Assembly: GCF_000378005.1 (NCBI RefSeq)
Contig: NZ_KB899040.1
Coordinates: forward strand, 733,645 to 797,644
Source of the DNA: Coprothermobacter platensis DSM 11748
GTDB lineage: Bacteria > Coprothermobacterota > Coprothermobacteria > Coprothermobacterales > Coprothermobacteraceae
Direction: 5' to 3'
DNA: 64,000 nucleotides
Shown: in pieces, positions 1-64,000 of the stretch
Layout of the letters: every line of letters starts with the position of its first letter
Numbering within the stretch: the first letter of the stretch is position 1
Position numbers and translations under genes: made by a program
The notes under the pieces: generated by a model
What the model was told of the DNA's origin: nothing
The model's database searches: none
What the model saw: the letters and a program-made list of their open reading frames with translations, nothing else

Positions 1-519
1 TCCAATGGGAACATGGACATTACCGGTTTTATCATTTCTAACTTCAACTTTACCAGCTTTGAATTCTTTAACTGTCCTTTCAATATCCATCGTTACTGTG
101 CCTGTTTTTGGGTTAGGCATTAAGCCACGAGGTCCAAGAATTTTTCCCAAACGTCCTACAGTACCCATCATATCGGGCGTGGCAATAACGACATCAAAGT
201 CCAACCAGCCGTCTTGAATCCTTTGAACCATGTCATCCGCGCCAACGTAATCAGCACCAGCATTTGTAGCTTCGGTTACCTTTTCGCCTTTTGCGAGGAC
301 AAGTACCCTTACAGTTTTTCCTGTACCATGCGGAAGAATGACAGTAAAACGCACATTTTGCTCTGGATACTTTGGGTTTATTCCAAGCTTGTAATGAGCT
401 TCTACTGTTTCATCAAACTTCGCAGTAGCCAGTTTCTTGACAAGTTCCACAGCCTCTGATGGGCTATAAACTTTGCTCAAGTCATATTGTTCCAATAATT
501 GCGTCAATCTCTTAGCCAT
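1..519 (-). CDS. rplA: Ribosomal protein L1, 3' end outside window
   Basis: L1 forms the mobile L1 stalk of the 50S subunit, which helps release deacylated tRNA from the E site. In many bacteria it also represses translation of its own mRNA. The visible part is 173 codons starting [11 protein letters not shown], so roughly 55-60 C-terminal residues of a usual ~230 lie outside the window. The family signature [14 protein letters not shown] is at residues 129-142. An AGGAGGTG ribosome-binding site (529-536) lies 9 bases before the ATG. It is the last visible gene of the secE-nusG-rplK-rplA run; rplJ and rplL would be expected next, outside the window. Confidence 0.97.
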
Positions 520-546
520 ATTTCTATTCACCTCCTGTGGTTTACC

Positions 547-561
547 GAGCACTGTGTGCTC
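547..561 (-). promoter_or_regulatory. Hairpin in rplK-rplA spacer, possible L1 control site
   Basis: The 70-base spacer between rplK and rplA contains GAGCAC-ACA-GTGCTC, a perfect 6-bp stem with a 3-base loop, just upstream of the rplA ribosome-binding site. L1 is known to autoregulate by binding a structured site in its own mRNA, but the site varies among bacteria. The assignment here is inference from position only, and the asymmetric internal loop typical of L1 targets was not verified. Confidence 0.25.
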
Positions 562-589
562 TCCCACGAATTACCTTCACGAACCGTGC

Positions 590-1015
590 TTATTCAATAA
601 CCTCTATGCCCATGCTTCGCGCTGTACCTTCAACAATACGCACAGCAGCTTCAATGTCATCAGTATTCAAATCTCTCATCTTTTGCTTAGCAATATCTTC
701 AACCTGCGCCCTTGTGACCTTACCAACATGGACTTTATTAGGCTCGCCAGAACCCTTTTCCACCTTCGCGGCCTTTTTAAGTAGAACAGACGCCGGTGGA
801 GTCCTTACTTCAAAAGTAAAGCTCTTGTCAGCATATACCGTTACGTCTACTGGTACCAACACATCACCGATATTCGCCGTTGCCGCATTGAAACGCTTGA
901 TAAACTCCATTATGTTCACGCCACGTTGTCCTAATGCAGGACCAACTGGCGGAGCTGGAGTGGCTTTACCGGCAGGTAGCAACAGCCTAAACTGAGCAGT
1001 TATTTTCTTAGCCAA
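590..1015 (-). CDS. rplK: Ribosomal protein L11
   Basis: L11 binds the GTPase-associated region of 23S rRNA, contacts elongation factors and is needed for RelA-type stringent signalling. The 141-residue product has the usual family length, with the proline-rich N-terminal motif [14 protein letters not shown]. There are two in-frame TTG codons, at 1021 and 1015. The second is preferred because the GAGGTG ribosome-binding site then lies 7 bases upstream and the protein begins MAKKITAQ as in other L11 proteins; the first TTG almost touches the ribosome-binding site. It lies between nusG and rplA, all on the minus strand. Confidence 0.97.
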
Positions 1016-1040
1016 TGCCAATCACCTCTTAATTTCTCGG

Positions 1041-1589
1041 TTAACTTTTCTTTCTTACTTGCACAGCGTCAAGGTCTGAGACAACTTCCCTACCAAACAT
1101 ACTTATCTTAACAAAGACTTTCTGTTTTTCGTGATCAACATCCACAACTACACCAGAGAGACCTTTCAGAGCACCGTCACGCACTTCAACTTCATCGCCT
1201 GTTTGTAAGTCAACTTTAACAGCTTCTTGTTCTCTACTCTTCTGCAAGACTTTTTCCATTTCGTTATCTTGTACGGGTATCGGTGTATGATCTGGAGTTG
1301 ATATAAAACCTCTAACTCCTGGAGTATAGCGTATGAGTGACCATGTTTCCGGATCAATGACACCCTTTTCAGGATCTACTTCGACTTCTACAAAAACATA
1401 ACCAGGATATATAACCCTCTGTACCCTCTCTGGTTTAGGTTTTTTGCCGCGATACTCAAGTCTCCACTCTTTAGGCACTAATACATCCGTTATTGACGTA
1501 TTACCAGCATTTTCCGCTCTAAGCTTAATAGCCTCTGCAACTGGAGATTCTTTGCCGTGGACAGTTGTTACGATATACCATTTTTTCAT
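1041..1589 (-). CDS. nusG: Transcription termination/antitermination factor NusG
   Basis: NusG binds the clamp of RNA polymerase through its NGN domain and links transcription to Rho or ribosomal S10 through its KOW domain. The 182-residue protein shows an NGN domain opening MKKWYIVTTVHGKE and containing YPGYVFVEVEVD, and a C-terminal KOW motif (GDEVEVRDGALKGLSGVVV, about residues 130-150). Its length is standard, with no extra inserted domain. The order secE-nusG-rplK-rplA is the widely conserved one, so the genes are probably co-transcribed with the upstream tuf and tRNA genes. Confidence 0.97.
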   Translation of the reverse strand: MKKWYIVTTVHGKESPVAEAIKLRAENAGNTSITDVLVPKEWRLEYRGKKPKPERVQRVIYPGYVFVEVEVDPEKGVIDPETWSLIRYTPGVRGFISTPDHTPIPVQDNEMEKVLQKSREQEAVKVDLQTGDEVEVRDGALKGLSGVVVDVDHEKQKVFVKISMFGREVVSDLDAVQVRKKS

Positions 1590-1608
1590 ATCAGCATTTG
1601 TCCTTTTA

Positions 1609-1827
1609 TCATTTCATCAACAGAGGCAATAGTCTGGCAAACCCCATATCCAATACAGTAACCAGTGCAGCCCAAATACCAGAAAATACGATGATAGCCA
1701 ACACAGCATTGATCGTCTGTTGTCTAGAGGGCCAACTAACCCTTCCGAGCTCAACCCTGGCACTATGGAAAAAGTTCCTTATAGATGTGCCCCACGTCCG
1801 TTTTTCAGTCACTCGTTTTTCAGCCAT
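1609..1827 (-). CDS. secE: Preprotein translocase subunit SecE
   Basis: SecE is the small essential subunit of the SecYEG protein-conducting channel in the cytoplasmic membrane. The 72-residue protein has a basic amphipathic N-terminal half with the conserved segment ELGRVSWPSRQQTI, followed by one membrane span (about residues 42-65), the short form typical of most bacteria other than enterics. A GGTGAT ribosome-binding site precedes the ATG. It lies between tRNA-Trp and nusG; its partners SecY (26984-28273) and SecA (10463-12805) are also in this window. Confidence 0.96.
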   Translation of the reverse strand: MAEKRVTEKRTWGTSIRNFFHSARVELGRVSWPSRQQTINAVLAIIVFSGIWAALVTVLDMGFARLLPLLMK

Positions 1828-1852
1828 TTAGCATCACCATTCATTAGAATAT

Positions 1853-1928
1853 TGGCAGGGGCGGAGGGAGTTGAACCCCCAGCCTGCGAATTTGGAGTCC
1901 GCTGCTCTGCCAATTGAGCTACGCCCCT
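1853..1928 (-). tRNA. tRNA-Trp (anticodon CCA)
   Basis: The 76-base gene includes an encoded CCA end. Acceptor stem AGGGGCG pairs with CGCCCCT, discriminator base G, anticodon loop CTCCAAA giving CCA. The T arm contains GGGGGTTCAACTCCC. It sits 6 bases after the rpmG stop and 25 bases before secE, a position found for tRNA-Trp in many bacteria. Confidence 0.97.
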
Positions 1929-1934
1929 TCAACC

Positions 1935-2084
1935 CTATCTTGTTTCCTTGTGCAACGTGTGTTTCTTGCAATTAGGGCAGTATTTCTTAAACTGCAATCT
2001 ATCATTATTTTTTGTTTTATCTTTCTCCGTGTGGTAATTTCTGTGCCCACACTCTGTACATTCTAATGTTACCAGCACTCTCAT
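1935..2084 (-). CDS. rpmG: Ribosomal protein L33
   Basis: The 49-residue product is [16 protein letters not shown] followed by a lysine-rich middle and [15 protein letters not shown]. Two CxxC pairs make this the zinc-binding (C+) form of L33, a small protein of the 50S E-site region. It begins 11 bases after the tuf stop, and its ribosome-binding site AGGTGA overlaps the end of tuf, so the two genes should be translated from one transcript. tRNA-Trp and secE follow directly, the rpmG-secE arrangement seen widely in bacteria. Confidence 0.96.
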
Positions 2085-2094
2085 ATATAATCAC

Positions 2095-3312
2095 CTATTC
2101 CAAGAGCTTGGTGATAACACCGGCTCCTACGGTTCTTCCACCTTCACGTATTGCAAACCGTAGTCCTTCTTCCAATGCTACCGGGTATATTAGTTCTACT
2201 TCAAACTCTGCATTGTCTCCCGGCATTACCATCTCTACTCCTTCGTCTAGTTTTATGGACCCTGTTACGTCTGTTGTCCTTATGTAAAACTGTGGCCTGT
2301 ATCCGTTGAAGAATGGTGTATGCCTTCCACCTTCCTCTTTCTTCAACACGTATACCTGCGCCCTAAACTTCGTGTATGGCTTCACTGACCCTGGCTTCGC
2401 TATTACTTCTCCTCTTTCTACTTCCTCTTTCCCTATGCCTCTTAACAATAACCCTACATTGTCTCCTGCCATAGCTTCATCCAGCGTCTTCCTGAACATC
2501 TCTATCCCTGTTACTACCGTCTTCCGTTCTCCGCCCCTTAATCCTACTATCTCTACTTCTTCTCCTGCTTTCAGTTTCCCTCGCTCTACTCTTCCTGTTA
2601 CTACGGTCCCTCTTCCTGTTATGCTAAATACGTCTTCTATTGGCATCAGGAACGGTTTGTCTATCTCCCTTACAGGATCTGGTATGTAACTGTCCATCGC
2701 ATCGATTAGTTCCCATATGCTGTCTACCCATGCATCTTCCCCACGCTTCGTCTGGGGATTCTTGTTCAGTACTTCTAATGCCTTTAATGCTGATCCCTTT
2801 ATTACTGGTACCTCATCACCTGGAAATCCGTACTTGTTCAATAAATCCCGTACTTCCATCTCTACTAACTCTACCAGCTCAGGATCATCTACCATATCTG
2901 TCTTGTTTATGAACACTACCATCGCTGGCACGTTTACCTGCCTCGCCAACAACACGTGCTCCCTCGTCTGAGGCATAACTCCATCTGTAGCCGCTACTAC
3001 CAATATCGCTCCGTCCATCTGCGCAGCACCTGTGATCATGTTCTTTATGTAGTCTGCGTGCCCTGGACAATCTATGTGTGCATAGTGCCTCTTGTCTGTC
3101 TCATATTCTACGTGCGTTATGTTTATTGTGATTCCACGCGCTTTCTCTTCTGGCGCCTTATCTATGTCGTAATATCCCATCGGCTTCGCATATCCTACTG
3201 CTGCCAATGTCTGCGTCATAGCCGCCGTCAGCGTCGTCTTCCCATGGTCTATGTGACCTATCGTCCCTACATTTACGTGCGGTTTCGTCCTCTCGAATTT
3301 CTCTTTCGCCAT
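2095..3312 (-). CDS. tuf: Elongation factor Tu, copy 1 (tRNA-linked)
   Basis: EF-Tu is the GTPase that brings aminoacyl-tRNA to the ribosomal A site. The 405-residue protein shows the P-loop GHIDHGKT, switch [10 protein letters not shown], the NKTD guanine-specificity motif and the three-domain layout. Its protein sequence is identical to the copy at 37051-38268. This copy follows tRNA-Thr(GGT) and precedes rpmG, equivalent to tufB in enteric bacteria. It ends TAG where copy 2 ends TAA. The ribosome-binding site GAGGAGGAG lies in an upstream stretch also shared with copy 2. Confidence 0.98.
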
Positions 3313-3330
3313 TACTCTTCACTCCTCCTC
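2096..3330. repeat. tuf repeat unit, copy 1
   Basis: This 1235-bp stretch is direct-repeated at 37052-38286. Reading the two by eye I found one difference: T at 3127 versus C at 38083, a silent change in a Thr codon (ACA versus ACG). The repeat covers all of tuf except the stop-codon base and continues 18 bases upstream of the ATG. Near-identity including silent sites indicates recent gene conversion or duplication. Confidence 0.93.
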
Positions 3331-3351
3331 GACACTTGTTAGAACCAATAC

Positions 3352-3427
3352 TGGAGCCCAGGACCGGACTTGAACCGGTGGCCTTTTCCTTACCAAGGAA
3401 ACGCTCTGCCGACTGAGCTACCTGGGC
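3352..3427 (-). tRNA. tRNA-Thr (anticodon GGT)
   Basis: The 76-base gene has an encoded CCA, acceptor GCCCAGG pairing with CCTGGGC, and anticodon loop TTGGTAA giving GGT, which reads ACC and ACU. It is the last tRNA before tuf, in the position of thrT in the E. coli thrU-tyrU-glyT-thrT-tufB operon. Confidence 0.97.
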
Positions 3428-3432
3428 TCACG

Positions 3433-3508
3433 TGGAGCGGGAGACGGGACTCGGACCCGCGACCCTCAGCTTGGAAGGCTGATGCTCTACCAACTGAGCT
3501 ACTCCCGC
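3433..3508 (-). tRNA. tRNA-Gly (anticodon TCC)
   Basis: The 76-base gene has an encoded CCA, acceptor GCGGGAG pairing with CTCCCGC, and anticodon loop CTTCCAA giving TCC, which reads GGA and GGG. It is separated by 5 bases from tRNA-Thr(GGT) and 5 bases from tRNA-Tyr, so it is processed from a common transcript. Confidence 0.97.
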
Positions 3509-3513
3509 TCTTT

Positions 3514-3599
3514 TGGTGGGGAGGGGTGGATTCGAACCACCGAAGGCTTCCGCCGAGGGATTTACAGTCCCTTGCCTTTGGCCGCTCGGCAACCTCCCC
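3514..3599 (-). tRNA. tRNA-Tyr (anticodon GTA)
   Basis: The 86-base class II tRNA has a long variable arm, an encoded CCA, acceptor GGGGAGG pairing with CCTCCCC, and anticodon loop CTGTAAA giving GTA. It is first in the Tyr-Gly-Thr-tuf block. A strong extended -10 promoter (3618-3626) would start transcription about 12 bases upstream. Confidence 0.97.
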
Positions 3600-3611
3600 G
3601 AACTTGGCACA

Positions 3612-3633
3612 GACCATATTATAACATATGGTC
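3612..3633 (-). promoter_or_regulatory. Extended -10 promoter inside a perfect dyad, before tRNA-Tyr
   Basis: On the minus strand TGTTATAAT (-10 at 3618-3623, TG at 3625-3626) is an ideal extended -10 element. No good -35 is present. The -10 lies inside the perfect inverted repeat GACCATAT-N6-ATATGGTC (3612-3633), so a dimeric regulator bound here would block the promoter directly. The expected start is near 3611, only about 12 bases before the mature tRNA-Tyr. Promoter function is inferred from consensus. Confidence 0.55.
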
Positions 3634-3686
3634 GTCACATGCTTTCTGCCATGCTGAACAAACAAGCATGGAACATCACTGTTAAT

Positions 3687-3715
3687 AATATATCATCAGT
3701 GATTCCTCAATTCAA
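3687..3715 (-). promoter_or_regulatory. Second candidate promoter before tRNA-Tyr
   Basis: On the minus strand TTGAAT (3710-3715), a 17-base spacer and TATATT (3687-3692) match sigma-70-type consensus fairly well. The -10 lies inside the inverted repeat ATCACTG-N15-CAGTGAT (3675-3703). Transcripts would carry a leader of about 80 bases before tRNA-Tyr. Inferred only from consensus. Confidence 0.4.
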
Positions 3716-3841
3716 GTACCAAAATGAACGATACCGGCTCTTACGCTATTTAGAACTCCGATGGATTCTTCTGTTCGCCCAAGCATGAACGGTTGAGCGA
3801 GCAATTGTACATTAAACAAAGGAAGCGATGAGGAGAAACAA

Positions 3842-3917
3842 TGGAGCCGGCGTTGGGACTTGAACCCAAAACCTGCTGATTACAAATCAGCCGCTCTGCC
3901 GATTGAGCTACGCCGGC
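3842..3917 (-). tRNA. tRNA-Thr (anticodon TGT)
   Basis: The 76-base gene has an encoded CCA, acceptor GCCGGCG pairing with CGCCGGC, and anticodon loop TTTGTAA giving TGT, which reads ACA and ACG. It is 242 bases from tRNA-Tyr, whereas in E. coli the matching thrU and tyrU genes are adjacent. The gap holds only promoter-like and dyad elements; I see no gene in it. Confidence 0.97.
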
Positions 3918-3927
3918 ACTGTTTTTT

Positions 3928-3956
3928 ATTATAAAGCATGAGAAGCAGGTTTTCAA
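3928..3956 (-). promoter_or_regulatory. Promoter of tRNA-Thr(TGT)
   Basis: On the minus strand TTGAAA (3951-3956), a 17-base spacer and a perfect TATAAT (3928-3933) form a near-consensus housekeeping promoter. Transcription would start about 3921, a few bases before the mature tRNA end at 3917. It is the head promoter of the tRNA-tuf-secE-nusG-rplKA cluster. Confidence 0.75.
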
Positions 3957-4074
3957 CTTTACATGCTTTGTATAGCCAGACTAATTTATGCGAAAGCTGA
4001 TAAATACTCTGCTAATATATAAAACGAACTCAATGTACGCAAACATTTTTCGTGATTTGGGAGAAGTGATACTG

Positions 4075-4119
4075 ATGAAAACAAAGTATATGACCCTTGC
4101 AAGGATTTATAGCATATGA
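4075..4119 (+). CDS. Possible 14-residue leader peptide of rqcH
   Basis: A short reading frame (MKTKYMTLARIYSI) starts with ATG behind a purine-rich GGGAGAAGTGAT stretch. Its TGA stop overlaps the rqcH start codon as ATGA, an arrangement typical of translational coupling. rqcH also has its own AAGGA about 10 bases before its ATG. The frame is short enough to be accidental, and I know of no described homologue. If translated, ribosomes finishing or stalling on it could set RqcH output. Confidence 0.35.
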   Translation: MKTKYMTLARIYSI

Positions 4120-5459
4120 AAATTGATACCTATTTTTTGACATATTTGGCGAGAGATTTAGATCGGTATTTTCATGATGCCAAAGTTACTGCTGTCTTTG
4201 AGGATAATCATTTTTTCAATATCGACACTTCAATGGGAGGTATATTGATATCTCTTTACCAACCTTTTCCTATAATAGGTCGAGGTATTCTACCGACAGA
4301 TCACAAAAATAAGAAGCTAACAGATATGATTGCAAATCTGCACATAAGCACGGTCGATTGCACCGGTAATGATCGAATCATCAGAATACAAATGCAAGAT
4401 AGGCTCGGCATAATGAGTCGGATGATAGTAGTAGAGCTCATTCCTAACTATGCCGCACTATTGGTCTTGGAGAACGGAAGAATCATATACGCTTCGAGGG
4501 AAAATGGAGCAGGAAAACGTACTTTCATTGAAGGGCAAGTTTATCATGCTCCAGAGCAGACAGGAAATAAGTTCTTCCACCCACAAAGGGAATACTTTTT
4601 ACAAAATCTACCTGAAAGTGCGAGAAACATCCTATTCAATCACTTAAAGAGGACAGATCTAAAATCAATCGTAGTTGGAAGGGATTTAGCTTGGCCATCA
4701 CCGGCGGAAGGTGAAACAGCCTTAGATATAGCCACCATTGAGATAAGCAAACAGATAGAATCCTATCTTAATAGTTTAAAAACAAAGAGTGAAAAAAAGG
4801 AAAAAGAAGGAACTGTTCAGAGAGAAGAGATCTCAGAACAAGAGGAGGCAGAGAAGATTGCCCGCTTAAAGCGCTTAGGGCAAGCTCTTTTATCTGTCCC
4901 TGTGCAAAGCGGAGGCATAATCCATATTACGGATTGGACAACTGGGGAAACAATGGACGTTGATATAACCGGATATGCTGATACAGTAGATGCAGCAACA
5001 TCTTTTTTTGAAAAAGCCAGACGTTTAGAAAAGAAAGCCATAGCACGCAAAAAGCACAACGTGTCCACGTTACAGCCTCATAAAGAACCTTATAAGAAAC
5101 CTTTTAAACGCATAATTGTAAATGATATGCCGATATACATCGGACTTTCCGCAGCAGGAAACGACTTTATAACCTTTTCTTCTTCACCCAAGCACTGGTG
5201 GTTTCATGTTAAAGATGGAACAGGCGCTCATGTAGTTGTAAGAGCAGAGCACATTACAGAAGAGTTGTTATATACTGCAGCACAAATAGCAGCCTTTCAT
5301 AGTTCGAAAAAAGACGAACCTAAAGTAGAAGTAGTATACACACAAATAAAAAATGTTTCACGACACCATAAGAACAAGAAAGGACTGGTTAATTATAAGG
5401 ACTACACAACGATTCTGGTTGAACCTATGTCAGAAGATTCGTTGAAAACTTCTACTTAA
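4116..5459 (+). CDS. rqcH: RqcH/NFACT-family ribosome quality control factor (compact)
   Basis: RqcH (Rqc2/NEMF family) binds stalled 50S subunits and recruits tRNA-Ala to add C-terminal alanine tails that mark nascent chains for degradation. The NFACT-N domain carries the conserved Asp-Arg pair (D86-R87). A charged segment follows near residues 230-265, then an NFACT-R domain with WWFHVKDGTGAHVVVR and NYKDYTTILVEP near the C-terminus. At 447 residues it is about 120 shorter than the B. subtilis protein as I recall it; the loss is in the middle (HhH and coiled-coil) region. Older annotations call this family fibronectin-binding protein. Its 3' end overlaps ctpA by 8 bases, convergently. Confidence 0.88.
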   Translation: MKIDTYFLTYLARDLDRYFHDAKVTAVFEDNHFFNIDTSMGGILISLYQPFPIIGRGILPTDHKNKKLTDMIANLHISTVDCTGNDRIIRIQMQDRLGIMSRMIVVELIPNYAALLVLENGRIIYASRENGAGKRTFIEGQVYHAPEQTGNKFFHPQREYFLQNLPESARNILFNHLKRTDLKSIVVGRDLAWPSPAEGETALDIATIEISKQIESYLNSLKTKSEKKEKEGTVQREEISEQEEAEKIARLKRLGQALLSVPVQSGGIIHITDWTTGETMDVDITGYADTVDAATSFFEKARRLEKKAIARKKHNVSTLQPHKEPYKKPFKRIIVNDMPIYIGLSAAGNDFITFSSSPKHWWFHVKDGTGAHVVVRAEHITEELLYTAAQIAAFHSSKKDEPKVEVVYTQIKNVSRHHKNKKGLVNYKDYTTILVEPMSEDSLKTST

Positions 5460-6585
5460 GCACTTTTAATGTTTCCTGAAGTAGTTTCGCGTCGTTGGTG
5501 GCAGTTACATTGACGTCCGGCGTTAGACCTACCTTATTTATGGTCGTCTTGTTTGGAGTAAGGTACTCAGCTATAGTAACCTTCAACGCACCCTCGCTAA
5601 GAGGCTCAAAACTCTGTATCTCACCTTTTCCGTAAGTCTTTTCACCTATAAGCTTTGCCCCGATGAGATCTCTGAGAGCACCCGAAACAATTTCAGATGC
5701 TGAAGCAGAACCTCCATTAACCCATATGGCCACAGAACCTGTGAACAGTTTAGAGCCACCAGGAGCTTTAAGAGGCTTAATATCTTGCTTGTCTTTTTCA
5801 TATACAACCACTTGGGCAGGAGCAAAATAGCCAACAATTTTCCGCGCTTCTTCAACCATGCCTCCGGGGTTATCTCTCAGATCAATGATAAGTGAAGATG
5901 CCCCGTCTGCTTTTAGCTGAAGTAATGCCGACTTAAATTCTGAAGAAGCACGATTATCATAAAACTGCCTTAGAGAGATATAACCAACCGTTGGAGTAAC
6001 CATTTTTGAATCTGTGACCGCAGGTATTGATACTTCCTCACGTTTCAGTTGAACCGGAAATGTCTTGCCATCTCTGAGAATGTCCAGAGTCACCGTAGTA
6101 CCAGCTTTTCCCATTACCATAGAAGAAACTACATCCACAGATACTTGACCAACAGATTTACCATCAACAGAAACTATTACATCGCCACTTTTCAAACCAG
6201 CACGGGAGGCAGGAGTATTTGGGAAAACAGCTTGTATAACAATCTGATCGCTCACTTTACCAATTGCAACTCCTATACCGGTGTAAGTTCCTTCAAGATC
6301 TCCCTGAAGTTGGGTCAACTCATCGGGAGTAAGATACTCAGTCCAGGGGTCCCCTAACGCCGCCGTGAGCCCTTTGGCCGCACCATAAATAAGTTCTTGA
6401 TCAGATGGAATAGTCGTGTAATAACGTTGTTGTAAAACAGCTTTTACCTCATCCAAAAGTTTGTAATCTCCAGCTTGAAGTACTATAGGCCCACCTGTGG
6501 TAAGAACACCAAGTACATAACCTGCTGTAATACCAACAATTAGAATAAGGACTAAGACGCCTGAACTGAACGATTTACGATTCAT
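5452..6585 (-). CDS. ctpA: Carboxy-terminal processing protease (S41), CtpA/CtpB type
   Basis: This membrane-anchored serine protease acts outside the membrane and cleaves proteins near their C-terminus. The 377-residue protein has one N-terminal hydrophobic segment (about 8-30), a PDZ domain (about 95-180, with GIGVAIG and PASRAGLKSGDVIVSVDG) and the S41 core with DLRDNPGG, catalytic Ser in GGSASASEI and catalytic Lys in GEKTYGKG. It is the last gene of the ftsE-ftsX-M23 peptidase run, 14 bases after the peptidase gene. In other bacteria such proteases process or turn over cell-wall hydrolases, which suits this context. Confidence 0.93.
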   Translation of the reverse strand: MNRKSFSSGVLVLILIVGITAGYVLGVLTTGGPIVLQAGDYKLLDEVKAVLQQRYYTTIPSDQELIYGAAKGLTAALGDPWTEYLTPDELTQLQGDLEGTYTGIGVAIGKVSDQIVIQAVFPNTPASRAGLKSGDVIVSVDGKSVGQVSVDVVSSMVMGKAGTTVTLDILRDGKTFPVQLKREEVSIPAVTDSKMVTPTVGYISLRQFYDNRASSEFKSALLQLKADGASSLIIDLRDNPGGMVEEARKIVGYFAPAQVVVYEKDKQDIKPLKAPGGSKLFTGSVAIWVNGGSASASEIVSGALRDLIGAKLIGEKTYGKGEIQSFEPLSEGALKVTIAEYLTPNKTTINKVGLTPDVNVTATNDAKLLQETLKVLK

Positions 6586-6599
6586 ACGTCACCATTGCT

Positions 6600-7760
6600 T
6601 TAGAATTGCACAAACTTAGCTGGGTTTGTCGGTTCGCCCTGAATACGAATCTCGAAATGTAAATGAGGGCCCGTTGCCCAGCCTGTAGATCCCTCATATC
6701 CAACTACACTTCCGGCGGATATTGTTTGTCCAGACTTCACGGCGATTCTGGACATATGGGCGTAAACCGTTCCATAACCATCTTGGTGATCGATGATAAC
6801 ACACAACCCATATCCCGTTTTCCATCCTGCCCAAATCACTTTACCTGTTCTACTCGCTTTTATGGGTGTTCCATACTGATTAGCAACGTCTATACCGGTG
6901 TGAAAATCCTTTCCAGACCCCGTAAGAGGATTTATACGCCACCCAAATGGGCTTGTAATAACGCCAGACATTGGTTTAAGAAAGCCTGTTGATTTAGACG
7001 TTGAAGTAACCTTTGTACTTGCGAGCATTCTTTCTATTTCTGCACTTACTTCCGCTTGTTGCTGTGTAATCATGGCTAACTGCGAAGAATACTTCGATTG
7101 TTCCTTCTTAAGTTCTGCGTAGAGTGACTCTCGTTCGTCATATTTGCTTTGAAGACTAGCAAGCTGCGTGTTCAAAGAAGCGATAGTCTGAGCAACTTCG
7201 TCTTTTGCATTAGCCAATTCTTCCCGTTTAGCTTGTAATTGTTTCACATTATCTTCATATGATTCCAATTTGTCGTTTTGACCTGAAAGAACTTTCTGCA
7301 GAGCGTATGTAGCTAATTCGGGGTTAACGGATGAGGTGACTACAAGGACAAGAGCAGAAGGTGCTACTTTCTCCCATTTATACATGGTGACTAAGGTGCT
7401 CTCCATGTTGGATCGTTCCTCTGTTATTGTCTGTTCCAATGTCTTAATCTGGTTATCAAGCGATGCTATTTGGTCTTCCAAAAGGTCTCTGCGTTCAACC
7501 AACGATGACGATTGCTCTTCGATCTTTTCTATTTGATTCTGCAAGTCTACAAGCGTTTGAAATACATCCTGACTCTGGCTTTTCACTTGGCTTAGTTGTT
7601 GTTGCGCTTGCTCTTTTTGCTGTTTAAGCTGTTGGCTCTTCTTTTGAAGGTCACTGTAGGTGGTCGCATCACTCCGCAGAGGAATAAAACATATAGCGCT
7701 AACACTGAGCGCTAAACACAAACAGATTACTTTACGTACCCACTTAGAGTTCCAACTCAC
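6600..7760 (-). CDS. Secreted coiled-coil M23 peptidase, EnvC/CwlO-like partner of FtsEX
   Basis: A signal-like hydrophobic segment (about residues 10-27) is followed by a long glutamine- and lysine-rich coiled coil (about 30-250) and a C-terminal M23 (LytM) domain. Metal-site motifs FHTGIDVAN and GPHLHFEIR are intact, so it may be an active endopeptidase, unlike E. coli EnvC, whose LytM domain is degenerate. GTG start at 7760, with GGAGGTGA 7-8 bases upstream inside the end of ftsX. Its place directly after ftsE-ftsX points to wall cleavage controlled by FtsEX at division or elongation sites. ctpA follows. Confidence 0.92.
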   Translation of the reverse strand: MSWNSKWVRKVICLCLALSVSAICFIPLRSDATTYSDLQKKSQQLKQQKEQAQQQLSQVKSQSQDVFQTLVDLQNQIEKIEEQSSSLVERRDLLEDQIASLDNQIKTLEQTITEERSNMESTLVTMYKWEKVAPSALVLVVTSSVNPELATYALQKVLSGQNDKLESYEDNVKQLQAKREELANAKDEVAQTIASLNTQLASLQSKYDERESLYAELKKEQSKYSSQLAMITQQQAEVSAEIERMLASTKVTSTSKSTGFLKPMSGVITSPFGWRINPLTGSGKDFHTGIDVANQYGTPIKASRTGKVIWAGWKTGYGLCVIIDHQDGYGTVYAHMSRIAVKSGQTISAGSVVGYEGSTGWATGPHLHFEIRIQGEPTNPAKFVQF

Positions 7761-8682
7761 TACTCGTCACCTCCCTGATACTTCGGTGCATTGCAAGATA
7801 AGCACCGCCTATAACAAATATCAAAGCCACTACTGCACTAAGGATTACGTAAGGTTCCCAATTTGAAAGTGGAACAGTCATACCAAACAATAACCCGTTA
7901 ATGACATTAACTAATTTTACAACCAATGGAGCAGCATATAGCCCAAATATTACAGCTGCTATAACACCAACAATGGAAAAAGACAAAATATATATCAAAA
8001 AAGGCATAAGTAAAAACCGTGAACTGGCGCCGAGCAATGAATACAAGGCCAGTGATTCTCTCTGCTTTAGAACCTCTGACTCAACTAAGAGCATGGCCAG
8101 AATAGCTATTACTGCAACCATCACGATAAGTATGGCGAATATTGCCTTGTACAAGCCAGAAATAAAAGATGCCACACTTTCCGCCTGCTCATAAGGAGAC
8201 AGCAAATCCGTAACATAAGTAGCGGTTCTCATATCATCTATGAACGTTTTCATACTATCAAGATTTGTGAAATGTATTTCAAATGAGGGCGGTATTGGGT
8301 TCTCTGATATGTTATCGAAGAGCCAGCTGTACTGGGATAAGGAGGCTTTAAGTTCCGTTAAAGCCTGATCAGAGCTTACAAAAGTGACCTCTGAAACACC
8401 CGGACGTTCAGCAAAAGACATTCTAATAGACTGTATACGTTCCTGAGGTAATGACTTATCGATAAAAACAATCGTTTGGAGCTGGCTCAAGGCGCTACTT
8501 TGTATTTTTTGGAACCACGTAGACGTACTAAAAGCAAATCCTCCAACCAACGTTGCGATAATTATGAGGCATGCAAGCACGACACCTTGACCGATATTAG
8601 CTCTAACGAGCCTCCATGCCCATACGACTTCTCTAAGTATTCGGTTAAGCAAAAGATTTGACTTTTCTGGCATCGAAAACAA
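7744..8682 (-). CDS. ftsX: Cell-division ABC transporter permease FtsX
   Basis: FtsX is the membrane half of the FtsEX complex, which uses ATP not for transport but to switch peptidoglycan hydrolases on. The 312-residue protein has an N-terminal span (about 33-55), a large external domain, and three spans near residues 175-200, 225-255 and 275-300, the usual four-helix plan. The start is either TTG at 8682 (ribosome-binding site AAGG 6 bases upstream) or ATG at 8673. It overlaps ftsE by 38 bases and the M23 peptidase gene by 17 bases, so the three are surely co-expressed. Confidence 0.95.
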   Translation of the reverse strand: MFSMPEKSNLLLNRILREVVWAWRLVRANIGQGVVLACLIIIATLVGGFAFSTSTWFQKIQSSALSQLQTIVFIDKSLPQERIQSIRMSFAERPGVSEVTFVSSDQALTELKASLSQYSWLFDNISENPIPPSFEIHFTNLDSMKTFIDDMRTATYVTDLLSPYEQAESVASFISGLYKAIFAILIVMVAVIAILAMLLVESEVLKQRESLALYSLLGASSRFLLMPFLIYILSFSIVGVIAAVIFGLYAAPLVVKLVNVINGLLFGMTVPLSNWEPYVILSAVVALIFVIGGAYLAMHRSIREVTSSELEL

Positions 8683-9361
8683 TTCTTCCCTTCTCTAGTC
8701 TTATCACTCTGTTTCCCATTTCCGCAACGAGTTCCACGTTGTGGGTCGCAAGTAGTACGGTAGTATTCATATTCTTGGCTAAAGATTGAATGGTGTTTAT
8801 AAGTTCTCTCGCTGTGTTCAGGTCGAGATTTGCCGTTGGTTCATCGGCTATGATAAGCTCGGGTTCATGCAAAATAGCCCTGGCGAAAGCAACTAATTGT
8901 TTCTGGCCACCCGATAGTTCTTCAGGCATAAAATTCTTCTTATCCAAAAGTCCAAGTTTATACAACATCGCTTCAGCCCTACGCTTTACTTCCGGCACAG
9001 GATAATCTCTTACTTCTAAGCTCATAATCACGTTTTCGTAGACAGTTTTGTCATTCAAGAGGTAAGACCCCTGAAAAATGACACCTGTCCTTAAACGCAA
9101 ATTACGTATATCTTTAGAGCCGCCACTGGCATCGAGATGGTGACCCAATATGTCTACATAACCTGAAGTAGGTTTTCTGAGCCCCAGAAGAATATGAAGC
9201 AATGTTGTTTTGCCCGCTCCTGTAGGACCTATTAGGTAAACGAATTCCCCGCGATGAAGTTCAAAACTTACCCTACTAAGTGCTGGCTCATAGCCTTTAC
9301 CGTATATCTTGGTAACTTCTTTTACACTAACAATAGGATCCATTTCAGTCTGACTAATCAT
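8645..9361 (-). CDS. ftsE: Cell-division ATP-binding protein FtsE
   Basis: FtsE is the ATPase of FtsEX, coupling ATP hydrolysis in the cytoplasm to activation of wall hydrolases outside. The 238-residue protein has Walker A GPTGAGKTT (about residues 43-51), a Q-loop with GVIFQGSYLL, the ABC signature LSGGQKQ and Walker B LIIADEPTANLD. The ATG overlaps the prfB stop region by 8 bases. A second in-frame ATG six codons later is possible. The order prfB-ftsE-ftsX resembles the Bacillus arrangement. Confidence 0.95.
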   Translation of the reverse strand: MISQTEMDPIVSVKEVTKIYGKGYEPALSRVSFELHRGEFVYLIGPTGAGKTTLLHILLGLRKPTSGYVDILGHHLDASGGSKDIRNLRLRTGVIFQGSYLLNDKTVYENVIMSLEVRDYPVPEVKRRAEAMLYKLGLLDKKNFMPEELSGGQKQLVAFARAILHEPELIIADEPTANLDLNTARELINTIQSLAKNMNTTVLLATHNVELVAEMGNRVIRLEKGRIVFDARKVKSFA

Positions 9362-10466
9362 CTAATGTCTCCATTTTTACGCCTTGTAAGTACTTTACCA
9401 TAAAATCCAATATGTCTCCATCCATAACATTCTCCACATCCCCACGAGAATAACCTGTTCGGTGGTCCTTTACTAAATTGTAAGGGTGAAAAATGTACGA
9501 TCTGATCTGATTACCCCAAGATGCTGACTTTACGTCTCCTCTTATTTCTTCAAGTGACTTCTTGCGTTCTTCTTCATAATATTGGTGCACACGAGCTTTC
9601 AGTATGCGCATTGCACGTTCTCTATTTTGTAGTTGCGATCGTTCTTCCGTAACAGTAACAGAAATACCTGTGGGTTTGTGCGTAAAACGCACACCTGACT
9701 CAGTCTTATTCTGATGCTGTCCGCCTGCACCACCACTACGGAACGTCTCAACTTCTATATCATCAGGGTCTATTTCCACCTCTGCATCTGCCACATCAGG
9801 CACGACATCCACGAGAGAAAAAGACGTATGACGTCTGTGATCAGCATCAAATGGGGATAACCTGACTAAACGGTGTACACCCTTTTCGGCTCTCAAATAG
9901 CCGTAAGCGTATGGCCCTCTAACAAAGATGGTACTTGACTTAACTCCTGCTTCTTCTCCACGTGAGACATCTACTACTTCTGTAGAGAACCCCATCCGTT
10001 CAGCCCATCTTAGGTACATCCGCATAAGCATTTGCGTCCAATCCATGGCATCTACACCGCCAGCACCAGCATGCAACATTAATATGGCATCGTTCTGATC
10101 ATAAGGTTCCTTGAAAAGGGTAACTAGGCGGAAAGTTTGAATACGTTCATTTAATTCTCTTACAAGCTCCCACGCGTGCTGTTCTAGCTCGTCATCATGT
10201 GTTTCCTGAAGGAGTTCTATAGCCGCATCTAAATCCCTTAGCAAACGCTCAATTTGTTCTACTCTGTCGAGTTCTTCTTCTAATTGCTGTACCTTTCTCC
10301 CCAAGGACACAGCTTTATCAGGATCAGACCAAATATCCGGCTTTTCGTAATCTTTCTTTACATCTCTTAAAGCGGCTTTCTTACTCTCGATATCGATGTT
10401 TGATAGTACTTCTTCAAACTCCGATCGAGCAACATCGCGAGATTGAATGATTTCTTCCAAAGTCAA
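9354..10466 (-). CDS. prfB: Peptide chain release factor 2, no frameshift
   Basis: RF2 ends translation at UGA and UAA. The 370-residue protein has the stop-reading SPF motif (RLSPFDADH), the GGQ catalytic loop (SGGAGGQHQNK) and conserved flanks. In most bacteria prfB needs a +1 frameshift at an in-frame UGA near codon 26. Here the N-terminal segment runs straight into the body in one frame, so that autoregulation is absent. TTG start at 10466, overlapping the secA stop by 4 bases (TTGA), which indicates coupled translation. Confidence 0.96.
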   Translation of the reverse strand: MTLEEIIQSRDVARSEFEEVLSNIDIESKKAALRDVKKDYEKPDIWSDPDKAVSLGRKVQQLEEELDRVEQIERLLRDLDAAIELLQETHDDELEQHAWELVRELNERIQTFRLVTLFKEPYDQNDAILMLHAGAGGVDAMDWTQMLMRMYLRWAERMGFSTEVVDVSRGEEAGVKSSTIFVRGPYAYGYLRAEKGVHRLVRLSPFDADHRRHTSFSLVDVVPDVADAEVEIDPDDIEVETFRSGGAGGQHQNKTESGVRFTHKPTGISVTVTEERSQLQNRERAMRILKARVHQYYEEERKKSLEEIRGDVKSASWGNQIRSYIFHPYNLVKDHRTGYSRGDVENVMDGDILDFMVKYLQGVKMETLDD

Positions 10467-12805
10467 CGACTGCGTCCCTTCCTTTTTGCATCTTTTTGTT
10501 CTCGTGACGTTCGTTCTTGCTGAACAATCCTTAAATTAAGAAAATATGTGAAGAAATCTTTGCGAACATTGCTAAGCATTTCTTCAAACATGGTGGCTGC
10601 TTGATATTGATACTCCACCAGCGGGTCTTTCTGACCCAAAGCTTGCCACCCAATTCCCTGTTGAAGGTATTCCATATTCTGAAGATGGTTTATAAAATTC
10701 CAGTCCATCACTCTTAACATAACTTTTTTATCTACATCGGGATCAACAGCATTCAATTCGTTTTTCTTCTCGTGGTATGCGTTTATCACAGCTTTACTTA
10801 TTGCGTCTTTTACTTCTGTATCACTCATGCCCTCTAAGTTTTCAACATGTATACCGAGAGCAAGCAATTGTTTTTCCGCTTCATCTGCATCCTTACCAAT
10901 ATCTTCTGCAAAATGTTCTGCTAATCGAGTAACCATAGCTTCAATGCTGTCTAATTCAAGTATCTGCCGTCGTTCTTTATAAATATATTCTCTTTGTTGC
11001 CCCAGAACATTATCATAATCAAGTAAATGCTTTCTTATTTCATAGTTATAGCTTTCTACGCGGTGTTGAGCAGTTTCTATGGCTCTCGTGAGTAATGGAT
11101 GTTCTATTCTATCATCCTCTTCAACGTGCAGCTTATCAAAGATGTTCTTTAGCGTGTCTCCACCATATAGTTTAAGAAGTTCATCTTCTAACGATAAATA
11201 GAATTGAGAGCTTCCTGGATCTCCTTGTCTGCCACTTCTACCTCTAAGCTGATCATCTATTCTGCGAGCCTCGTGTCTTTCGCTTCCAATAACATGCAAA
11301 CCACCAAGATCAGCAACTCCTTCACCAAGCACAATATCCACACCACGACCAGCCATATTGGTAGCGACAGTTACAGCATTTTTTTGTCCTGCTTTTGCTA
11401 TGATTTCTGCTTCCTTTTCGTGATATTTCGCATTCAATACCTCATGAACGATGCCCTCTTTCTTAAGCATCTTGGACAATTTTTCAGATTTTTCTACAGA
11501 CCGTGTTCCTACAAGGACAGGTTGTCCCTTCATGTGACGGTTTTTTATGTCTTCAACAATAGCTTTGAATTTACCATCTTCAGTACTATAAATAACATCA
11601 GGCAAATCTTCTCTTATCATAGGTTTATTTGTAGGGACAACTACAACGTCCATGTTATAAATACCGCTAAACTCATTTGCGGCGGTGGCAGCAGTACCTG
11701 TCATACCAGCAATTCTCTTATAAAGCTTAAAAAAGTTCTGGTAAGAAATCAGTGCCAGTACCTGAGATTCTCCTTTAACCTGAACGTTCTCTTTTGCTTC
11801 AATAGCTTGGTGTAGACCATCACTGTAACGCCGGCCGTACATCAATCTACCCGTGAATTCATCGATAATGATAACTTCTCCATCTTTAACGATGTAGTCC
11901 ACTTCCGCTTTATATAGATATTCAGCACGTAACGCCTGAAGCACTTTTCTTAGAAGATCAGCATTCTCAGGTGAATACAAGTTGTCAAGTTTCAAATACC
12001 GTTCTACCTTATGAGCACCTGGCTCCGTTAGTATAACGTTTCGTTCCTTTTCTTCCAACTCGAAATCGTTTCCCGGGACCATCCGTCTTGCCAACTTAGC
12101 CAATTCATAGTATATACGTGTATCTTCTTGCCCAGGTCCACTAATAATTAGTGGAGTACGTGCCTCGTCTATAAGTACAGAATCAGCCTCATCGATGATA
12201 GCGTAATCGAGCCCCTGCTGGACAATATCACCTAAACTTAAGGCCATGTTATCTCGTAGATAATCGAATCCAAACTCGTAGTTCGTGCCATAAACTACAT
12301 CGGCAGCATACGCTTCTCTTTTTTCCTCAGAGCTTTGGTTGGTATATATGTAAGAAGCCCTCAAACCCAAACCCTCGTATATAGGCCTCATCCAATTAGA
12401 ATCGCGCTTCGCTAAGTATTCATTTACTGTGACTACATGCACTTTGTGGCCAGAAACAGCCATAGCATATACAGGCAATGTAGCGACAAGTGTCTTTCCT
12501 TCGCCTGTTTTCATCTCTGCTACTTTGCCCTCGAATAGGACTTTGCCACCAATAAGCTGAACATCAAAATGCCTCATGTTTAGCCTGCGCTTTGCTACCT
12601 CACGAACTACAGCAAACATTTCTGGCAACAGATCATCTAACGGGCGTCCTTTTGCAAGCATATCTTGGAAATAGAATTTGCGTTGCTCTAATTCTTCATC
12701 GCTCAAACGCGATGTTTCTTCTTCAAAAGCATTTACTGCATCGACAAAAGAATAATACTTCTTTAACTTTCTATCCTTGGAAAATGATTGAAACCAGTTA
12801 AGCAT
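10463..12805 (-). CDS. secA: Preprotein translocase ATPase SecA
   Basis: SecA drives preproteins through SecYEG with ATP. The 780-residue protein has Walker A MKTGEGKT (about residues 98-105), DEADSVLIDEARTPL (about 205-220), the preprotein cross-linking domain, and nucleotide-binding domain 2 with AGRGVDIVLGEG and the RSGRQGDPG motif. It is shorter than the 840-900 residues of B. subtilis or E. coli SecA and ends in a basic tail (KRKGRSR) with no C-terminal cysteine-rich zinc region, a form known in several lineages. The ATG overlaps the hpf stop by one base (TAATG). Confidence 0.97.
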   Translation of the reverse strand: MLNWFQSFSKDRKLKKYYSFVDAVNAFEEETSRLSDEELEQRKFYFQDMLAKGRPLDDLLPEMFAVVREVAKRRLNMRHFDVQLIGGKVLFEGKVAEMKTGEGKTLVATLPVYAMAVSGHKVHVVTVNEYLAKRDSNWMRPIYEGLGLRASYIYTNQSSEEKREAYAADVVYGTNYEFGFDYLRDNMALSLGDIVQQGLDYAIIDEADSVLIDEARTPLIISGPGQEDTRIYYELAKLARRMVPGNDFELEEKERNVILTEPGAHKVERYLKLDNLYSPENADLLRKVLQALRAEYLYKAEVDYIVKDGEVIIIDEFTGRLMYGRRYSDGLHQAIEAKENVQVKGESQVLALISYQNFFKLYKRIAGMTGTAATAANEFSGIYNMDVVVVPTNKPMIREDLPDVIYSTEDGKFKAIVEDIKNRHMKGQPVLVGTRSVEKSEKLSKMLKKEGIVHEVLNAKYHEKEAEIIAKAGQKNAVTVATNMAGRGVDIVLGEGVADLGGLHVIGSERHEARRIDDQLRGRSGRQGDPGSSQFYLSLEDELLKLYGGDTLKNIFDKLHVEEDDRIEHPLLTRAIETAQHRVESYNYEIRKHLLDYDNVLGQQREYIYKERRQILELDSIEAMVTRLAEHFAEDIGKDADEAEKQLLALGIHVENLEGMSDTEVKDAISKAVINAYHEKKNELNAVDPDVDKKVMLRVMDWNFINHLQNMEYLQQGIGWQALGQKDPLVEYQYQAATMFEEMLSNVRKDFFTYFLNLRIVQQERTSREQKDAKRKGRSR

Positions 12806-13368
12806 TATTCTGTAAGAACCTCTATAACACCATATCCTTGTTTACGGCGTTTGTAAACAATTTTTGGATTCCCGCTATCAGGGTCCATAAAGACAAAGAA
12901 CGTGTGTCCCAATGATTCCATCTGAAGTACAGCTTCTTCTTCTGTCATAGGTTTCACTGCAAAACGTTTTCTTCTTTCTATGGACGGTTGGCTAAAGTCT
13001 TCAACTTCGTTCTCATATGTTTCTTGGATTACCTTATCCTGTCTCCCCGCTTGACGTGAACCAAACAGTTTCTCTTTAAACCTCTTTATATTTGATTCAA
13101 GTTTATCGGAAACTTTATCGATTGCCGCGTATAAATCCGGATCTTCCATTTCAGCTCTAATTAACTTACCATTCGCATCTAAGGTCACTTCGACATCAAA
13201 AACAGGTTCACGAGATTGCCTTTCTTTTTCAATGACCACCTTTACTTTCAGAATACGATCAAAATATCTATAAACACGCCCTATTTTTTCCTCAACATAC
13301 TGTTTAATAGCAGGTGTAAGCTCAATGTTCTTACCTACCATTTCGATGTTGACGTTTTCTTCCTTCAT
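12805..13368 (-). CDS. hpf: Long-form ribosome hibernation promoting factor
   Basis: HPF binds the 30S decoding region in resting cells; the long form also joins two ribosomes into 100S dimers. The 187-residue protein has an N-terminal S30AE domain (about 1-100), a linker and a C-terminal dimerisation domain (KRFAVKPMTEEEAVLQ, LGHTFFVFMDPDSGNPKIVYKR). The ATG at 13368 is chosen because GGAGGGG (13375-13381) lies just upstream; the frame stays open further but would run into the YitT-type gene. hpf directly before secA is a common Firmicutes arrangement. Confidence 0.95.
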   Translation of the reverse strand: MKEENVNIEMVGKNIELTPAIKQYVEEKIGRVYRYFDRILKVKVVIEKERQSREPVFDVEVTLDANGKLIRAEMEDPDLYAAIDKVSDKLESNIKRFKEKLFGSRQAGRQDKVIQETYENEVEDFSQPSIERRKRFAVKPMTEEEAVLQMESLGHTFFVFMDPDSGNPKIVYKRRKQGYGVIEVLTE

Positions 13369-13390
13369 CTTTATCCCCTCCTTATAGTTT

Positions 13391-14263
13391 TTATACCCAT
13401 GTTGGCGATCTAAAACCTTCACCCACTACGCGGACGCCTTCAACCACAATATAAAAGCTATCAGCATCAACCGTTCTTATTATCTTTTCCATTTCATCTG
13501 TTTCTGACTGCGACACGCACACAACAAGGCCTTTTCTTTCCTTCTTTTGATAACCACCCCAGGTCTGTACGAGAGTAGCACCTCTTCCTAAGTTCTTATC
13601 CACTTCCGACAATATATCTTCATGCTTGTCACTAATTATAAAGAACACACGGTCTCTTATGAAACCTTTTTGGACCATATCCACCGTAGCACTTCCTACA
13701 ATAATGCTGAGAATAGCGAGCAAAGCGACATCTGTACTCCTAAAAACGAGAGCCATTATGGTGACTACGGTTCCGTCAGCCATAAAGATGGACTGCCCGA
13801 TAGAAATACCCGTAAATTTATTGATAATGAATCCCACAATATCGGTCCCACCAGTTGTAGCTCTTCCCTTAAAAACCAATCCAAGCCCTATGCCAGTTAA
13901 TGCACCCCCATATAGGACGCTTAAAAGCAAATCATTGGTAATGGGATTTACATAATACTTGCCAATAATATTTACAAAAAAACTTAGCAAGAAGGTCCCT
14001 ATAAGCGTTCCCGTGCCTATGTGAGAACCAAGTATCATAAAAGCCAAAGCAAAAAGGAATAGGTTCATAATCAACATCCATGTGCCGATACTTAAAAACG
14101 GGAAGAAGTGATTAACAATAAGTGCCAAACCACCCACTCCTCCTGGAGCAAGGTTGTGTGGGAAAAGAAATGCCACCATACCAAAGGCAGTTATCGCGCA
14201 TCCTAAGACAATGAGTATTAGTTCTGAAAAACGAGGTACAGATCTTCTAAACGAGTCTATCAT
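13391..14263 (-). CDS. YitT-family membrane protein
   Basis: The 290-residue protein has five or six hydrophobic segments within about residues 15-195 and a soluble C-terminal DUF2179-like domain (from about 205, with RGATLVQTWGGYQKKERKGLVVCVSQSE). This is the YitT/DUF161 architecture found in many Firmicutes. Its function is not firmly known; a transport or ion-related role is often assumed. It sits 14 bases after the gamma-carbonic-anhydrase-like gene and just before hpf, in the same operon. The family assignment is from motifs and layout. Confidence 0.87.
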   Translation of the reverse strand: MIDSFRRSVPRFSELILIVLGCAITAFGMVAFLFPHNLAPGGVGGLALIVNHFFPFLSIGTWMLIMNLFLFALAFMILGSHIGTGTLIGTFLLSFFVNIIGKYYVNPITNDLLLSVLYGGALTGIGLGLVFKGRATTGGTDIVGFIINKFTGISIGQSIFMADGTVVTIMALVFRSTDVALLAILSIIVGSATVDMVQKGFIRDRVFFIISDKHEDILSEVDKNLGRGATLVQTWGGYQKKERKGLVVCVSQSETDEMEKIIRTVDADSFYIVVEGVRVVGEGFRSPTWV

Positions 14264-14276
14264 ATGCTTCTGTTCC

Positions 14277-14798
14277 TTATTCTGCGTCTACTCTTAATAG
14301 GCGGTATTGTTCTTTAAGACGAATATAATCTAAAGCGTTATCTTTTATACCTGCAATCTCTTCTTCGGACAGGGTCCTTACAATCTTAAAAGGGTTACCT
14401 ACCACTAAGGAACCGGATGGAATTCTCTTCTTTGGTGGAATTAGTGAGCCTGCTGCAACTAAAACATTATCTTCAATTACCGCTCCATCCAAGACGATTG
14501 CGCCCATACCTATGAGTACATTATTGCCAATACTGCAGCCATGCAAAACGGCTCCGTGGCCCACAGTAACGTAATCACCAATTTTTACGGGTAGTTCATC
14601 CGTGACATGAATAATGGCGTTATCTTGGACATTTGTACCCTCTCCGATATAGACAGCGTTGATGTCTCCTCGGATAGAAACAAACGGTAAAATAAAAGCG
14701 TCCTTGCCGATATAAACTTCCCCTGAAACAAATGCCATACTATGCACAAAAGCTGTCTCATCTACAACAGGGATTTTTTCTCCGTATTTGGATAGCAT
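14277..14798 (-). CDS. Gamma-carbonic anhydrase-like hexapeptide-repeat protein
   Basis: The 173-residue protein is a left-handed beta-helix of hexapeptide repeats with the family's conserved RGD (SIRGDINAVYIG) and histidines in NAIIHVTDE and VGHGAVLHGC, which would bind a trimeric-interface metal ion. It belongs to the YrdA/gamma carbonic anhydrase group, whose members may hydrate CO2 or have lost that activity; which applies here cannot be told. It lies 20 bases after tRNA-Ala and is the first protein gene of the operon leading to secA. TAGGAGGG precedes the ATG. Confidence 0.9.
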   Translation of the reverse strand: MLSKYGEKIPVVDETAFVHSMAFVSGEVYIGKDAFILPFVSIRGDINAVYIGEGTNVQDNAIIHVTDELPVKIGDYVTVGHGAVLHGCSIGNNVLIGMGAIVLDGAVIEDNVLVAAGSLIPPKKRIPSGSLVVGNPFKIVRTLSEEEIAGIKDNALDYIRLKEQYRLLRVDAE

Positions 14799-14818
14799 AC
14801 ATATCCCTCCTAACTAAA

Positions 14819-14893
14819 TGGTGGAGACGACGGGACTCGAACCCGTGACCTCTGCCATGCCAAGGCAGCGCGCTCCCACTGCGCCACGTCCCC
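14819..14893 (-). tRNA. tRNA-Ala (anticodon GGC)
   Basis: The 75-base gene has an encoded CCA, acceptor GGGGACG pairing with CGTCTCC (one G-U pair) and anticodon loop TTGGCAT giving GGC, which reads GCC and GCU. It follows a strong promoter and precedes the long secA-ftsEX operon by only 20 bases. Confidence 0.96.
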
Positions 14894-14904
14894 ACGTGTA
14901 ATTT

Positions 14905-14934
14905 ATCTTAACATAAGCCTATCTTACCTGTCAA
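14905..14934 (-). promoter_or_regulatory. Promoter of tRNA-Ala and the secA operon
   Basis: On the minus strand a perfect TTGACA -35 (14929-14934), an 18-base spacer and an extended -10 TGTTAAGAT (-10 at 14905-14910) lie just upstream of tRNA-Ala. The predicted start is a few bases before the mature tRNA. With tight spacing downstream, this promoter may serve everything to ctpA. Confidence 0.75.
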
Positions 14935-14946
14935 GCAAAGCGCTTA

Positions 14947-15741
14947 TTAAAACAATACGTTAATATCAACCACGCTTAGATTATCAGTAGCTCCATCAAG
15001 ATAGTATTTATCCAGAAGTGTCCTCCAAACACGCGGCGGTTCCATGCGGAAACATTCTTCCAGTTCATCGTCCGAAAACACATCATAAAGACCGTCGCTA
15101 AAAATCATAAAACGCTGCCCCAAAAGTGGTCTTATCACTTTTACAACGAGTTGTAAATCTTCTTTGTCAGGTACCCCACCAATACATTGGGTAAGAATGT
15201 TTCTTAAAGGATGTTTTCGCGCTTGTTCCTTTGTTAGTACACCCTTTTCAACCAAATCAGCAACTACAGACTGATCCTTGCTCAACTGTAAGAAGCTATT
15301 ATCGCCTAACGCATAAACGCGGCTATCACCAACATTAAAAACAGCGGACGTCTGTTCGGCAAACCAAACGCCCGCCAACGTTGTTCCCATGCCTTTAACA
15401 TCAGGGTGCGATGAACTGTATTGCATTAGCGAAGAATGGGCAGCTTTTACGCACTTTTCTAAATCCAGAATCGTTTTCCATTCTCTCCAATGGGTAGCCA
15501 AAAATTCTAATACCATGCGGCTTGCGATTTCTCCACCACCAACACCGCCCATGCCGTCGGCAACAGCAAAAATTGCATTTCCTGCGATATAGCTGAATTG
15601 AATAGGTTCATTCATATCTTCGTTGCTTATAACATCGTCATTGATAAGAATAGCGTCTTCATTGTTTTCACGAACCAAACCCTTTGCTGTTAAATACCAC
15701 CCCGTCAAGGAAAAACTTGTATTCTCGCCATTCTCTCCCAT
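14947..15741 (-). CDS. PP2C-type serine/threonine protein phosphatase
   Basis: The 264-residue protein has all PP2C metal-binding motifs: VRENNEDA, ADGMGGVGGGE, GMGTTLAG, VGDSRVYA, FSDGLYD and TDNLSVV. Such phosphatases usually oppose a PASTA or other Hanks-type kinase, but no kinase gene is in this window. It contains no membrane segment, so it is cytoplasmic. I see no ribosome-binding site before the ATG; a TAAAAT lies about 9 bases upstream, so the mRNA could be nearly leaderless. It is transcribed divergently from the metK riboswitch. Confidence 0.93.
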   Translation of the reverse strand: MGENGENTSFSLTGWYLTAKGLVRENNEDAILINDDVISNEDMNEPIQFSYIAGNAIFAVADGMGGVGGGEIASRMVLEFLATHWREWKTILDLEKCVKAAHSSLMQYSSSHPDVKGMGTTLAGVWFAEQTSAVFNVGDSRVYALGDNSFLQLSKDQSVVADLVEKGVLTKEQARKHPLRNILTQCIGGVPDKEDLQLVVKVIRPLLGQRFMIFSDGLYDVFSDDELEECFRMEPPRVWRTLLDKYYLDGATDNLSVVDINVLF

Positions 15742-15786
15742 AGTAACACTATTTTAAATCCTACAATGTAAAAACTGTATTCTACA

Positions 15787-15795
15787 TGTTATAAT
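15787..15795 (+). promoter_or_regulatory. Extended -10 promoter of the metK leader
   Basis: TGTTATAAT is a perfect extended -10 element. The -35 region (TGTAAA with a 17-base spacer) is weak. The predicted start near 15802 coincides with the first base of the riboswitch P1 stem, which supports the call. Confidence 0.7.
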
Positions 15796-15801
15796 GGTTA
15801 C

Positions 15802-15921
15802 ACCTTCTTATCAAGAGCGGTGGAGGGAATGGCCCGAAGAAGCCCGGCAACCAGCGAGGGAGAAAACCAAGCATGGTGCCAACTCCTTCTGCATCTTGAT
15901 GGTGCAGAAAGATAAGAAGGT
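15802..15921 (+). ncRNA. SAM-I (S-box) riboswitch
   Basis: The leader contains the conserved S-box core: CTTATCAAGAGCGGTGGAGG, GGCCCGAAGAAGCCCGGCAACC and GGTGCCAACTCC. Stem P1 is a perfect 11-bp pairing of 15802-15812 with 15911-15921. S-adenosylmethionine binding stabilises P1 and allows the downstream terminator to form, so metK is shut off when its product is plentiful. The TGGAGGGA in the core (15821-15828) is exactly complementary to TCCCTCCA in the terminator's 5' arm (15930-15937), a possible antiterminator pairing. Confidence 0.97.
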
Positions 15922-15927
15922 GAAGCG

Positions 15928-15959
15928 AATCCCTCCATTAAGTAAGAGGGATTTTTTTT
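15928..15959 (+). terminator. Rho-independent terminator controlled by the SAM riboswitch
   Basis: AATCCCTC (15928-15935) pairs with GAGGGATT (15946-15953) around a 10-base loop and runs into eight T residues. It lies 35 bases before the metK start codon, the standard transcription-attenuation layout for S-box leaders. Confidence 0.95.
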
Positions 15960-15993
15960 GTCAAAAATTTGCCGATTTGGAGGTGCAAAATTG

Positions 15994-17205
15994 ATGAAAA
16001 CGAGGAACCACAGATTCACTTCTGAATCTGTCACTGAAGGACATCCAGACAAGGTTGCAGACCAGATATCAGATGCTATATTAGATGCTCATCTGAAAGG
16101 TGATCCACAAGCACGAGTCGCTGTTGAAACAACAGTAAAGACAAACCTCGTAGTACTCGTTGGAGAAGTTACATCAAAAAACTATGTGGATTATGTTGGG
16201 GTAACAAGGCATGTGCTTGAGCATATAGGTTATACTGATCCAAGTTTAGGATTTAGCGTTCAAGAAAACATGTATGTCGTAAACATTCAGCACCAGTCAG
16301 AGGATATCGCTTTAGGTGTGGACAGGTCATTAGAAAGTAAAAGTGGCGAATTGGAAGATGAGCTTGGTGCAGGCGATCAAGGCATGATGTTTGGTTACGC
16401 TGTTGACGAAACAGAAAACTACATGCCGCTAACCATAGAACTCTCACATGCATTGACAAAACGCTTGTCGGAAGTCAGGAAACAAAAGTTGGTTGATTTC
16501 CTTCGCCCTGATGGAAAAGCTCAGGTTACTGTTGTTTATGACGGCCTGACACCTATAGAAGTGGAACACGTTGTTGTATCTGCACAGCATAGTCCAGATG
16601 TTCACGAGAACACACTAAGAGAGTTTATCGTTGAAGAAGTTATTAAGAAAGTCATTCCTTCGGAACTGCTTACAGACAGAACACATTTTCATATAAATCC
16701 TACTGGGCGTTTTGTAACAGGAGGGCCCAATGGCGATTCCGGTCTTACAGGTAGAAAAATCATTGTGGACACCTATGGATCTCGTGCTCCTCATGGCGGC
16801 GGTTCCTTTAGTGGGAAAGACCCAACAAAGGTCGATCGTTCTGCTACATACGCAGCTCGCTATTTAGCAAAGAATATTGTTGCTGCTGGATTGGCACGCG
16901 AGGCGCTTATCCAACTGGCTTATGTAATCGGTGAAGCAAAACCTGTTTCCATATATGTGGATACCTTCGGCACCGGCAACGTAGACGAAGGCGAGCTTGA
17001 ACGTTACTTAATGGAACAGGATTACATCGAACTTACACCGAAAGGCATTATAGATAAATTTGGACTTCAACATCCAGAAGGATGGAATTATCTTGATACT
17101 GCTGCCTATGGTCATTTTGGTAAACCACACTTCCCATGGGAACAACTCGACATGGTCCCCATACTTCAGGAGTACTTTTCCGTTAATGCATGCACAAACT
17201 GTTAG
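15994..17205 (+). CDS. metK: S-adenosylmethionine synthetase
   Basis: MetK makes S-adenosylmethionine from methionine and ATP, releasing phosphate and pyrophosphate. The 403-residue protein has the substrate motif TEGHPDKVADQ, the loop GAGDQGMMFGYA and the phosphate-binding GGGSFSGKDPTKVDRS. The ATG at 15994 is chosen because GGAGGTG lies 8 bases upstream; the frame extends 12 codons further but that would run into the terminator. Expression is controlled by the SAM riboswitch. The 3' end overlaps the PriA-like gene by 16 bases. Confidence 0.98.
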   Translation: MKTRNHRFTSESVTEGHPDKVADQISDAILDAHLKGDPQARVAVETTVKTNLVVLVGEVTSKNYVDYVGVTRHVLEHIGYTDPSLGFSVQENMYVVNIQHQSEDIALGVDRSLESKSGELEDELGAGDQGMMFGYAVDETENYMPLTIELSHALTKRLSEVRKQKLVDFLRPDGKAQVTVVYDGLTPIEVEHVVVSAQHSPDVHENTLREFIVEEVIKKVIPSELLTDRTHFHINPTGRFVTGGPNGDSGLTGRKIIVDTYGSRAPHGGGSFSGKDPTKVDRSATYAARYLAKNIVAAGLAREALIQLAYVIGEAKPVSIYVDTFGTGNVDEGELERYLMEQDYIELTPKGIIDKFGLQHPEGWNYLDTAAYGHFGKPHFPWEQLDMVPILQEYFSVNACTNC

Positions 17206-19073
17206 TTGCTCTTAATAATAGACTTTTTGGAGATGCTAGCCTTGCTTACGCAGAAGGCGATGCATCTCCTGGAGATTTAGTTAGTGTTGATTTTTACAAC
17301 AGAAAACTTAAAGGCATAGTGCTAAAAGAGACACCGGCGCCAAGAACTGTACCCTGTAAAATCCTTCAAGAAGACTTTGCCCCGGACTGGCTAATAAACA
17401 GAATCTTGGAGGTACTTGAAGAGTACCCTGTTAATGCCTATGAATTGCTTGAACTTGCACATAATTGGAAAGAAGAACCTCGTACTATCTTACATATAAA
17501 AGCCTACAATTACGTTCCACGAGGACAAAAGGAAAAAGAACTTCTTAAGCTTCTAAGGAACAATTCTGTGGAACTGACTCATTCTTTATCGAAAAAATAT
17601 GGAAAGCAGATAGAAGAACTTGCTAAGCTTGGGGTTCTTGAAAGAACCACTATAAAACCTGATAGCTATGCTATGGTCTACGCACGATTAGTCGCTCCTT
17701 CTCTATTAGTTTCTAATGCCATATATGAACACTTCGGTAATAAGCCTTTACCCCTCTTGTTTTGGAAAAAACTTCTTAATCCATGGACAGTGGAAAAGCT
17801 AAGAGAAGAAGGTTCATTGATAGAAGAAACACATGTTATTAAGCGCTTTAGCGTACCGGTAAGCAATGAATTACCGCGTTTAGAAAACATGCCGGACAAA
17901 CTTGAGGATCTTCACATGTATTTGCGATTTCTTCTTGAGCATGGGCAAACCACTCTAGTCGTTTTCCCTTCTCTGCAAATGGCACGATCATATGCCAGAC
18001 TACTCATACAGGAACGAATACCAGTTGTACTCGATTCTGGTGGGTACACGAAATTCTTGCAAGACGCATTTTGCAAAACAGGTGGAATTGTAATAGGAAC
18101 TCCTCGTACCGTATTAAGGCCATGGAAAGACCTTAGACATGTAATAACGGTTTTTCAATCGATAGATAGCTTAGCGATTAGAACAGCAAGTCAACGCATT
18201 GTCTTGACAAACTTTGTACCGGCACAAATCATTGAAGAAATCAAACAAAATGAGGAACGTACTTGCATTGTGGAAAATGTAAAAGGCACAAAAGATGTAG
18301 ATATTCTCGCGTACCTGAAAGATTTGCAATCAGCGTCAAAAAAACAGCTCTATTTGGTAAACCGTTTGGGATTCTCTACATCCATTCAATGTGACCATTG
18401 CGGCTACATCATTCCATGTCCAAACTGCGGAGTCCCCATGCGTTATCATAGACGTAACAAACAATTAGTTTGCCATCGATGCGGTATGAAAAGTAGTGTA
18501 CCCGATAAGTGCCCGAGATGTGGAAGTGTAGCGTTAGAACCAAACGGTATTGGGATAGAAAGATTGGAACTGCAGCTTGAAGAAAAAGCTTTTGCACAAG
18601 AACGCGATCTATCCAAGAACACTATTATTACTACATCAAAAATATTCCGTTATTTGCCCAAACAATTGTTTGATGATGCTTTCTACGTATCTGCAGATAG
18701 TGACTTAGCGACCCCTGTACCGATACCTGAAAAAGTATTCTTAAAGAACTTATCATCCATCAAGATGTGGTTAAAACCTGATGGCGTTTTGCACATAATA
18801 ACCAGAGATCAAGAACGTATAAACAATATTTTAGAAAACGGCGAAACAATCGTTGCGGAGAGTGCACAATCATTAGGATTGCCACCACTGGGTCACTATA
18901 TTGAATTGGAACTAAACAGTGATGATTTTGCGTTGGACGGCGCTGTGGTATGGGGACCTGTTCCCATAAGGAAGTCTAAAACGTTTAAGTATTTCATAAT
19001 CACGGATAAAAGCCCCAAGGAAGTACTTTCTCGCGCTCTTACCAAAGCACAGTTTATCAGTTTTGATGTGTAG
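17190..19073 (+). CDS. priA: PriA-like primosomal protein without helicase motifs
   Basis: PriA reloads the replisome at stalled forks. This 627-residue protein keeps the eight zinc-binding cysteines (C401, C404, C410, C413, C428, C431, C441, C444), the following GIGIERLE motif and a C-terminal domain. The ATPase core is degenerate: where PriA has a GSGKTE Walker A there is LLEHGQTTLVVFPSLQMARS, and in place of DEEH there is VFQSIDSLA. It is also 100 or more residues shorter than typical. It therefore probably acts as a DNA- and protein-binding loader without helicase activity, as proposed for some actinobacterial PriA proteins. The ATG overlaps the metK end by 16 bases. No frameshift is apparent. 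Confidence 0.85.
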   Translation: MHKLLVALNNRLFGDASLAYAEGDASPGDLVSVDFYNRKLKGIVLKETPAPRTVPCKILQEDFAPDWLINRILEVLEEYPVNAYELLELAHNWKEEPRTILHIKAYNYVPRGQKEKELLKLLRNNSVELTHSLSKKYGKQIEELAKLGVLERTTIKPDSYAMVYARLVAPSLLVSNAIYEHFGNKPLPLLFWKKLLNPWTVEKLREEGSLIEETHVIKRFSVPVSNELPRLENMPDKLEDLHMYLRFLLEHGQTTLVVFPSLQMARSYARLLIQERIPVVLDSGGYTKFLQDAFCKTGGIVIGTPRTVLRPWKDLRHVITVFQSIDSLAIRTASQRIVLTNFVPAQIIEEIKQNEERTCIVENVKGTKDVDILAYLKDLQSASKKQLYLVNRLGFSTSIQCDHCGYIIPCPNCGVPMRYHRRNKQLVCHRCGMKSSVPDKCPRCGSVALEPNGIGIERLELQLEEKAFAQERDLSKNTIITTSKIFRYLPKQLFDDAFYVSADSDLATPVPIPEKVFLKNLSSIKMWLKPDGVLHIITRDQERINNILENGETIVAESAQSLGLPPLGHYIELELNSDDFALDGAVVWGPVPIRKSKTFKYFIITDKSPKEVLSRALTKAQFISFDV

Positions 19074-19818
19074 CAAACGGGTCTGGGTTAAGCCAAACAC
19101 GTATTAGACTAAGTCCCTGGGCAGGTACACAGTACTTAGCATATTCTTTTCCAGAGAGAATAGCATCTATCGATTTTACTTCACGTTTGCCCCAGCCTAT
19201 TTCAAGAAAAGTCCCCACCATAAGTCTTACCATGGCATAAAGGAAACCGTCCCCCACGAAGGAAAAGTACATTCTTTCTGGTGTGCACATCATGTTTATA
19301 TCGTAAATGGTGCGCACTGTTGTTTTCACGTCAGAACCTTTCTTTGAAAAACACACAAAATCATGTGTTCCTACGACTTTTCTTATGGCGTCGCAAACAA
19401 GAGTGCATCTTTCAGGTGGTATTGCTTTCATGTATGCAAAGTACTCGGAAAAAATAGGTGACAATTTTTCTGTAGTAATGGCATAAACATATTGCTTCGC
19501 CACTGCATTCTTTTGTGGATGAAAATCATTGTCCACTCTTGCTAAAGATAGTATTCTGATGTCCATGGGTAGATTTCTATTGAGGATGTACATAAGCCTT
19601 TCGGGAGTAACGTCATCACGACCCCAAAAAGCAATAGGCATCCCCCAGGCGTGAACTCCAGCGTCTGTTCTGCCTGAAGATAATACGACTGTACGGAACG
19701 TATTTACTCTGGAAATGACTTCTTCCAGAACATTTTGAACAGCTAAGCCGTTCTTTTGTTTCTGAAAACCTGAATAATGTGTTCCTTTAAACTGTATAAG
19801 AGCAGCGTATTTTACCAC
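19057..19818 (-). CDS. truA: tRNA pseudouridine synthase A
   Basis: TruA converts uridines 38-40 of the tRNA anticodon stem to pseudouridine. The catalytic Asp lies in SGRTDAGVHAWG. The GTG at 19818 gives 253 residues starting MVKYAALIQFKGTHYSGFQ, matching the usual TruA N-terminus; an ATG at 19857 would add 13 residues with no ribosome-binding site. The GTG overlaps the ecfT stop by 7 bases. The order rplQ-ecfA1-ecfA2-ecfT-truA matches Bacillus. The 3' end overlaps the convergent PriA-like gene by 17 bases. Confidence 0.93.
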   Translation of the reverse strand: MVKYAALIQFKGTHYSGFQKQKNGLAVQNVLEEVISRVNTFRTVVLSSGRTDAGVHAWGMPIAFWGRDDVTPERLMYILNRNLPMDIRILSLARVDNDFHPQKNAVAKQYVYAITTEKLSPIFSEYFAYMKAIPPERCTLVCDAIRKVVGTHDFVCFSKKGSDVKTTVRTIYDINMMCTPERMYFSFVGDGFLYAMVRLMVGTFLEIGWGKREVKSIDAILSGKEYAKYCVPAQGLSLIRVWLNPDPFATHQN

Positions 19819-20627
19819 GTGACAAGCCAATATCCTCTTAGGTAAATGCATGCGCATAGGATAATTGCGGATGCTGCCAATATGCCTAAATCCGTTGCGG
19901 CAAACTTTGCTACTTTGTATTTTGTTCGTTTAACTCCAGGTAGGTAACCTCTTACCTCCATTGCAACAGCTAAATCTTCGGCTTTCATAAATGCGCTTAC
20001 AAACAATGGAATAATAATAGGAACCAGCTTCTGAACTTTTTCAAACAGATTCCCTGTTAAATTGAGACCTCTTGCTTTTTGCGCTTTTAGTATTCTGTCG
20101 GCTTCGTCTGCCAAAACAGGAATGAAACGCAACGCTATGGTCATAATAAGAGAAAATTCCTCCACGGGTACTTTTATTGCTTCCAGCGGTTTAAGAAGTG
20201 TGTTGAGCCCGTCAGCTAAATCTACAGGTGAAGTAGTAGCGGTCAAAACAGTGGATACAAAGATGAGAAAGAACAATCTCAAACCAAAAAAAACACCTGT
20301 TATCGTTCCCTCAGTTTTAAATGCGATAGGGCCTATTCTAAATAAAACATTCTGACCAGTAAGCAATGCATTAAAGACAAAAGTAAATAAAACCAAGATG
20401 AGAACCGCCCGTGCACTTCTGCTATAAAATCGAAGCGGAACACGTGAAACAACCATCAAAAACGCTAATACGGTAAATAAAACGGCCATCACAGCAAATG
20501 ACTGGGATAGAAAAGCAGCTATAATCAAGATTAATGTCATGATTATCTTGGACTCTGCTCTGGCTTTGTGCAGAATACTTCCACTGGGTATATACTGGCC
20601 AACAACGACTACATCTTTGAAAGCCAT
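19812..20627 (-). CDS. ecfT: ECF transporter transmembrane component EcfT
   Basis: EcfT is the membrane scaffold that joins substrate-binding S components to the two EcfA ATPases of an energy-coupling-factor vitamin or metal importer. The 271-residue protein has hydrophobic segments in its first two thirds, the two Ala-Arg-Gly-type coupling motifs (KAQKARGL and MEVRGY) on the cytoplasmic helices, and a last span near 240-262. Its ATG overlaps the ecfA2 stop by one base. The S component at 57436-57918 is the only one in this window and may use this module. Confidence 0.94.
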   Translation of the reverse strand: MAFKDVVVVGQYIPSGSILHKARAESKIIMTLILIIAAFLSQSFAVMAVLFTVLAFLMVVSRVPLRFYSRSARAVLILVLFTFVFNALLTGQNVLFRIGPIAFKTEGTITGVFFGLRLFFLIFVSTVLTATTSPVDLADGLNTLLKPLEAIKVPVEEFSLIMTIALRFIPVLADEADRILKAQKARGLNLTGNLFEKVQKLVPIIIPLFVSAFMKAEDLAVAMEVRGYLPGVKRTKYKVAKFAATDLGILAASAIILCACIYLRGYWLVTW

Positions 20628-21490
20628 TACCTACCACCATCTAAAGCACTCAATAATTCTTGAATAGTAAGTGTTACTGGAAATTGCATTGTTTTTCTAA
20701 GTTCGCACGATATATCAGCTGCCACAGGTGGCTCCAAGCCTATCCTCCGGAGTGTATTAACGTGTGAAAACACTTCTCTTGGCGTGTCTGCAAACACCAC
20801 GTCACCGCTGGATAGGGCCAGTACCCTATCAGCTAGCACAGCTTCTTCCAAAGAATGCGTTATAAAAATGACTGTGCGATTCCCGTTGCTATATTGTCTC
20901 AACCACTCCCAAAACATCTTTCTCGATGAACCATCTAAACCTGCCGAAGGCTCATCTAATATGATTACTTCGGGGTCGGAAACCAGAACGGAAGCCAAGG
21001 CAACTTTTCTTTTTTCTCCTCCTGATAATGTAAATGGTGACCTATCTTTAAACGCTTCATAAGAAAGGCCTGAAACCTCCAGTGCATGCACAACACGCTG
21101 TTCTATATTGTCCAACCCAAAGTTTTTGGCAGCATAAGACACTTCTTCAAACACAGTTTCCGCAAAAAATTGATATTCGGGGAATTGAAACACGAATCCT
21201 ATGCGGCGCCTAATGTTTAAGGGAATGTCTTTCGGATAGTTCCATGGATTTCCGAAATGTTTCACTATTCCTGTTGTAGGAGAAGTTAATGCAGCCGTTA
21301 CTTGAGCCAGTGAAGTTTTTCCAGAACCTGTATGACCCACTATGGCAACCCATTCCCCCGCCCTGATCCGCAAGGTCAATGGTTTTACCGCATCGACTTG
21401 CCAAGGAGTACCATAATCGTAGCTTAATGAGACATTTTCGAGCTCAATAACATAGTCGCTTTCAGCAGGCTTTCTTTGGTAATCGGCCAA
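20627..21490 (-). CDS. ecfA2: ECF transporter ATPase EcfA2
   Basis: This is the second ATP-binding subunit of the shared ECF module. The 287-residue protein has Walker A GHTGSGKTS, Q-loop FVFQFPEYQFF, signature LSGGEKRK and Walker B VIILDEPSAGLD. TTG start at 21490, with GAGAGGAG (21501-21508) 10 bases upstream; this makes it overlap ecfA1 by 67 bases. The long overlap and the shared operon mean the two ATPases are made together, as expected of a heterodimer. Confidence 0.94.
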   Translation of the reverse strand: MADYQRKPAESDYVIELENVSLSYDYGTPWQVDAVKPLTLRIRAGEWVAIVGHTGSGKTSLAQVTAALTSPTTGIVKHFGNPWNYPKDIPLNIRRRIGFVFQFPEYQFFAETVFEEVSYAAKNFGLDNIEQRVVHALEVSGLSYEAFKDRSPFTLSGGEKRKVALASVLVSDPEVIILDEPSAGLDGSSRKMFWEWLRQYSNGNRTVIFITHSLEEAVLADRVLALSSGDVVFADTPREVFSHVNTLRRIGLEPPVAADISCELRKTMQFPVTLTIQELLSALDGGR

Positions 21491-22239
21491 TCTACTCGTA
21501 CTCCTCTCTGCATTAATTCCTGTGCTAAAGTAATTTCGTCGGGAATGACTACATTGGCTTTTTCCATGATGTCGCCTCGTGACAAAAACTCAGGCACTGA
21601 GCCGGAAAAAATCATTTCGCCTTCACGTAAAGCGTATATTGAATCTGCCATCAGTGCTTCTCTAAGATCGTGTGTAATCCAAAGCACTCCAACAGATTTT
21701 GATAGCTCCAATGCAGTGTTTAAGACCTCATGCTTTCCCACCGGATCCAAGAGCGCCGTAGCTTCATCAAAGATGATGTATGATGGTCTCAAAGCAAGTA
21801 TACCGGCTATCGCCAAACGCTGCTTTTGGCCACCACTTAGCGCTTGTACAGAACGATGCCTAAGGTCCCACAGGCCAACCGTTTTCAAACTGCTTTCCAC
21901 GCGAGCAGCTATTTCAGGTGAACTCAAACTCAAGTTCTCTGGCCCGAAAGCTACATCCTCCTCTACAATGGAGGAAACAATTTGGTTTTCAGGGTTTTGA
22001 AAGACGATGCCAACTTTTGTTTGGTATTCTCGCTCTATGGAGGAAATATCACGTCCATCCAGAACAACACTTCCCGAAGAAGGAACAATTAATCCCTTCG
22101 TTATTTTTGCAAGTGTGGTTTTACCTGCACCATTTCCACCCATGAGGGCAATGAATTTTCCAGAGGGGATTGATAAAGAAACGGACCGGAGAATTTGCCT
22201 ATCCTCCAGCCCGTAGCTGATTTGTTTCAGTTCAATCAT
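21424..22239 (-). CDS. ecfA1: ECF transporter ATPase EcfA1
   Basis: This is the first ATP-binding subunit of the ECF module. The 271-residue protein has Walker A GGNGAGKTT, Q-loop VFQNPENQIV, signature LSGGQKQR and Walker B YIIFDEATALLD. The FDEAT variant has Ala where most have Pro. The ATG overlaps the rplQ stop by 4 bases, placing the transporter genes at the end of the ribosomal alpha operon as in Bacillus. Confidence 0.94.
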   Translation of the reverse strand: MIELKQISYGLEDRQILRSVSLSIPSGKFIALMGGNGAGKTTLAKITKGLIVPSSGSVVLDGRDISSIEREYQTKVGIVFQNPENQIVSSIVEEDVAFGPENLSLSSPEIAARVESSLKTVGLWDLRHRSVQALSGGQKQRLAIAGILALRPSYIIFDEATALLDPVGKHEVLNTALELSKSVGVLWITHDLREALMADSIYALREGEMIFSGSVPEFLSRGDIMEKANVVIPDEITLAQELMQRGVRVDWPITKESLLKATMLLSSKMSH

Positions 22240-22589
22240 TTGCTCCAGCGCACTATGGCTGTAGGAGCTCCATCACCTTTTCTGAACCCTGTCTTCAAAA
22301 GAGATGTATAACCGCCATTTACTTCTGAAAACCTTGGAGCTATTTCTTCAGTGAGCTTATGAACTAATTCCCTATCAGCCAACTGCCTCTCTATAAGTCT
22401 TATGTGCTGTAAATCCTTAGCCTTTGCGTCTGTTACAAGCTTGTCTGCAAATCTTTTTAATTCTTTTGCTTTAGGCAGCGTGGTCTCTACCTGCCCATAA
22501 AGCACAAGTTGTTTTGACAACGTCCGCAGAAGAGCCATTCTGGCTTCAGTTTTACGTCCAAGTTTACGGCCATCAACTTTATGCCTCAT
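22236..22589 (-). CDS. rplQ: Ribosomal protein L17
   Basis: L17 is a 50S protein near the exit-tunnel side. The 117-residue product has the conserved start MRHKVDGRKLGR and the LRTLSKQLVLYGQVETTLPKA segment of about 20 residues split by a conserved basic stretch; length is normal. Its ATG overlaps the end of rpoA by 11 bases, so it is translationally coupled to the RNA polymerase alpha subunit, the ancestral arrangement. Confidence 0.97.
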   Translation of the reverse strand: MRHKVDGRKLGRKTEARMALLRTLSKQLVLYGQVETTLPKAKELKRFADKLVTDAKAKDLQHIRLIERQLADRELVHKLTEEIAPRFSEVNGGYTSLLKTGFRKGDGAPTAIVRWSK

Positions 22590-23535
22590 CTTCTGTATTA
22601 CCTCCTTCTAAATATGCTGATAACTTATCTTTAATCTCTTCCACTCTCACTGCTCCAATACCAGGAATGGCTTCATTCCTATCTAAAACGGCAACTAAAT
22701 CCCTAATAGTTGATATGCCTGCTTTTTCTAAATGTGTCAACACTGCTCGTGACAGATTAAGAACATCGATGCTCGTATCCAGTTTTTCATCTGAAGCTTC
22801 AGGCTCAACCGCCACTTCTTCTACATCTGTAGATTGTTTTGCCTGTGCGATACTACCAAATTCCTTACTAAGAAACTCTGCAGCCTGGCGTATAACTTCA
22901 GCAGGATCGGCAGCAAGTGTCGTGTAAACACGAAGTTCCAAACTTTCAAAGGTACCTGGTTCTTCCACAATGGCTGGAGTAACATGAAACTCTGCTCTTC
23001 TTACAGGCGAGAACGATGTATCTAAGTAAATTGTTCTGAATGGGAACTGGTAGAGTTTTTTATTGTCGTCAACAGTCTTGTAACCCACCCCGTTACTAAC
23101 GTAGATTTCCATATAAAGTTCCTGGTCATTGGAAATAGTTAATATTGGTTGATCAGGGTTGAGTATTTCTATGTCAGCATCAGGGACAATGTCCTTAGCT
23201 GTGATTTCGGCAGGTCCCTTCGCTTTTATGTACAGAACCTTAACGCCATCGCCATGGTAATTCAGCAACACCTTCTTGAGATTAAGCCCGATAGTCAAAC
23301 CATCTTCTACAATACCGTCAAGAACCATAAATTCGTGTTCCAGGCCTTCCAAGCGAAAACCGAGAACGCCTGTTCCACCTATTTGACCGAGCAGTACACG
23401 TCGAAGAGCGTTACCGATGGTAATACCCTCTCCCTCGGGTAAATTAGTTGCCTCTAACTTAGCAAATCTTTGAACTTCTCCCGTTTCACGGTCAGTAGTT
23501 CTCCCGAGGTCCATTATTGAAAATAACTTGTCCAT
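22579..23535 (-). CDS. rpoA: RNA polymerase alpha subunit
   Basis: Alpha dimerises to nucleate RNA polymerase assembly and contacts UP elements and activators. The 318-residue protein has an N-terminal assembly domain (about 1-230, with EGITIGNALRRVLL) and a C-terminal DNA-binding domain of helix-hairpin-helix type (about 255-310, with NLSRAVLTHLEKAGISTIRD), joined by an acidic linker. Size is normal, in contrast to the enlarged beta-prime at 41251-47355. It lies between rpsD and rplQ. Confidence 0.97.
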   Translation of the reverse strand: MDKLFSIMDLGRTTDRETGEVQRFAKLEATNLPEGEGITIGNALRRVLLGQIGGTGVLGFRLEGLEHEFMVLDGIVEDGLTIGLNLKKVLLNYHGDGVKVLYIKAKGPAEITAKDIVPDADIEILNPDQPILTISNDQELYMEIYVSNGVGYKTVDDNKKLYQFPFRTIYLDTSFSPVRRAEFHVTPAIVEEPGTFESLELRVYTTLAADPAEVIRQAAEFLSKEFGSIAQAKQSTDVEEVAVEPEASDEKLDTSIDVLNLSRAVLTHLEKAGISTIRDLVAVLDRNEAIPGIGAVRVEEIKDKLSAYLEGGNTEDEA

Positions 23536-23552
23536 TATCTATTCACCACGCC

Positions 23553-24185
23553 TTATCTTGAGTAGTACTCAACTATGAGCTGCTCCGTAACGGCGACTGG
23601 AATTTCTTCACGGCTTGGTACCCTCAGAAATGTACCTTCAAGATTTTCGGCGTCCACACTCAGCCATTCCATGTTAGGACGGCTTTCATTGTTTGCTAAA
23701 CTCTTTTCTACATCAGGATTGTTCTTCAAATCAGCATCCAAGGCAATCCTGTCTCCTGGTTTTACCAAGTATGATGGTATGTCAACCTTTTTACCGTTGA
23801 CAATAACATGCCCTTGGCGCACCCAGTTACGAGCCATTTTTATACTGCTTGCAAAACCCATGCGTTGCACAACTGCGTCCAAACGACGTTCCAAAAGTTG
23901 TAAAAGTGCAGTACCAGTGGCAACACCCTTTTGTGAAATAGCGTAAGAAAAATAACGCCTTAACTGCGTCTCCGTAATCATATATGTATGTCTTAGTTTC
24001 TGTTTTTCTTTTAACCTAATACCGTATTCTGTATCCCTTCTGCCCCGTCTGGTCGGCCCATGCTGTCCAGGTGGAAATGCTCTCCTTTCCATAGGGCATT
24101 TGGGGCTAAGGCATTTTTCTCCTTTGAGAAAAAGTTTTACGCCGGATCTACGGCATATACGACAAGCTGGTCCAGTGTATTTCAT
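23553..24185 (-). CDS. rpsD: Ribosomal protein S4
   Basis: S4 nucleates 30S assembly at the 5' domain of 16S rRNA. The 210-residue protein has four cysteines in its first 35 residues (C9, C12, C26, C30 region: CRICRRSG and KCLSPKCP), the zinc-binding form, and an S4 RNA-binding domain (MARNWVRQGHVIVNGKKVDI). In many bacteria S4 represses the alpha operon; no control site was identified here. It sits between rpsK and rpoA. Confidence 0.97.
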   Translation of the reverse strand: MKYTGPACRICRRSGVKLFLKGEKCLSPKCPMERRAFPPGQHGPTRRGRRDTEYGIRLKEKQKLRHTYMITETQLRRYFSYAISQKGVATGTALLQLLERRLDAVVQRMGFASSIKMARNWVRQGHVIVNGKKVDIPSYLVKPGDRIALDADLKNNPDVEKSLANNESRPNMEWLSVDAENLEGTFLRVPSREEIPVAVTEQLIVEYYSR

Positions 24186-24209
24186 GTCTGATTTCTACCT
24201 CCTTATGCC

Positions 24210-24587
24210 TTACACTCTGCGAGCCTTTGGCGGTCTGCATCCATTATGAGGAATAGGCGTAACATCTTTTATAGACTTAACATCCAGACCGACTGCTTGC
24301 AAAGCTCTAATAGCTGTTTCACGTCCAGGCCCGGGCCCTTTCACGAATACATCTATTTCTTTCATACCGTAGGTTTGCTGTACTTTTTTGGCAACACTTT
24401 CAGAAGCTAATTGCGCAGCGTAAGGGGTTCCTTTTCTTGTGCCTTTAAAGAAGAAACCGCCTGATGACCAAGCCAAAACAGCTCCATTGGGGTCAGTTAT
24501 TGTGATAATCGTATTATTGAACGTTGAATGGATATGAGCTACACCGTAAGGTACATATCTGCGTTCTTTTCTCTTTTTCTGAGCCAC
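24210..24587 (-). CDS. rpsK: Ribosomal protein S11
   Basis: S11 lines the 30S platform near the mRNA exit. The 125-residue protein shows [15 protein letters not shown]-like family motifs ([14 protein letters not shown]), [14 protein letters not shown] and the C-terminal [19 protein letters not shown] start with GGAGGTG upstream. It is part of the infA-rpmJ-rpsM-rpsK-rpsD-rpoA-rplQ run. Confidence 0.97.
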
Positions 24588-24615
24588 TTTTAAAACACCT
24601 CCACCTTAAACTTAA

Positions 24616-24990
24616 CTATTTCCTTCCTTTTTTCGCACCCACGGTCTTACGTGGTCCTTTTCTAGTTCTTGCGTTATGTCTGGTTCTTTGGCCTCGCACT
24701 GGAAGTCCTCTTTGATGTCTTATACCTCTGTAGCACTTAATATCCATGAGCCTTTTTATGTTCATGGCGACTTCACGGCGCAAATCACCTTCCACTTTGT
24801 AGTGCTCGGTGATGTAATCCTGAAGCGTATTCAGCTGATCCGAAGACAACTCTCCAAGTTTTTGCATAGGATCTATACCCAAAGCATCACAAATCTGCTC
24901 AGCAGTGGTTCTTCCTATACCATAAATACGAGGTAGTGCGAACAAAATCCTCTTGTTATCTGGCAACTCTACTCCAACAATACGTGCCAC
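24616..24990 (-). CDS. rpsM: Ribosomal protein S13
   Basis: S13 sits in the 30S head and forms bridges with the 50S subunit and P-site tRNA. The 124-residue protein starts [15 protein letters not shown], contains the [13 protein letters not shown] helix-turn motif and ends with the basic tail of the family ([18 protein letters not shown]). GTG start behind GGAGGTG. Order rpmJ-rpsM-rpsK is standard. Confidence 0.97.
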
Positions 24991-25003
24991 CTAACTGCAC
25001 CTC

Positions 25004-25117
25004 CTAACCTTGTCTTTGCTTGTGCTTTGGGTTTTCGCAAATTACGTAAACGCGACCCTTTCTGCGCACAATTTGGCATTTGTCACAAATCTTTTTCACC
25101 GACGGACGTACCTTCAT
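25004..25117 (-). CDS. rpmJ: Ribosomal protein L36
   Basis: The 37-residue product is [20 protein letters not shown] followed by [17 protein letters not shown]. The CxxC...CxxxxH pattern is the zinc-binding form of L36, a small 50S protein that stabilises 23S rRNA helices near the peptidyl transferase domain. An AGGAGTGATT ribosome-binding site precedes the ATG. It lies between infA and rpsM. Confidence 0.96.
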
Positions 25118-25141
25118 CTCAGAATCACTCCTTCTACACTT

Positions 25142-25363
25142 TTAAAGTCTATAAACTATTCTTCCTCGATCAGGATCGTAAGTCGAAATTTCAACCTTTA
25201 CTTTATCTCCAGGCAATATCCTGATAAAATTCATGCGCATTTTACCAGAGGTATATGCCGTTATGACCTTACCTCCCGGAAGTTCTACCCTAAATGTTGC
25301 ATTGGGCAACTTCTCTACGACGATCCCTTCAACTTCAATGACATCTTTTTTTTCAGACGACAT
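25142..25363 (-). CDS. infA: Translation initiation factor IF-1
   Basis: IF-1 blocks the A site of the 30S subunit during initiation. The 73-residue OB-fold protein reads [20 protein letters not shown] and has the conserved [19 protein letters not shown] and [11 protein letters not shown] motifs. Its ATG overlaps the stop of the KOW protein gene by one base (TAATG). Position between map-KOW and rpmJ is typical of Firmicutes. Confidence 0.97.
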
Positions 25364-25626
25364 TAATCGTTCCCTCCGCGTGACAGTTCACGCAAAAAAA
25401 ACTGTATTCGCTCATCGGACAAAGTTTCCACTCTCACTCCCATAGATTTTATGTGTTTCTTGTTCTTCTTTTTTGGCCTACTTACTGGCCAACGTTTACC
25501 ATCACTCAAAAAAGCAAAACGCTCATTGTCAGCAACCACCACAAATAGATGGTCCTTAGTGCGTCCGCTGACAGATTTTACCACATCACCAACAGAAATG
25601 TTACAACTAACCATATCATTGCACAT
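25363..25626 (-). CDS. KOW-domain RNA-binding protein between map and infA
   Basis: The 87-residue basic protein has an N-terminal KOW-like segment ([21 protein letters not shown]) followed by a charged tail. Small KOW proteins in this exact place, between map and infA, are found in many Firmicutes and related bacteria and are often labelled L14e-like; their role in translation is unproven. The start at 25626 overlaps the map stop by 11 bases with GGAGG 12 bases upstream; an ATG four codons later is also possible. Confidence 0.85.
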
Positions 25627-26362
25627 GCGGTGTTAGAACCTCCACACCGTCTTCTGTAACAGCTAACGTAAATTCAAAATGAGCAGCGTTTGTGTGGTCG
25701 CATGTTCTTACCGTCCACCCATCGTCTTCTATAACAACACAGCCGCTTCCTTCAGTAAGCATTGGTTCTATGGCTATGAACATATATGGTTTGAGCACCG
25801 GTCCTGTATTAGGTCTGCCATAATTCGGGATGGGAGGATCCTCGTGCATGTCGCGACCGATACCATGCCCAGTAAAATCCCGTACAATGCCAAGGCCAGC
25901 ATCATCTGCTACCTTCTGAATAGCTGATGAAACAGTTCCAAGTCTTACTCCAGGTCTTACAGCTTGTACACCATGCTTCAACGCTTCCAATGTTACATCT
26001 GATAATCTCTTTTTGTTCTCCTCAATGGGAGGAATAATGACAGTAAAAGCTGCGTCGCTATTCCAACCATCATAAATCAACCCCAAGTCGATGCTAACTA
26101 ATTGCCCTGGTAAAAGTGGCCGTTTAGAAGGTATACCGTGTATGACGACGTCATCCACAGATATGCACACTGAAGCAGGATAGCCTTCATATCCGAGAAA
26201 AGAAGGTACAGAATCTAAAGCCCTTATTTTTTTCTCAGCCAAGGCATCAAGCTCCAGCCCCGTTACGCCAGGAACTACTGCCTCGCGAAGCTCAAAAATA
26301 ACTTTTGTCAGCCGCTTTCCAGCTTCTCTCATGTGCTTCAAAACTGTTTTATCGTAAACCAT
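25616..26362 (-). CDS. map: Methionine aminopeptidase, type I
   Basis: Map removes the initiator methionine from new proteins. The 248-residue protein has the pita-bread metal ligands in their usual contexts: VSIDLGLIYDGWNSDAAFT (two Asp), TGHGIGRDMHEDP (His), IEPMLTEGS (Glu) and a final Glu near the C-terminus. There is no N-terminal zinc-finger extension. Its ATG overlaps the end of adk by 14 bases; the secY-adk-map order is the classic Gram-positive spc operon tail. Confidence 0.97.
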   Translation of the reverse strand: MVYDKTVLKHMREAGKRLTKVIFELREAVVPGVTGLELDALAEKKIRALDSVPSFLGYEGYPASVCISVDDVVIHGIPSKRPLLPGQLVSIDLGLIYDGWNSDAAFTVIIPPIEENKKRLSDVTLEALKHGVQAVRPGVRLGTVSSAIQKVADDAGLGIVRDFTGHGIGRDMHEDPPIPNYGRPNTGPVLKPYMFIAIEPMLTEGSGCVVIEDDGWTVRTCDHTNAAHFEFTLAVTEDGVEVLTPHVQ

Positions 26363-26987
26363 TTTTCAACATTATCCTTTCCAAAAAAGCACTTATTTCT
26401 TCTGGCTCTTTGCCTGCATCTACAGCCACATAGATTCCTTTGTTTCTATAATACGCTCGCAGTTCTGCTCCATATGAATCATAGTCCCTAACACGTTTTT
26501 GTATAACCTCGACGTTATCATCGATCCTTTTCACCAATGGAGTCCCATCATTTACGCAAAAACCGGGCTTATTTGAAACATAACCGCAAACCGGACAATA
26601 ATAGCGGTTTAGCAACCTTTCCATGGCTGATTCATCGCTCAAACAAAACTCGATGGCTCCTAAACACTTGCTACCCGTTTTCTTAGACCACGAATCGAGT
26701 AATTCTGCTTGACGCTTACTTCGTGGATAACCATCGAAAACTATGTTTGCATTTTGGTCCACGCTCTTTAGAAAATCCTCCACCAAAGCGAAAGTAAGTT
26801 CGTCAGGCACAAGATTCCCATTTTCCACGAACTCTTGAACCTGTTTGCCTAATGGTGTCTTCTCTGCTAAATGCCTCCGGAAAAGATCACCAGTAGACAG
26901 ATGAATCCATCCATGTTTGGAAAAGTACTGGGCCTGTGTTCCCTTTCCAGACCCAGGCTTTCCCATGAATATGACAAACTGGATCAT
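26349..26987 (-). CDS. adk: Adenylate kinase, zinc-type LID
   Basis: Adk interconverts ATP, AMP and ADP. The 212-residue protein has the P-loop GKPGSGKGTQ, AMP-binding FDGYPRSKRQAE and a LID domain with YYCPVCGYVSNKPGFCVNDG, i.e. three Cys plus an Asp that can bind structural zinc, common in Gram-positive and thermophilic enzymes. The ATG overlaps the secY stop by 4 bases (ATGA). Confidence 0.96.
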   Translation of the reverse strand: MIQFVIFMGKPGSGKGTQAQYFSKHGWIHLSTGDLFRRHLAEKTPLGKQVQEFVENGNLVPDELTFALVEDFLKSVDQNANIVFDGYPRSKRQAELLDSWSKKTGSKCLGAIEFCLSDESAMERLLNRYYCPVCGYVSNKPGFCVNDGTPLVKRIDDNVEVIQKRVRDYDSYGAELRAYYRNKGIYVAVDAGKEPEEISAFLERIMLKNGLR

Positions 26988-28273
26988 AACTCAAGAAATC
27001 CTTTATAGTGCCGAAGCTGTACATAAGCTTCGAGTTGCCGGAAAATTTCCAGAGCCACACCGATGACAATAAGCAACGACGTACCACCAAATAGGAACAG
27101 CCTTCCAAGACCAAACAAAGACATAAACAGGTCAGGTAGCACAGCAACCAATCCAAGAAAAATAGAGGCAGGTAAAGTAAGTTTATTTATGACACCAGCA
27201 ATGTAATCGGCGGTTGGTTTACCTGGACGAATACCGGGAATGAAACCACCTTGTTTCTGTATGTTTTTCGCGATTTCGTCTGGGTCATAGGCAATAGTGT
27301 TGTAGAAATAAGCAAAGAATATTACCAACACGAAATAGATCAAGTTATACCAAATCGTCATATGGTTGAAGTAAACATTCCACCACCGGGTGAACGATGA
27401 TTGTGGAAACCAACCAGAAATGACCGTAGGAGCATTAATAAACGCCGATGCAAAAATGATAGGCATTACACCTGCTTGCAGTAAGCGTATGGGTATACTG
27501 CTGGATTGTCCGCCATAAACTTTTGTCCCTCTAATACGGCTAGCATACTGTACAGGTATTTTGCGTTCTGCCAGGTATGCCGCGGTAGTTATAAATACGA
27601 GAACCAATCCGAATATTAGAGCGATAATAACGGACAAAACAGCATTGCTTACATTTGTAGTCGTTTGGAAAAACTGTACTAATGATGGAACAACACGCGC
27701 TAAGATACCAGAGAAGATTATTAGCGATACACCATTTCCCAGACCTTTCATGGTGAAAACTTCACCAAGCCAAACTAAGAACATAGATCCAGAAGCAAGT
27801 ATTAAAGTTGTCAATATCGCTGACTCAAAACTTGGAGTAATAAGTGGTGTGCCCCCGACAGCAAGACCATATGAGAAATAAAGATATGCCGCATAGGACA
27901 TAACAACTGCCAGGCCTGCACCCAACCACCTTATGTACATCTGAAGTTTCTTTCTTCCTTCTTCCCCTTCTTTTCGCATGTTCTCTAAAGCTGGGAAAAT
28001 GACACCCATCAACTGCATGATGATGGATGCATTGATATAAGGCAATACACCGAGCGTAAAGACAGACACGGTGTAATATGTCGAACCACCCGTAAAGAAG
28101 TTCAATATGCCAAGGAATCCAGCCTGTTCTTGCAATACTTGAAAGGCATTCGGATTAACTCCTGGGATGGGGAGAAACGTACCCGCTCTGAACAAAACTA
28201 AAAATAGTAAGGTGTACAGAATGCGGCTTCTTGTTTCTTTAAACTCCCACGACGCCTTGAGTACTTGCCACAT
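26984..28273 (-). CDS. secY: Preprotein translocase channel SecY
   Basis: SecY forms the protein-conducting pore in the cytoplasmic membrane. The 429-residue protein has ten predicted spans, the plug region after the first span (TFLPIPGVNP), the conserved INASIIMQL in span 2 and the cytoplasmic loops that bind SecA. It begins immediately after rplO, with no spacing, and overlaps adk. Partners secE and secA are elsewhere in this window. Confidence 0.97.
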   Translation of the reverse strand: MWQVLKASWEFKETRSRILYTLLFLVLFRAGTFLPIPGVNPNAFQVLQEQAGFLGILNFFTGGSTYYTVSVFTLGVLPYINASIIMQLMGVIFPALENMRKEGEEGRKKLQMYIRWLGAGLAVVMSYAAYLYFSYGLAVGGTPLITPSFESAILTTLILASGSMFLVWLGEVFTMKGLGNGVSLIIFSGILARVVPSLVQFFQTTTNVSNAVLSVIIALIFGLVLVFITTAAYLAERKIPVQYASRIRGTKVYGGQSSSIPIRLLQAGVMPIIFASAFINAPTVISGWFPQSSFTRWWNVYFNHMTIWYNLIYFVLVIFFAYFYNTIAYDPDEIAKNIQKQGGFIPGIRPGKPTADYIAGVINKLTLPASIFLGLVAVLPDLFMSLFGLGRLFLFGGTSLLIVIGVALEIFRQLEAYVQLRHYKGFLEL

Positions 28274-28723
28274 TCAGTCCACCACCTCAACGGAACCGCC
28301 AGCGGCTTCAATTTTTTCCTTTGCCGTTGAACTTACTGCTTGAACTTTCACATGTAACGCTTTCTTTATGTCGCCCTGGCCAAGAATTTTGACCAAGGAT
28401 GTCTCAGAGCTAACCATTCTATTAGCGGCCAGCGTGGGAACATCCACTGTAGAACCTTCATCAAATCGATTTAATTGCTCTACGTTTACAACTTCATAAT
28501 CAACTTTGAATGGATAGTTCTTGAACCTCATTATTTTCGGTAACTTTTTATAAAATGGCGTCTGACCGCCTTCGAACCCACGTTTTCCAACACGTCCGGA
28601 GCGAGCTTTTTGTCCTTTATGACCAAAACCCGATGTCTTACCATGCCCTGATGACGTACCCCTGCCGATAATCTTCTTGGTTCTTTTAGCACCTGGGGCA
28701 GGTTGAAGTGTTTGTAATTTCAT
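28274..28723 (-). CDS. rplO: Ribosomal protein L15
   Basis: L15 is a late-assembly 50S protein. The 149-residue protein begins MKLQTLQPAPGAKRTKK and has the glycine-rich basic tail GRGTSSGHGKTSGFGHKGQK that threads into rRNA. The ATG at 28723 with GAGGTGG upstream is preferred over a GTG one codon earlier. In most bacteria rpmD (L30) lies between rpsE and rplO; here only 14 bases separate them, so rpmD is absent. Confidence 0.96.
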   Translation of the reverse strand: MKLQTLQPAPGAKRTKKIIGRGTSSGHGKTSGFGHKGQKARSGRVGKRGFEGGQTPFYKKLPKIMRFKNYPFKVDYEVVNVEQLNRFDEGSTVDVPTLAANRMVSSETSLVKILGQGDIKKALHVKVQAVSSTAKEKIEAAGGSVEVVD

Positions 28724-28737
28724 CACTGACCACCTCG

Positions 28738-29226
28738 TTATCTCTTTAGTATTTGCTCTATAGGAACGCCCCTAAGTTCGGCTACTTCTCTCGGCCTTTT
28801 AAGGGACTTTAAGGCACCTATTGTTGCGTATGCCAAGTTGACCGGATTTGTGGAACCCATAGATTTCGTAACCACATCTTTTATGCCAGCCATTTCGAGA
28901 ATAGCCCTAACTGTTTGGCCGGCCAAGACACCGGTTCCTCGTACAGCAGGTTTAATCAGAACCTTAGCTGTCTCTTTTTTTGCCACCACGGTATGAGGAA
29001 CGGTCGTTCCTGCCATGGGAACCTCAATAAGATTTTTCCTTGCTCTGGCAACCGCTTTTGCCACTGCGTCAGGTACTTCTCCTGCTTTGCCCAATCCGAC
29101 TCCTACATGGCCTTCTCCATCACCTACTACAACCAGAGCCCTAAAGCGAAGTCTCTTTCCGCCCTTCACGACACGGGCAACTCTACGAATCTCAATGACT
29201 CTTTCCTGCAAATTAGTCATGTCCAT
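28738..29226 (-). CDS. rpsE: Ribosomal protein S5
   Basis: S5 lies at the mRNA entry side of the 30S subunit and affects decoding accuracy. The 162-residue protein has the double-stranded RNA-binding N-terminal domain (RVARVVKGGKRLRFRALVVVGD) and the GTGVLAGQTVRAILE and AYATIGALKSLKRP motifs of the C-terminal domain. GGAGG precedes the ATG. Order rplR-rpsE-rplO. Confidence 0.97.
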   Translation of the reverse strand: MDMTNLQERVIEIRRVARVVKGGKRLRFRALVVVGDGEGHVGVGLGKAGEVPDAVAKAVARARKNLIEVPMAGTTVPHTVVAKKETAKVLIKPAVRGTGVLAGQTVRAILEMAGIKDVVTKSMGSTNPVNLAYATIGALKSLKRPREVAELRGVPIEQILKR

Positions 29227-29240
29227 TACGGCATACCTCC

Positions 29241-29615
29241 TTAGAACTCCAGCCCGGCTTCGCGAGAGGCTTCGGCCAATGCTTTAACTCTTCCATGATA
29301 CTTATAACCACCGCGATCAAATACCACTTTAACGATACCTTTTTCGGCCGCCCTATTTGCCAGCAATTTTCCAACCTCTGCAGCTTGCTCAGTTTTCTTC
29401 ATATCTCCGAGTTTTCCACGCAATTCTTTGTCAAGAGTGGAAGCTGAAACCAAAGTATGTCCAGCCACATCATCGATAATCTGCGCATAAATGTGTCTGG
29501 AAGACCTGAACACACACAAGCGAGGACGTTCAGCCGTGCCCTCTATGTGTTTTCTTATCCTTAAATGTCTTACTCTTCTTAACTCAGCACGCGATTGTGC
29601 AAAAATCAAACTCAT
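29241..29615 (-). CDS. rplR: Ribosomal protein L18
   Basis: L18 binds 5S rRNA in the central protuberance with L5. The 124-residue protein has [37 protein letters not shown] and the C-terminal [20 protein letters not shown] motifs. AGGAGGTGT precedes the ATG. It lies between rplF and rpsE in the spc operon order. Confidence 0.97.
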
Positions 29616-29629
29616 ACACCTCCTACGAA

Positions 29630-30175
29630 CTATTTACCCTTTCCTACTGCTTTACCGGGTTTGAGCGTCCTCTGCTCGCCCTCGTACCAAATGCCTTTTC
29701 CTTTATAAGGATCAGGTATTCTGTAGGCTCTTATGTTAGCAGCTACCTGAGTGACAAGATGCTTATCAGTGCCGGTTATGACTACTGTGTCAGGAGATGG
29801 CACTTGATATGCTATGCCGTCCAAGCTCTGGAACAGAACTGGATGTGAAAAACCCAAAGAGAGTTGAAGGTCTTTTCCCTTAAGCTCTGCTCTGTAACCG
29901 ACGCCTTTAATTTTTAGAGTCACGGCGAATCCGTTACTCACACCGGTAACCATGTTTTGAATCAGTGCTCGTGTGGTACCGTGAAGCGACTTTACATCCT
30001 TTTCCTCCGATGTTCGCTCTACTATGATTTGGCCATCAGATAGAGAAATCTTCAAGCGAGGATCGAAGGTTTGCGCCAACGTTCCCTTTGGACCTTGAAC
30101 CGTTACAGTATTATCTTCGATGGTTACGTTGACTCCCTGAGGGACAACGATCGGTTTCCTACCTATTCTAGACAC
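29630..30175 (-). CDS. rplF: Ribosomal protein L6
   Basis: L6 lies near the factor-binding site of the 50S subunit. The 181-residue protein is a tandem of two similar domains and has the C-terminal signature [18 protein letters not shown] at 30175 is chosen: GAGGTG lies 7 bases upstream and the protein then begins MSRIGRKPI like its relatives. The open frame runs six codons further into rpsH, which would swallow the ribosome-binding site. Confidence 0.96.
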
Positions 30176-30186
30176 TTGTGACCACC

Positions 30187-30585
30187 TCACCAAACATAGC
30201 AGAGTATTTGCCCGCCCACACCTTTCTGGCGAGCCTCAGCGTCTGAAAGTACTCCTACTGAAGTAGTTAATATGGCAATACCAAGGCCGTTCATAACCTT
30301 CGGTATTTCTCCCTTGCGAGCATATATCCTTCTTGATGGCACACTAATGAGCCTTACCTCATTAATAACAGGTTGCTTTCCAGGACCAAATTTCATTTGT
30401 ATGCTAAAGTACTTTCTATTTTCTTTTTCAACCACTTCATATCCCTTTATGTATCCCTCGCGGACAAGAACTTTAAGGATTTCTTCTTGATACTTTCCGT
30501 AAGGAACACCTTCAACACTATCCAAACGGGCGTGGCTGGCGTTCTTTATTCTCACTAATAAATCCGATATCGTATCCTGAACCAT
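30187..30585 (-). CDS. rpsH: Ribosomal protein S8
   Basis: S8 binds the central domain of 16S rRNA; in E. coli it also represses the spc operon. The 132-residue product has the family's standard length and the C-terminal GLGIAILTTSVGVLSDAEAR motif. The ATG at 30585 has AGGTGA 7 bases upstream; a GTG two codons earlier is less well placed. It lies between rpsN and rplF. Confidence 0.97.
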   Translation of the reverse strand: MVQDTISDLLVRIKNASHARLDSVEGVPYGKYQEEILKVLVREGYIKGYEVVEKENRKYFSIQMKFGPGKQPVINEVRLISVPSRRIYARKGEIPKVMNGLGIAILTTSVGVLSDAEARQKGVGGQILCYVW

Positions 30586-30597
30586 ATGCACGTCACC

Positions 30598-30783
30598 TCA
30601 CCAAGAGGCTTTCTTCAAGCCTGGTATTTCGCCCTTATGAGCCATTTCTCTAAGACACATGCGGCATATTCCAAAATCGCTATAAACAGCTCGTGATCTG
30701 CCACATATTTTGCATCTTGTATATTTTCTTGTCGAAAACTTAGGCTCTTTTGCTGCTTTTATTTTTAATGCCTTCCTTGCCAT
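30598..30783 (-). CDS. rpsN: Ribosomal protein S14, zinc form (type Z)
   Basis: S14 belongs to the 30S head. The 61-residue product is the short zinc-binding version: [20 protein letters not shown] carries four cysteines, followed by [18 protein letters not shown]. The long zinc-free paralogue is not in this window. It lies in standard order between rplE and rpsH, behind a GGAGG ribosome-binding site. Confidence 0.97.
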
Positions 30784-30799
30784 AGAAACCTCCTTTTTC

Positions 30800-31339
30800 C
30801 TATCTTTCCATGAATGGGAAGCCCAAAGCCTTCAAGAGCTCAAATGCTTCCTCATCTGTTCTTGCGGTAGTTGTTATGCTAATGCCTAAACCTCTCGTTT
30901 TATCTATCATATCGTAAGATATTTCCGGGAAGACCAGATCTTCCAACAATCCGAAGTTGTAGTTACCCCTACCGTCAAAAGAACGTGGGTTTAATCCTCT
31001 GAAGTCACGTACCCTTGGGAGTACTTCACTTATGAGATGTTCCATAAAGTTCCACATCTTCTCTTTCCGAAGTGTTACGCTGACTCCTATGGGAACACCT
31101 TTTCTCAGCTTAAACGCGGCAACATTTTTCTTCGCTTTCCTAACCAATGGCTTCTGACCAGTTATCGTTTCAAACTCCTTTACGGTAACTTCCACAGCTC
31201 TTGGATTTTGAAGTGCTTCACCGAGACCACGGTTAAGCGTTATCTTTACCACGGCAGGCACTTGCATGGCATTATGATAACCAAACTTCTTAATCATGTA
31301 AGGCCTGACCTCGTTATCGTATTTTTCCTTCAAACTCAT
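30800..31339 (-). CDS. rplE: Ribosomal protein L5
   Basis: L5 binds 5S rRNA and contacts P-site tRNA and S13. The 179-residue protein has the family's normal length and the motifs [30 protein letters not shown] and [20 protein letters not shown]. The ATG at 31339 follows GGGAGGG; the upstream in-frame TTG would include the ribosome-binding site and is rejected. Order rplX-rplE-rpsN. Confidence 0.97.
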
Positions 31340-31357
31340 GCTCAACCCTCCCAAAGC

Positions 31358-31675
31358 CTAATCAAGAACTTCGCCGCAACGAGCACAAACACGCACTTTT
31401 GTGCCATCATCGAGCACTTTGTGACCAATTCTTGTGGGCTTATCACATTTGGGGCATACAACCATCACCTTATTAGCTAATATGGGTGCCTCATACTTTT
31501 TTAGCCCACCCTGGGTGTCCTTCTGAGTAGGCCTGGTAGCACGAGTAATGATGTTGACGCCTTGTACCAATACTCTGTTCTCTTTGGGAAATGCCCTGGT
31601 CACTTTGCCTCTTTTACCCTTTTCTTTCCCGCTTATGACTTCGACCAGATCACCCGATTTTATATTCAACTTCAT
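31358..31675 (-). CDS. rplX: Ribosomal protein L24 with zinc ribbon
   Basis: L24 is an assembly initiator at the tunnel exit. The 105-residue protein has an N-terminal KOW motif (SGDLVEVISGKEKGKRGKV) and a C-terminal pair of CxxC motifs (VVCPKCDKP and VRVCARCGE), a zinc-ribbon form seen in many Gram-positive and thermophilic bacteria. The start at 31675 has GGAGG upstream; the frame is open for another 53 codons but that extension lies within rplN and has no L24 similarity. Confidence 0.96.
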   Translation of the reverse strand: MKLNIKSGDLVEVISGKEKGKRGKVTRAFPKENRVLVQGVNIITRATRPTQKDTQGGLKKYEAPILANKVMVVCPKCDKPTRIGHKVLDDGTKVRVCARCGEVLD

Positions 31676-31691
31676 ATTGCTCAACCTCCAA

Positions 31692-32060
31692 CTACAGCAC
31701 TTCGGGAGCCAAGGAGATGATCTTAAGATATCCCTTTTCCCTGAGTTCACGAGCAACTGGTCCGAAAACACGGGTTCCACTCGGTTCTCCCAGTTGGTCA
31801 ATGATGACAGCCGCGTTATCGTCGAATCTAACACACGTACCGTCGGCTCTCTTTATCTCCTTAGCCAAACGAACGACCACAGCCTTCACAACATCGCCCT
31901 TCTTGAATTGGCTACTGGGTAATACCTCTCTAACATTGGCAACGATGACATCTCCAATTGTCCCGTATGCAATCCTAGGCCCTCTTAGAACACGTATAAC
32001 CTGAATTGTCTTGACACCAGTGTTATCTGCAACGTTAAGCTTCGTGTAAGGCCTGATCAT
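31692..32060 (-). CDS. rplN: Ribosomal protein L14
   Basis: L14 sits on the 50S interface and forms a bridge to 16S rRNA. The 122-residue protein begins [17 protein letters not shown], the canonical start, and ends with [18 protein letters not shown]. The ATG at 32060 has GGAGG 9 bases upstream; an in-frame TTG three codons earlier is rejected. It overlaps rpsQ by 26 bases. Confidence 0.97.
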
Positions 32061-32319
32061 CTTCTTCAACCTCCTCGAACTGCTTCCTTCTTAGCACTTT
32101 GACTAAGTTGAACCGTTTAAGGTGAGACATTGGCCTGAATTCCTCTATAAGAACAGTGTCTCCCTCTTTCGATTCATTTTTCTCATCGTGTACATAGAAT
32201 TTCGTTTTTCTCCGCAATTCCTTCTTATATAAAGGATGACGTTCCATCCTTTCTGTTACAACAACGCGGGTTTTATCCATTTTGTCTGATACAACTACGC
32301 CAACAAAACGACGTCTCAT
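32035..32319 (-). CDS. rpsQ: Ribosomal protein S17
   Basis: S17 is a primary 16S rRNA binding protein of OB fold. The 94-residue protein contains [20 protein letters not shown] and a [20 protein letters not shown] segment, with an acidic C-terminal tail ([14 protein letters not shown]) that overlaps rplN by 26 bases. Its ATG overlaps the rpmC stop by 4 bases. Confidence 0.96.
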
Positions 32320-32510
32320 AACTTTATACCCCTTTCTCTCAAAACCGTTAGCACCCGTGCTATATCTCTCTTTGTTTTAGTAATAGCGGTATGATCTGTC
32401 AGCTTGCCAACGGATAGCTGAAATTTGAGGTTGACCAACTTTGCCCTTAGTTCCTTGAGCAAAGCTTCCAACTCGTCCGTCGTCTTCTCTCTTAATTCTG
32501 TCCCTTGCAT
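32316..32510 (-). CDS. rpmC: Ribosomal protein L29
   Basis: L29 is a small helical protein at the tunnel exit that docks trigger factor and SRP. The 64-residue product has ELREKTTDELEALLKELRAK and the conserved LKFQLSVGKL segment. The ATG at 32510 with AAGGTG 6-7 bases upstream is preferred over an in-frame GTG at 32519. Order rplP-rpmC-rpsQ is standard. Confidence 0.96.
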   Translation of the reverse strand: MQGTELREKTTDELEALLKELRAKLVNLKFQLSVGKLTDHTAITKTKRDIARVLTVLRERGIKL

Positions 32511-32525
32511 GAGCTGCACCTTCCC

Positions 32526-32933
32526 TTACACACGACTAATTAACCTGACCTCAAAAGGCAGGCGAAATCCTATTAGTCTAGCAATGTGCTTAGCAGTATC
32601 TTCATCAATTCCGGTCAGTTCAAACATGATACGTCCTGGCCTTACCGGAAAGATCCACTTCTCTGGGTCACCTTTTCCTCCACCCATCCTGACTTCCAAG
32701 GGTTTCTTCGTCCAGGATATGTCGGGGAAAATCCTAATCCAGTACTTTCCTGTTTTTCCAATGTTCTTGGCAATGACGACACGACATGACTCAATCATTC
32801 TGGAATCCACATAACCACGACCCACGGCTTGAATTCCATAATCGCCAAATGCCAACTTCAAACCTCTTGTTTCTTTTCCCTTTATATGAGGTAAATGGTT
32901 TTTTCTGTATTTAACACGTTTAGGCATTAGCAT
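32526..32933 (-). CDS. rplP: Ribosomal protein L16
   Basis: L16 supports A-site tRNA binding on the 50S subunit. The 135-residue protein begins MLMPKRVKYRKNHLP, the canonical start, and has the MGGGKGDPEKWIFPVRPGRI and AKHIARLIGFRLPFEVRLIS regions. Its ATG overlaps the end of rpsC by 14 bases with GGAGG 10 bases upstream. Confidence 0.97.
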   Translation of the reverse strand: MLMPKRVKYRKNHLPHIKGKETRGLKLAFGDYGIQAVGRGYVDSRMIESCRVVIAKNIGKTGKYWIRIFPDISWTKKPLEVRMGGGKGDPEKWIFPVRPGRIMFELTGIDEDTAKHIARLIGFRLPFEVRLISRV

Positions 32934-33624
32934 GTCTTTCTGGCCTCCTCTCTGCCTTTTCTAGGCCTCTCGGAGGTAGAAGTTCTTGCAGATCCTCTAC
33001 ATCTCCTTTATAGATCCAGCACTTCACGCCGATGGTTCCGTATTTCGTAACAGCTATGCTGTAACCATAGTCCACATCAGACTTTAGAGTAGATAACGGA
33101 AGTTTACCTTGCACAAACCATTCACGTCGGGCAATTTCCGCACCGCCTAAACGCCCAGAGACAGCAATCTTTATTCCCTGCGCGCCAGATCTCATAGCCC
33201 TACTGATCGCCTGCTTCATTGCGCGCTTATAACTTACCCTGCGCTCTATCTGTCGCGCGATGCTGTCAGATACGATTTGCGCATCAATCTCAGGATTTTT
33301 TACCTCGTAAATGGCAATCCTAACTTCGTAATCGCTCTTTAATAGTCTGACAATTTCTTCTCTAAGATGCTCTATTTCTGAACCCTGCTTTCCTATGATC
33401 ATTCCGGGTCTGGCAGTCCAGATTATTACGCGCATCTTATTCCCTAAACGCTCTATTTCTACTGATGAAATACCAGCATGGCCATAATGCTTATTTACCA
33501 ATTTTCTTATTTGCTCGTCTTGAACGATATATTCTGGGTACTTCTCAAAAGGAGCAACCCAACGGCTACGCCAGTTTTTCGTCACACCTAATCTAAATCC
33601 ATAAGGATGTGTTTTTTGGCCCAC
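32920..33624 (-). CDS. rpsC: Ribosomal protein S3
   Basis: S3 lies at the mRNA entry tunnel and helps unwind mRNA structure. The 234-residue protein has MGQKTHPYGFRLGV at its start, a KH domain (about 40-110, with RPGMIIGKQGSEIEHLREEI) and the C-terminal GRLGGAEIARREWFVQGKLP motif. GTG start with GGGGG upstream. It lies between rplV and rplP. Confidence 0.97.
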   Translation of the reverse strand: MGQKTHPYGFRLGVTKNWRSRWVAPFEKYPEYIVQDEQIRKLVNKHYGHAGISSVEIERLGNKMRVIIWTARPGMIIGKQGSEIEHLREEIVRLLKSDYEVRIAIYEVKNPEIDAQIVSDSIARQIERRVSYKRAMKQAISRAMRSGAQGIKIAVSGRLGGAEIARREWFVQGKLPLSTLKSDVDYGYSIAVTKYGTIGVKCWIYKGDVEDLQELLPPRGLEKAERRPERHANA

Positions 33625-33637
33625 TTTTGTATTCCCC

Positions 33638-33982
33638 CTATCTCTCTTTTACTATAACGGTAATGTGGCTTAAACGCCTTTTGATGATATCCGCTCTTCC
33701 AAAAGCGCGCGGATTATATCTTTTTAACCTCGGCCCTTCATCGACGAAAGCGCGATACACATACAGGCGTTCCTCGTCAGACCCATTATTATTTACCGCG
33801 TTAGCCACAGCAGAGTCTAAAACCTTTAATGCAAATCTGGCTGCCTTATTGGGAGAATACTTAAGAATGGCTCTCGCTTCGACTACTGGCTTGTTCCTGA
33901 TCTCGTTAATAACAAGTCTTGCCTTTCTCGGCGACACTCTTAAGTACTTAGCGGTTGCTTTTGCGACTACTTCTTCCATCAT
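33638..33982 (-). CDS. rplV: Ribosomal protein L22
   Basis: L22 reaches into the exit tunnel with a beta-hairpin near the macrolide site. The 114-residue protein has [18 protein letters not shown] near its start and the tunnel hairpin around [19 protein letters not shown]. No deletion is apparent in the hairpin. Either of two consecutive ATG codons may be the start; TGAGGTG lies upstream. Confidence 0.97.
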
Positions 33983-33989
33983 CTACACC

Positions 33990-34280
33990 TCACTTCAACG
34001 CACTGGAGCGCTCAACAGGCTCGCCATGACCACGGAAGTTTCTGGTTATAGCGAATTCACCCAACTTATGCCCAATCATCTGCTGTGTTATATAAACGGG
34101 AACATGAATCTTCCCATTGTACACAGCTATGGTTAGGCCGACCATTTCTGGTGTGATAGTGCTTCTCCTGCTCCATGTTTTTATGATACGTTTATCTCCC
34201 GTACTCTGCATTTTTTGGACCTTTTTCAACAACTTGGGGTCCGTGTATTTTCCTCTTGGATAAGGCTTATCCCATGCCAT
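33990..34280 (-). CDS. rpsS: Ribosomal protein S19
   Basis: S19 lies in the 30S head next to S13. The 96-residue protein has the motifs [20 protein letters not shown] and [20 protein letters not shown]. Order rplB-rpsS-rplV, with 18 bases to rplB and 7 to rplV, is the normal S10 operon. Confidence 0.97.
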
Positions 34281-34298
34281 ATAAACTCTTCACCTCAC

Positions 34299-35129
34299 TT
34301 ATTTGCGACGCTTTATGATGAACTTATCAGAAGGCTTTTTACCACGACGAGTTTTCCAGCCAAGAGTCTTCCATCCCCACGGAGAAAGTGGTGACGGATG
34401 GCCAATAGGTGATTTACCTTCTCCGCCTCCATGTGGGTGATCTACTGGGTTCATTACTGTTCCTCTAACGTGCGGCCTTCTACCTACCCATCTTGTTCGT
34501 CCCGCTTTGCCTGAAGAAGTATTCTCGTGATCAAGATTACTCACACGTCCAATGGTCGCTCTGCACTTTATGTTGATCAGTCTAACCTCACCGCTTGGAA
34601 GACGTACATGGGCATAGTCGCCTTCTTTTGCCATGAGTTGTGCCCATGAACCAGCCGAACGAACTAATTGCGCACCTCGTCCGGGATAAAGTTCGATATT
34701 ATGAATGGTAGTACCTGTTGGAATCTTTGATAAAGGCAGCGTATTACCTATTCTGATCGGTGCTGACTCACCTGAAACAATGGTGTCTCCTACTTCTAAC
34801 TCGTCTGGCGCTACAATGTAGCGCTTTTCACCATCAGCGTATTTTATCAGTGCAATAAATGCTGTTCTGTTAGGGTCATACTCTATTGACATAACTTTGC
34901 CCGGAACACCGTCTTTGTCACGCTTAAAATCGATAATTCTATATCTTCTTTTGTTGCCGCCACCTCTGAATCTTACAGAGATACGGCCCATGTTATTTCT
35001 TCCTCCACTCTTTCTTAAGGGCGCAAGGAGTGACTTTTCCGGCTCCGTCTTTGTAATGACGCTTTTGTAATCGATGATTATTCTATTCCTTGTGCTAGAC
35101 GTAACTGGCTTGTATCTTCTTACGGGCAT
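34299..35129 (-). CDS. rplB: Ribosomal protein L2
   Basis: L2 is needed for subunit joining and peptidyl transfer. The 276-residue protein has [20 protein letters not shown]-type rRNA-binding N-terminal motifs and the C-terminal signature [20 protein letters not shown] with the conserved histidines. Length is normal. It lies between rplW and rpsS. Confidence 0.98.
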
Positions 35130-35135
35130 CTAAAA

Positions 35136-35426
35136 TCACACTCCCTCAATAAGTTCAATATGCTGTCCTGGAACAAGTTGTACAACGGCTTTTTTCCTGT
35201 CGCTAGTTCTATATTCGGTATAACCTCTTCTTTTCTGTTTTCCACGTACATATAAAGTGTATACCTTTGAGACCTTGACATTGAAAACTTGTTCCACAGC
35301 CTTTTTTATGTCGACCTTATTTGCATCTTTTCGCACATAAAAGGTGTACTTACCTTCTCTATGTAGTGTAAGTGCTTTTTCAGTCAAAACAGGACCAATA
35401 AGCACATCAGAAGCAGCTTTAGCCAT
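35136..35426 (-). CDS. rplW: Ribosomal protein L23
   Basis: L23 sits at the tunnel exit and is the docking point for trigger factor and SRP. The 96-residue protein has [20 protein letters not shown] and the conserved [20 protein letters not shown] segment. It overlaps the end of rplD by 8 bases. Confidence 0.97.
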
Positions 35427-36045
35427 TTGCCCACACCTCCTGCGCTTTCTTCCATGCCGCCTGAGTCATGATTACCGTATCACCCTTGAGCAAATCATAA
35501 ACATTGACCTTTTCAACGGGAACACAATAGACATTCTTCATATTCTGGCATGCTCTACGGAAAGAAACCTCATTTGCTAAGGAAACAACAGTAACAGACT
35601 TATTCTCCAACTGTTTGTTATTCAAAAACGTCCTGAACTCACGAGTTTTTCCGTTAAAGCCATTAGCATCTACCAGTACTAACTCTCCATTTCTTAACCT
35701 GTAGCCGAAAGCAGATGCCATGCCAAGCTTTATCTGTTTCTTGTTTATATCCATGGACCAGTCACGAGGGCGAGGACCGAAGGCTACTGCTCCCTTTCTC
35801 CATATGGGAGAACGCATGTAACCATGTCTGGCTCTTCCTGTATGTTTCTGAGGCCATGGTTTCTTTGTAGTTCCTGCCACTTCTCCTTGCTTTTTTGTCG
35901 ATGCCGTCCCGTGCCTTTTACCAGCAAGAACACGCACGACATTGAGATGCAGCAATCTACCTCGCACAGGCGTAGCTACAAAGTTTTCGTTAACGCTTTC
36001 GTAAGCAACCTCTGCACCGTTCACATCAAAAACTGGAAGTTGCAT
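35419..36045 (-). CDS. rplD: Ribosomal protein L4
   Basis: L4 lines the exit tunnel opposite L22; in E. coli it also represses the S10 operon. The 208-residue protein has the tunnel loop region [20 protein letters not shown], followed by [20 protein letters not shown] and a globular RNA-binding domain. It starts 2 bases after the rplC stop, implying coupled translation. Confidence 0.97.
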
Positions 36046-36047
36046 CT

Positions 36048-36707
36048 CTATTCACTCCTTCCTTGAGGCCCCAGACCGTAAGCTTTTCTCACAAGGACGA
36101 AACCATTCTTTGAACCTGGGACCGAACCTTTTACAGCAATGATATTCTGCTCCGGTATAATTTTAACAATTTTCAGGTTGCGGACAGTTACTTGTTCATT
36201 GCCATATTGTCCGGGCATCTTCTTACCAGGTTTTACTTCACCTGGATATGTTCTATTACCGATAGAGCCTATCCTTCTGTGCCATCCTCGACTACCGTGG
36301 GTCTTTGGCCCTCCTGCAAAGCCCCAACGCCGTACACCGCCAGCAAATCCTCTACCTCTGCTGACACCTATGACATCAACAAGCTCTCCATCTTGGAAAA
36401 CATCTGTGACGTTGACCTCTTGACCAACTTGAAATTGTTCGCTAATGCCAGGATAGCGAAATTCTTTCACAAACCGAACGGGAGGTACACCAGCCTTTTT
36501 AAGTGCACCTAATTTCGGTTTATTCAGTGCTTTCTCTTTTACCACTTCAAAGCCCATAGCGACGGACTCCAAACCATTGTCTTCTTTTCGTACATTGACA
36601 ACATAATTGGGGCCCGCTTTTATGAGAGTCACAGGGGTAAATATACCCTTATCGTCTATGAAGCGGCTCATTCCGATTTTTCTACCAAGCAATCCTATAC
36701 CTTTCAC
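36048..36707 (-). CDS. rplC: Ribosomal protein L3
   Basis: L3 starts 50S assembly and reaches toward the peptidyl transferase centre. The 219-residue protein begins MKGIGLLGRKIGMSRF and has the central loop motif FAGGVRRWGFAGGPKTHGSR. GTG start at 36707. It follows rpsJ by 15 bases. Confidence 0.97.
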   Translation of the reverse strand: MKGIGLLGRKIGMSRFIDDKGIFTPVTLIKAGPNYVVNVRKEDNGLESVAMGFEVVKEKALNKPKLGALKKAGVPPVRFVKEFRYPGISEQFQVGQEVNVTDVFQDGELVDVIGVSRGRGFAGGVRRWGFAGGPKTHGSRGWHRRIGSIGNRTYPGEVKPGKKMPGQYGNEQVTVRNLKIVKIIPEQNIIAVKGSVPGSKNGFVLVRKAYGLGPQGRSE

Positions 36708-36722
36708 TTCTTTTCACCATCC

Positions 36723-37031
36723 CTAAAGCTTCAGATGTATGTCGACACCAGCGGGAAGTTCCAAACTCATCAGATTCGCAATGGTTTCCTGAGTCGGATC
36801 GATTATGTCGATAAGACGTTTGTGCATCTTAATTTCAAAGTGTTCCCTGGAATCTTTGTCGATATGCGGAGACCGGGTAACACAATAAACTCTTCTGTCA
36901 GTTGGTAATGGAATAGGACCGGCAACTCGTGCGCCTGTTCTCTTAGCAACCTCGACAATCCGCTTCGCCGATTGATCCAAAAGTCTATGATCATATGAGC
37001 GCAGTTTAATTCTTATACGCTGTGCTGACAT
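36723..37031 (-). CDS. rpsJ: Ribosomal protein S10
   Basis: S10 is a 30S head protein that also serves as NusE in antitermination and binds NusG's KOW domain. The 102-residue protein has [20 protein letters not shown] and the loop [21 protein letters not shown]. It starts 19 bases after tuf copy 2, joining the str and S10 operons into one unit. Confidence 0.97.
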
Positions 37032-37050
37032 TACCTATCACTCCTCTGTA

Positions 37051-38268
37051 TTATTCCAAGAGCTTGGTGATAACACCGGCTCCTACGGTTCTTCCACCTT
37101 CACGTATTGCAAACCGTAGTCCTTCTTCCAATGCTACCGGGTATATTAGTTCTACTTCAAACTCTGCATTGTCTCCCGGCATTACCATCTCTACTCCTTC
37201 GTCTAGTTTTATGGACCCTGTTACGTCTGTTGTCCTTATGTAAAACTGTGGCCTGTATCCGTTGAAGAATGGTGTATGCCTTCCACCTTCCTCTTTCTTC
37301 AACACGTATACCTGCGCCCTAAACTTCGTGTATGGCTTCACTGACCCTGGCTTCGCTATTACTTCTCCTCTTTCTACTTCCTCTTTCCCTATGCCTCTTA
37401 ACAATAACCCTACATTGTCTCCTGCCATAGCTTCATCCAGCGTCTTCCTGAACATCTCTATCCCTGTTACTACCGTCTTCCGTTCTCCGCCCCTTAATCC
37501 TACTATCTCTACTTCTTCTCCTGCTTTCAGTTTCCCTCGCTCTACTCTTCCTGTTACTACGGTCCCTCTTCCTGTTATGCTAAATACGTCTTCTATTGGC
37601 ATCAGGAACGGTTTGTCTATCTCCCTTACAGGATCTGGTATGTAACTGTCCATCGCATCGATTAGTTCCCATATGCTGTCTACCCATGCATCTTCCCCAC
37701 GCTTCGTCTGGGGATTCTTGTTCAGTACTTCTAATGCCTTTAATGCTGATCCCTTTATTACTGGTACCTCATCACCTGGAAATCCGTACTTGTTCAATAA
37801 ATCCCGTACTTCCATCTCTACTAACTCTACCAGCTCAGGATCATCTACCATATCTGTCTTGTTTATGAACACTACCATCGCTGGCACGTTTACCTGCCTC
37901 GCCAACAACACGTGCTCCCTCGTCTGAGGCATAACTCCATCTGTAGCCGCTACTACCAATATCGCTCCGTCCATCTGCGCAGCACCTGTGATCATGTTCT
38001 TTATGTAGTCTGCGTGCCCTGGACAATCTATGTGTGCATAGTGCCTCTTGTCTGTCTCATATTCTACGTGCGTTATGTTTATCGTGATTCCACGCGCTTT
38101 CTCTTCTGGCGCCTTATCTATGTCGTAATATCCCATCGGCTTCGCATATCCTACTGCTGCCAATGTCTGCGTCATAGCCGCCGTCAGCGTCGTCTTCCCA
38201 TGGTCTATGTGACCTATCGTCCCTACATTTACGTGCGGTTTCGTCCTCTCGAATTTCTCTTTCGCCAT
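37051..38268 (-). CDS. tuf: Elongation factor Tu, copy 2 (str operon)
   Basis: This is the 405-residue EF-Tu encoded after fusA, the ancestral position. The protein is identical to that of 2095-3312, with the same P-loop [16 protein letters not shown] and NKTD motifs. The ATG overlaps the fusA stop (TAATG), and its ribosome-binding site is formed by the last fusA codons. It ends TAA. rpsJ follows, so this copy links str and S10 operons. Confidence 0.98.
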
Positions 38269-38286
38269 TACTCTTCACTCCTCCTC
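37052..38286. repeat. tuf repeat unit, copy 2
   Basis: This 1235-bp unit matches 2096-3330 with one silent base difference seen. Its upstream 18 bases are coding sequence here, specifying the fusA C-terminus RRSEE plus stop, but are non-coding in front of copy 1. That makes this locus the likely source of the shared sequence. Confidence 0.93.
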
Positions 38287-40367
38287 AGTTTACCTCTGGA
38301 CTCAATTATGTTTTCTGCAATCTTCGCTGGAACTTCTTCATAATGGGAGAACTCCATAACAAAGCTTCCACGCCCTTGAGTCAAAGAACGCAAAATAGTC
38401 GCATAACCGAACATCTCAGCCAAAGGTACCTCTGCCCTAATTTCTTGCAAATGCCCCTGCGCTTCTATGCCCATTATCCTTCCGCGCCTGGAACTTAAAT
38501 CACCCATAACGTCTCCCATATAGTCCTCAGGGACAACAACTTCTACTTTCATTATAGGTTCGAGGATTACGGGATCTGCCTGCGGTATACCCAGTCTTAC
38601 TGCACGAGCTGCGGCTAAATGGAAAGCTATTTCGGATGAGTCTACCTCATGGTAAGAACCATCGACCAACGTTGCTTTTACGTCCACTATAGGATAACCT
38701 GCAATAACACCATTTTCAAAAGCCTCTCTTGTGCCTTTTTCAACTGCGGGAATATACTCTTTTGGAATGACACCACCAACAATTTTGTTTTCAAAAACAA
38801 TACCAGTTCCACGAGGCAACGGCTCGAACTCCATGACGACATGTCCATACTGACCACGTCCGCCGCTCTGCCGTATGTACTTTCCTTCGACTTCAACATG
38901 CTTCTTAATTGTTTCTCTGTAAGAAACTTGTGGCTTGCCTATATTTGCATCAACTTTGAATTCTCTTCTGAGCCTATCAACAATTATTTCAAGATGCAAT
39001 TCACCCATGCCAGAGATAATCGTCTCTCCTGTTTCTTGATCGACTTTTACTCTAAAAGTAGGATCTTCTTCTGAAAGTCTCTGTAAACCGGCTGCTAATT
39101 TATCTTGATCTTGTTGAGTCTTAGGTTCAATAGAAAGCGAAATAACAGGTTCAGGAATGAAGAGCGATTCAAGGACTATGGGGTTATTTTCATCAGCCAG
39201 TGTGTCACCCGTAGTCGCATTACGCATACCAACGATAGCGCCTAAGTCTCCAGCACCGATGGCATTTACGTCTTCTCTGTGGCTAGCGTGCATTCTTAAT
39301 AAACGAGAAACACGTTCCTTGGAATCCTTAGTAACGTTATATACATAAGACCCTGCATTTAAGACGCCTGAATAGACTCTTACCCAAGCGAGCTTGCCGA
39401 CATAAGGGTCTGTTTGTATTTTAAATATGAACGCTGACAGTGGCTCATCGTCCAGTGGCCGGCGCTCTACTTCTTCATTTGTTCTTGGATCTATACCCTT
39501 TACGGGCGGTAAATCTAACGGACTCGGTAAGTAATACACAACACCATCAAGCAAAGGCTGAATGCCCTTATTCTTATACGCAGACCCACCGAATACAGGA
39601 ACAATTTTCCTTTGTATGGTTCCTTTTCTAAGACACTGGCGAATTTCTTCATTAGTGATATCTTCACCATCTAAGTACTTGGTCATTACTGCGTCGTCCA
39701 TTTCCACGGCTGCTTCTATCAACTTCTCACGATATTCTTCTACCAAATCCAACATGTCATTGGGGATGGGTCTCTCTTCAAATGCTGTTCCTAAAACATC
39801 CGTCCAGTAATAAGCCTTTCTCTCTATGAGATCTATCACGCCTTGGTAATTGTCTTCGCTACCAATCATCAATTGCACTGGAACAGCGTTTGCACCAAGA
39901 CGCTCACGTATAGTATTGACTGCCCGGAGGAAATTGGCTCCGTTTCTATCCATCTTATTAACAAAAACAATACGAGGCACATCGTACCTATCAGCTTGGC
40001 GCCACACCGTTTCTGTTTGAGGCTGAACACCCGCCACGGCATCTATAACTACAACAGCGCCATCAAGTACACGAAGTGACCTTTCTACCTCAATTGTAAA
40101 GTCCACATGTCCGGGCGTATCAATTATGTTGATACGATAATCCTTCCAAAAGCATGTCGTTGCGGCGGACATAATGGTAATGCCGCGCTCTTTCTCCTGC
40201 TCCATGAAATCCATGGTAGCAGTTCCATCATGGACCTCACCCAGCTTATGCGTTTTTCCTGTGAAAAAGAGTATACGCTCCGTTGTTGTGGTCTTACCTG
40301 CATCAATATGCGCGGCTATACCAATATTCCTGGTTCGTTCTAAAGTGAATTCTCTGTGATCCGCCAT
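38268..40367 (-). CDS. fusA: Elongation factor G
   Basis: EF-G drives ribosomal translocation and, with RRF, recycling. The 699-residue protein has P-loop AHIDAGKTT, switch [10 protein letters not shown], guanine motif NKMDR and the C-terminal domains with [14 protein letters not shown]. The ATG at 40367 is preferred over the TTG one codon upstream because GGTGAT is then better spaced. It lies between rpsG and tuf copy 2. Confidence 0.97.
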
Positions 40368-40373
40368 CAATTA

Positions 40374-40844
40374 TCACCATCTCAAATGAGCAAACGCCTT
40401 GTTAGCCTCAGCCATTCTATGGATTTCTTCACGCCTCTTGGCGGCATAACCCTGACCTTTATAAGCATCTACTAACTCAGCTGCTAATTTATTTTCCATT
40501 TCTCCAGCGCCTCTATCTCTGGCACCGTTCACAATCCACCTAAGAGCGAGTGCCAAAGCACGTCTTTCCGGCACTTCAACTGGTATTTGATACACGGCTC
40601 CGCCTATTCGGCGCGACCGCGTCTCAACCAAAGGTTTTGTGTTTTCAATTGCCTTGGTAAGAATATCGATGGGGTTTTCTCCGAGCTGCTCTGAAGCAAT
40701 CTGGAGTGCTCCATATACGATTTTCTCGGCTTTCGACTTCTTACCACCAATCATCAACTTATTTATGAGTTTCGCTACCAGAGGGCTCCCGTAAATGGGA
40801 TCCGGCGGTATGGTTCGCGGTGTTGGACTTCCTCCACGTGGCAT
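40374..40844 (-). CDS. rpsG: Ribosomal protein S7
   Basis: S7 starts assembly of the 30S head and contacts E-site tRNA. The 156-residue protein has KLINKLMIGGKKSKAEKIVY and RRIGGAVYQIPVEVPERRAL motifs. It lies 3 bases after rpsL and just before fusA, the standard str order. Confidence 0.97.
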   Translation of the reverse strand: MPRGGSPTPRTIPPDPIYGSPLVAKLINKLMIGGKKSKAEKIVYGALQIASEQLGENPIDILTKAIENTKPLVETRSRRIGGAVYQIPVEVPERRALALALRWIVNGARDRGAGEMENKLAAELVDAYKGQGYAAKRREEIHRMAEANKAFAHLRW

Positions 40845-40847
40845 ATG

Positions 40848-41228
40848 TTAACTTCCTCCTTTTGGTCTCTTGGCACCGTATTTGGAACGGCCCTGTTTTC
40901 TATTTTCAACACCGGCCGCGTCATAAACGCCCCGGATTATGTGATAACGCACACCCGGTAAGTCTTTTACACGACCACCTCTCACAAGAACTACAGAGTG
41001 TTCCTGAAGATTGTGGCCTATACCGGGGATATAAGCCAAAACTTCATAACCATTCGACAAGCGCACCCTTGCTATTTTCCTTAGGGCCGAATTAGGTTTC
41101 TTTGGCGTCATAGTACGCACTACTAAACAAACTCCTCGCTTCTGAGGATTACCCTCGAGCGCCTGCGACTTCGATTTAGATTTTACTTTTTCGCGGCCAT
41201 ATTTGACCAACTGATTAAACGTCGGCAA
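40848..41228 (-). CDS. rpsL: Ribosomal protein S12
   Basis: S12 monitors codon-anticodon pairing and is the streptomycin-resistance locus. The 126-residue protein has [20 protein letters not shown] and [20 protein letters not shown], both with the usual streptomycin-sensitive lysines. TTG start at 41228 with GGAGGTG 6 bases upstream gives [14 protein letters not shown], the canonical N-terminus; a GTG three codons earlier overlaps the ribosome-binding site. Confidence 0.96.
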
Positions 41229-41250
41229 TACAAACACCTCCTGCTTCTAA

Positions 41251-44200
41251 TCATTCTATGATAAAGTCTTCTTCCTTGTAGATACCGGTTCCTGCGGGTA
41301 TCCTCCGAGCTATTATAACATTTTCTTTCAAACCTTTTAGCTTATCAACTTTCCCAGCTATGGCTGCGTCAACGAGAACCTGAGGAGTTTCCTGGAACGA
41401 GGCGGCTGCGAGCCAACTCTTAGAAGATTTGGATACTTTTGTCACGCCCATGCATACCCTGCGTCCCTTTGGCGCCTTCTTACCTTGCATAGTCCAGTAC
41501 CTAACTTCTTGCTCATAATCAAACCAGTCAACAACATCACCTGGAAGCATTTCCACAGAATCACCTGATTCGTCAACAACAACCTTGGAGAACATTTGCT
41601 TTAAGACCACTTCGAAATGCTTGTCATTGATTTCAACCTTTTGAGAAGCATAAACACTCTTGATCTCACCTATGAGATAATCGCAAGCAGCGTCGTGTCC
41701 AAAAGCTCTAAGCAATAATGAAGCATCAATACTGTCGAAAATCAGCCTATAACCAGGGAATATGTATTTTGATTCCTTGTCATCATTGCGAATTCTTAAC
41801 TTCCTAGATTCAGCGTTCGTTACAAATGCGCCATAACCATTGTCCTGTTTTACAACGATTATGGTAAAGAGTTCTTGCCCGTGATCGACTACGGTGAAGA
41901 TGTCGTGAACAACACCACCCATCGGTGCCATAGCCAACAACTTGCTTTTCTTTGTGGGACGTTTTGCGTCTATGTCGAATGCAAAATCCACATCACCAGT
42001 ACGCATTAAATCTACATAGCCTGCATAGAAATTCTTTAGATCTGCTTCATCGGCTCCTTTAATTCCTGTTGCTAAACCTACGTACCATGGAACTATGGAA
42101 AGCTCCGAACGTAAGGTCGTAAGAACGTTATTGAGTTTCTCGTGGAAATGTCCACTTAAAGATCCAATATGTTCTTCTAAGCTTGCTTTCCTTAAAGCGT
42201 CAAGGAATAAGCGTTCGAATTCACTGGCTTTTTGATCTAACAAATCATAAAGCTGTTCAACCTTTTCATTGGATCTTCTCAATGCGCTCAATTCAAGACC
42301 ATTCCAGTCATAACTTTGAAGTAGCTCGTGCCTAATTTCACTAAGTTTTTGGCTAAGCAGCGCTCCAAGATCGTTGAACCAGGTCCTAACAACTTTCTTC
42401 AGATCTTTGGCTGCCATAGGATCGTTCACATCATTTAAGTGAGCTTTCAAAACGTTATCCAACTCACCAACAAAAGACTCCATGGCATTAGATACATAAC
42501 GTTCTATCTTTTCGTCAGCGCCATCAAATACTGTAAAGAAATCCTGCAATGGGAGAACTATATCAGTCAGTGCATTTTTCTTCCTTGCCTCAAATAATTC
42601 TTCTACACGTGGTAAACCTCCAGTAATATCTTCGCCAGCGACACCTCCAGTGTGGAATGTTCTTAGAGTAAGCTGGGTACCTGGTTCGCCAATAGACTGT
42701 GCAGCTACTACACCAACACTTTCTCCTTTTTCTACGAGTCTTCTTCTGGATAAATCTCTACCATAGCACGTAACACAAATACCATCATCACTTAAGCATG
42801 TTATAGGACTATGTATACGAACAGCTTTCACACCAGCTTTGTCTATGCGTTGTGCATCCTGTGCCATGATCTCTTGCCCTGCTTTTACCAGAATTTCTCC
42901 AGTGGCAGGATCTTTTATATCTTCAGCAGCAAAACGACCCCAGATACGCCCTCCGAGCTCAGAAATTATGCTACCGTCTGTAGCTTCAAGGTCTCGTACA
43001 AGCAAGCCCTCTTCTCTTTTTACAATGAGCTCCTCAACGCCCAATTCCTTGAGCCTGTAAGCTAAAGAGGGTGCGACATTTGTCCCTTTGTCGATGACTT
43101 CGTTGCCAATACGCAACTCACCAGGCAATACAAATCGGGCATGGTTCAAACCGTAGACAAAGTTATCCGGATCAAGCAAATCTTCGATCCTTACGAGTTC
43201 CATGTCTCTTCTTATAAGAACTTCGATACCAGCTTCTGCAATGAGTTGTGCCTCTTCTAAACCAATAACCTGCCCTTTACGTACCACTGGGTCATCCATG
43301 CCTGGCAACCTGATATCTTCCTCTGCAAAACGACCTACCAAAGCTGTGGCAACGTTGTCATAGGTATTTGGACCAACGCTGACCACAGAGTGGTCATCCT
43401 CAGTGATCGTAACCGACTGCACAACATCCACCAAACGTCGTGTGAGGTAACCAGCATCAGCAGTTTTCAGCGCTGTATCAGCCTGTCCTTTACGAGCACC
43501 GTGTGTACTTACAAAATACTCTTGTATTGTTAGACCTTCCAGCAATGAGTCGATAATAGGATACTCAATGATTTTACCTGTCGGGTCAGCCATAAGGCCT
43601 CTTAAACCTACCAATTGTCTTACCTGGTCTTTGTTTCCTCTGGCGCCAGATGTGAACATCATATAGAGATGGTCAGACTCACTAAAATAATCGTTGAGAC
43701 TATCAGTGACCTTATCCACTACATCGCGCCAAATGTTAACTATTTTTTCATAACGTTCTTCCACAGTGAGTCTACCGAAGTTGTACTCTTCTTCTATTTT
43801 CTCGATTTTCTCCCGAGCTTCATCTACTAAGCCTTGTTTAGAAGGTACAACACTCAGGTCAAGTGCACTTATGGTCAAACCGGACAATGTTGCATACTTA
43901 AAGCCCAGCTCTTTTATTGCATCCAGTACATATATGGAGTCACTCAAACCCAACCGATCGATAGCATCATTGATGTAGTTATAAAGCGTTTTCTTTGTTA
44001 GTGTTTCATTTACGAAGGGCAATGTTTGAATGCCGTTTTCTGTTAACCGTTCGTTTATAAAGTGATTAAAAATCACACGTCCTACTGTTGTATTGCCATT
44101 CTTATCCGCATTGGTAATATCTTGACCGATGTCGCCATTGGTCTCAGCTAATGGGCCGTACCAAATGTGAGCATGCAAGTCTATCTTGCCCATATTCCAA

Positions 44201-47200
44201 GCTTTCTCTACATCCGCAGCGTCATAGAATACAGTGCCATCACCTATAAATGGTCCCTGTAGATCCACTGTTAGGAAATAAGGTCCAATGACTAAATCTT
44301 GTGTTGGAGCTGCCAACGGCTCGCCATGAGCAGGTGACAGTATGTTCAAATGCGAAGACATCAGCAATTTTGCCTCAGCCAAAGCCTGATTAGAAAGTGG
44401 CACATGTACTGCCATTTGGTCACCATCGAAGTCTGCGTTGAAAGGCGGACAAATCATAGGTGGTACCGATATGGCTTTTGAATCAACTAACACAGGCTCA
44501 AATGCTTCTATTGATGGCCTGTGCAGCGTAGGCGCACGGTTCAACAGAACATAATAACCTTTTACAATATCTGCCAAGACTGGCCAGATACGAGAATCGT
44601 AACTCTCAATCATCTTCTTAGCCTGTTTAGCTGTACTCGCAATTTCACGGCGTTGCAGTTCGCCTATGAGCATAGGCTTAAATAATTCTGCTGCCATTAT
44701 TCGTGGTATTCCTGTTTGGTTCAGCTTTAGATCCGGCCCGATCACGATGACAGAACGCCCACTGTAATCAACTCTTTTACCGAGCAAATTCTGTCTGAAT
44801 CGACCTTGTTTCCCGCTAAGTTTGTCAGTAAGTGACTTTAACTGCCTTCCTCTTGAGTCCTTCACAGGTTTGTCTTTTCTACTGTTGTCTATAAGTGCTT
44901 CAACAGCCTCCTGTAAAAGCCTCATTTCGTTTCGGATAATAAGATCCGGAGCTTTTTGTTCTCTAAGCCTTTTCAGTCTCAGATTTCTATTGATGATTCT
45001 TCTGTAAAGTTCATTCAAATCTGAAGATTTTGCTCTCTCATTTTTGTCGAAAATGAGTGGCCTTAAGTCTGGGGGCAAAACAGGTAAAACTTCCAAAACC
45101 ATCCATGAAGGATTCGTTTTACTTCTCAAGAAACCGTTAATAACTTGTAAACGCTTCGTTATCTTTTGTTTCCGTTGTCCCGTTGCTTCGTCAAGCTGTT
45201 CCACTAAATAGCTGACCCAATCTTGTAACTTATCTGGACTGTAGTTTTCTTCCAGTAGTTCCTTTATGGCAGCTCCACCGGTTAACGTTTCCAACAGCGG
45301 CTGCTCATTTCTAAGTATTTCTACATCCATGAGCAAACGATACGCTTCTGCCTCTTCATCACTGAGTAAATCTAAAGCATTCACGCGTGGTGCTACAAAA
45401 GATGTAGAAACCACAAGTTCTTGACTTATCGTTTTAAGTAGTTCTTCGCCATCATCAATCTCAAGTTTATTGAATACTTCCATGGCAAAAGTGTTATCGC
45501 GTATAAAGGCTTCACTCAGAAGAAGCGTAATAATCTGCCAAACTTGTTCTTGAGAGATGGGTCTCAAACTGCGTACTAATCTCAAATCATAGCCTGTAAC
45601 AACTAAATCAGAGTTTTCCTCTAAGTCAGCTCCAAAAACGTGTTTTATTATTTGAAGCGCTCTATCTTTATCATCATTGATGAGAATCTCATAATCTTGC
45701 ACTCGGTCAAGTAAACGGGTCACATCCTTAAGAACCATGGAACAAGCATTGCGAAGTACGTCTTCCATGCTTTGGCCTTCTCTGGGCATAACACTGAAAT
45801 AACCAAAGTTATTGATAACTTCATACCCACCGCCGAGCACTTTATCTATATCTATGTCTTCGAGGCTAAGAGATTTCAAGATAAAGCGAACATCATCTTC
45901 AATAAGGGGACGTTGTTCATCCCATGAAAGGTTACGCTGGTCCAGTACTTCACGAATTTTCTGAACTTCTACAACAAGGTTCTCTAAAGCTAAACCCAAA
46001 CCTCTTGACATTACTTTGTACTTGTTTACTTCGCCCTCTTTGGTTACCGCTTCTGCTCTGTAATAAGGAACCACAGCATAGGCGCCAGAAATGATCTTAG
46101 AAAGTACGTTTTCAAAATCTCCTGTACCCAGAGCAACGCTAATCATCTTACCGAGAAGATATTGCTTATCTGCATTATCAGCAGCAGCCGCAGCTTTACT
46201 TAATAAATCACTACGTTTTAGATTGAATGCTTCAAAGATTTCCGATGCCCAATGGGACATAAAGTTTGAACCGGAAAAATTCTCACCCTTACTATAAAGC
46301 TCAAGTGTTTCTTCAAACGAGAGCCATTTTCCCTTAAAAAACACCGGCTCCTTCAAGCACTGCATAAATTCATCTTTTGTTAAATGCCTTCCAGTAACCA
46401 CAGGGTTACCGGCTATGCGCCTAATATCAGTTGGGAATTTTTCAAGCTGTTCGCCAACGAAGTCCAAGAGAGACTGTTCATGAGCTACCAACGTTGTTAT
46501 ACCTTTTACGCCACTAAGCACATGTTCTTGTTCATTGGGCAAGAGCATCAAATACTGCTCAGGCGTAACGAGCTCAAAGCCCTCTTCACCAAACAAGACA
46601 TAAGCACTGTTTTTCCAAATATCCCTTACAACATCAATAGGTACATCGTACGATTGAGATATTAACTCGTTAAGACGTCTTATAACGTAACTCGCAGTTT
46701 TATAGGTAGAAAGCTGAGTATAAGTTCTTATGTTTTCGGAAAGTAGACCGTAAATATCTCCCAGTACAGCCTCAAGCAAAAGAAGACCAGAGCTAAAATC
46801 TGGAGAACCAGCCAATTCTAACCTATCTGTGGGAATCCCTTGAACATCTGCCACAGATTGGAATATCAGTTTCTGACCAAGGAACCAGAAAGAAAAATCA
46901 AGTGCACGTTCACTGGTCATCACGGTAAGTCTCGGTAAGACGTCTGGACCCGTATCTGTAGCCAAGTTAGAAGTGTAATAGATAACCCTTTCTAGATCTT
47001 TCTGCTTCATATCGACCATGAAACCTAACCTTGACTGTGCGTTTCTAAAGAACCAGGGGTGCACTATGGGTGTACCAAGCTCAATATGACCCATCCGTTC
47101 TCTACGTACAGAACTGCGGGTAACTTCTACACCACAACGTTCACAAACTTGTCCCTCGTACTTTCGTCCTTTGTATTTCCCACAAGCGCATTCGTAATCA

Positions 47201-47355
47201 CGTGTGGGCCCGAATATTTTTTCACAAAACAGACCATCCGGTTCAGGTCTGTTCGTTCTATAGTTAACTGTTTCGCTCTTTTTAACTTCTCCATGGGACA
47301 TTGCCCTTATTTCATCAGGAGACGCCAATCTCACTCTTAGGGCATCAAAATCCAT
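41251..47355 (-). CDS. rpoC: RNA polymerase beta-prime subunit, greatly enlarged
   Basis: Beta-prime carries the catalytic magnesium site. At about 2034 residues it far exceeds B. subtilis (about 1200) and E. coli (1407). Core landmarks are intact: zinc ribbon C56, C58, C71, C74; active-site NADFDGD with D975, D977, D979; bridge and trigger-loop motifs ([20 protein letters not shown]); and second zinc-site cysteines in [11 protein letters not shown]. Three regions are expanded: about 560 residues between 131 and 690, a triplicated module at about 1341-1520, and about 200 extra helical residues between FEARKK (R1591) and INDKH (I1909). The E. coli-type SI3 insert is absent. The first ligand of zinc site 2 is His (H1322) where Cys is usual. 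ATG at 47355 preferred, GTG at 47367 possible; just after rpoB. Confidence 0.97.
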
Positions 47356-47363
47356 ACCTTGCC

Positions 47364-50300
47364 TCACTCCTCTTCAGTGGTGAACTTCGGTAGAGACACA
47401 CCAGGTATCTCCAAAGCCTTTTCTTTTTTCTCCGTTTCCACTTTCTCGACCATGAATCCCAAGGATTTCAGTTCAAGTTCAAGTACCTTAAACGATTCAG
47501 GCAGTTGAGGTGGTTCCAATGGTTGATTGCGCGTTAAAGAAATATAAGCTTTCTTTCTCCCTTCAACATCATCGGATTTGACTGTGAGCATTTCCTGAAG
47601 AACATAGCTGGCACCATAGGCTTCTAATGCCCAAACTTCCATTTCTCCAAGCCTCTGGCCACCAAAATGCGCTCTTCCTCCAAGCGGCTGCTGTGTAACC
47701 AGTGCATAGTCGCCAGTAGAACGCGCATGCCATTTGTCTTCAACCATGTGAATTAACTTCATCATGTACATATAACCAACAGTTATTTCAGAAAGGAATT
47801 CTTCTCCTGTTCTGCCATCGCGGAGAACTACCTTCCCGTCTTCTGGAAGTCCTGCCTCTTTTAATAAATCATGAACACCATCCACGCCAAGCTTGCTAAA
47901 GATAGGAACTTCCACTTTAAACCCAAGCACCTTTGCAGCTAATCCCAGATGAAGTTCTAAAAGCTGTCCAATATTCATCCTTGAAGGAACACCCAGCGGG
48001 TTCAAAACAATATCTACAGGTCTACCATCAGGAAGGAAAGGCATATCCTCTTCCGGTAAAACACGGGACACAACACCTTTGTTTCCGTGCCTTCCTGACA
48101 TCTTGTCACCTGCTTGAACCTTCCTCTTTTGAGCAACGAAAACCTTAACAGCTTTTATTTTGCCTGTTTCACTACTACGAAGAACTTGAGTATCAACAAC
48201 AATTCCACCTTCCGCCGGTGGCACTCTTAAGGATGTATCTTTTACTTTATCTAACTTCTCACCAAAAATTGCACTTAATAGCTTTGTTTCAATAGACTTA
48301 TCTTCTTCCTCTTTTGGTGTGACTTTTCCCACAAGAATATCTCCAGGCTTAACCTCCGTACCCACCATCACAATACCCGTATCAGGATCAAGATACTTCT
48401 TTTCTTGTTCCGATACGGAATCTGGTAAGTCGTAGGTTATTTCCTCTGATCTACCTCTACTTAATTCGGCCACTTCCACCATATACTCGCGAATATGTAC
48501 AGATGTGAATACATCATCTTTAACTAAACGTTTACTTATCAGTATGGCATCCTCGTAGTTATACCCTTCCCAAGGCATAAATGCAACCAAGATATTGCGT
48601 CCTAATGCCAACTCTCCACCATCAGAAGTTATTGATTCTGCAAGTACGTCACCTTGCTTAATAGTCTGGCCTTGCTTTACTTTAGGTCTGAAATGTATAA
48701 CTGTATCCTGATTTGTCCTATCAAAAACGCGTAATTTGTAAACTTTTTCGTAGCCATCTTTTGTAGCCAAACGAACTTCCTTGCCATCTACGTAGGAAAT
48801 CGTACCATCTTGCTCCGCCCGTATAACATAACCTAAAGACTGAACAACTTCTTTTTCCATGCCTGTGGCCACAATAGGTGACTCCGCATTAATAAGCGGC
48901 ACTGCTTGCCTTTGCATGTTAGATCCCATTAGTGCTCTTATGGCGTCATCGGATTCAAGAAATGGCACTAAAGAAGCCGATATGGAGAAGGGTTGCGTCA
49001 CATTTACATCCATAAAAGTTATATCTTCTTTGTCGACCTCAACCCATTGCCCTTTATGACGAGCCAATATGCGATCAGGAGCGATGTTTCTTCCCTCCAT
49101 GGGAGTGTCAGCTGGAATAATATATTCTTTTTCTTCTTCCAAAGCATCCATCCATATAACGTCATCTGTGACTTGTCCCTTAACCACACGTCGATATGGC
49201 GTTATCAAGAAACCATACTCATTCAAGCGAGAATAGGTTGCCAATGAAAGGATTAATCCTATGTTCTGACCTTCTGGCGTCTCTATAGGGCACAAACGTC
49301 CGTAGTGCGTATGGTGGACATCTCTTACTTCAATACTTGCATGCTCTCTGCTAAGTCCACCTCTGCCCATAGCTGTTACGCGTCGCTTGTGGGTAATTTC
49401 AGTCAACGGGTTAGTATATTCCAGTAATTGATGTACCTCAGATGGGTTTACAAAGCGCCAAACAAACTGTGTCAATATGTTTTGCGCAAGCACTCTGTGA
49501 AGCTTTAACTCTGGTTCTTTCTGTTCGTTAATCATTTCATCACGAGCCGTTTTTACGAGCCTTTCAAAAGCACTTGCAAAAATTTCATAATAAAGCTCAC
49601 CTATGGCGCGAACACGCCTATTGCTCAAGTGGTCTATGTCATCCGGCATTGCCGCTCCAATAGAATAAGCCAGCAATATGCCACCAAGTTCGGCGAGCAT
49701 TTCATCGGTGAGAGATTCCTCCACCTTTATGCCGTACCTGTGTTCTATGTGGTATGCACCCACACGACCTATTTGATTACGTTTAGGATCAAATAGAAGT
49801 TGTCTAAAGCGCCTTTCAGCTTCCCTATCGGAGAGTGTTTCTGCTGTTCTTCTCTTTTCTAATTCAACAAAAGCACTTCCTTGAAAATACTTCTTCACAG
49901 GTACTTGAAGAGTTATAAAGTCAGAATTCTTCCTTATGTTCTTAACGATTTCAGGATCCAGTGCTTCACCTTTCAGGCTTTGCCCGTCGACTTCAATATC
50001 TTCATCAATAATCCATCCCTCATATGTCTTCATCTGACCCCTAACGGGAACTTTTACACGTAAATCGTACTTTCCAGACTTAACCATGGGAATGACGTAT
50101 GATTTAAATAAAGTCTCGACATCCCTTGTGCTGAGAGGTGTATTAGCTCGCACAACCACGGTTCCATCTTTGTCTAATACGTCTTCGATTAATTCTGTTT
50201 CGCGTAATGTAGAGACAATTTGATCCCACACAGTGGAAACCGTATATATGTTTACGGAAGTATCACCGTCTATAGTCTTGTCTATCAAAATTTTTAAATT

Positions 50301-51245
50301 TTCTTCAACAATACTCTTGAATATGTCCAGTATTTCAAGCCCCTCATATTGAGAAGCGTAAGATTCCGCTATTTCGTCTAAAACACTTTCTACGTTGTAT
50401 TCTTCAAGCCTTTCCAATAACTGCTCATCAACGCCGAGATTCTCCAGAGTGTTCTTGAATTCACTTACAGTTTGAGCAGTAGTAGGCAGATAACCACGCA
50501 AATAATTGAAATAAGAAAGAAGGTTTTGAGTAACAAAGTTCTTCTTGTTATCGAATGAAGCATCCGTTAAGAAAAACTCTGTCCACTTCAACGCACTTTC
50601 ATTAAAACGCGCCCTTATCTCGTCATCAGACATGTATCCGAGAGCTCTCAGATATGTTGCCATATTGAGCTTTTTAGAACGCCTATCAAGAATCATATTA
50701 AGTGGGTTTTTGCCATCATATTCAATATCTATCCACGTTCCGCGCTGTGGAATAAGAGATATCCGCTTAAGTCCTCCGTCAGCTTCAAGATATATGCCTG
50801 GAGATCTAACTAATTGATTCAATGTCACTCTTCTTGAGCCATTTACAATGAAGTCGCCTGAATCAGTCATCCATGGTATTCTCTTCCCCAAGACGTGTTC
50901 TTTTTCCACGATTTCCCCTGTTTCGCTATTGTAGATACGAACCTTTACTACAAGCCTTTTTGCAAATGTGGCATGCTCTCTAATAGCGTCTTCAGGAGTT
51001 TCTATGGGGTTACCCGTTTCATCAGCTACATCATTCTCAAAATAGAAATCCAATATGTCAATGCGCCAACGTCCCTTACTATCTTCGATAGGAAAATATG
51101 TCTGAAACAGCTCCCGCAAACCTTCGTTGATGAACCAGTTCCAGGAATTCTTTTTTGCTTCTAAAAAATCTGGGTAAGGAACTTCGCTTAGCGTTGGCTT
51201 ACTTACTTTGCTGCTGACTTCCCATATTTTTTTTCTGGCAGTCAA
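47364..51245 (-). CDS. rpoB: RNA polymerase beta subunit
   Basis: Beta forms one pincer and the rifampicin pocket of RNA polymerase. The 1293-residue protein has [14 protein letters not shown], the fork-loop region [43 protein letters not shown] and the C-terminal [18 protein letters not shown]. In the rifampicin region, positions matching E. coli D516 and S531 are Glu and Thr here. TTG start at 51245 with GGAGGG 10 bases upstream; a nearby ATG is out of frame. A clear promoter lies at 51280-51308. rplJ and rplL, normally just upstream, are not here. Confidence 0.97.
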
Positions 51246-51279
51246 ATCGCATCACCCTCCATAGAAGTGCCAATTTAAG

Positions 51280-51308
51280 ATTATATCACGCAGTAGTCCC
51301 CCAGTAAA
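51280..51308 (-). promoter_or_regulatory. Promoter of rpoB
   Basis: On the minus strand TTTACT (51303-51308), a 17-base spacer and a perfect TATAAT (51280-51285) precede rpoB; the start would be near 51273, about 28 bases before the TTG codon. It is probably the main promoter for the rpoB-to-truA chain. Confidence 0.7.
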
Positions 51309-51329
51309 TAGCTTCTTAAAACAAATGTT

Positions 51330-51337
51330 AAAAAAAA
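51330..51337 (-). terminator. U-tract directly after tRNA-Glu(TTC)
   Basis: Eight T residues (minus strand) follow the encoded CCA of tRNA-Glu with no spacing. The T arm or acceptor stem just upstream could act as the terminator hairpin. Termination here would separate the tRNA cluster from rpoB. Inferred from layout. Confidence 0.4.
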
Positions 51338-51413
51338 TGGTGGCCCCAGGGGGATTCGAACCCCCGCCTCCACCTTGAAAGGGTGATGTCCTAGGCCTCT
51401 AGACGATAGGGCC
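51338..51413 (-). tRNA. tRNA-Glu (anticodon TTC)
   Basis: The 76-base gene has an encoded CCA, acceptor GGCCCTA pairing with TGGGGCC (one G-U), and anticodon loop CTTTCAA giving TTC. It is the last of a four-tRNA cluster Gln-Glu-Met-Glu. Confidence 0.96.
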
Positions 51414-51418
51414 ACTAC

Positions 51419-51494
51419 TGGTGGGGCCGCCAGGAATCGAACCTGGAACCTTCCGGTTATGAGCCGGTGGCTCTGCCAATTGAGCTACGGCCCC
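51419..51494 (-). tRNA. tRNA with CAT anticodon (elongator Met, or Ile2)
   Basis: The 76-base gene has an encoded CCA, acceptor GGGGCCG pairing with CGGCCCC and anticodon loop CTCATAA giving CAT. The initiator features (C1-A72 mismatch, GGG/CCC anticodon stem) are missing, so it is not tRNA-fMet. Elongator Met is most likely, but a lysidine-modified Ile tRNA cannot be excluded by eye. Confidence 0.93.
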
Positions 51495-51496
51495 AC

Positions 51497-51571
51497 TGGT
51501 AGCCTCGGCGGGAATCGGACCCGCACCACCGGGTTGAGAGCCCGGTATACTAACCACTATACGACGAGGCC
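51497..51571 (-). tRNA. tRNA-Glu (anticodon CTC)
   Basis: The 75-base gene has an encoded CCA, acceptor GGCCTCG pairing with CGAGGCT (G1-U72 wobble), and anticodon loop CTCTCAA giving CTC, which reads GAG. The D arm GTATAGTGGTTAGTATAC is typical of Glu. With the TTC gene at 51338, both Glu isoacceptors occur together. Confidence 0.94.
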
Positions 51572-51577
51572 ACCTAC

Positions 51578-51652
51578 TGGCTGGGGGAGGTGGATTTGAA
51601 CCACCATTGCAGGATCCAGAGTCCCGTGTCCTGCCCGTTAGACGATCCCCCA
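51578..51652 (-). tRNA. tRNA-Gln (anticodon CTG)
   Basis: The 75-base gene has an encoded CCA, acceptor TGGGGGA pairing with TCCCCCA, and anticodon loop CTCTGGA giving CTG, which reads CAG. The U1-A72 start is typical of tRNA-Gln. It is first in the cluster, just after the promoter. Confidence 0.95.
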
Positions 51653-51664
51653 ACGAGCATAGTT

Positions 51665-51694
51665 ATTATAGCATAGTGAAAGGACTGGTGTAAA
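51665..51694 (-). promoter_or_regulatory. Promoter of the Gln-Glu-Met-Glu tRNA cluster
   Basis: On the minus strand TTTACA (51689-51694), an 18-base spacer and TATAAT (51665-51670) sit just upstream of tRNA-Gln, with a start expected near 51658. It is a good consensus match. Confidence 0.72.
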
Positions 51695-51742
51695 GAACAT
51701 TAGAGAAAGAAACTCATACATCAGCTTCATCCTTTATACATG

Positions 51743-51792
51743 ACTTTGCAGGAGGCCAAGAACCATCTTAATCTTTCAGCCTCCTGCAAAGT
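51743..51792 (-). other. 14-bp perfect inverted repeat just after cstA
   Basis: ACTTTGCAGGAGGC (51743-51756) and GCCTCCTGCAAAGT (51779-51792) are perfect reverse complements with a 22-base loop, beginning 2 bases after the cstA stop. It may end cstA transcription or protect its 3' end, but no U-tract follows on the minus strand, so it is not a standard intrinsic terminator. Confidence 0.6.
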
Positions 51793-51794
51793 TC

Positions 51795-53414
51795 TTACCC
51801 GTGTTTCCTAACCAATGCACCCCATGCTTCAACCACTAACCAAATCGCTAGTATGATGAGTACGATTCCAACTATGGCCAAAGGCAACGTAGAAATTTTC
51901 GAAATGTTCGCACTAACAAGGAGGAATAATGCCGCCATCGTAGTAACAATCATAAACACCATAGGAATGGTGGTAAACCATGCAGATTTGTGCAGACCTT
52001 TTATTATCCATGCAGTTACAGCCAACAGTGCGAGCCCAGCAAGAAGCTGATTAGCCGAACCAAAAACTGGCCAAATTACAGACCATACAGGCTGATCACC
52101 AACATGCATGAATACCAGCGCAAGCACAGCCAACAACGTTATGAAAGTGGCCGCATAGCGATTTAATCTGTTTCCAGTCAATTCCTGCAATTGGAAACGC
52201 CCGAGTCTCGTAGCTGTGTCTAAAGTAGTGAGTATGAATGTGTTTATGGTAAACATGCCGAAAGAGATACCAACCTTTTCAGGCAAACCGAATAATGACC
52301 AAAACTTGGAAAACCCTACTCCAAAAGTATACTGAGGATTTGCTGCGGCGCCTTCCGGCCCGATGATTTTACCCGCCATCATCACAGTTATCAATGCGAT
52401 GACAGCAACCACGCCCTCGAGAAGCATACCGCCGTAACCGATAAGTTTTGCATCTTTCTCAGCCCGCAATTGCTTTGCAGTAGTGCCACTTCCTACAAGC
52501 GAGTGAAAGCCACTTATCGCACCGCAGGCAATTGTGATAAAAAGCATGGGCCATAGGTAATTGTTGCCACCAGCATACCAACCTTTATAAGCGCTCAAAT
52601 TCACCGTAAGCATTTTCCCGCCGAATAAAACACCTACAGATGCGATTATCACTGCAAAATACAGAAACCAAGAGGAGAGATAATCTCGCGGCTGTAAAAG
52701 GATCCAAACAGGAAGAACTGAAGCAAGGAAGATGTACACGATGAGAATGATGCGCCAGTTGGTAGCGCTTAGAGAAAACACCGACTGGACCCAGGGTGAA
52801 CTATTTCCAAAGAAAACAGCACCGATCACAAATGGCAGGCATATAATAGTTGACCAAAGAATAGATAAGTGCAAACGATATACCAAGAGCCCAAATATAA
52901 TTGCCAGAACAATGTAAAAAAAACCGCTGAATGCTACTGCAGGATCTCCAGCGAAAGAAATAGCGCACAGTTCAAGAAAATCTGCCACCACAAGTACAAG
53001 CGTGAGCCACGCAAATAAGTTAAAAAGCACCTTCGCCCTAGGCCCAACATATTCATTTACCAATTCGCCAATACTGAGCCCTTTGTGTCTGATAGAGCCT
53101 ACAATAGAGCCAAAGTCGTGAACAGCCCCAAAGAAAATAGAACCCACCACTATCCATAGATAGGCAGGTAACCAGCCAAAAAGACTGGCAGCAGTTATAG
53201 GACCAACGATAGGCCCTGCTCCTGCGATACTTGAAAAGTGATGGCCGAGAAGAATCATAGGGTGAGTAGGAACATAATCAATACCGTCATAAAGTTCCAC
53301 TGATGGCGTTTTTCTGCTGTTATCCAGCTGGTACACCCGCTCTTGATAGCCACCGTAAAAGATGTATGCAAGTACAAAAGAGACGATGGCTACCAGAAAT
53401 AATGTCAATGCCAT
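51795..53414 (-). CDS. cstA: CstA-family carbon starvation protein (peptide/pyruvate transporter)
   Basis: CstA proteins are multi-span inner-membrane transporters linked to peptide uptake in E. coli, with pyruvate uptake shown for relatives. The 539-residue protein has more than a dozen hydrophobic segments and the family motifs HHFSSIAGAGPIVGP and GTTAKQL. It is shorter than E. coli CstA (about 700). The second gene of its operon is probably itself: an unknown gene ends 34 bases upstream. Peptide or organic-acid uptake would suit the amino-acid-degrading genes nearby. Confidence 0.92.
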   Translation of the reverse strand: MALTLFLVAIVSFVLAYIFYGGYQERVYQLDNSRKTPSVELYDGIDYVPTHPMILLGHHFSSIAGAGPIVGPITAASLFGWLPAYLWIVVGSIFFGAVHDFGSIVGSIRHKGLSIGELVNEYVGPRAKVLFNLFAWLTLVLVVADFLELCAISFAGDPAVAFSGFFYIVLAIIFGLLVYRLHLSILWSTIICLPFVIGAVFFGNSSPWVQSVFSLSATNWRIILIVYIFLASVLPVWILLQPRDYLSSWFLYFAVIIASVGVLFGGKMLTVNLSAYKGWYAGGNNYLWPMLFITIACGAISGFHSLVGSGTTAKQLRAEKDAKLIGYGGMLLEGVVAVIALITVMMAGKIIGPEGAAANPQYTFGVGFSKFWSLFGLPEKVGISFGMFTINTFILTTLDTATRLGRFQLQELTGNRLNRYAATFITLLAVLALVFMHVGDQPVWSVIWPVFGSANQLLAGLALLAVTAWIIKGLHKSAWFTTIPMVFMIVTTMAALFLLVSANISKISTLPLAIVGIVLIILAIWLVVEAWGALVRKHG

Positions 53415-53448
53415 TTAAAACTCACCTCCCCTTTATAAAGAAAGTAAT

Positions 53449-53865
53449 CTATTTGCCAAGACCTTCGCCGGAAGGTCTTATAGCCTCTCTTAGTTCTCTT
53501 CTCATATCTTCGAATATCTTTTCTTCACCAAGAAGAAATCCCACGTATGCCCAACCTTTCAAACCAAACGCAAATGATTTTCTTAACATACTGCCTTTAC
53601 CAAAAAGCAAAAAGCGCTGTGTCATCACATCGGGTACGGGTTTGACAAATGGCATAAGTGTTTCCATAGTAAGATCAGGTACGATAAAATCCAACAATTT
53701 ATAATCAGCTATGTTGCCCAAAATGCCTGATTTTTGCATGATTAAAACGCGCCGATATATACAGTGCGTTCCTAAATTGTAACGTTCGTAATAGAATTTT
53801 CTGAGAACATCCTCATCTATTACAGGAACCTGTAAATCCCACGGGTTTTCCCCCTTACCAGTCAC
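53449..53865 (-). CDS. Hypothetical protein upstream of cstA
   Basis: I do not recognise this 138-residue protein. It has no clear signal peptide or membrane span; it is mixed in charge with conserved-looking aromatic segments (LRKFYYERYNLGTHC, VMTQRFLLFGKGSMLRKSF, GLKGWAYVGFLLGEE). The GTG at 53865 is chosen because GAGGGG lies 7 bases upstream; a longer frame from a TTG at 53901 would include the likely promoter. It precedes cstA by 34 bases on the same strand, so it may be a partner or regulator of CstA, but that is only context. Confidence 0.7.
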   Translation of the reverse strand: MTGKGENPWDLQVPVIDEDVLRKFYYERYNLGTHCIYRRVLIMQKSGILGNIADYKLLDFIVPDLTMETLMPFVKPVPDVMTQRFLLFGKGSMLRKSFAFGLKGWAYVGFLLGEEKIFEDMRRELREAIRPSGEGLGK

Positions 53866-53886
53866 TTTTATTCCCCTCTTAACCGC

Positions 53887-53892
53887 ATTATA
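53887..53892 (-). promoter_or_regulatory. Candidate -10 element of the cstA operon
   Basis: A TATAAT on the minus strand with a poor -35 (TTAGTT, 17-base spacer). The predicted start near 53880 lies between the two candidate start codons of the downstream gene and supports the shorter one. Confidence 0.4.
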
Positions 53893-54024
53893 CACCAACA
53901 AAGATAATAAACTAATATATATTTAGCTGATGTATGGGCATGGGTTTTTCGTGGTAGTTATTGTACTGAGCATGAGGCATGTAAACACGCAGAAAGTGGT
54001 AATTCATACAGGAGGTGATCTATT

Positions 54025-54675
54025 GTGAACATAATGTATTTAGGACATTCCTGTTTCCAAATCGATTGGAACGGTCTAAAAATTGTAACAGACCCCTATA
54101 ACAAAGATTCTTTCGGACCTAATGGTTATGGCCCACAAAACGTTGAAGCGCATATTGTCACCATGAGTCATCACCATGATGATCACAACTACACAGGTGA
54201 TTTGAGAGGTAACTTCACAGTAATCGATAAGCCGGGACATTACACTGAAAACAAGATAACCATTGATGGCTTGATGAGCGTCCACGATAATCAAGGTGGC
54301 TCTCAAAGAGGCCAGAACATCATATTCAAGATGACTGATGGAACGATCACATTGGCTCATTTAGGCGATTTGGGCCGACCTCTTTCTGAAGAAGAAAAAG
54401 AATTTCTCGCTGGAACTAACATACTTCTTGTACCTGTAGGAGGGTTCTTTACCATAGATGCCAAGGAAGCATTCGACGTAGCACAAACACTGAAACCAAA
54501 CGTCGTTATACCGATGCATTACAAGGTTAGACAGACACAAACATGGCCGATTACGGGGGTAGAAGAATTCACAAACTTATGGCCATCAGCCAATGTGAAA
54601 ACACAAGGCAGCGAAATTGTCGTCTCTGAACTGCCCCGTGATACGGAGGTATGGGTGCTAAGACCTTGCAGATAG
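54025..54675 (+). CDS. MBL-fold metal-dependent hydrolase
   Basis: The 216-residue protein has the metallo-beta-lactamase-fold motif HHHDDH (H49, H51, D53, H54) and a later GHxG-type histidine region (IPMHYKVR). It resembles the YtkL/UPF0173 group of small hydrolases, whose substrates are unknown. GTG start at 54025 with a strong AGGAGGTGAT upstream; an ATG three codons later is possible. Its 3' end overlaps the YqeG-type phosphatase gene by 25 bases, so the two are co-expressed. Confidence 0.88.
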   Translation: MNIMYLGHSCFQIDWNGLKIVTDPYNKDSFGPNGYGPQNVEAHIVTMSHHHDDHNYTGDLRGNFTVIDKPGHYTENKITIDGLMSVHDNQGGSQRGQNIIFKMTDGTITLAHLGDLGRPLSEEEKEFLAGTNILLVPVGGFFTIDAKEAFDVAQTLKPNVVIPMHYKVRQTQTWPITGVEEFTNLWPSANVKTQGSEIVVSELPRDTEVWVLRPCR

Positions 54676-55160
54676 ACTTAAAAGAGATTGCTTATTTTCA
54701 CCGTGTTAGCGACATCTCCATAGATTTTCTAAAGGAAGAAGGTATAGATGGATTAGTCGTAGATGTGGACAACACAATTATGCCTTACGATGTAGATGCG
54801 GTCCCTGATGATATAGCTTCGTGGCTCAACACAGCCAAGTGCATACTGCCCATCGTTATTATAAGCAATACCAAACCATATCGAGCAAAAATAATTAGAG
54901 AGAGCTTAGGCATACCCGCTTATGGAATGTGCTTAAAACCAGTCCCCTTCTCGCTCTATGTACTGCGAAATCACTTAAAAAATGCTAAGAATGTTGCAAT
55001 GGTGGGTGACCAGCTTTTTACAGATGGGCTTTACGCAAAATGGAATCACTTGAAATTCATACGTGTGGAGCCACTTTCTCCCAAAGATGCTCCCCATACG
55101 AAGTTCACCAGGTGGTTAGAAAAAATTATTTTCTCAGGAGCAGAGCCGCTTGACAAGTGA
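54651..55160 (+). CDS. YqeG-family HAD phosphatase
   Basis: The 169-residue protein has HAD motifs in order: DVDNT (D38, D40, T42), ISNT, a conserved Lys (CLKPVPFS) and GDQLFTD. This matches the YqeG/HAD-IIIA group, which includes phosphatidylglycerophosphate phosphatase-like enzymes; the substrate here is unproven. It overlaps the MBL-hydrolase gene upstream by 25 bases and converges with rnhC, overlapping it by 27 bases. Confidence 0.9.
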   Translation: MGAKTLQIDLKEIAYFHRVSDISIDFLKEEGIDGLVVDVDNTIMPYDVDAVPDDIASWLNTAKCILPIVIISNTKPYRAKIIRESLGIPAYGMCLKPVPFSLYVLRNHLKNAKNVAMVGDQLFTDGLYAKWNHLKFIRVEPLSPKDAPHTKFTRWLEKIIFSGAEPLDK

Positions 55161-55877
55161 AAAGTTTGCCTTTGCAACGCGTTTAAGTTCTGAGCATCCT
55201 GCCTGAAGTGCTATTTGTTCTGCTTTCTCCTGCGTTTCTTTGCTGCTACCTGCAGGCAAGCCGTTCTGTTCCAGCCAATCAAGAAAGATAGCCCGAGACA
55301 CTATGGAAGCTGCGGCAACTGCTGGTAGTACTTCCCCTCTATAAAGGGGAATTGCTCCATGTTTTAGGAGTTCTGACCGTGCCCCAAAATCGTCGACATA
55401 AAATGGTTTTATAGGCATCAACATGTCGTAAACCTGCGTATGAAGTCCTAACAGTATCTTGTTCATATTCCCTACAAGCGCTTTCGGCTCAACCTGCGAC
55501 GTTTTGACCAGCGCATGCGTTAGAAAATACTCGCCAAGCTTCTTCACTGCTTTATTTGATAGTTCTTTCCCATCTATGGCAAGTCTCATATGCAGCTGGT
55601 CTTCCAGCACCACACCGGCGACTACTAAGGGTCCAAAAATATCACCTTTCCCAGCCTCGTCAGATCCACCATGCTTTTTTATGGGTACCAAGTATTTGAT
55701 GATATGGCGAGCAAGATACTCATCTTCCCTATTTATGACCAACTTCTTCTGGTAAAGGCTAATAGTAACGTCATTCAAAAGAAGATTGGAGCCCTTTGTT
55801 AATGCTCCTTCTGTCTTAAGTGCTCTTTCCAAGCGCTCCCGTTCTCCGGGATATAACCTAAGAGTCATCATTCCCAT
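55134..55877 (-). CDS. rnhC: Ribonuclease HIII
   Basis: RNase HIII cuts RNA in RNA-DNA hybrids and is typical of Firmicutes and some thermophiles. The 247-residue protein has an N-terminal substrate-binding domain (about 1-65) and the type-2 catalytic core with GSDEAGKGDIFGP (D73, E74), VDDFGA and AAASIVSRA. Length is somewhat below the B. subtilis enzyme. It is convergent with the YqeG-type gene and divergent from the prepilin peptidase gene with 18 bases between their starts. Confidence 0.94.
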   Translation of the reverse strand: MGMMTLRLYPGERERLERALKTEGALTKGSNLLLNDVTISLYQKKLVINREDEYLARHIIKYLVPIKKHGGSDEAGKGDIFGPLVVAGVVLEDQLHMRLAIDGKELSNKAVKKLGEYFLTHALVKTSQVEPKALVGNMNKILLGLHTQVYDMLMPIKPFYVDDFGARSELLKHGAIPLYRGEVLPAVAAASIVSRAIFLDWLEQNGLPAGSSKETQEKAEQIALQAGCSELKRVAKANFSLVKRLCS

Positions 55878-55895
55878 ATACGTTAAAATTATCCC

Positions 55896-56633
55896 ATGTG
55901 GGTGGAAGCTTTTGTATTGTTTTTGTTTGGTTCTGTAATAGGGTCATTCTTGAATGTGGTAATTTACCGTCTACCACGTGAAGAAAGCATAGCTTATCCA
56001 CCGAGCCATTGTCCTAACTGCGGTCACAGACTCGGTCCTTTAGATTTGGTGCCTATTTTTTCGTTCCTATTCCTAAGAGGAAAATGCCGCTACTGCGGAA
56101 AGCCCATATCATGGCAGTATCCTTTTGTGGAAGCACTTACGGCTTCATTATTTGCATTAGGCACGCTCTTACCACCCAGCCAGTTAATCTTTTATCTCGT
56201 TTTTATATGTTTCTCCGTTCCCATTAGTGTCATAGATTGGAAAACGATGCTCATACCTGAACAATTGCTGATTCCATTAATTATGCTCCTGGCAATAGGG
56301 CATATCTTTACAAAAGAATGGTTCATTCTCGCCGGCGGTTTGATACTCTTCACCATTCATGCCATTATTCATTTGATTGTGCCTGAAGCATTTGGATTGG
56401 GAGATGTTCTTTTCGCTGCAGCCGTAGGCCTTATGTTCCATCCTCTTCTCATTGGTATTTGGTTCATACTCACCTATGGTTTAGGAACAGTTGTCGGCCT
56501 CATACTGATTGCAATAAAAAAGACGGGGCGAAAAACACCCATTCCTTTCGCCCCTATCATGTTTGCCGGTACACTCATGATCATTTTCTTTGGATCAACA
56601 ATCTTCAATTGGTACCAAAGTCTATTCTTCTAA
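55896..56633 (+). CDS. Type IV prepilin peptidase / N-methyltransferase
   Basis: This membrane aspartyl protease cleaves prepilin leaders and methylates the new N-terminus. The 245-residue protein has the cytoplasmic zinc-type CPNCGH (C39, C42) and CRYCGK (C64, C67) motifs of the methylase loop, about seven spans and the two catalytic aspartates (D114 in VIDWKTMLIP, D170 in FGLGD). No pilin or assembly ATPase gene is in this window. There is no ribosome-binding site; a TAAAAT lies 8 bases or so before the ATG, so it may be leaderless. Confidence 0.93.
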   Translation: MWVEAFVLFLFGSVIGSFLNVVIYRLPREESIAYPPSHCPNCGHRLGPLDLVPIFSFLFLRGKCRYCGKPISWQYPFVEALTASLFALGTLLPPSQLIFYLVFICFSVPISVIDWKTMLIPEQLLIPLIMLLAIGHIFTKEWFILAGGLILFTIHAIIHLIVPEAFGLGDVLFAAAVGLMFHPLLIGIWFILTYGLGTVVGLILIAIKKTGRKTPIPFAPIMFAGTLMIIFFGSTIFNWYQSLFF

Positions 56634-57439
56634 AGCAACTCTGGAAAACCAATTGACAAAACATCTAAGCCGCGTTTCTTTAGCTCCCTTAAAAAGATTA
56701 GCGCACCCACGTAATCACCAGGCATATGGCCAGTCAGAATAAGTACATTGTCTGGGAACTCACGTCTTAGTTTTTCAAAATCAGGCGCATTTATGTGCAT
56801 GTAGACAACACCTGGAAAACCTTGTTGATACCATGTCTTTGCAACCATGTATCCCCCATTAGTGTAAGCACCGATAAGTACAGGCAGTTTGTCTACAACC
56901 TTGTGAGGGTTGCCCATGACTTGTTCTACTTTTACGTGACTATGTGGAAATGGTTCAATGTTGTTCATAGCGTTCACAATTTCATCAACGTCAGCAGGCA
57001 ACACACTATCTATGGTTTTTTGAAAAACGTTTCTGGTGATTTCGTCAATAGGAGCATGTATATTCATGAAAGGCATATTTAAAAGTTTTGCCATACCTAT
57101 AACACGTGTAAAGTTTTCTGTCTTGGATTGTATGTGAATGTCGAGCAGTTTATCAGCTATGGCATCATGAGCTACTTGAGCTGGTATGCCAGCTTTCATC
57201 ATAAATGTGGCGTGCCTCTTGTAAGTGTCTTCGTACCTCAAAGCAGCGCTCGGAGGATGATGAGCGATGACCAGGTCAAATCCTTGCTGTTTTGCCCACA
57301 AGAGCTCCTCAGGTCCTATGTCGATTCCGAACAGCACCCTTTTGATATCATTACCCTCTACGTAAATCGAGCTATCTGAAGGTGACACGTCCAGCTCTGA
57401 CATCTGCATTGCCAGTTCCATGATTTCTTCTGTATTCAT
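56630..57439 (-). CDS. NIF3/DUF34-like metal-binding protein
   Basis: The 269-residue protein has the NIF3-type segment VLFGIDIGPEELLWAKQQGF followed by DLVIAHHPP, whose histidines bind a dinuclear metal site in this family, and further His residues (VAHDAIADK, GHMPGDY). The family is sometimes annotated as GTP cyclohydrolase I type 2, but its role is not settled. It is shorter than most relatives and somewhat divergent. Its ATG overlaps the ECF S-component stop by 4 bases, so a role tied to that vitamin or metal is possible. Confidence 0.78.
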   Translation of the reverse strand: MNTEEIMELAMQMSELDVSPSDSSIYVEGNDIKRVLFGIDIGPEELLWAKQQGFDLVIAHHPPSAALRYEDTYKRHATFMMKAGIPAQVAHDAIADKLLDIHIQSKTENFTRVIGMAKLLNMPFMNIHAPIDEITRNVFQKTIDSVLPADVDEIVNAMNNIEPFPHSHVKVEQVMGNPHKVVDKLPVLIGAYTNGGYMVAKTWYQQGFPGVVYMHINAPDFEKLRREFPDNVLILTGHMPGDYVGALIFLRELKKRGLDVLSIGFPELL

Positions 57440-57918
57440 CGTTGCATTCCTCCTAAACTACCTGCCAAAGCTTTACCCAAGAGTGGTCCCAATACTGCGC
57501 CCACAACACCTTGTACAACGTTTCCCGGAATTTCAGCCAAAGCAGCAGCATTCCCGTACATAAAAATCTCAACGACATAGTAACCAACGACCATGAGTGC
57601 AGGAGCAGCAACCCAACGCCAATCAAATTTAGCCTTCACATTACTTGTAGACGCCACATAGGCCTCTACACCCTTGATTAAGAACGTCCACGGACTCCAG
57701 TGCACATAGCCCCCCAATAGGTCTGCCAAAGCGCTCCCCAATCCCCCTGCAATCCAACCCATCTTTGTACCAAGCACCATTGCCACAGCAATGACCGCAG
57801 CATCTCCTATGTTTACATAGCCGCGGGTGAGTGGTTGAGGAATACGTATGATCATAGTAGCAACCGTAACGAAAGCAGCAGAAAGCGCTGTTAATGTAAT
57901 ATCGCGTGTTCTGTTCAA
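57436..57918 (-). CDS. ECF transporter substrate-binding S component
   Basis: The 160-residue membrane protein has about five or six hydrophobic segments and the S-component motifs GYVNIGDAAVI, GSALADLLGGYVHWSPWTF and a helix-1 small-residue pattern (TALSAAFVTVAT) that docks to EcfT. The substrate cannot be named; relatives carry thiamine precursors, riboflavin or other vitamins. It needs the EcfA1-A2-T module encoded at 19812-22239. TTG start with AAGGAGGTG 10 bases upstream. Confidence 0.88.
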   Translation of the reverse strand: MNRTRDITLTALSAAFVTVATMIIRIPQPLTRGYVNIGDAAVIAVAMVLGTKMGWIAGGLGSALADLLGGYVHWSPWTFLIKGVEAYVASTSNVKAKFDWRWVAAPALMVVGYYVVEIFMYGNAAALAEIPGNVVQGVVGAVLGPLLGKALAGSLGGMQR

Positions 57919-57941
57919 CGTTAAATCACCTCCTTGGTGCT

Positions 57942-57949
57942 ATTATAAT
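57942..57949. promoter_or_regulatory. Shared palindromic -10 for divergent nth and ECF S gene
   Basis: ATTATAAT reads TATAAT on both strands, centred between the two divergent genes. -35 matches are weak on both sides. On the plus strand it would start transcription 3-4 bases before the nth ATG, making that mRNA essentially leaderless. Function is inferred. Confidence 0.45.
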
Positions 57950-57959
57950 CTGAAGTAAA

Positions 57960-58595
57960 ATGAAATTGAATATGCAAATTGCATTTGCACCACCAGAAGA
58001 AACATATCTCAGACTTAGAAGGAAATATCCGTTCACTCCTTACGGAAAAGGAAACCCATCGCGGGTTCTGTTAAGTTGCATATTGTCCGCCAGGACCAAA
58101 GATGAGCTCACATACCCTACAGCTGATGAACTTTTTAAGAAATACCCCACACCAAAGGAATTGTGCAGTGCACCACCGCAAGATGTAGAAACACTTCTTA
58201 AACCCTTGGGGTTTTTTAGACAGAAAGCAAAACACATAAGGGAAGCTGCATGTTTTATAAGTGAAAAAGACGTTCCCAAAACCACCGAAGAATTGCTACT
58301 TGTTCCAGGAATAGGTCCCAAATGTGCAGCAATAGTGAGAGCTTTTGGTTGGGGGATACCTGACATAGCCGTAGATACCCATGTGTTTAGGATTTCAAAA
58401 AGACTGGGATGGACTACATCAGCAGATACGCTTGATCAAACTCAAAAGAAGTTGAAGTTACTGTTTCCGATAAATCAATGGGTGTTCATAAACCATTTGG
58501 TGGTCTCTTTGGGACGGGATGTATGCCGTCCCCAGAGACCACTTTGTAATTTATGTGTTCTTAGCGATATATGCCCTTATCCGAGTAATCCTTGA
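57960..58595 (+). CDS. nth: Endonuclease III
   Basis: Nth removes oxidised pyrimidines and nicks the DNA in base excision repair. The 211-residue protein has the helix-hairpin-helix LLLVPGIGPKCA with catalytic K121, catalytic D139 in VDTHVFRI, and the 4Fe-4S cluster cysteines C189, C196, C199 and C205 (spacing 6-2-5), matching E. coli almost position for position. There is no ribosome-binding site. The 3' end overlaps fhs by 19 bases, convergently. Confidence 0.96.
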   Translation: MKLNMQIAFAPPEETYLRLRRKYPFTPYGKGNPSRVLLSCILSARTKDELTYPTADELFKKYPTPKELCSAPPQDVETLLKPLGFFRQKAKHIREAACFISEKDVPKTTEELLLVPGIGPKCAAIVRAFGWGIPDIAVDTHVFRISKRLGWTTSADTLDQTQKKLKLLFPINQWVFINHLVVSLGRDVCRPQRPLCNLCVLSDICPYPSNP

Positions 58596-60166
58596 ATGTC
58601 TCCATTTTCATCTACATAAACGTGTTCCGCCTGTGGAACCTTGGGCAGGCCAGGCATAGTCATGATATTTCCAGCCAATGGTACGATAAATCCTGCACCG
58701 GAAGAAATTTTAATGTCCTTTATAGACAAAATAAAGTTCCTTGGACGTGCTAGAAGATTCGCATTATCGCTTAGGGAATACTGTGTCTTGGCTATGCAGA
58801 TAGGCAATCTATTAAGTCCAAATTTCTCAACTAACTTTAATTTTTTCTTCGCTTCAGCTGAGAATTCCACCTCACTTGCTCCATATACGCGCTTAGCAAC
58901 TTTTTCAACTTTTTCTTCTACAGTGTCGTTGTTATCGTAGGCATAAATGGGTTTTACATCTTTTGCTTGACTTACAACCATGTCGGCTAATTCTAACCCA
59001 CCTGCTCCGCCTTCCATAGCAACTCTGCTTTCAGCAAAGTTCGCATGAGCATGTGAAAGTAGCTCTTTTAGGTAATCTATTTCTTCCTGTTTGTCATCGG
59101 CAAACACATTGATCGCTACTACTGGTTCATAACCAAAATTTCTGATGTTATCTATGTGTGCCATTACATTTTCAAAACCGCGATCTATGGCGGCCATATC
59201 ATCGCCTTGTCCGTGATGCTTTATAGCCCTCAATGAAACAACAAGCACCACTGTTGCAGGTATGAGGTTGAACTGAGGAGCAACAATATCCATGAATTTC
59301 TCAAAACCCAAGTCTGAACCAAATCCTGTCTCAGTAACGACGTAATCCGCATATGTTAAAGCCATCTTTGTAGCCAGTACGCTATTTGTACCGTGAGCGA
59401 TATTAGCGAATGGACCTGCATGTACAAAAGCGGGTGTACCCGCTGCAGTCATGACTAGGTTTGGCTTTAAGGCGTCAACCATGAGCGCCGTTACTGCACC
59501 CTGAGCATTTAAATCGGCTACCGTAAAGGCATTGCCATCCATGGTTTGGGCCAAGACAATCTTGCTGACCTTTTCTTCAAAATCTTTAATGCTCTCACTT
59601 AAGGCTAAAATAGCCATGATTTCTGACGCAGCGGTTATCTCAAATCCATCTTCTCTTGGCACACCATTTCCTTGAAGCCCCACGACAATGTTCCTTAGGT
59701 CGCGTTCGTTCATATCCAAGGCTCGCTTCCACCATATCTTCGTGCTGTCAAGCAGAGGTTGTTTCTTATAATAAAGATGGTTACCAAGCATCGCTGAAAT
59801 CAAATTATGTGCTGTTGTCACAGCATGCATGTCGCCAGTAAAATGAAGGTTTATTTTGTCCGAAGGTACAACATGTACCTTACCACCGCCGGTCGCTCCG
59901 CCTTTAACGCCAAATACAGGGCCTAAAGAAGGTTCTCTTAAAGTAACGACAGCCTTTCTCCCACTGATCGCCAACGCGTCAGCTAATCCAATAGCAGTAG
60001 TTGTCTTTCCCTCACCCGCTGGAGTTGGGTTTATGGATGTCACAAGTATGAGTTTTCCTCTCGCTGATCCAAGAGCACCAAAATCCACTTTATACGCGTA
60101 GTTACCATAAGGCAACAAATACTTGTCATCGATACCAAGTTTTTTTACCGATTCAGCTAAGTTCAT
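58577..60166 (-). CDS. fhs: Formate-tetrahydrofolate ligase
   Basis: Fhs interconverts formate, ATP and tetrahydrofolate with 10-formyl-THF, ADP and phosphate. The 529-residue protein has the ATP-binding TSINPTPAGEGKTTTAIGL and REPSLGPVFGVKGGATGGG motifs; it is some 25-30 residues shorter than common homologues. It is the last gene of hutU-ftcD-hutI-fhs, its ATG overlapping the hutI stop by 4 bases. In that setting it can run in reverse, yielding formate and ATP from the carbon released by histidine breakdown. Confidence 0.96.
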   Translation of the reverse strand: MNLAESVKKLGIDDKYLLPYGNYAYKVDFGALGSARGKLILVTSINPTPAGEGKTTTAIGLADALAISGRKAVVTLREPSLGPVFGVKGGATGGGKVHVVPSDKINLHFTGDMHAVTTAHNLISAMLGNHLYYKKQPLLDSTKIWWKRALDMNERDLRNIVVGLQGNGVPREDGFEITAASEIMAILALSESIKDFEEKVSKIVLAQTMDGNAFTVADLNAQGAVTALMVDALKPNLVMTAAGTPAFVHAGPFANIAHGTNSVLATKMALTYADYVVTETGFGSDLGFEKFMDIVAPQFNLIPATVVLVVSLRAIKHHGQGDDMAAIDRGFENVMAHIDNIRNFGYEPVVAINVFADDKQEEIDYLKELLSHAHANFAESRVAMEGGAGGLELADMVVSQAKDVKPIYAYDNNDTVEEKVEKVAKRVYGASEVEFSAEAKKKLKLVEKFGLNRLPICIAKTQYSLSDNANLLARPRNFILSIKDIKISSGAGFIVPLAGNIMTMPGLPKVPQAEHVYVDENGDIQGLLG

Positions 60167-61401
60167 TCAACATTCCTCCTGTCAATCACATTATTCCCAT
60201 TTACAAACACCATTTCTACAGGGTTTATCCCGTGAAGATACCCCAGCCAGCTAAGAGATGGGATACCCAGTACAATAATATCCGCTCTACTCCTGGGCGT
60301 TATGGTTCCAATGTCTGTCCTGTTCAGTGCGCGAGCCGCGTAGACAGTGGCAGCAAGAAACAATTCATGCACAGGCAACCCGTAAGCAATGTGGCCTACC
60401 GTAATTGCCTGCCACGTAGACGGTGCAAAGCTTGTCCCAGGATTGAAATCTGTGGATATGGCATAGTATCCATCCACCTGTTTTATCAGGTTATATGTGT
60501 CTCGTATGTTGTAACCTAAATGCCATGCAGTCAGAGGAAGAAGGACAGGTACAGTGTTTTTACTAATCGCCATTTGAATATCTTCCTCCTGGGCAAACTC
60601 TAAATGGTCAATGCATGCAAATGGATATTTCTCCAAAAGCACGCGGCTATCATCATGCTCCATTTCCCACAGGTGTGCTTTGAGCTGGAATCCAAGTTCG
60701 AAAGCCTTTCCGAATATGGCATCTGCTTCCGGTACGGTATATCCCACGGATGAAATAAACACATCGACGAAAGATGCCAAATTGTTTTCTTTAATAGCTG
60801 GCATCGTTTCTGTAATCATTTCCTCAATGTAATCCTCGCGGCGAACACCTCTTGGAATTGCATGTGCACCTAAATAAGTTGCCACTGCATCGTATTTTTG
60901 TTTTGCCCTATGGATCACTCTGAGTAAACGCATTTCTTGCTCATGACAGAGTCCGTAGCCGCTTTTCACCTCTATGGATGTTGTGCCCTGGCACAGAAAC
61001 ACGTTTAACCAATACTGAAGATGCATTGATAACTCATCATCTGAAGCGGCCCTTGTAGCTTCTACAGTAGCATTTATGCCACCCTTTTTTTGTTGGTCTG
61101 CATATGCTTCACCTTGTATACGCGAGTGGAATTCCATAGAGCGGTCTCCGGCAAACACACTATGGGTATGAGGTTCGACAAAACCAGGAGCCACAATGGA
61201 ATGCCTTACGTCATAAACGTTCCACTCATTGCCCACAGGGGCTTCACTGCTGGGCACAACAGCTTGCACCTGCCCATCTTCAATGATTATTGCTTGGTCA
61301 GGCAAGTCAAGAAGTGGCATATCACTTATAGGTAGTAGATCTGTCGTAGCAGGAGTTACAACATGCGCATGCACTATTACAGTCTTACTGCTCAGATTCA
61401 T
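60163..61401 (-). CDS. hutI: Imidazolonepropionase
   Basis: HutI hydrolyses 4-imidazolone-5-propionate to N-formimino-L-glutamate. The 412-residue amidohydrolase has the metal-site PGFVEPHTHSVFAGDR, LGAHAIPR and HLWEMEHDDS regions and a late Asp in YAISTDFNPGTSF. The ATG overlaps the end of ftcD by 17 bases and its stop overlaps fhs by 4. It is the third gene of the histidine-degradation operon. Confidence 0.96.
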   Translation of the reverse strand: MNLSSKTVIVHAHVVTPATTDLLPISDMPLLDLPDQAIIIEDGQVQAVVPSSEAPVGNEWNVYDVRHSIVAPGFVEPHTHSVFAGDRSMEFHSRIQGEAYADQQKKGGINATVEATRAASDDELSMHLQYWLNVFLCQGTTSIEVKSGYGLCHEQEMRLLRVIHRAKQKYDAVATYLGAHAIPRGVRREDYIEEMITETMPAIKENNLASFVDVFISSVGYTVPEADAIFGKAFELGFQLKAHLWEMEHDDSRVLLEKYPFACIDHLEFAQEEDIQMAISKNTVPVLLPLTAWHLGYNIRDTYNLIKQVDGYYAISTDFNPGTSFAPSTWQAITVGHIAYGLPVHELFLAATVYAARALNRTDIGTITPRSRADIIVLGIPSLSWLGYLHGINPVEMVFVNGNNVIDRRNVE

Positions 61402-62305
61402 TCTCTGCCAACCTCGAAAGAACAGCCACGTCCAAGATTTGCTCAGCAGTAAGTTTAGGAATTTGCAGGTAATAGCTTAAGCTATTCAATGTAGCTCCCA
61501 AGGGCATAAGCCCTATGAGTTCTCCTTCCACTACTTTTACGCCGTATTTTTCAGCTTCCATCTTAACCATTTCCGTTACCCGATAAAGCGGCGTCTTAGA
61601 AAAGTCAAGTATGTTCATTGATACTTGAGCTAAGCCCTTCTGTTCAATAAACATGCCTTTAGCCTGAACGTTCGTCAAACCGCCACTGGACTCTCGGACA
61701 GCTTTTGCAATCCTATCTGCTATGGATTTGTCCTGAGTATTAAGGTACAAATTAAAAGCAATCAAAAAGTTTCGCGCTCCTACCGCCGTAGCTCCAGCAG
61801 TTGGATGAATAACAGGTTCCCCTATATCCGGGCACCTATCGGGATCCCCAATGCATACTCTTAAACCTTCGAATTCGCCTTTTCTAATATTGGGTAAACG
61901 CTTGCGCTCAGGAATTCTGGCAGTCTCAGCATACAGATATACAGGCACATGAAGTTCTTCCCACATCCATTTGCCAAACTCCATAGCCAAATTGCTACAT
62001 TGTTCCATGGTTGCATTAAAAAGAGGGACAAACGGAACCACGTCCACTGCCCCTATACGTGGGTGCTCACCATGGTGCTGGTTCAAATCAATTAACTCTA
62101 CTGCTTTTTTTGCCCCCGCTTTCATGGCTGAGAGCACCTCATGTGGTTCTCCTACCATGGTTACGACCATGCGGTTGTGAGACTGGTCAGCTTCCACATC
62201 CAGCACAATAACGTTGCCGCCTGCTTTTATGCCATCAACAATTGCATCCATGACATCTTGACGACGTCCCTCAGAGAAATTCGGAACACATTCAATCAAG
62301 GTCAC
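61385..62305 (-). CDS. ftcD: Glutamate formimidoyltransferase, single-domain
   Basis: FtcD moves the formimino group from formiminoglutamate to tetrahydrofolate, giving glutamate. The 306-residue protein begins [20 protein letters not shown], the family start, and has [13 protein letters not shown] and [18 protein letters not shown]. The cyclodeaminase domain present in the mammalian fusion is missing, so a separate enzyme must release ammonia from 5-formimino-THF; it is not in this window. GTG start overlapping the hutU stop by 4 bases. Confidence 0.95.
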
Positions 62306-63960
62306 TTCTGATCACGTTCTTCCATGGGCATACGGATGCGTTTTTCCTTTGCGACATCTTTTGCTATGTCGTAACCTGCATCTGCATGTCTTACGACGCC
62401 TATGCCGGGGTCGTTCGTTAGTACACGCCTTATTTTCTTCTCTGCCAAGTCGCTGCCGTCAGCAACAGTAACTTGCCCCGCATGTATAGAGTAACCAATA
62501 CCCACGCCGCCACCATGATGCACGGAAACCCATGTAGCGCCTGAAGCCGTATTCAGAAGAGCGTTAAGTATGGGCCAATCAGCTATGGCATCAGAGCCGT
62601 CAAGCATACCTTCAGTCTCTCTATAAGGGCTTGCCACGGACCCAGTATCCAAGTGATCTCTACCCATAACAATGGGTGCCTTAACTTTTCCTGTTTTTAC
62701 CAGATAATTAAACATGACACCGGCTTTATCGCGTTCGCCATAACCAAGCCAGCATATCCTTGCAGGTAAACCTTGCCATTTCACACGCTTCTGAGCCATT
62801 TCAATCCACGTTCTAAGGTGCTGGTCTTCAGGGAATAAATCCAATATCAGTTTATCTGTTTCGTAAATATCTTGTGGGTCACCTGAAAGCGCTACCCATC
62901 TGAAAGGTCCTTTTCCTTCACAAAACAAGGGTCGTACTAATAAAGGAACATAGCCTGGAATTTCGAATGCGTCTTTGTAGCCACTGAGTTCAGCCAGTTT
63001 TCTGATGTTATTACCATACTCGAAAGCTACGGAGCCCTGCCTCTTCATTTCAACCATAGCTTCCACATGACGAACCACCGATTCGCCTACTCTCTTCATG
63101 TAATCGTCGGGATTTGACTTCCTCAATTCGGCCGCTTCTTCCACAGTATAACCAGAAGGAATATAACCATTCAATGGATCATGAGCTGACGTTTGATCCG
63201 TTACTATGTCTGGTATGATGCCACGTTTAACCATTTCTGGAAAAACGTCAGCAGCATTCCCAAGTAAACCAATAGAAACTGCTTCACCTTTCGCTTTTGC
63301 CTCATCAATCATTGCCAATGCTTCGTCCAATGAATTGGCCTTTTTATCAAGATAACCAAACTGCAACCGTCTATCTATAGCCCATGGGTTGACTTCTACG
63401 GCAAGCATGATGCCATCATTCATTGTTGCGGCCAGTGGTTGTGCACCACCCATTTCTCCTAAACCAGCGGTAAGAACGAGTTTGCCTTTCAGGCTTCCGC
63501 CGAAGTAATGCTGCGCAGCCGAATAAAATGTCTCATATGTTCCTTGCAAAATGCCCTGCGTACCTATGTAAATCCAAGAACCAGCAGTCATCTGCCCATA
63601 CATGATTAACCCGCGTTCTTCAAGTTCTCTGAAGTAATCCCAATCAGCCCATTTGGGCACCAACAACGAGTTCGCAATGAGAACACGAGGAGCCCACTCG
63701 TTGGTTTTGAAAACAGCTACAGGTTTGCCACTCTGAACAAGTAGCGTTTCATCTTCATCTAACGTTTTTAGTGTCTCGACAATCTTATAGTACGATTCCC
63801 AATTACGCGCGGCCCTCCCCGTACCCCCATAAACAATGAGATTCGCTGGATCTTTAGCTACCTCCGGATCAAGATTGTTCATGAGCATACGCATAGGCGC
63901 CTCAGTCTGCCAACTCTTGCAGGTTAGTTTATTTCCTCTGGGCGCTCTAATCGTTTCCAT
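62302..63960 (-). CDS. hutU: Urocanate hydratase
   Basis: HutU adds water to urocanate using tightly bound NAD+ as an electrophile, forming imidazolone propionate. The 552-residue protein has the NAD-binding [30 protein letters not shown] and the GHG-like [17 protein letters not shown] regions. GGAGGGG precedes the ATG. It is the first gene visible of the hut operon; the histidine ammonia-lyase gene hutH is absent from this window and may lie just upstream. The final 40 bases of the window hold only its leader. Confidence 0.97.
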
Positions 63961-64000
63961 TATGATGATCCCCTCCTTTTAACATCATTTTAAAACAAAA

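Follow-up and report, generated by a model that had tools for sequence, protein, structure and literature searches.

A large lineage-specific insertion mapping to the clamp tip of the RNA polymerase beta-prime subunit in Coprothermobacter

The beta-prime subunit of RNA polymerase encoded by Coprothermobacter platensis DSM 11748 contains an in-frame insertion of ~520 residues that maps to the small clamp-tip subdomain. The insertion was very probably acquired independently and only once, in the ancestor of the order, and its length changed later (~520 residues in the Coprothermobacteraceae and ~320 residues in a sister family). That it is a lineage-specific clamp-tip module is well supported; more tentatively, we favour that it acts as an acidic protein-binding arm, which may influence how the clamp closes or how factors dock. 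Among the machines of gene expression, RNA polymerase is the most conserved.

Position and extent of the insertion

The window, i.e. the whole stretch of 64,000 nucleotides that was analysed, contains an intact rpoC open reading frame (41251-47367, minus strand), which encodes 2038 aa from a GTG; an ATG at residue 5 is the likelier start. Residue numbers given here count from the GTG, while those of the preliminary description counted from the ATG four codons on. The product matches the rpoC model TIGR02386 with 1347 bits, and the gene order in this genome of 1.42 Mb is the usual one, with rpoB directly before rpoC and ribosomal protein genes and fusA after it. The relevant features are as follows:

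46966-47355, minus strand: conserved N-terminal core up to YYTSN, residues 5-134; first piece of PF04997, 99% identical to the relative G001 (insert 75%)
45379-46950, minus strand: lineage-specific insertion, residues 140-663, 524 aa, net charge -28; edges uncertain by ~8 residues
46216-46950, minus strand: N-terminal part of the insert, residues 140-384; first ~185 residues common to the sister family (f2); model pLDDT mostly 27-65
45448-46215, minus strand: C-terminal helical domain of the insert, residues 385-640; model pLDDT 80
45280-45378, minus strand: second half of the host subdomain (beta-prime bD2/sLC), residues 664-696; spliced alignment and insert-free profile
41932-42579, minus strand: second lineage-specific insertion, in the jaw, residues 1597-1812; in the Coprothermobacteraceae (f1) and f2

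The insertion splits the Pfam N-terminal beta-prime domain (PF04997) in two. In the beta-prime alignment, 562 residues lie between the end of YYTSN (residue 134) and GGAAIKELL (residue 697), compared to 34-40 residues in insert-free beta-prime proteins. The preliminary description had reported an insertion of 560 residues near the N terminus of beta-prime; as a distance between these two landmarks this figure holds, whereas the net insert amounts to ~520 residues, since from residue 664 on the sequence is again that of the host domain (its second half). We estimate that the insert proper comprises ~515-525 residues, from residue 140/148 to residue 661/663 (window 45379-46950).

In a search of PDB sequences, the spliced flanks of the insert aligned end to end with B. 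subtilis beta-prime (6wvj_D, residues 129-242), and in the spliced-flank alignment the 13 residues from the re-entry point at residue 664 paired with B. subtilis LLSEKEYRAYLDK. A profile of 30 insert-free sequences placed the re-entry at the same position in f1 and f2 with probabilities of only 14% and 19%; such low values are expected since the segment is only ~20 residues long. In total, these alignments place the insert in the small clamp-tip subdomain, referred to as bD2 or sLC, in the loop that joins the first strand to the LLSxEEY helix. bD2 is among the beta-prime insertion sites that have been named (PMC11515920).

Distribution of the insertion and other unusual parts of the polymerase

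The clamp insert is present in frame in 5/5 genomes of Coprothermobacteraceae (f1) examined, with 55-76% identity, and an assembly or frameshift artefact is therefore excluded. Both genomes of the sister family f2 (G005/G006) encode a segment of 345 residues at the same site, while f3, a third family of the phylum and a more distant one, has no insert, with 35 residues at this site in its two genomes. The f1 and f2 inserts are homologous over their first 185 residues (BLASTP E 1e-9, 23% identity): this alignment reached 45.4 bits versus a maximum of 23.9 bits in 200 shuffles, and the two insert profiles matched each other with an HHalign probability of 91% (E 1.1e-6). In a tree of the beta-prime core, f1 and f2 form a clade with a support of 1.00, and f3 is placed beside them with a support of only 0.56. 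The simplest reading is that the ancestor of the order gained the insert once, and that it later grew in f1 or was shortened in f2.

Among 386 bacterial genomes from 325 genera, the profile of the f1 and f2 inserts only matched those seven genomes. Moreover, no significant match to the insert was detected in Pfam, NCBIfam, PHROGs, PDB sequences, IMG/VR viral contigs or phages, in agreement with the preliminary description, in which no domain had been recognised. In searches of contigs, a single-sequence query gave no match and an alignment query returned three contigs, all of Coprothermobacteraceae. A second or free-standing copy of the insert was not found in the host genome. Finally, the G+C content of the insert (0.41) is close to that of the core (0.43-0.44) and, thus, gives no strong sign of a recent foreign origin.

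The second insertion, helical-looking and ~215 residues long, immediately follows VEELFEAR in the jaw; other bacteria have ~18 residues at this point. It is homologous between f1 and f2 (E 2e-8), absent in f3 and without a convincing match in the 386 genomes. Because the clamp and jaw inserts mark one clade, they count as one event and not as a correlation. The jaw insertion point is not obviously among the seven sites listed in PMC11515920.

We also observed other unusual parts in these polymerases. Extra BEAN-like copies lie beside the core BEAN domain bD5 (window 42796-43386, minus strand, residues 1328-1524); compared to the core BEAN profile, residues 1328-1392 scored 99% (E 5.5e-20) and residues 1400-1458 scored 80% (E 1.4e-5). 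In the f2 beta-prime proteins, which evolve fast, the usual 10-residue motif before the jaw insert has been lost, and f2 has two unusually long sigma factors, with open frames of 603 and 590 aa. In rpoB (window 47364-51245, minus strand, 1293 aa), approximately residues 200-470 are poorly matched and Pfam Rpb2_2 matches best at residues 474-546; the poorly matched stretch is probably a lobe insertion.

Predicted structure and possible role of the insert

Structure prediction of the insert alone, as proposed in the preliminary description, was successful in part. Using AlphaFold2 as the single predictor on an alignment of four sequences from which the f2 rows were left out, the whole insert was modelled poorly (pLDDT 52), with low confidence for residues 130-384 (mostly 27-65 across residues 140-384). 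By contrast, a fair model was obtained for residues 385-640 (pLDDT 80.1, pTM 0.78), which are predicted to be mostly helical; two long strands span residues 430-442 and 586-599. The earlier reading of a large clamp insert without a recognised domain is supported, and its largely helical nature is seen in this part.

Foldseek searches with the model of residues 385-640 gave no significant match in the PDB (best E 0.55) or in BFVD (best E 0.56). Using VIA-align, the same model matched best to a designed helical protein (Z 6.6) and to part of a crAss-like phage RNA polymerase (Z 6.3), both below the level that is meaningful for helical proteins, while the whole-insert model with its pLDDT of 52 just matched helical bundles of common types (best Z 6.1). 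Given the shallow alignment and the single predictor, we go no further than to say that the fold may be novel. The model also hints at a recurring helix-hairpin-helix unit; however, comparisons of segment versus segment only reached HHalign probabilities of 11-22%, and we make no claim of internal repeats. Similarly, the sLC profile matches at the true re-entry point and at no segment of the insert.

Anchored in the clamp-tip loop of bD2/sLC, the insert would extend outwards where the main DNA cleft opens. Here, the insert, being acidic rather than basic, would contact proteins, namely sigma, some accessory factor or the jaw insert that these lineages also have, and such contacts would affect how the clamp closes and how DNA is loaded, a role like that proposed for beta-prime i1. 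The preliminary description had suggested that the insert could bind a factor or DNA; the net charge of -28 over 524 residues (-5.3 per 100 residues, compared to +2.2 per 100 for the core before it and -3.0 per 100 for the core after it, residues 664-1596) favours a protein partner over DNA. Because the N-terminal half of the insert gave no confident model, its direction of projection is deduced by comparison with other species: the mycobacterial i1 leaves the clamp tip and passes over the opening of the active-site cleft, to which it brings a charged face, and it was proposed to compete with DNA loading (PMC5511352). In total, the anchor in the same loop, the acidity and the sequence constraint described below lead us to favour an arm that contacts proteins where the cleft opens. 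That such an arm acts through these contacts on clamp closure and DNA loading is drawn by analogy, and we hold this mechanism with considerable reserve.

The alternative that survives best, although we consider it rather unlikely, is that the insert serves to dock sigma or a lineage-specific factor of elongation, recycling or termination, without acting directly on DNA loading. The Thermus i2 has a role in sigma-A binding (PMC5511352), the NCD region is the contact site for the recycling factor HelD in mycobacterial HelD complexes (PMC7749160), and in f2 a different insert goes together with larger sigma factors (603 aa versus 369-419 aa), all of which are consistent with docking; however, the partner would be a putative one, and the f1 sigma-A looks ordinary in length.

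The clamp tip and the jaw flank the downstream DNA on its two sides, and contact between the two inserts is therefore possible. A new fold in the clamp could even form, together with the jaw insert, a second and order-specific gate round the downstream DNA entrance. If true, elements of the largest subunit itself would control how DNA is loaded into this polymerase. This bolder idea is quite unlikely. For the favoured mechanism, too, both charge and the co-occurrence with the jaw insert are weak guides.

The acidity could also point to a DNA-mimicking gate, in which part of the insert would occupy or guard the cleft until promoter DNA enters, as sigma region 1.1 does elsewhere, and the best weak match of the insert in both Pfam and the PDB is Arn of phage T4, which is a DNA mimic. 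The Arn scores (Pfam E 0.0047-0.024 for the f1 members, 16.8 bits versus a cut-off of 26; PDB profile E 0.049) are, however, all below the curated cut-off and come from one 45-residue motif in closely related sequences; this motif is absent from f2, and Arn was not among the Foldseek matches. Moreover, acidity is shared by the beta-prime core (residues 664-1596, as above), and the f1 sigma-A keeps an N-terminal segment resembling region 1.1. We consider a DNA-mimicking gate improbable. Because of this region-1.1-like N terminus, the related idea that the insert substitutes for a lost sigma region 1.1 is without support.

A neutral expansion without a function, tolerated because it loops out of the enzyme, would account for the faster evolution of the insert compared to the core (75% versus 88-99% identity) and for the length difference between f1 and f2. 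However, dN/dS of the insert is 0.09 (G001-G002), 0.04 (G001-G003) and 0.045 (G002-G003), compared to 0.00-0.02 for core beta-prime segments of the same close relatives. Moreover, many insert columns, including W, G, P and charged positions, are invariant across homologues down to 55% identity, and the f1 inserts have few indels. The insert changes faster than the core and yet is clearly under purifying selection, making a neutral expansion highly improbable.

Comparison with known beta-prime insertions

The insert belongs to a known kind of lineage-specific beta-prime insertion, being in frame between conserved blocks, confined to one lineage and located at the known site bD2/sLC. According to the preliminary description, Thermus and Thermotoga have a domain at this place; this is correct for the subdomain but not for the exact position, since their insertions enter ~20 residues later, after the LLSxEEY helix. 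We extracted the segments at this site from 23 other beta-prime proteins with extra length there. L048 is the Thermus segment, with 324/324 residues matching 1iw7 and most residues matching 2auj, the solved isolated domain; the segments L081 (319 aa) and L049 (185 aa) are Thermotogota-like by sequence. Thermus and Thermotogota-like segments start with the complete sLC strand-loop-LLSxEEY helix (91% and 90%), implying that they are inserted after this helix, while the Coprothermobacter insert precedes it.

Kinship with the Thermus/Thermotoga non-conserved domain (beta-prime i2; sandwich-barrel hybrid or HABAS), from which the insert would have diverged, is suggested by the nearly identical position in the protein and by the grouping of Coprothermobacterota with Thermotogae and Thermus in the DST group, which is noted for its insertional diversity (PMC11515920). 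However, while the Thermus and Thermotogota-like inserts match each other (HHalign 81%, E 1.2e-5), the Coprothermobacter insert profile matches neither with a probability above 20%, with few sequences per profile, and sub-segments of the insert compared to Thermus, Thermotogota-like, HABAS and BEAN profiles all remained at or below 12%; the full-length match to the Thermotoga domain that would have made the insert an ordinary family member was not found. In addition to the different entry point, the modelled residues 385-640 are helical while the Thermus domain consists of five sandwich-barrel motifs (PMC5511352), and the beta-prime tree places Coprothermobacter away from both Thermus and Thermotogota. 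We judge this kinship to be very improbable. An intein or other mobile element has a negligible chance, although inteins typically form large insertions, in frame, within essential and conserved genes: the insert is inherited vertically within one order, with no splice pattern bounded by Cys/Ser/Thr at its edges, no match to intein/Hint-type, homing-endonuclease or transposase models in Pfam and NCBIfam, and no free-standing copy in the genome or in phages.

Other lineages also have large, apparently helical segments at this beta-prime site, i.e. L075 (428 aa), L074 (282 aa), L072/L088 (216-223 aa) and L078/L083 (271-273 aa), and by HHalign these groups match neither each other nor any other group. 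The clamp-tip site appears from these sequences to be a hotspot that has been filled many times. The ~520-residue insert is the largest at the clamp tip among the ~38 beta-prime proteins aligned, and as a thermophile with a small genome Coprothermobacter offers a polymerase that is a reasonable target for structure determination. By profile comparison, the module appears unrelated to every family tested, while a bD2 insertion as such is already known, and the Coprothermobacter architecture may already be listed in supplementary Table S4 of PMC11515920.

A BEAN or HABAS identity of the insert was rejected: core beta-prime BEAN profiles reach at most 12% on any segment, compared to 99% for the second BEAN copy in the same protein, and HABAS profiles gave no significant match (at most 12%). 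The Type 2 BEAN insertion of Dehalococcoides (PMC11515920) shares the host subdomain bD2 with the insert and has ~70 residues.

The Deinococcus-Thermus i2, or NCD1 (1iw7, 2auj; residues 164-449), is likewise large, lineage-specific and located in the same small subdomain; it differs from the Coprothermobacter insert by its entry after the LLSxEEY helix and its all-beta sandwich-barrel hybrid motifs, and the two have no profile match. The Thermotogota-like insert, also in this subdomain, is kin to the Thermus domain and not to the Coprothermobacter insert. Cyanobacterial Si3 (645 residues; PMC10802570) is likewise a very large lineage-specific beta-prime insertion, and the Coprothermobacter insert is comparable to it in size; however, Si3 is located in the trigger loop and folds into 8-9 SBHM/HABAS domains (PMC10802570). 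Unlike Si3 and the Thermus domain, the Coprothermobacter insert is, as far as tested and judged by its model, not made of the usual barrel domains.

The actinobacterial i1 is closest in position. It is a two-helix insertion of ~90 residues at 140-230 (PMC5511352), and in M. tuberculosis the LIVDENLYREL helix starts immediately behind i1, at approximately residue 235, as located with a query fragment that matched the deposited chain at 100%. Thus, i1 and the Coprothermobacter insert both occupy the clamp-tip loop before the LLSxEEY helix, and both are helical and lineage-restricted; unlike the i1 hairpin, the Coprothermobacter insert is nearly six times longer, with several helices and strands, and it has no significant similarity to PDB chains, including mycobacterial beta-prime. 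The same clamp loop was, thus, filled independently by unrelated segments in Actinobacteria and Coprothermobacter, one helix away from the site used in Thermus and Thermotoga.
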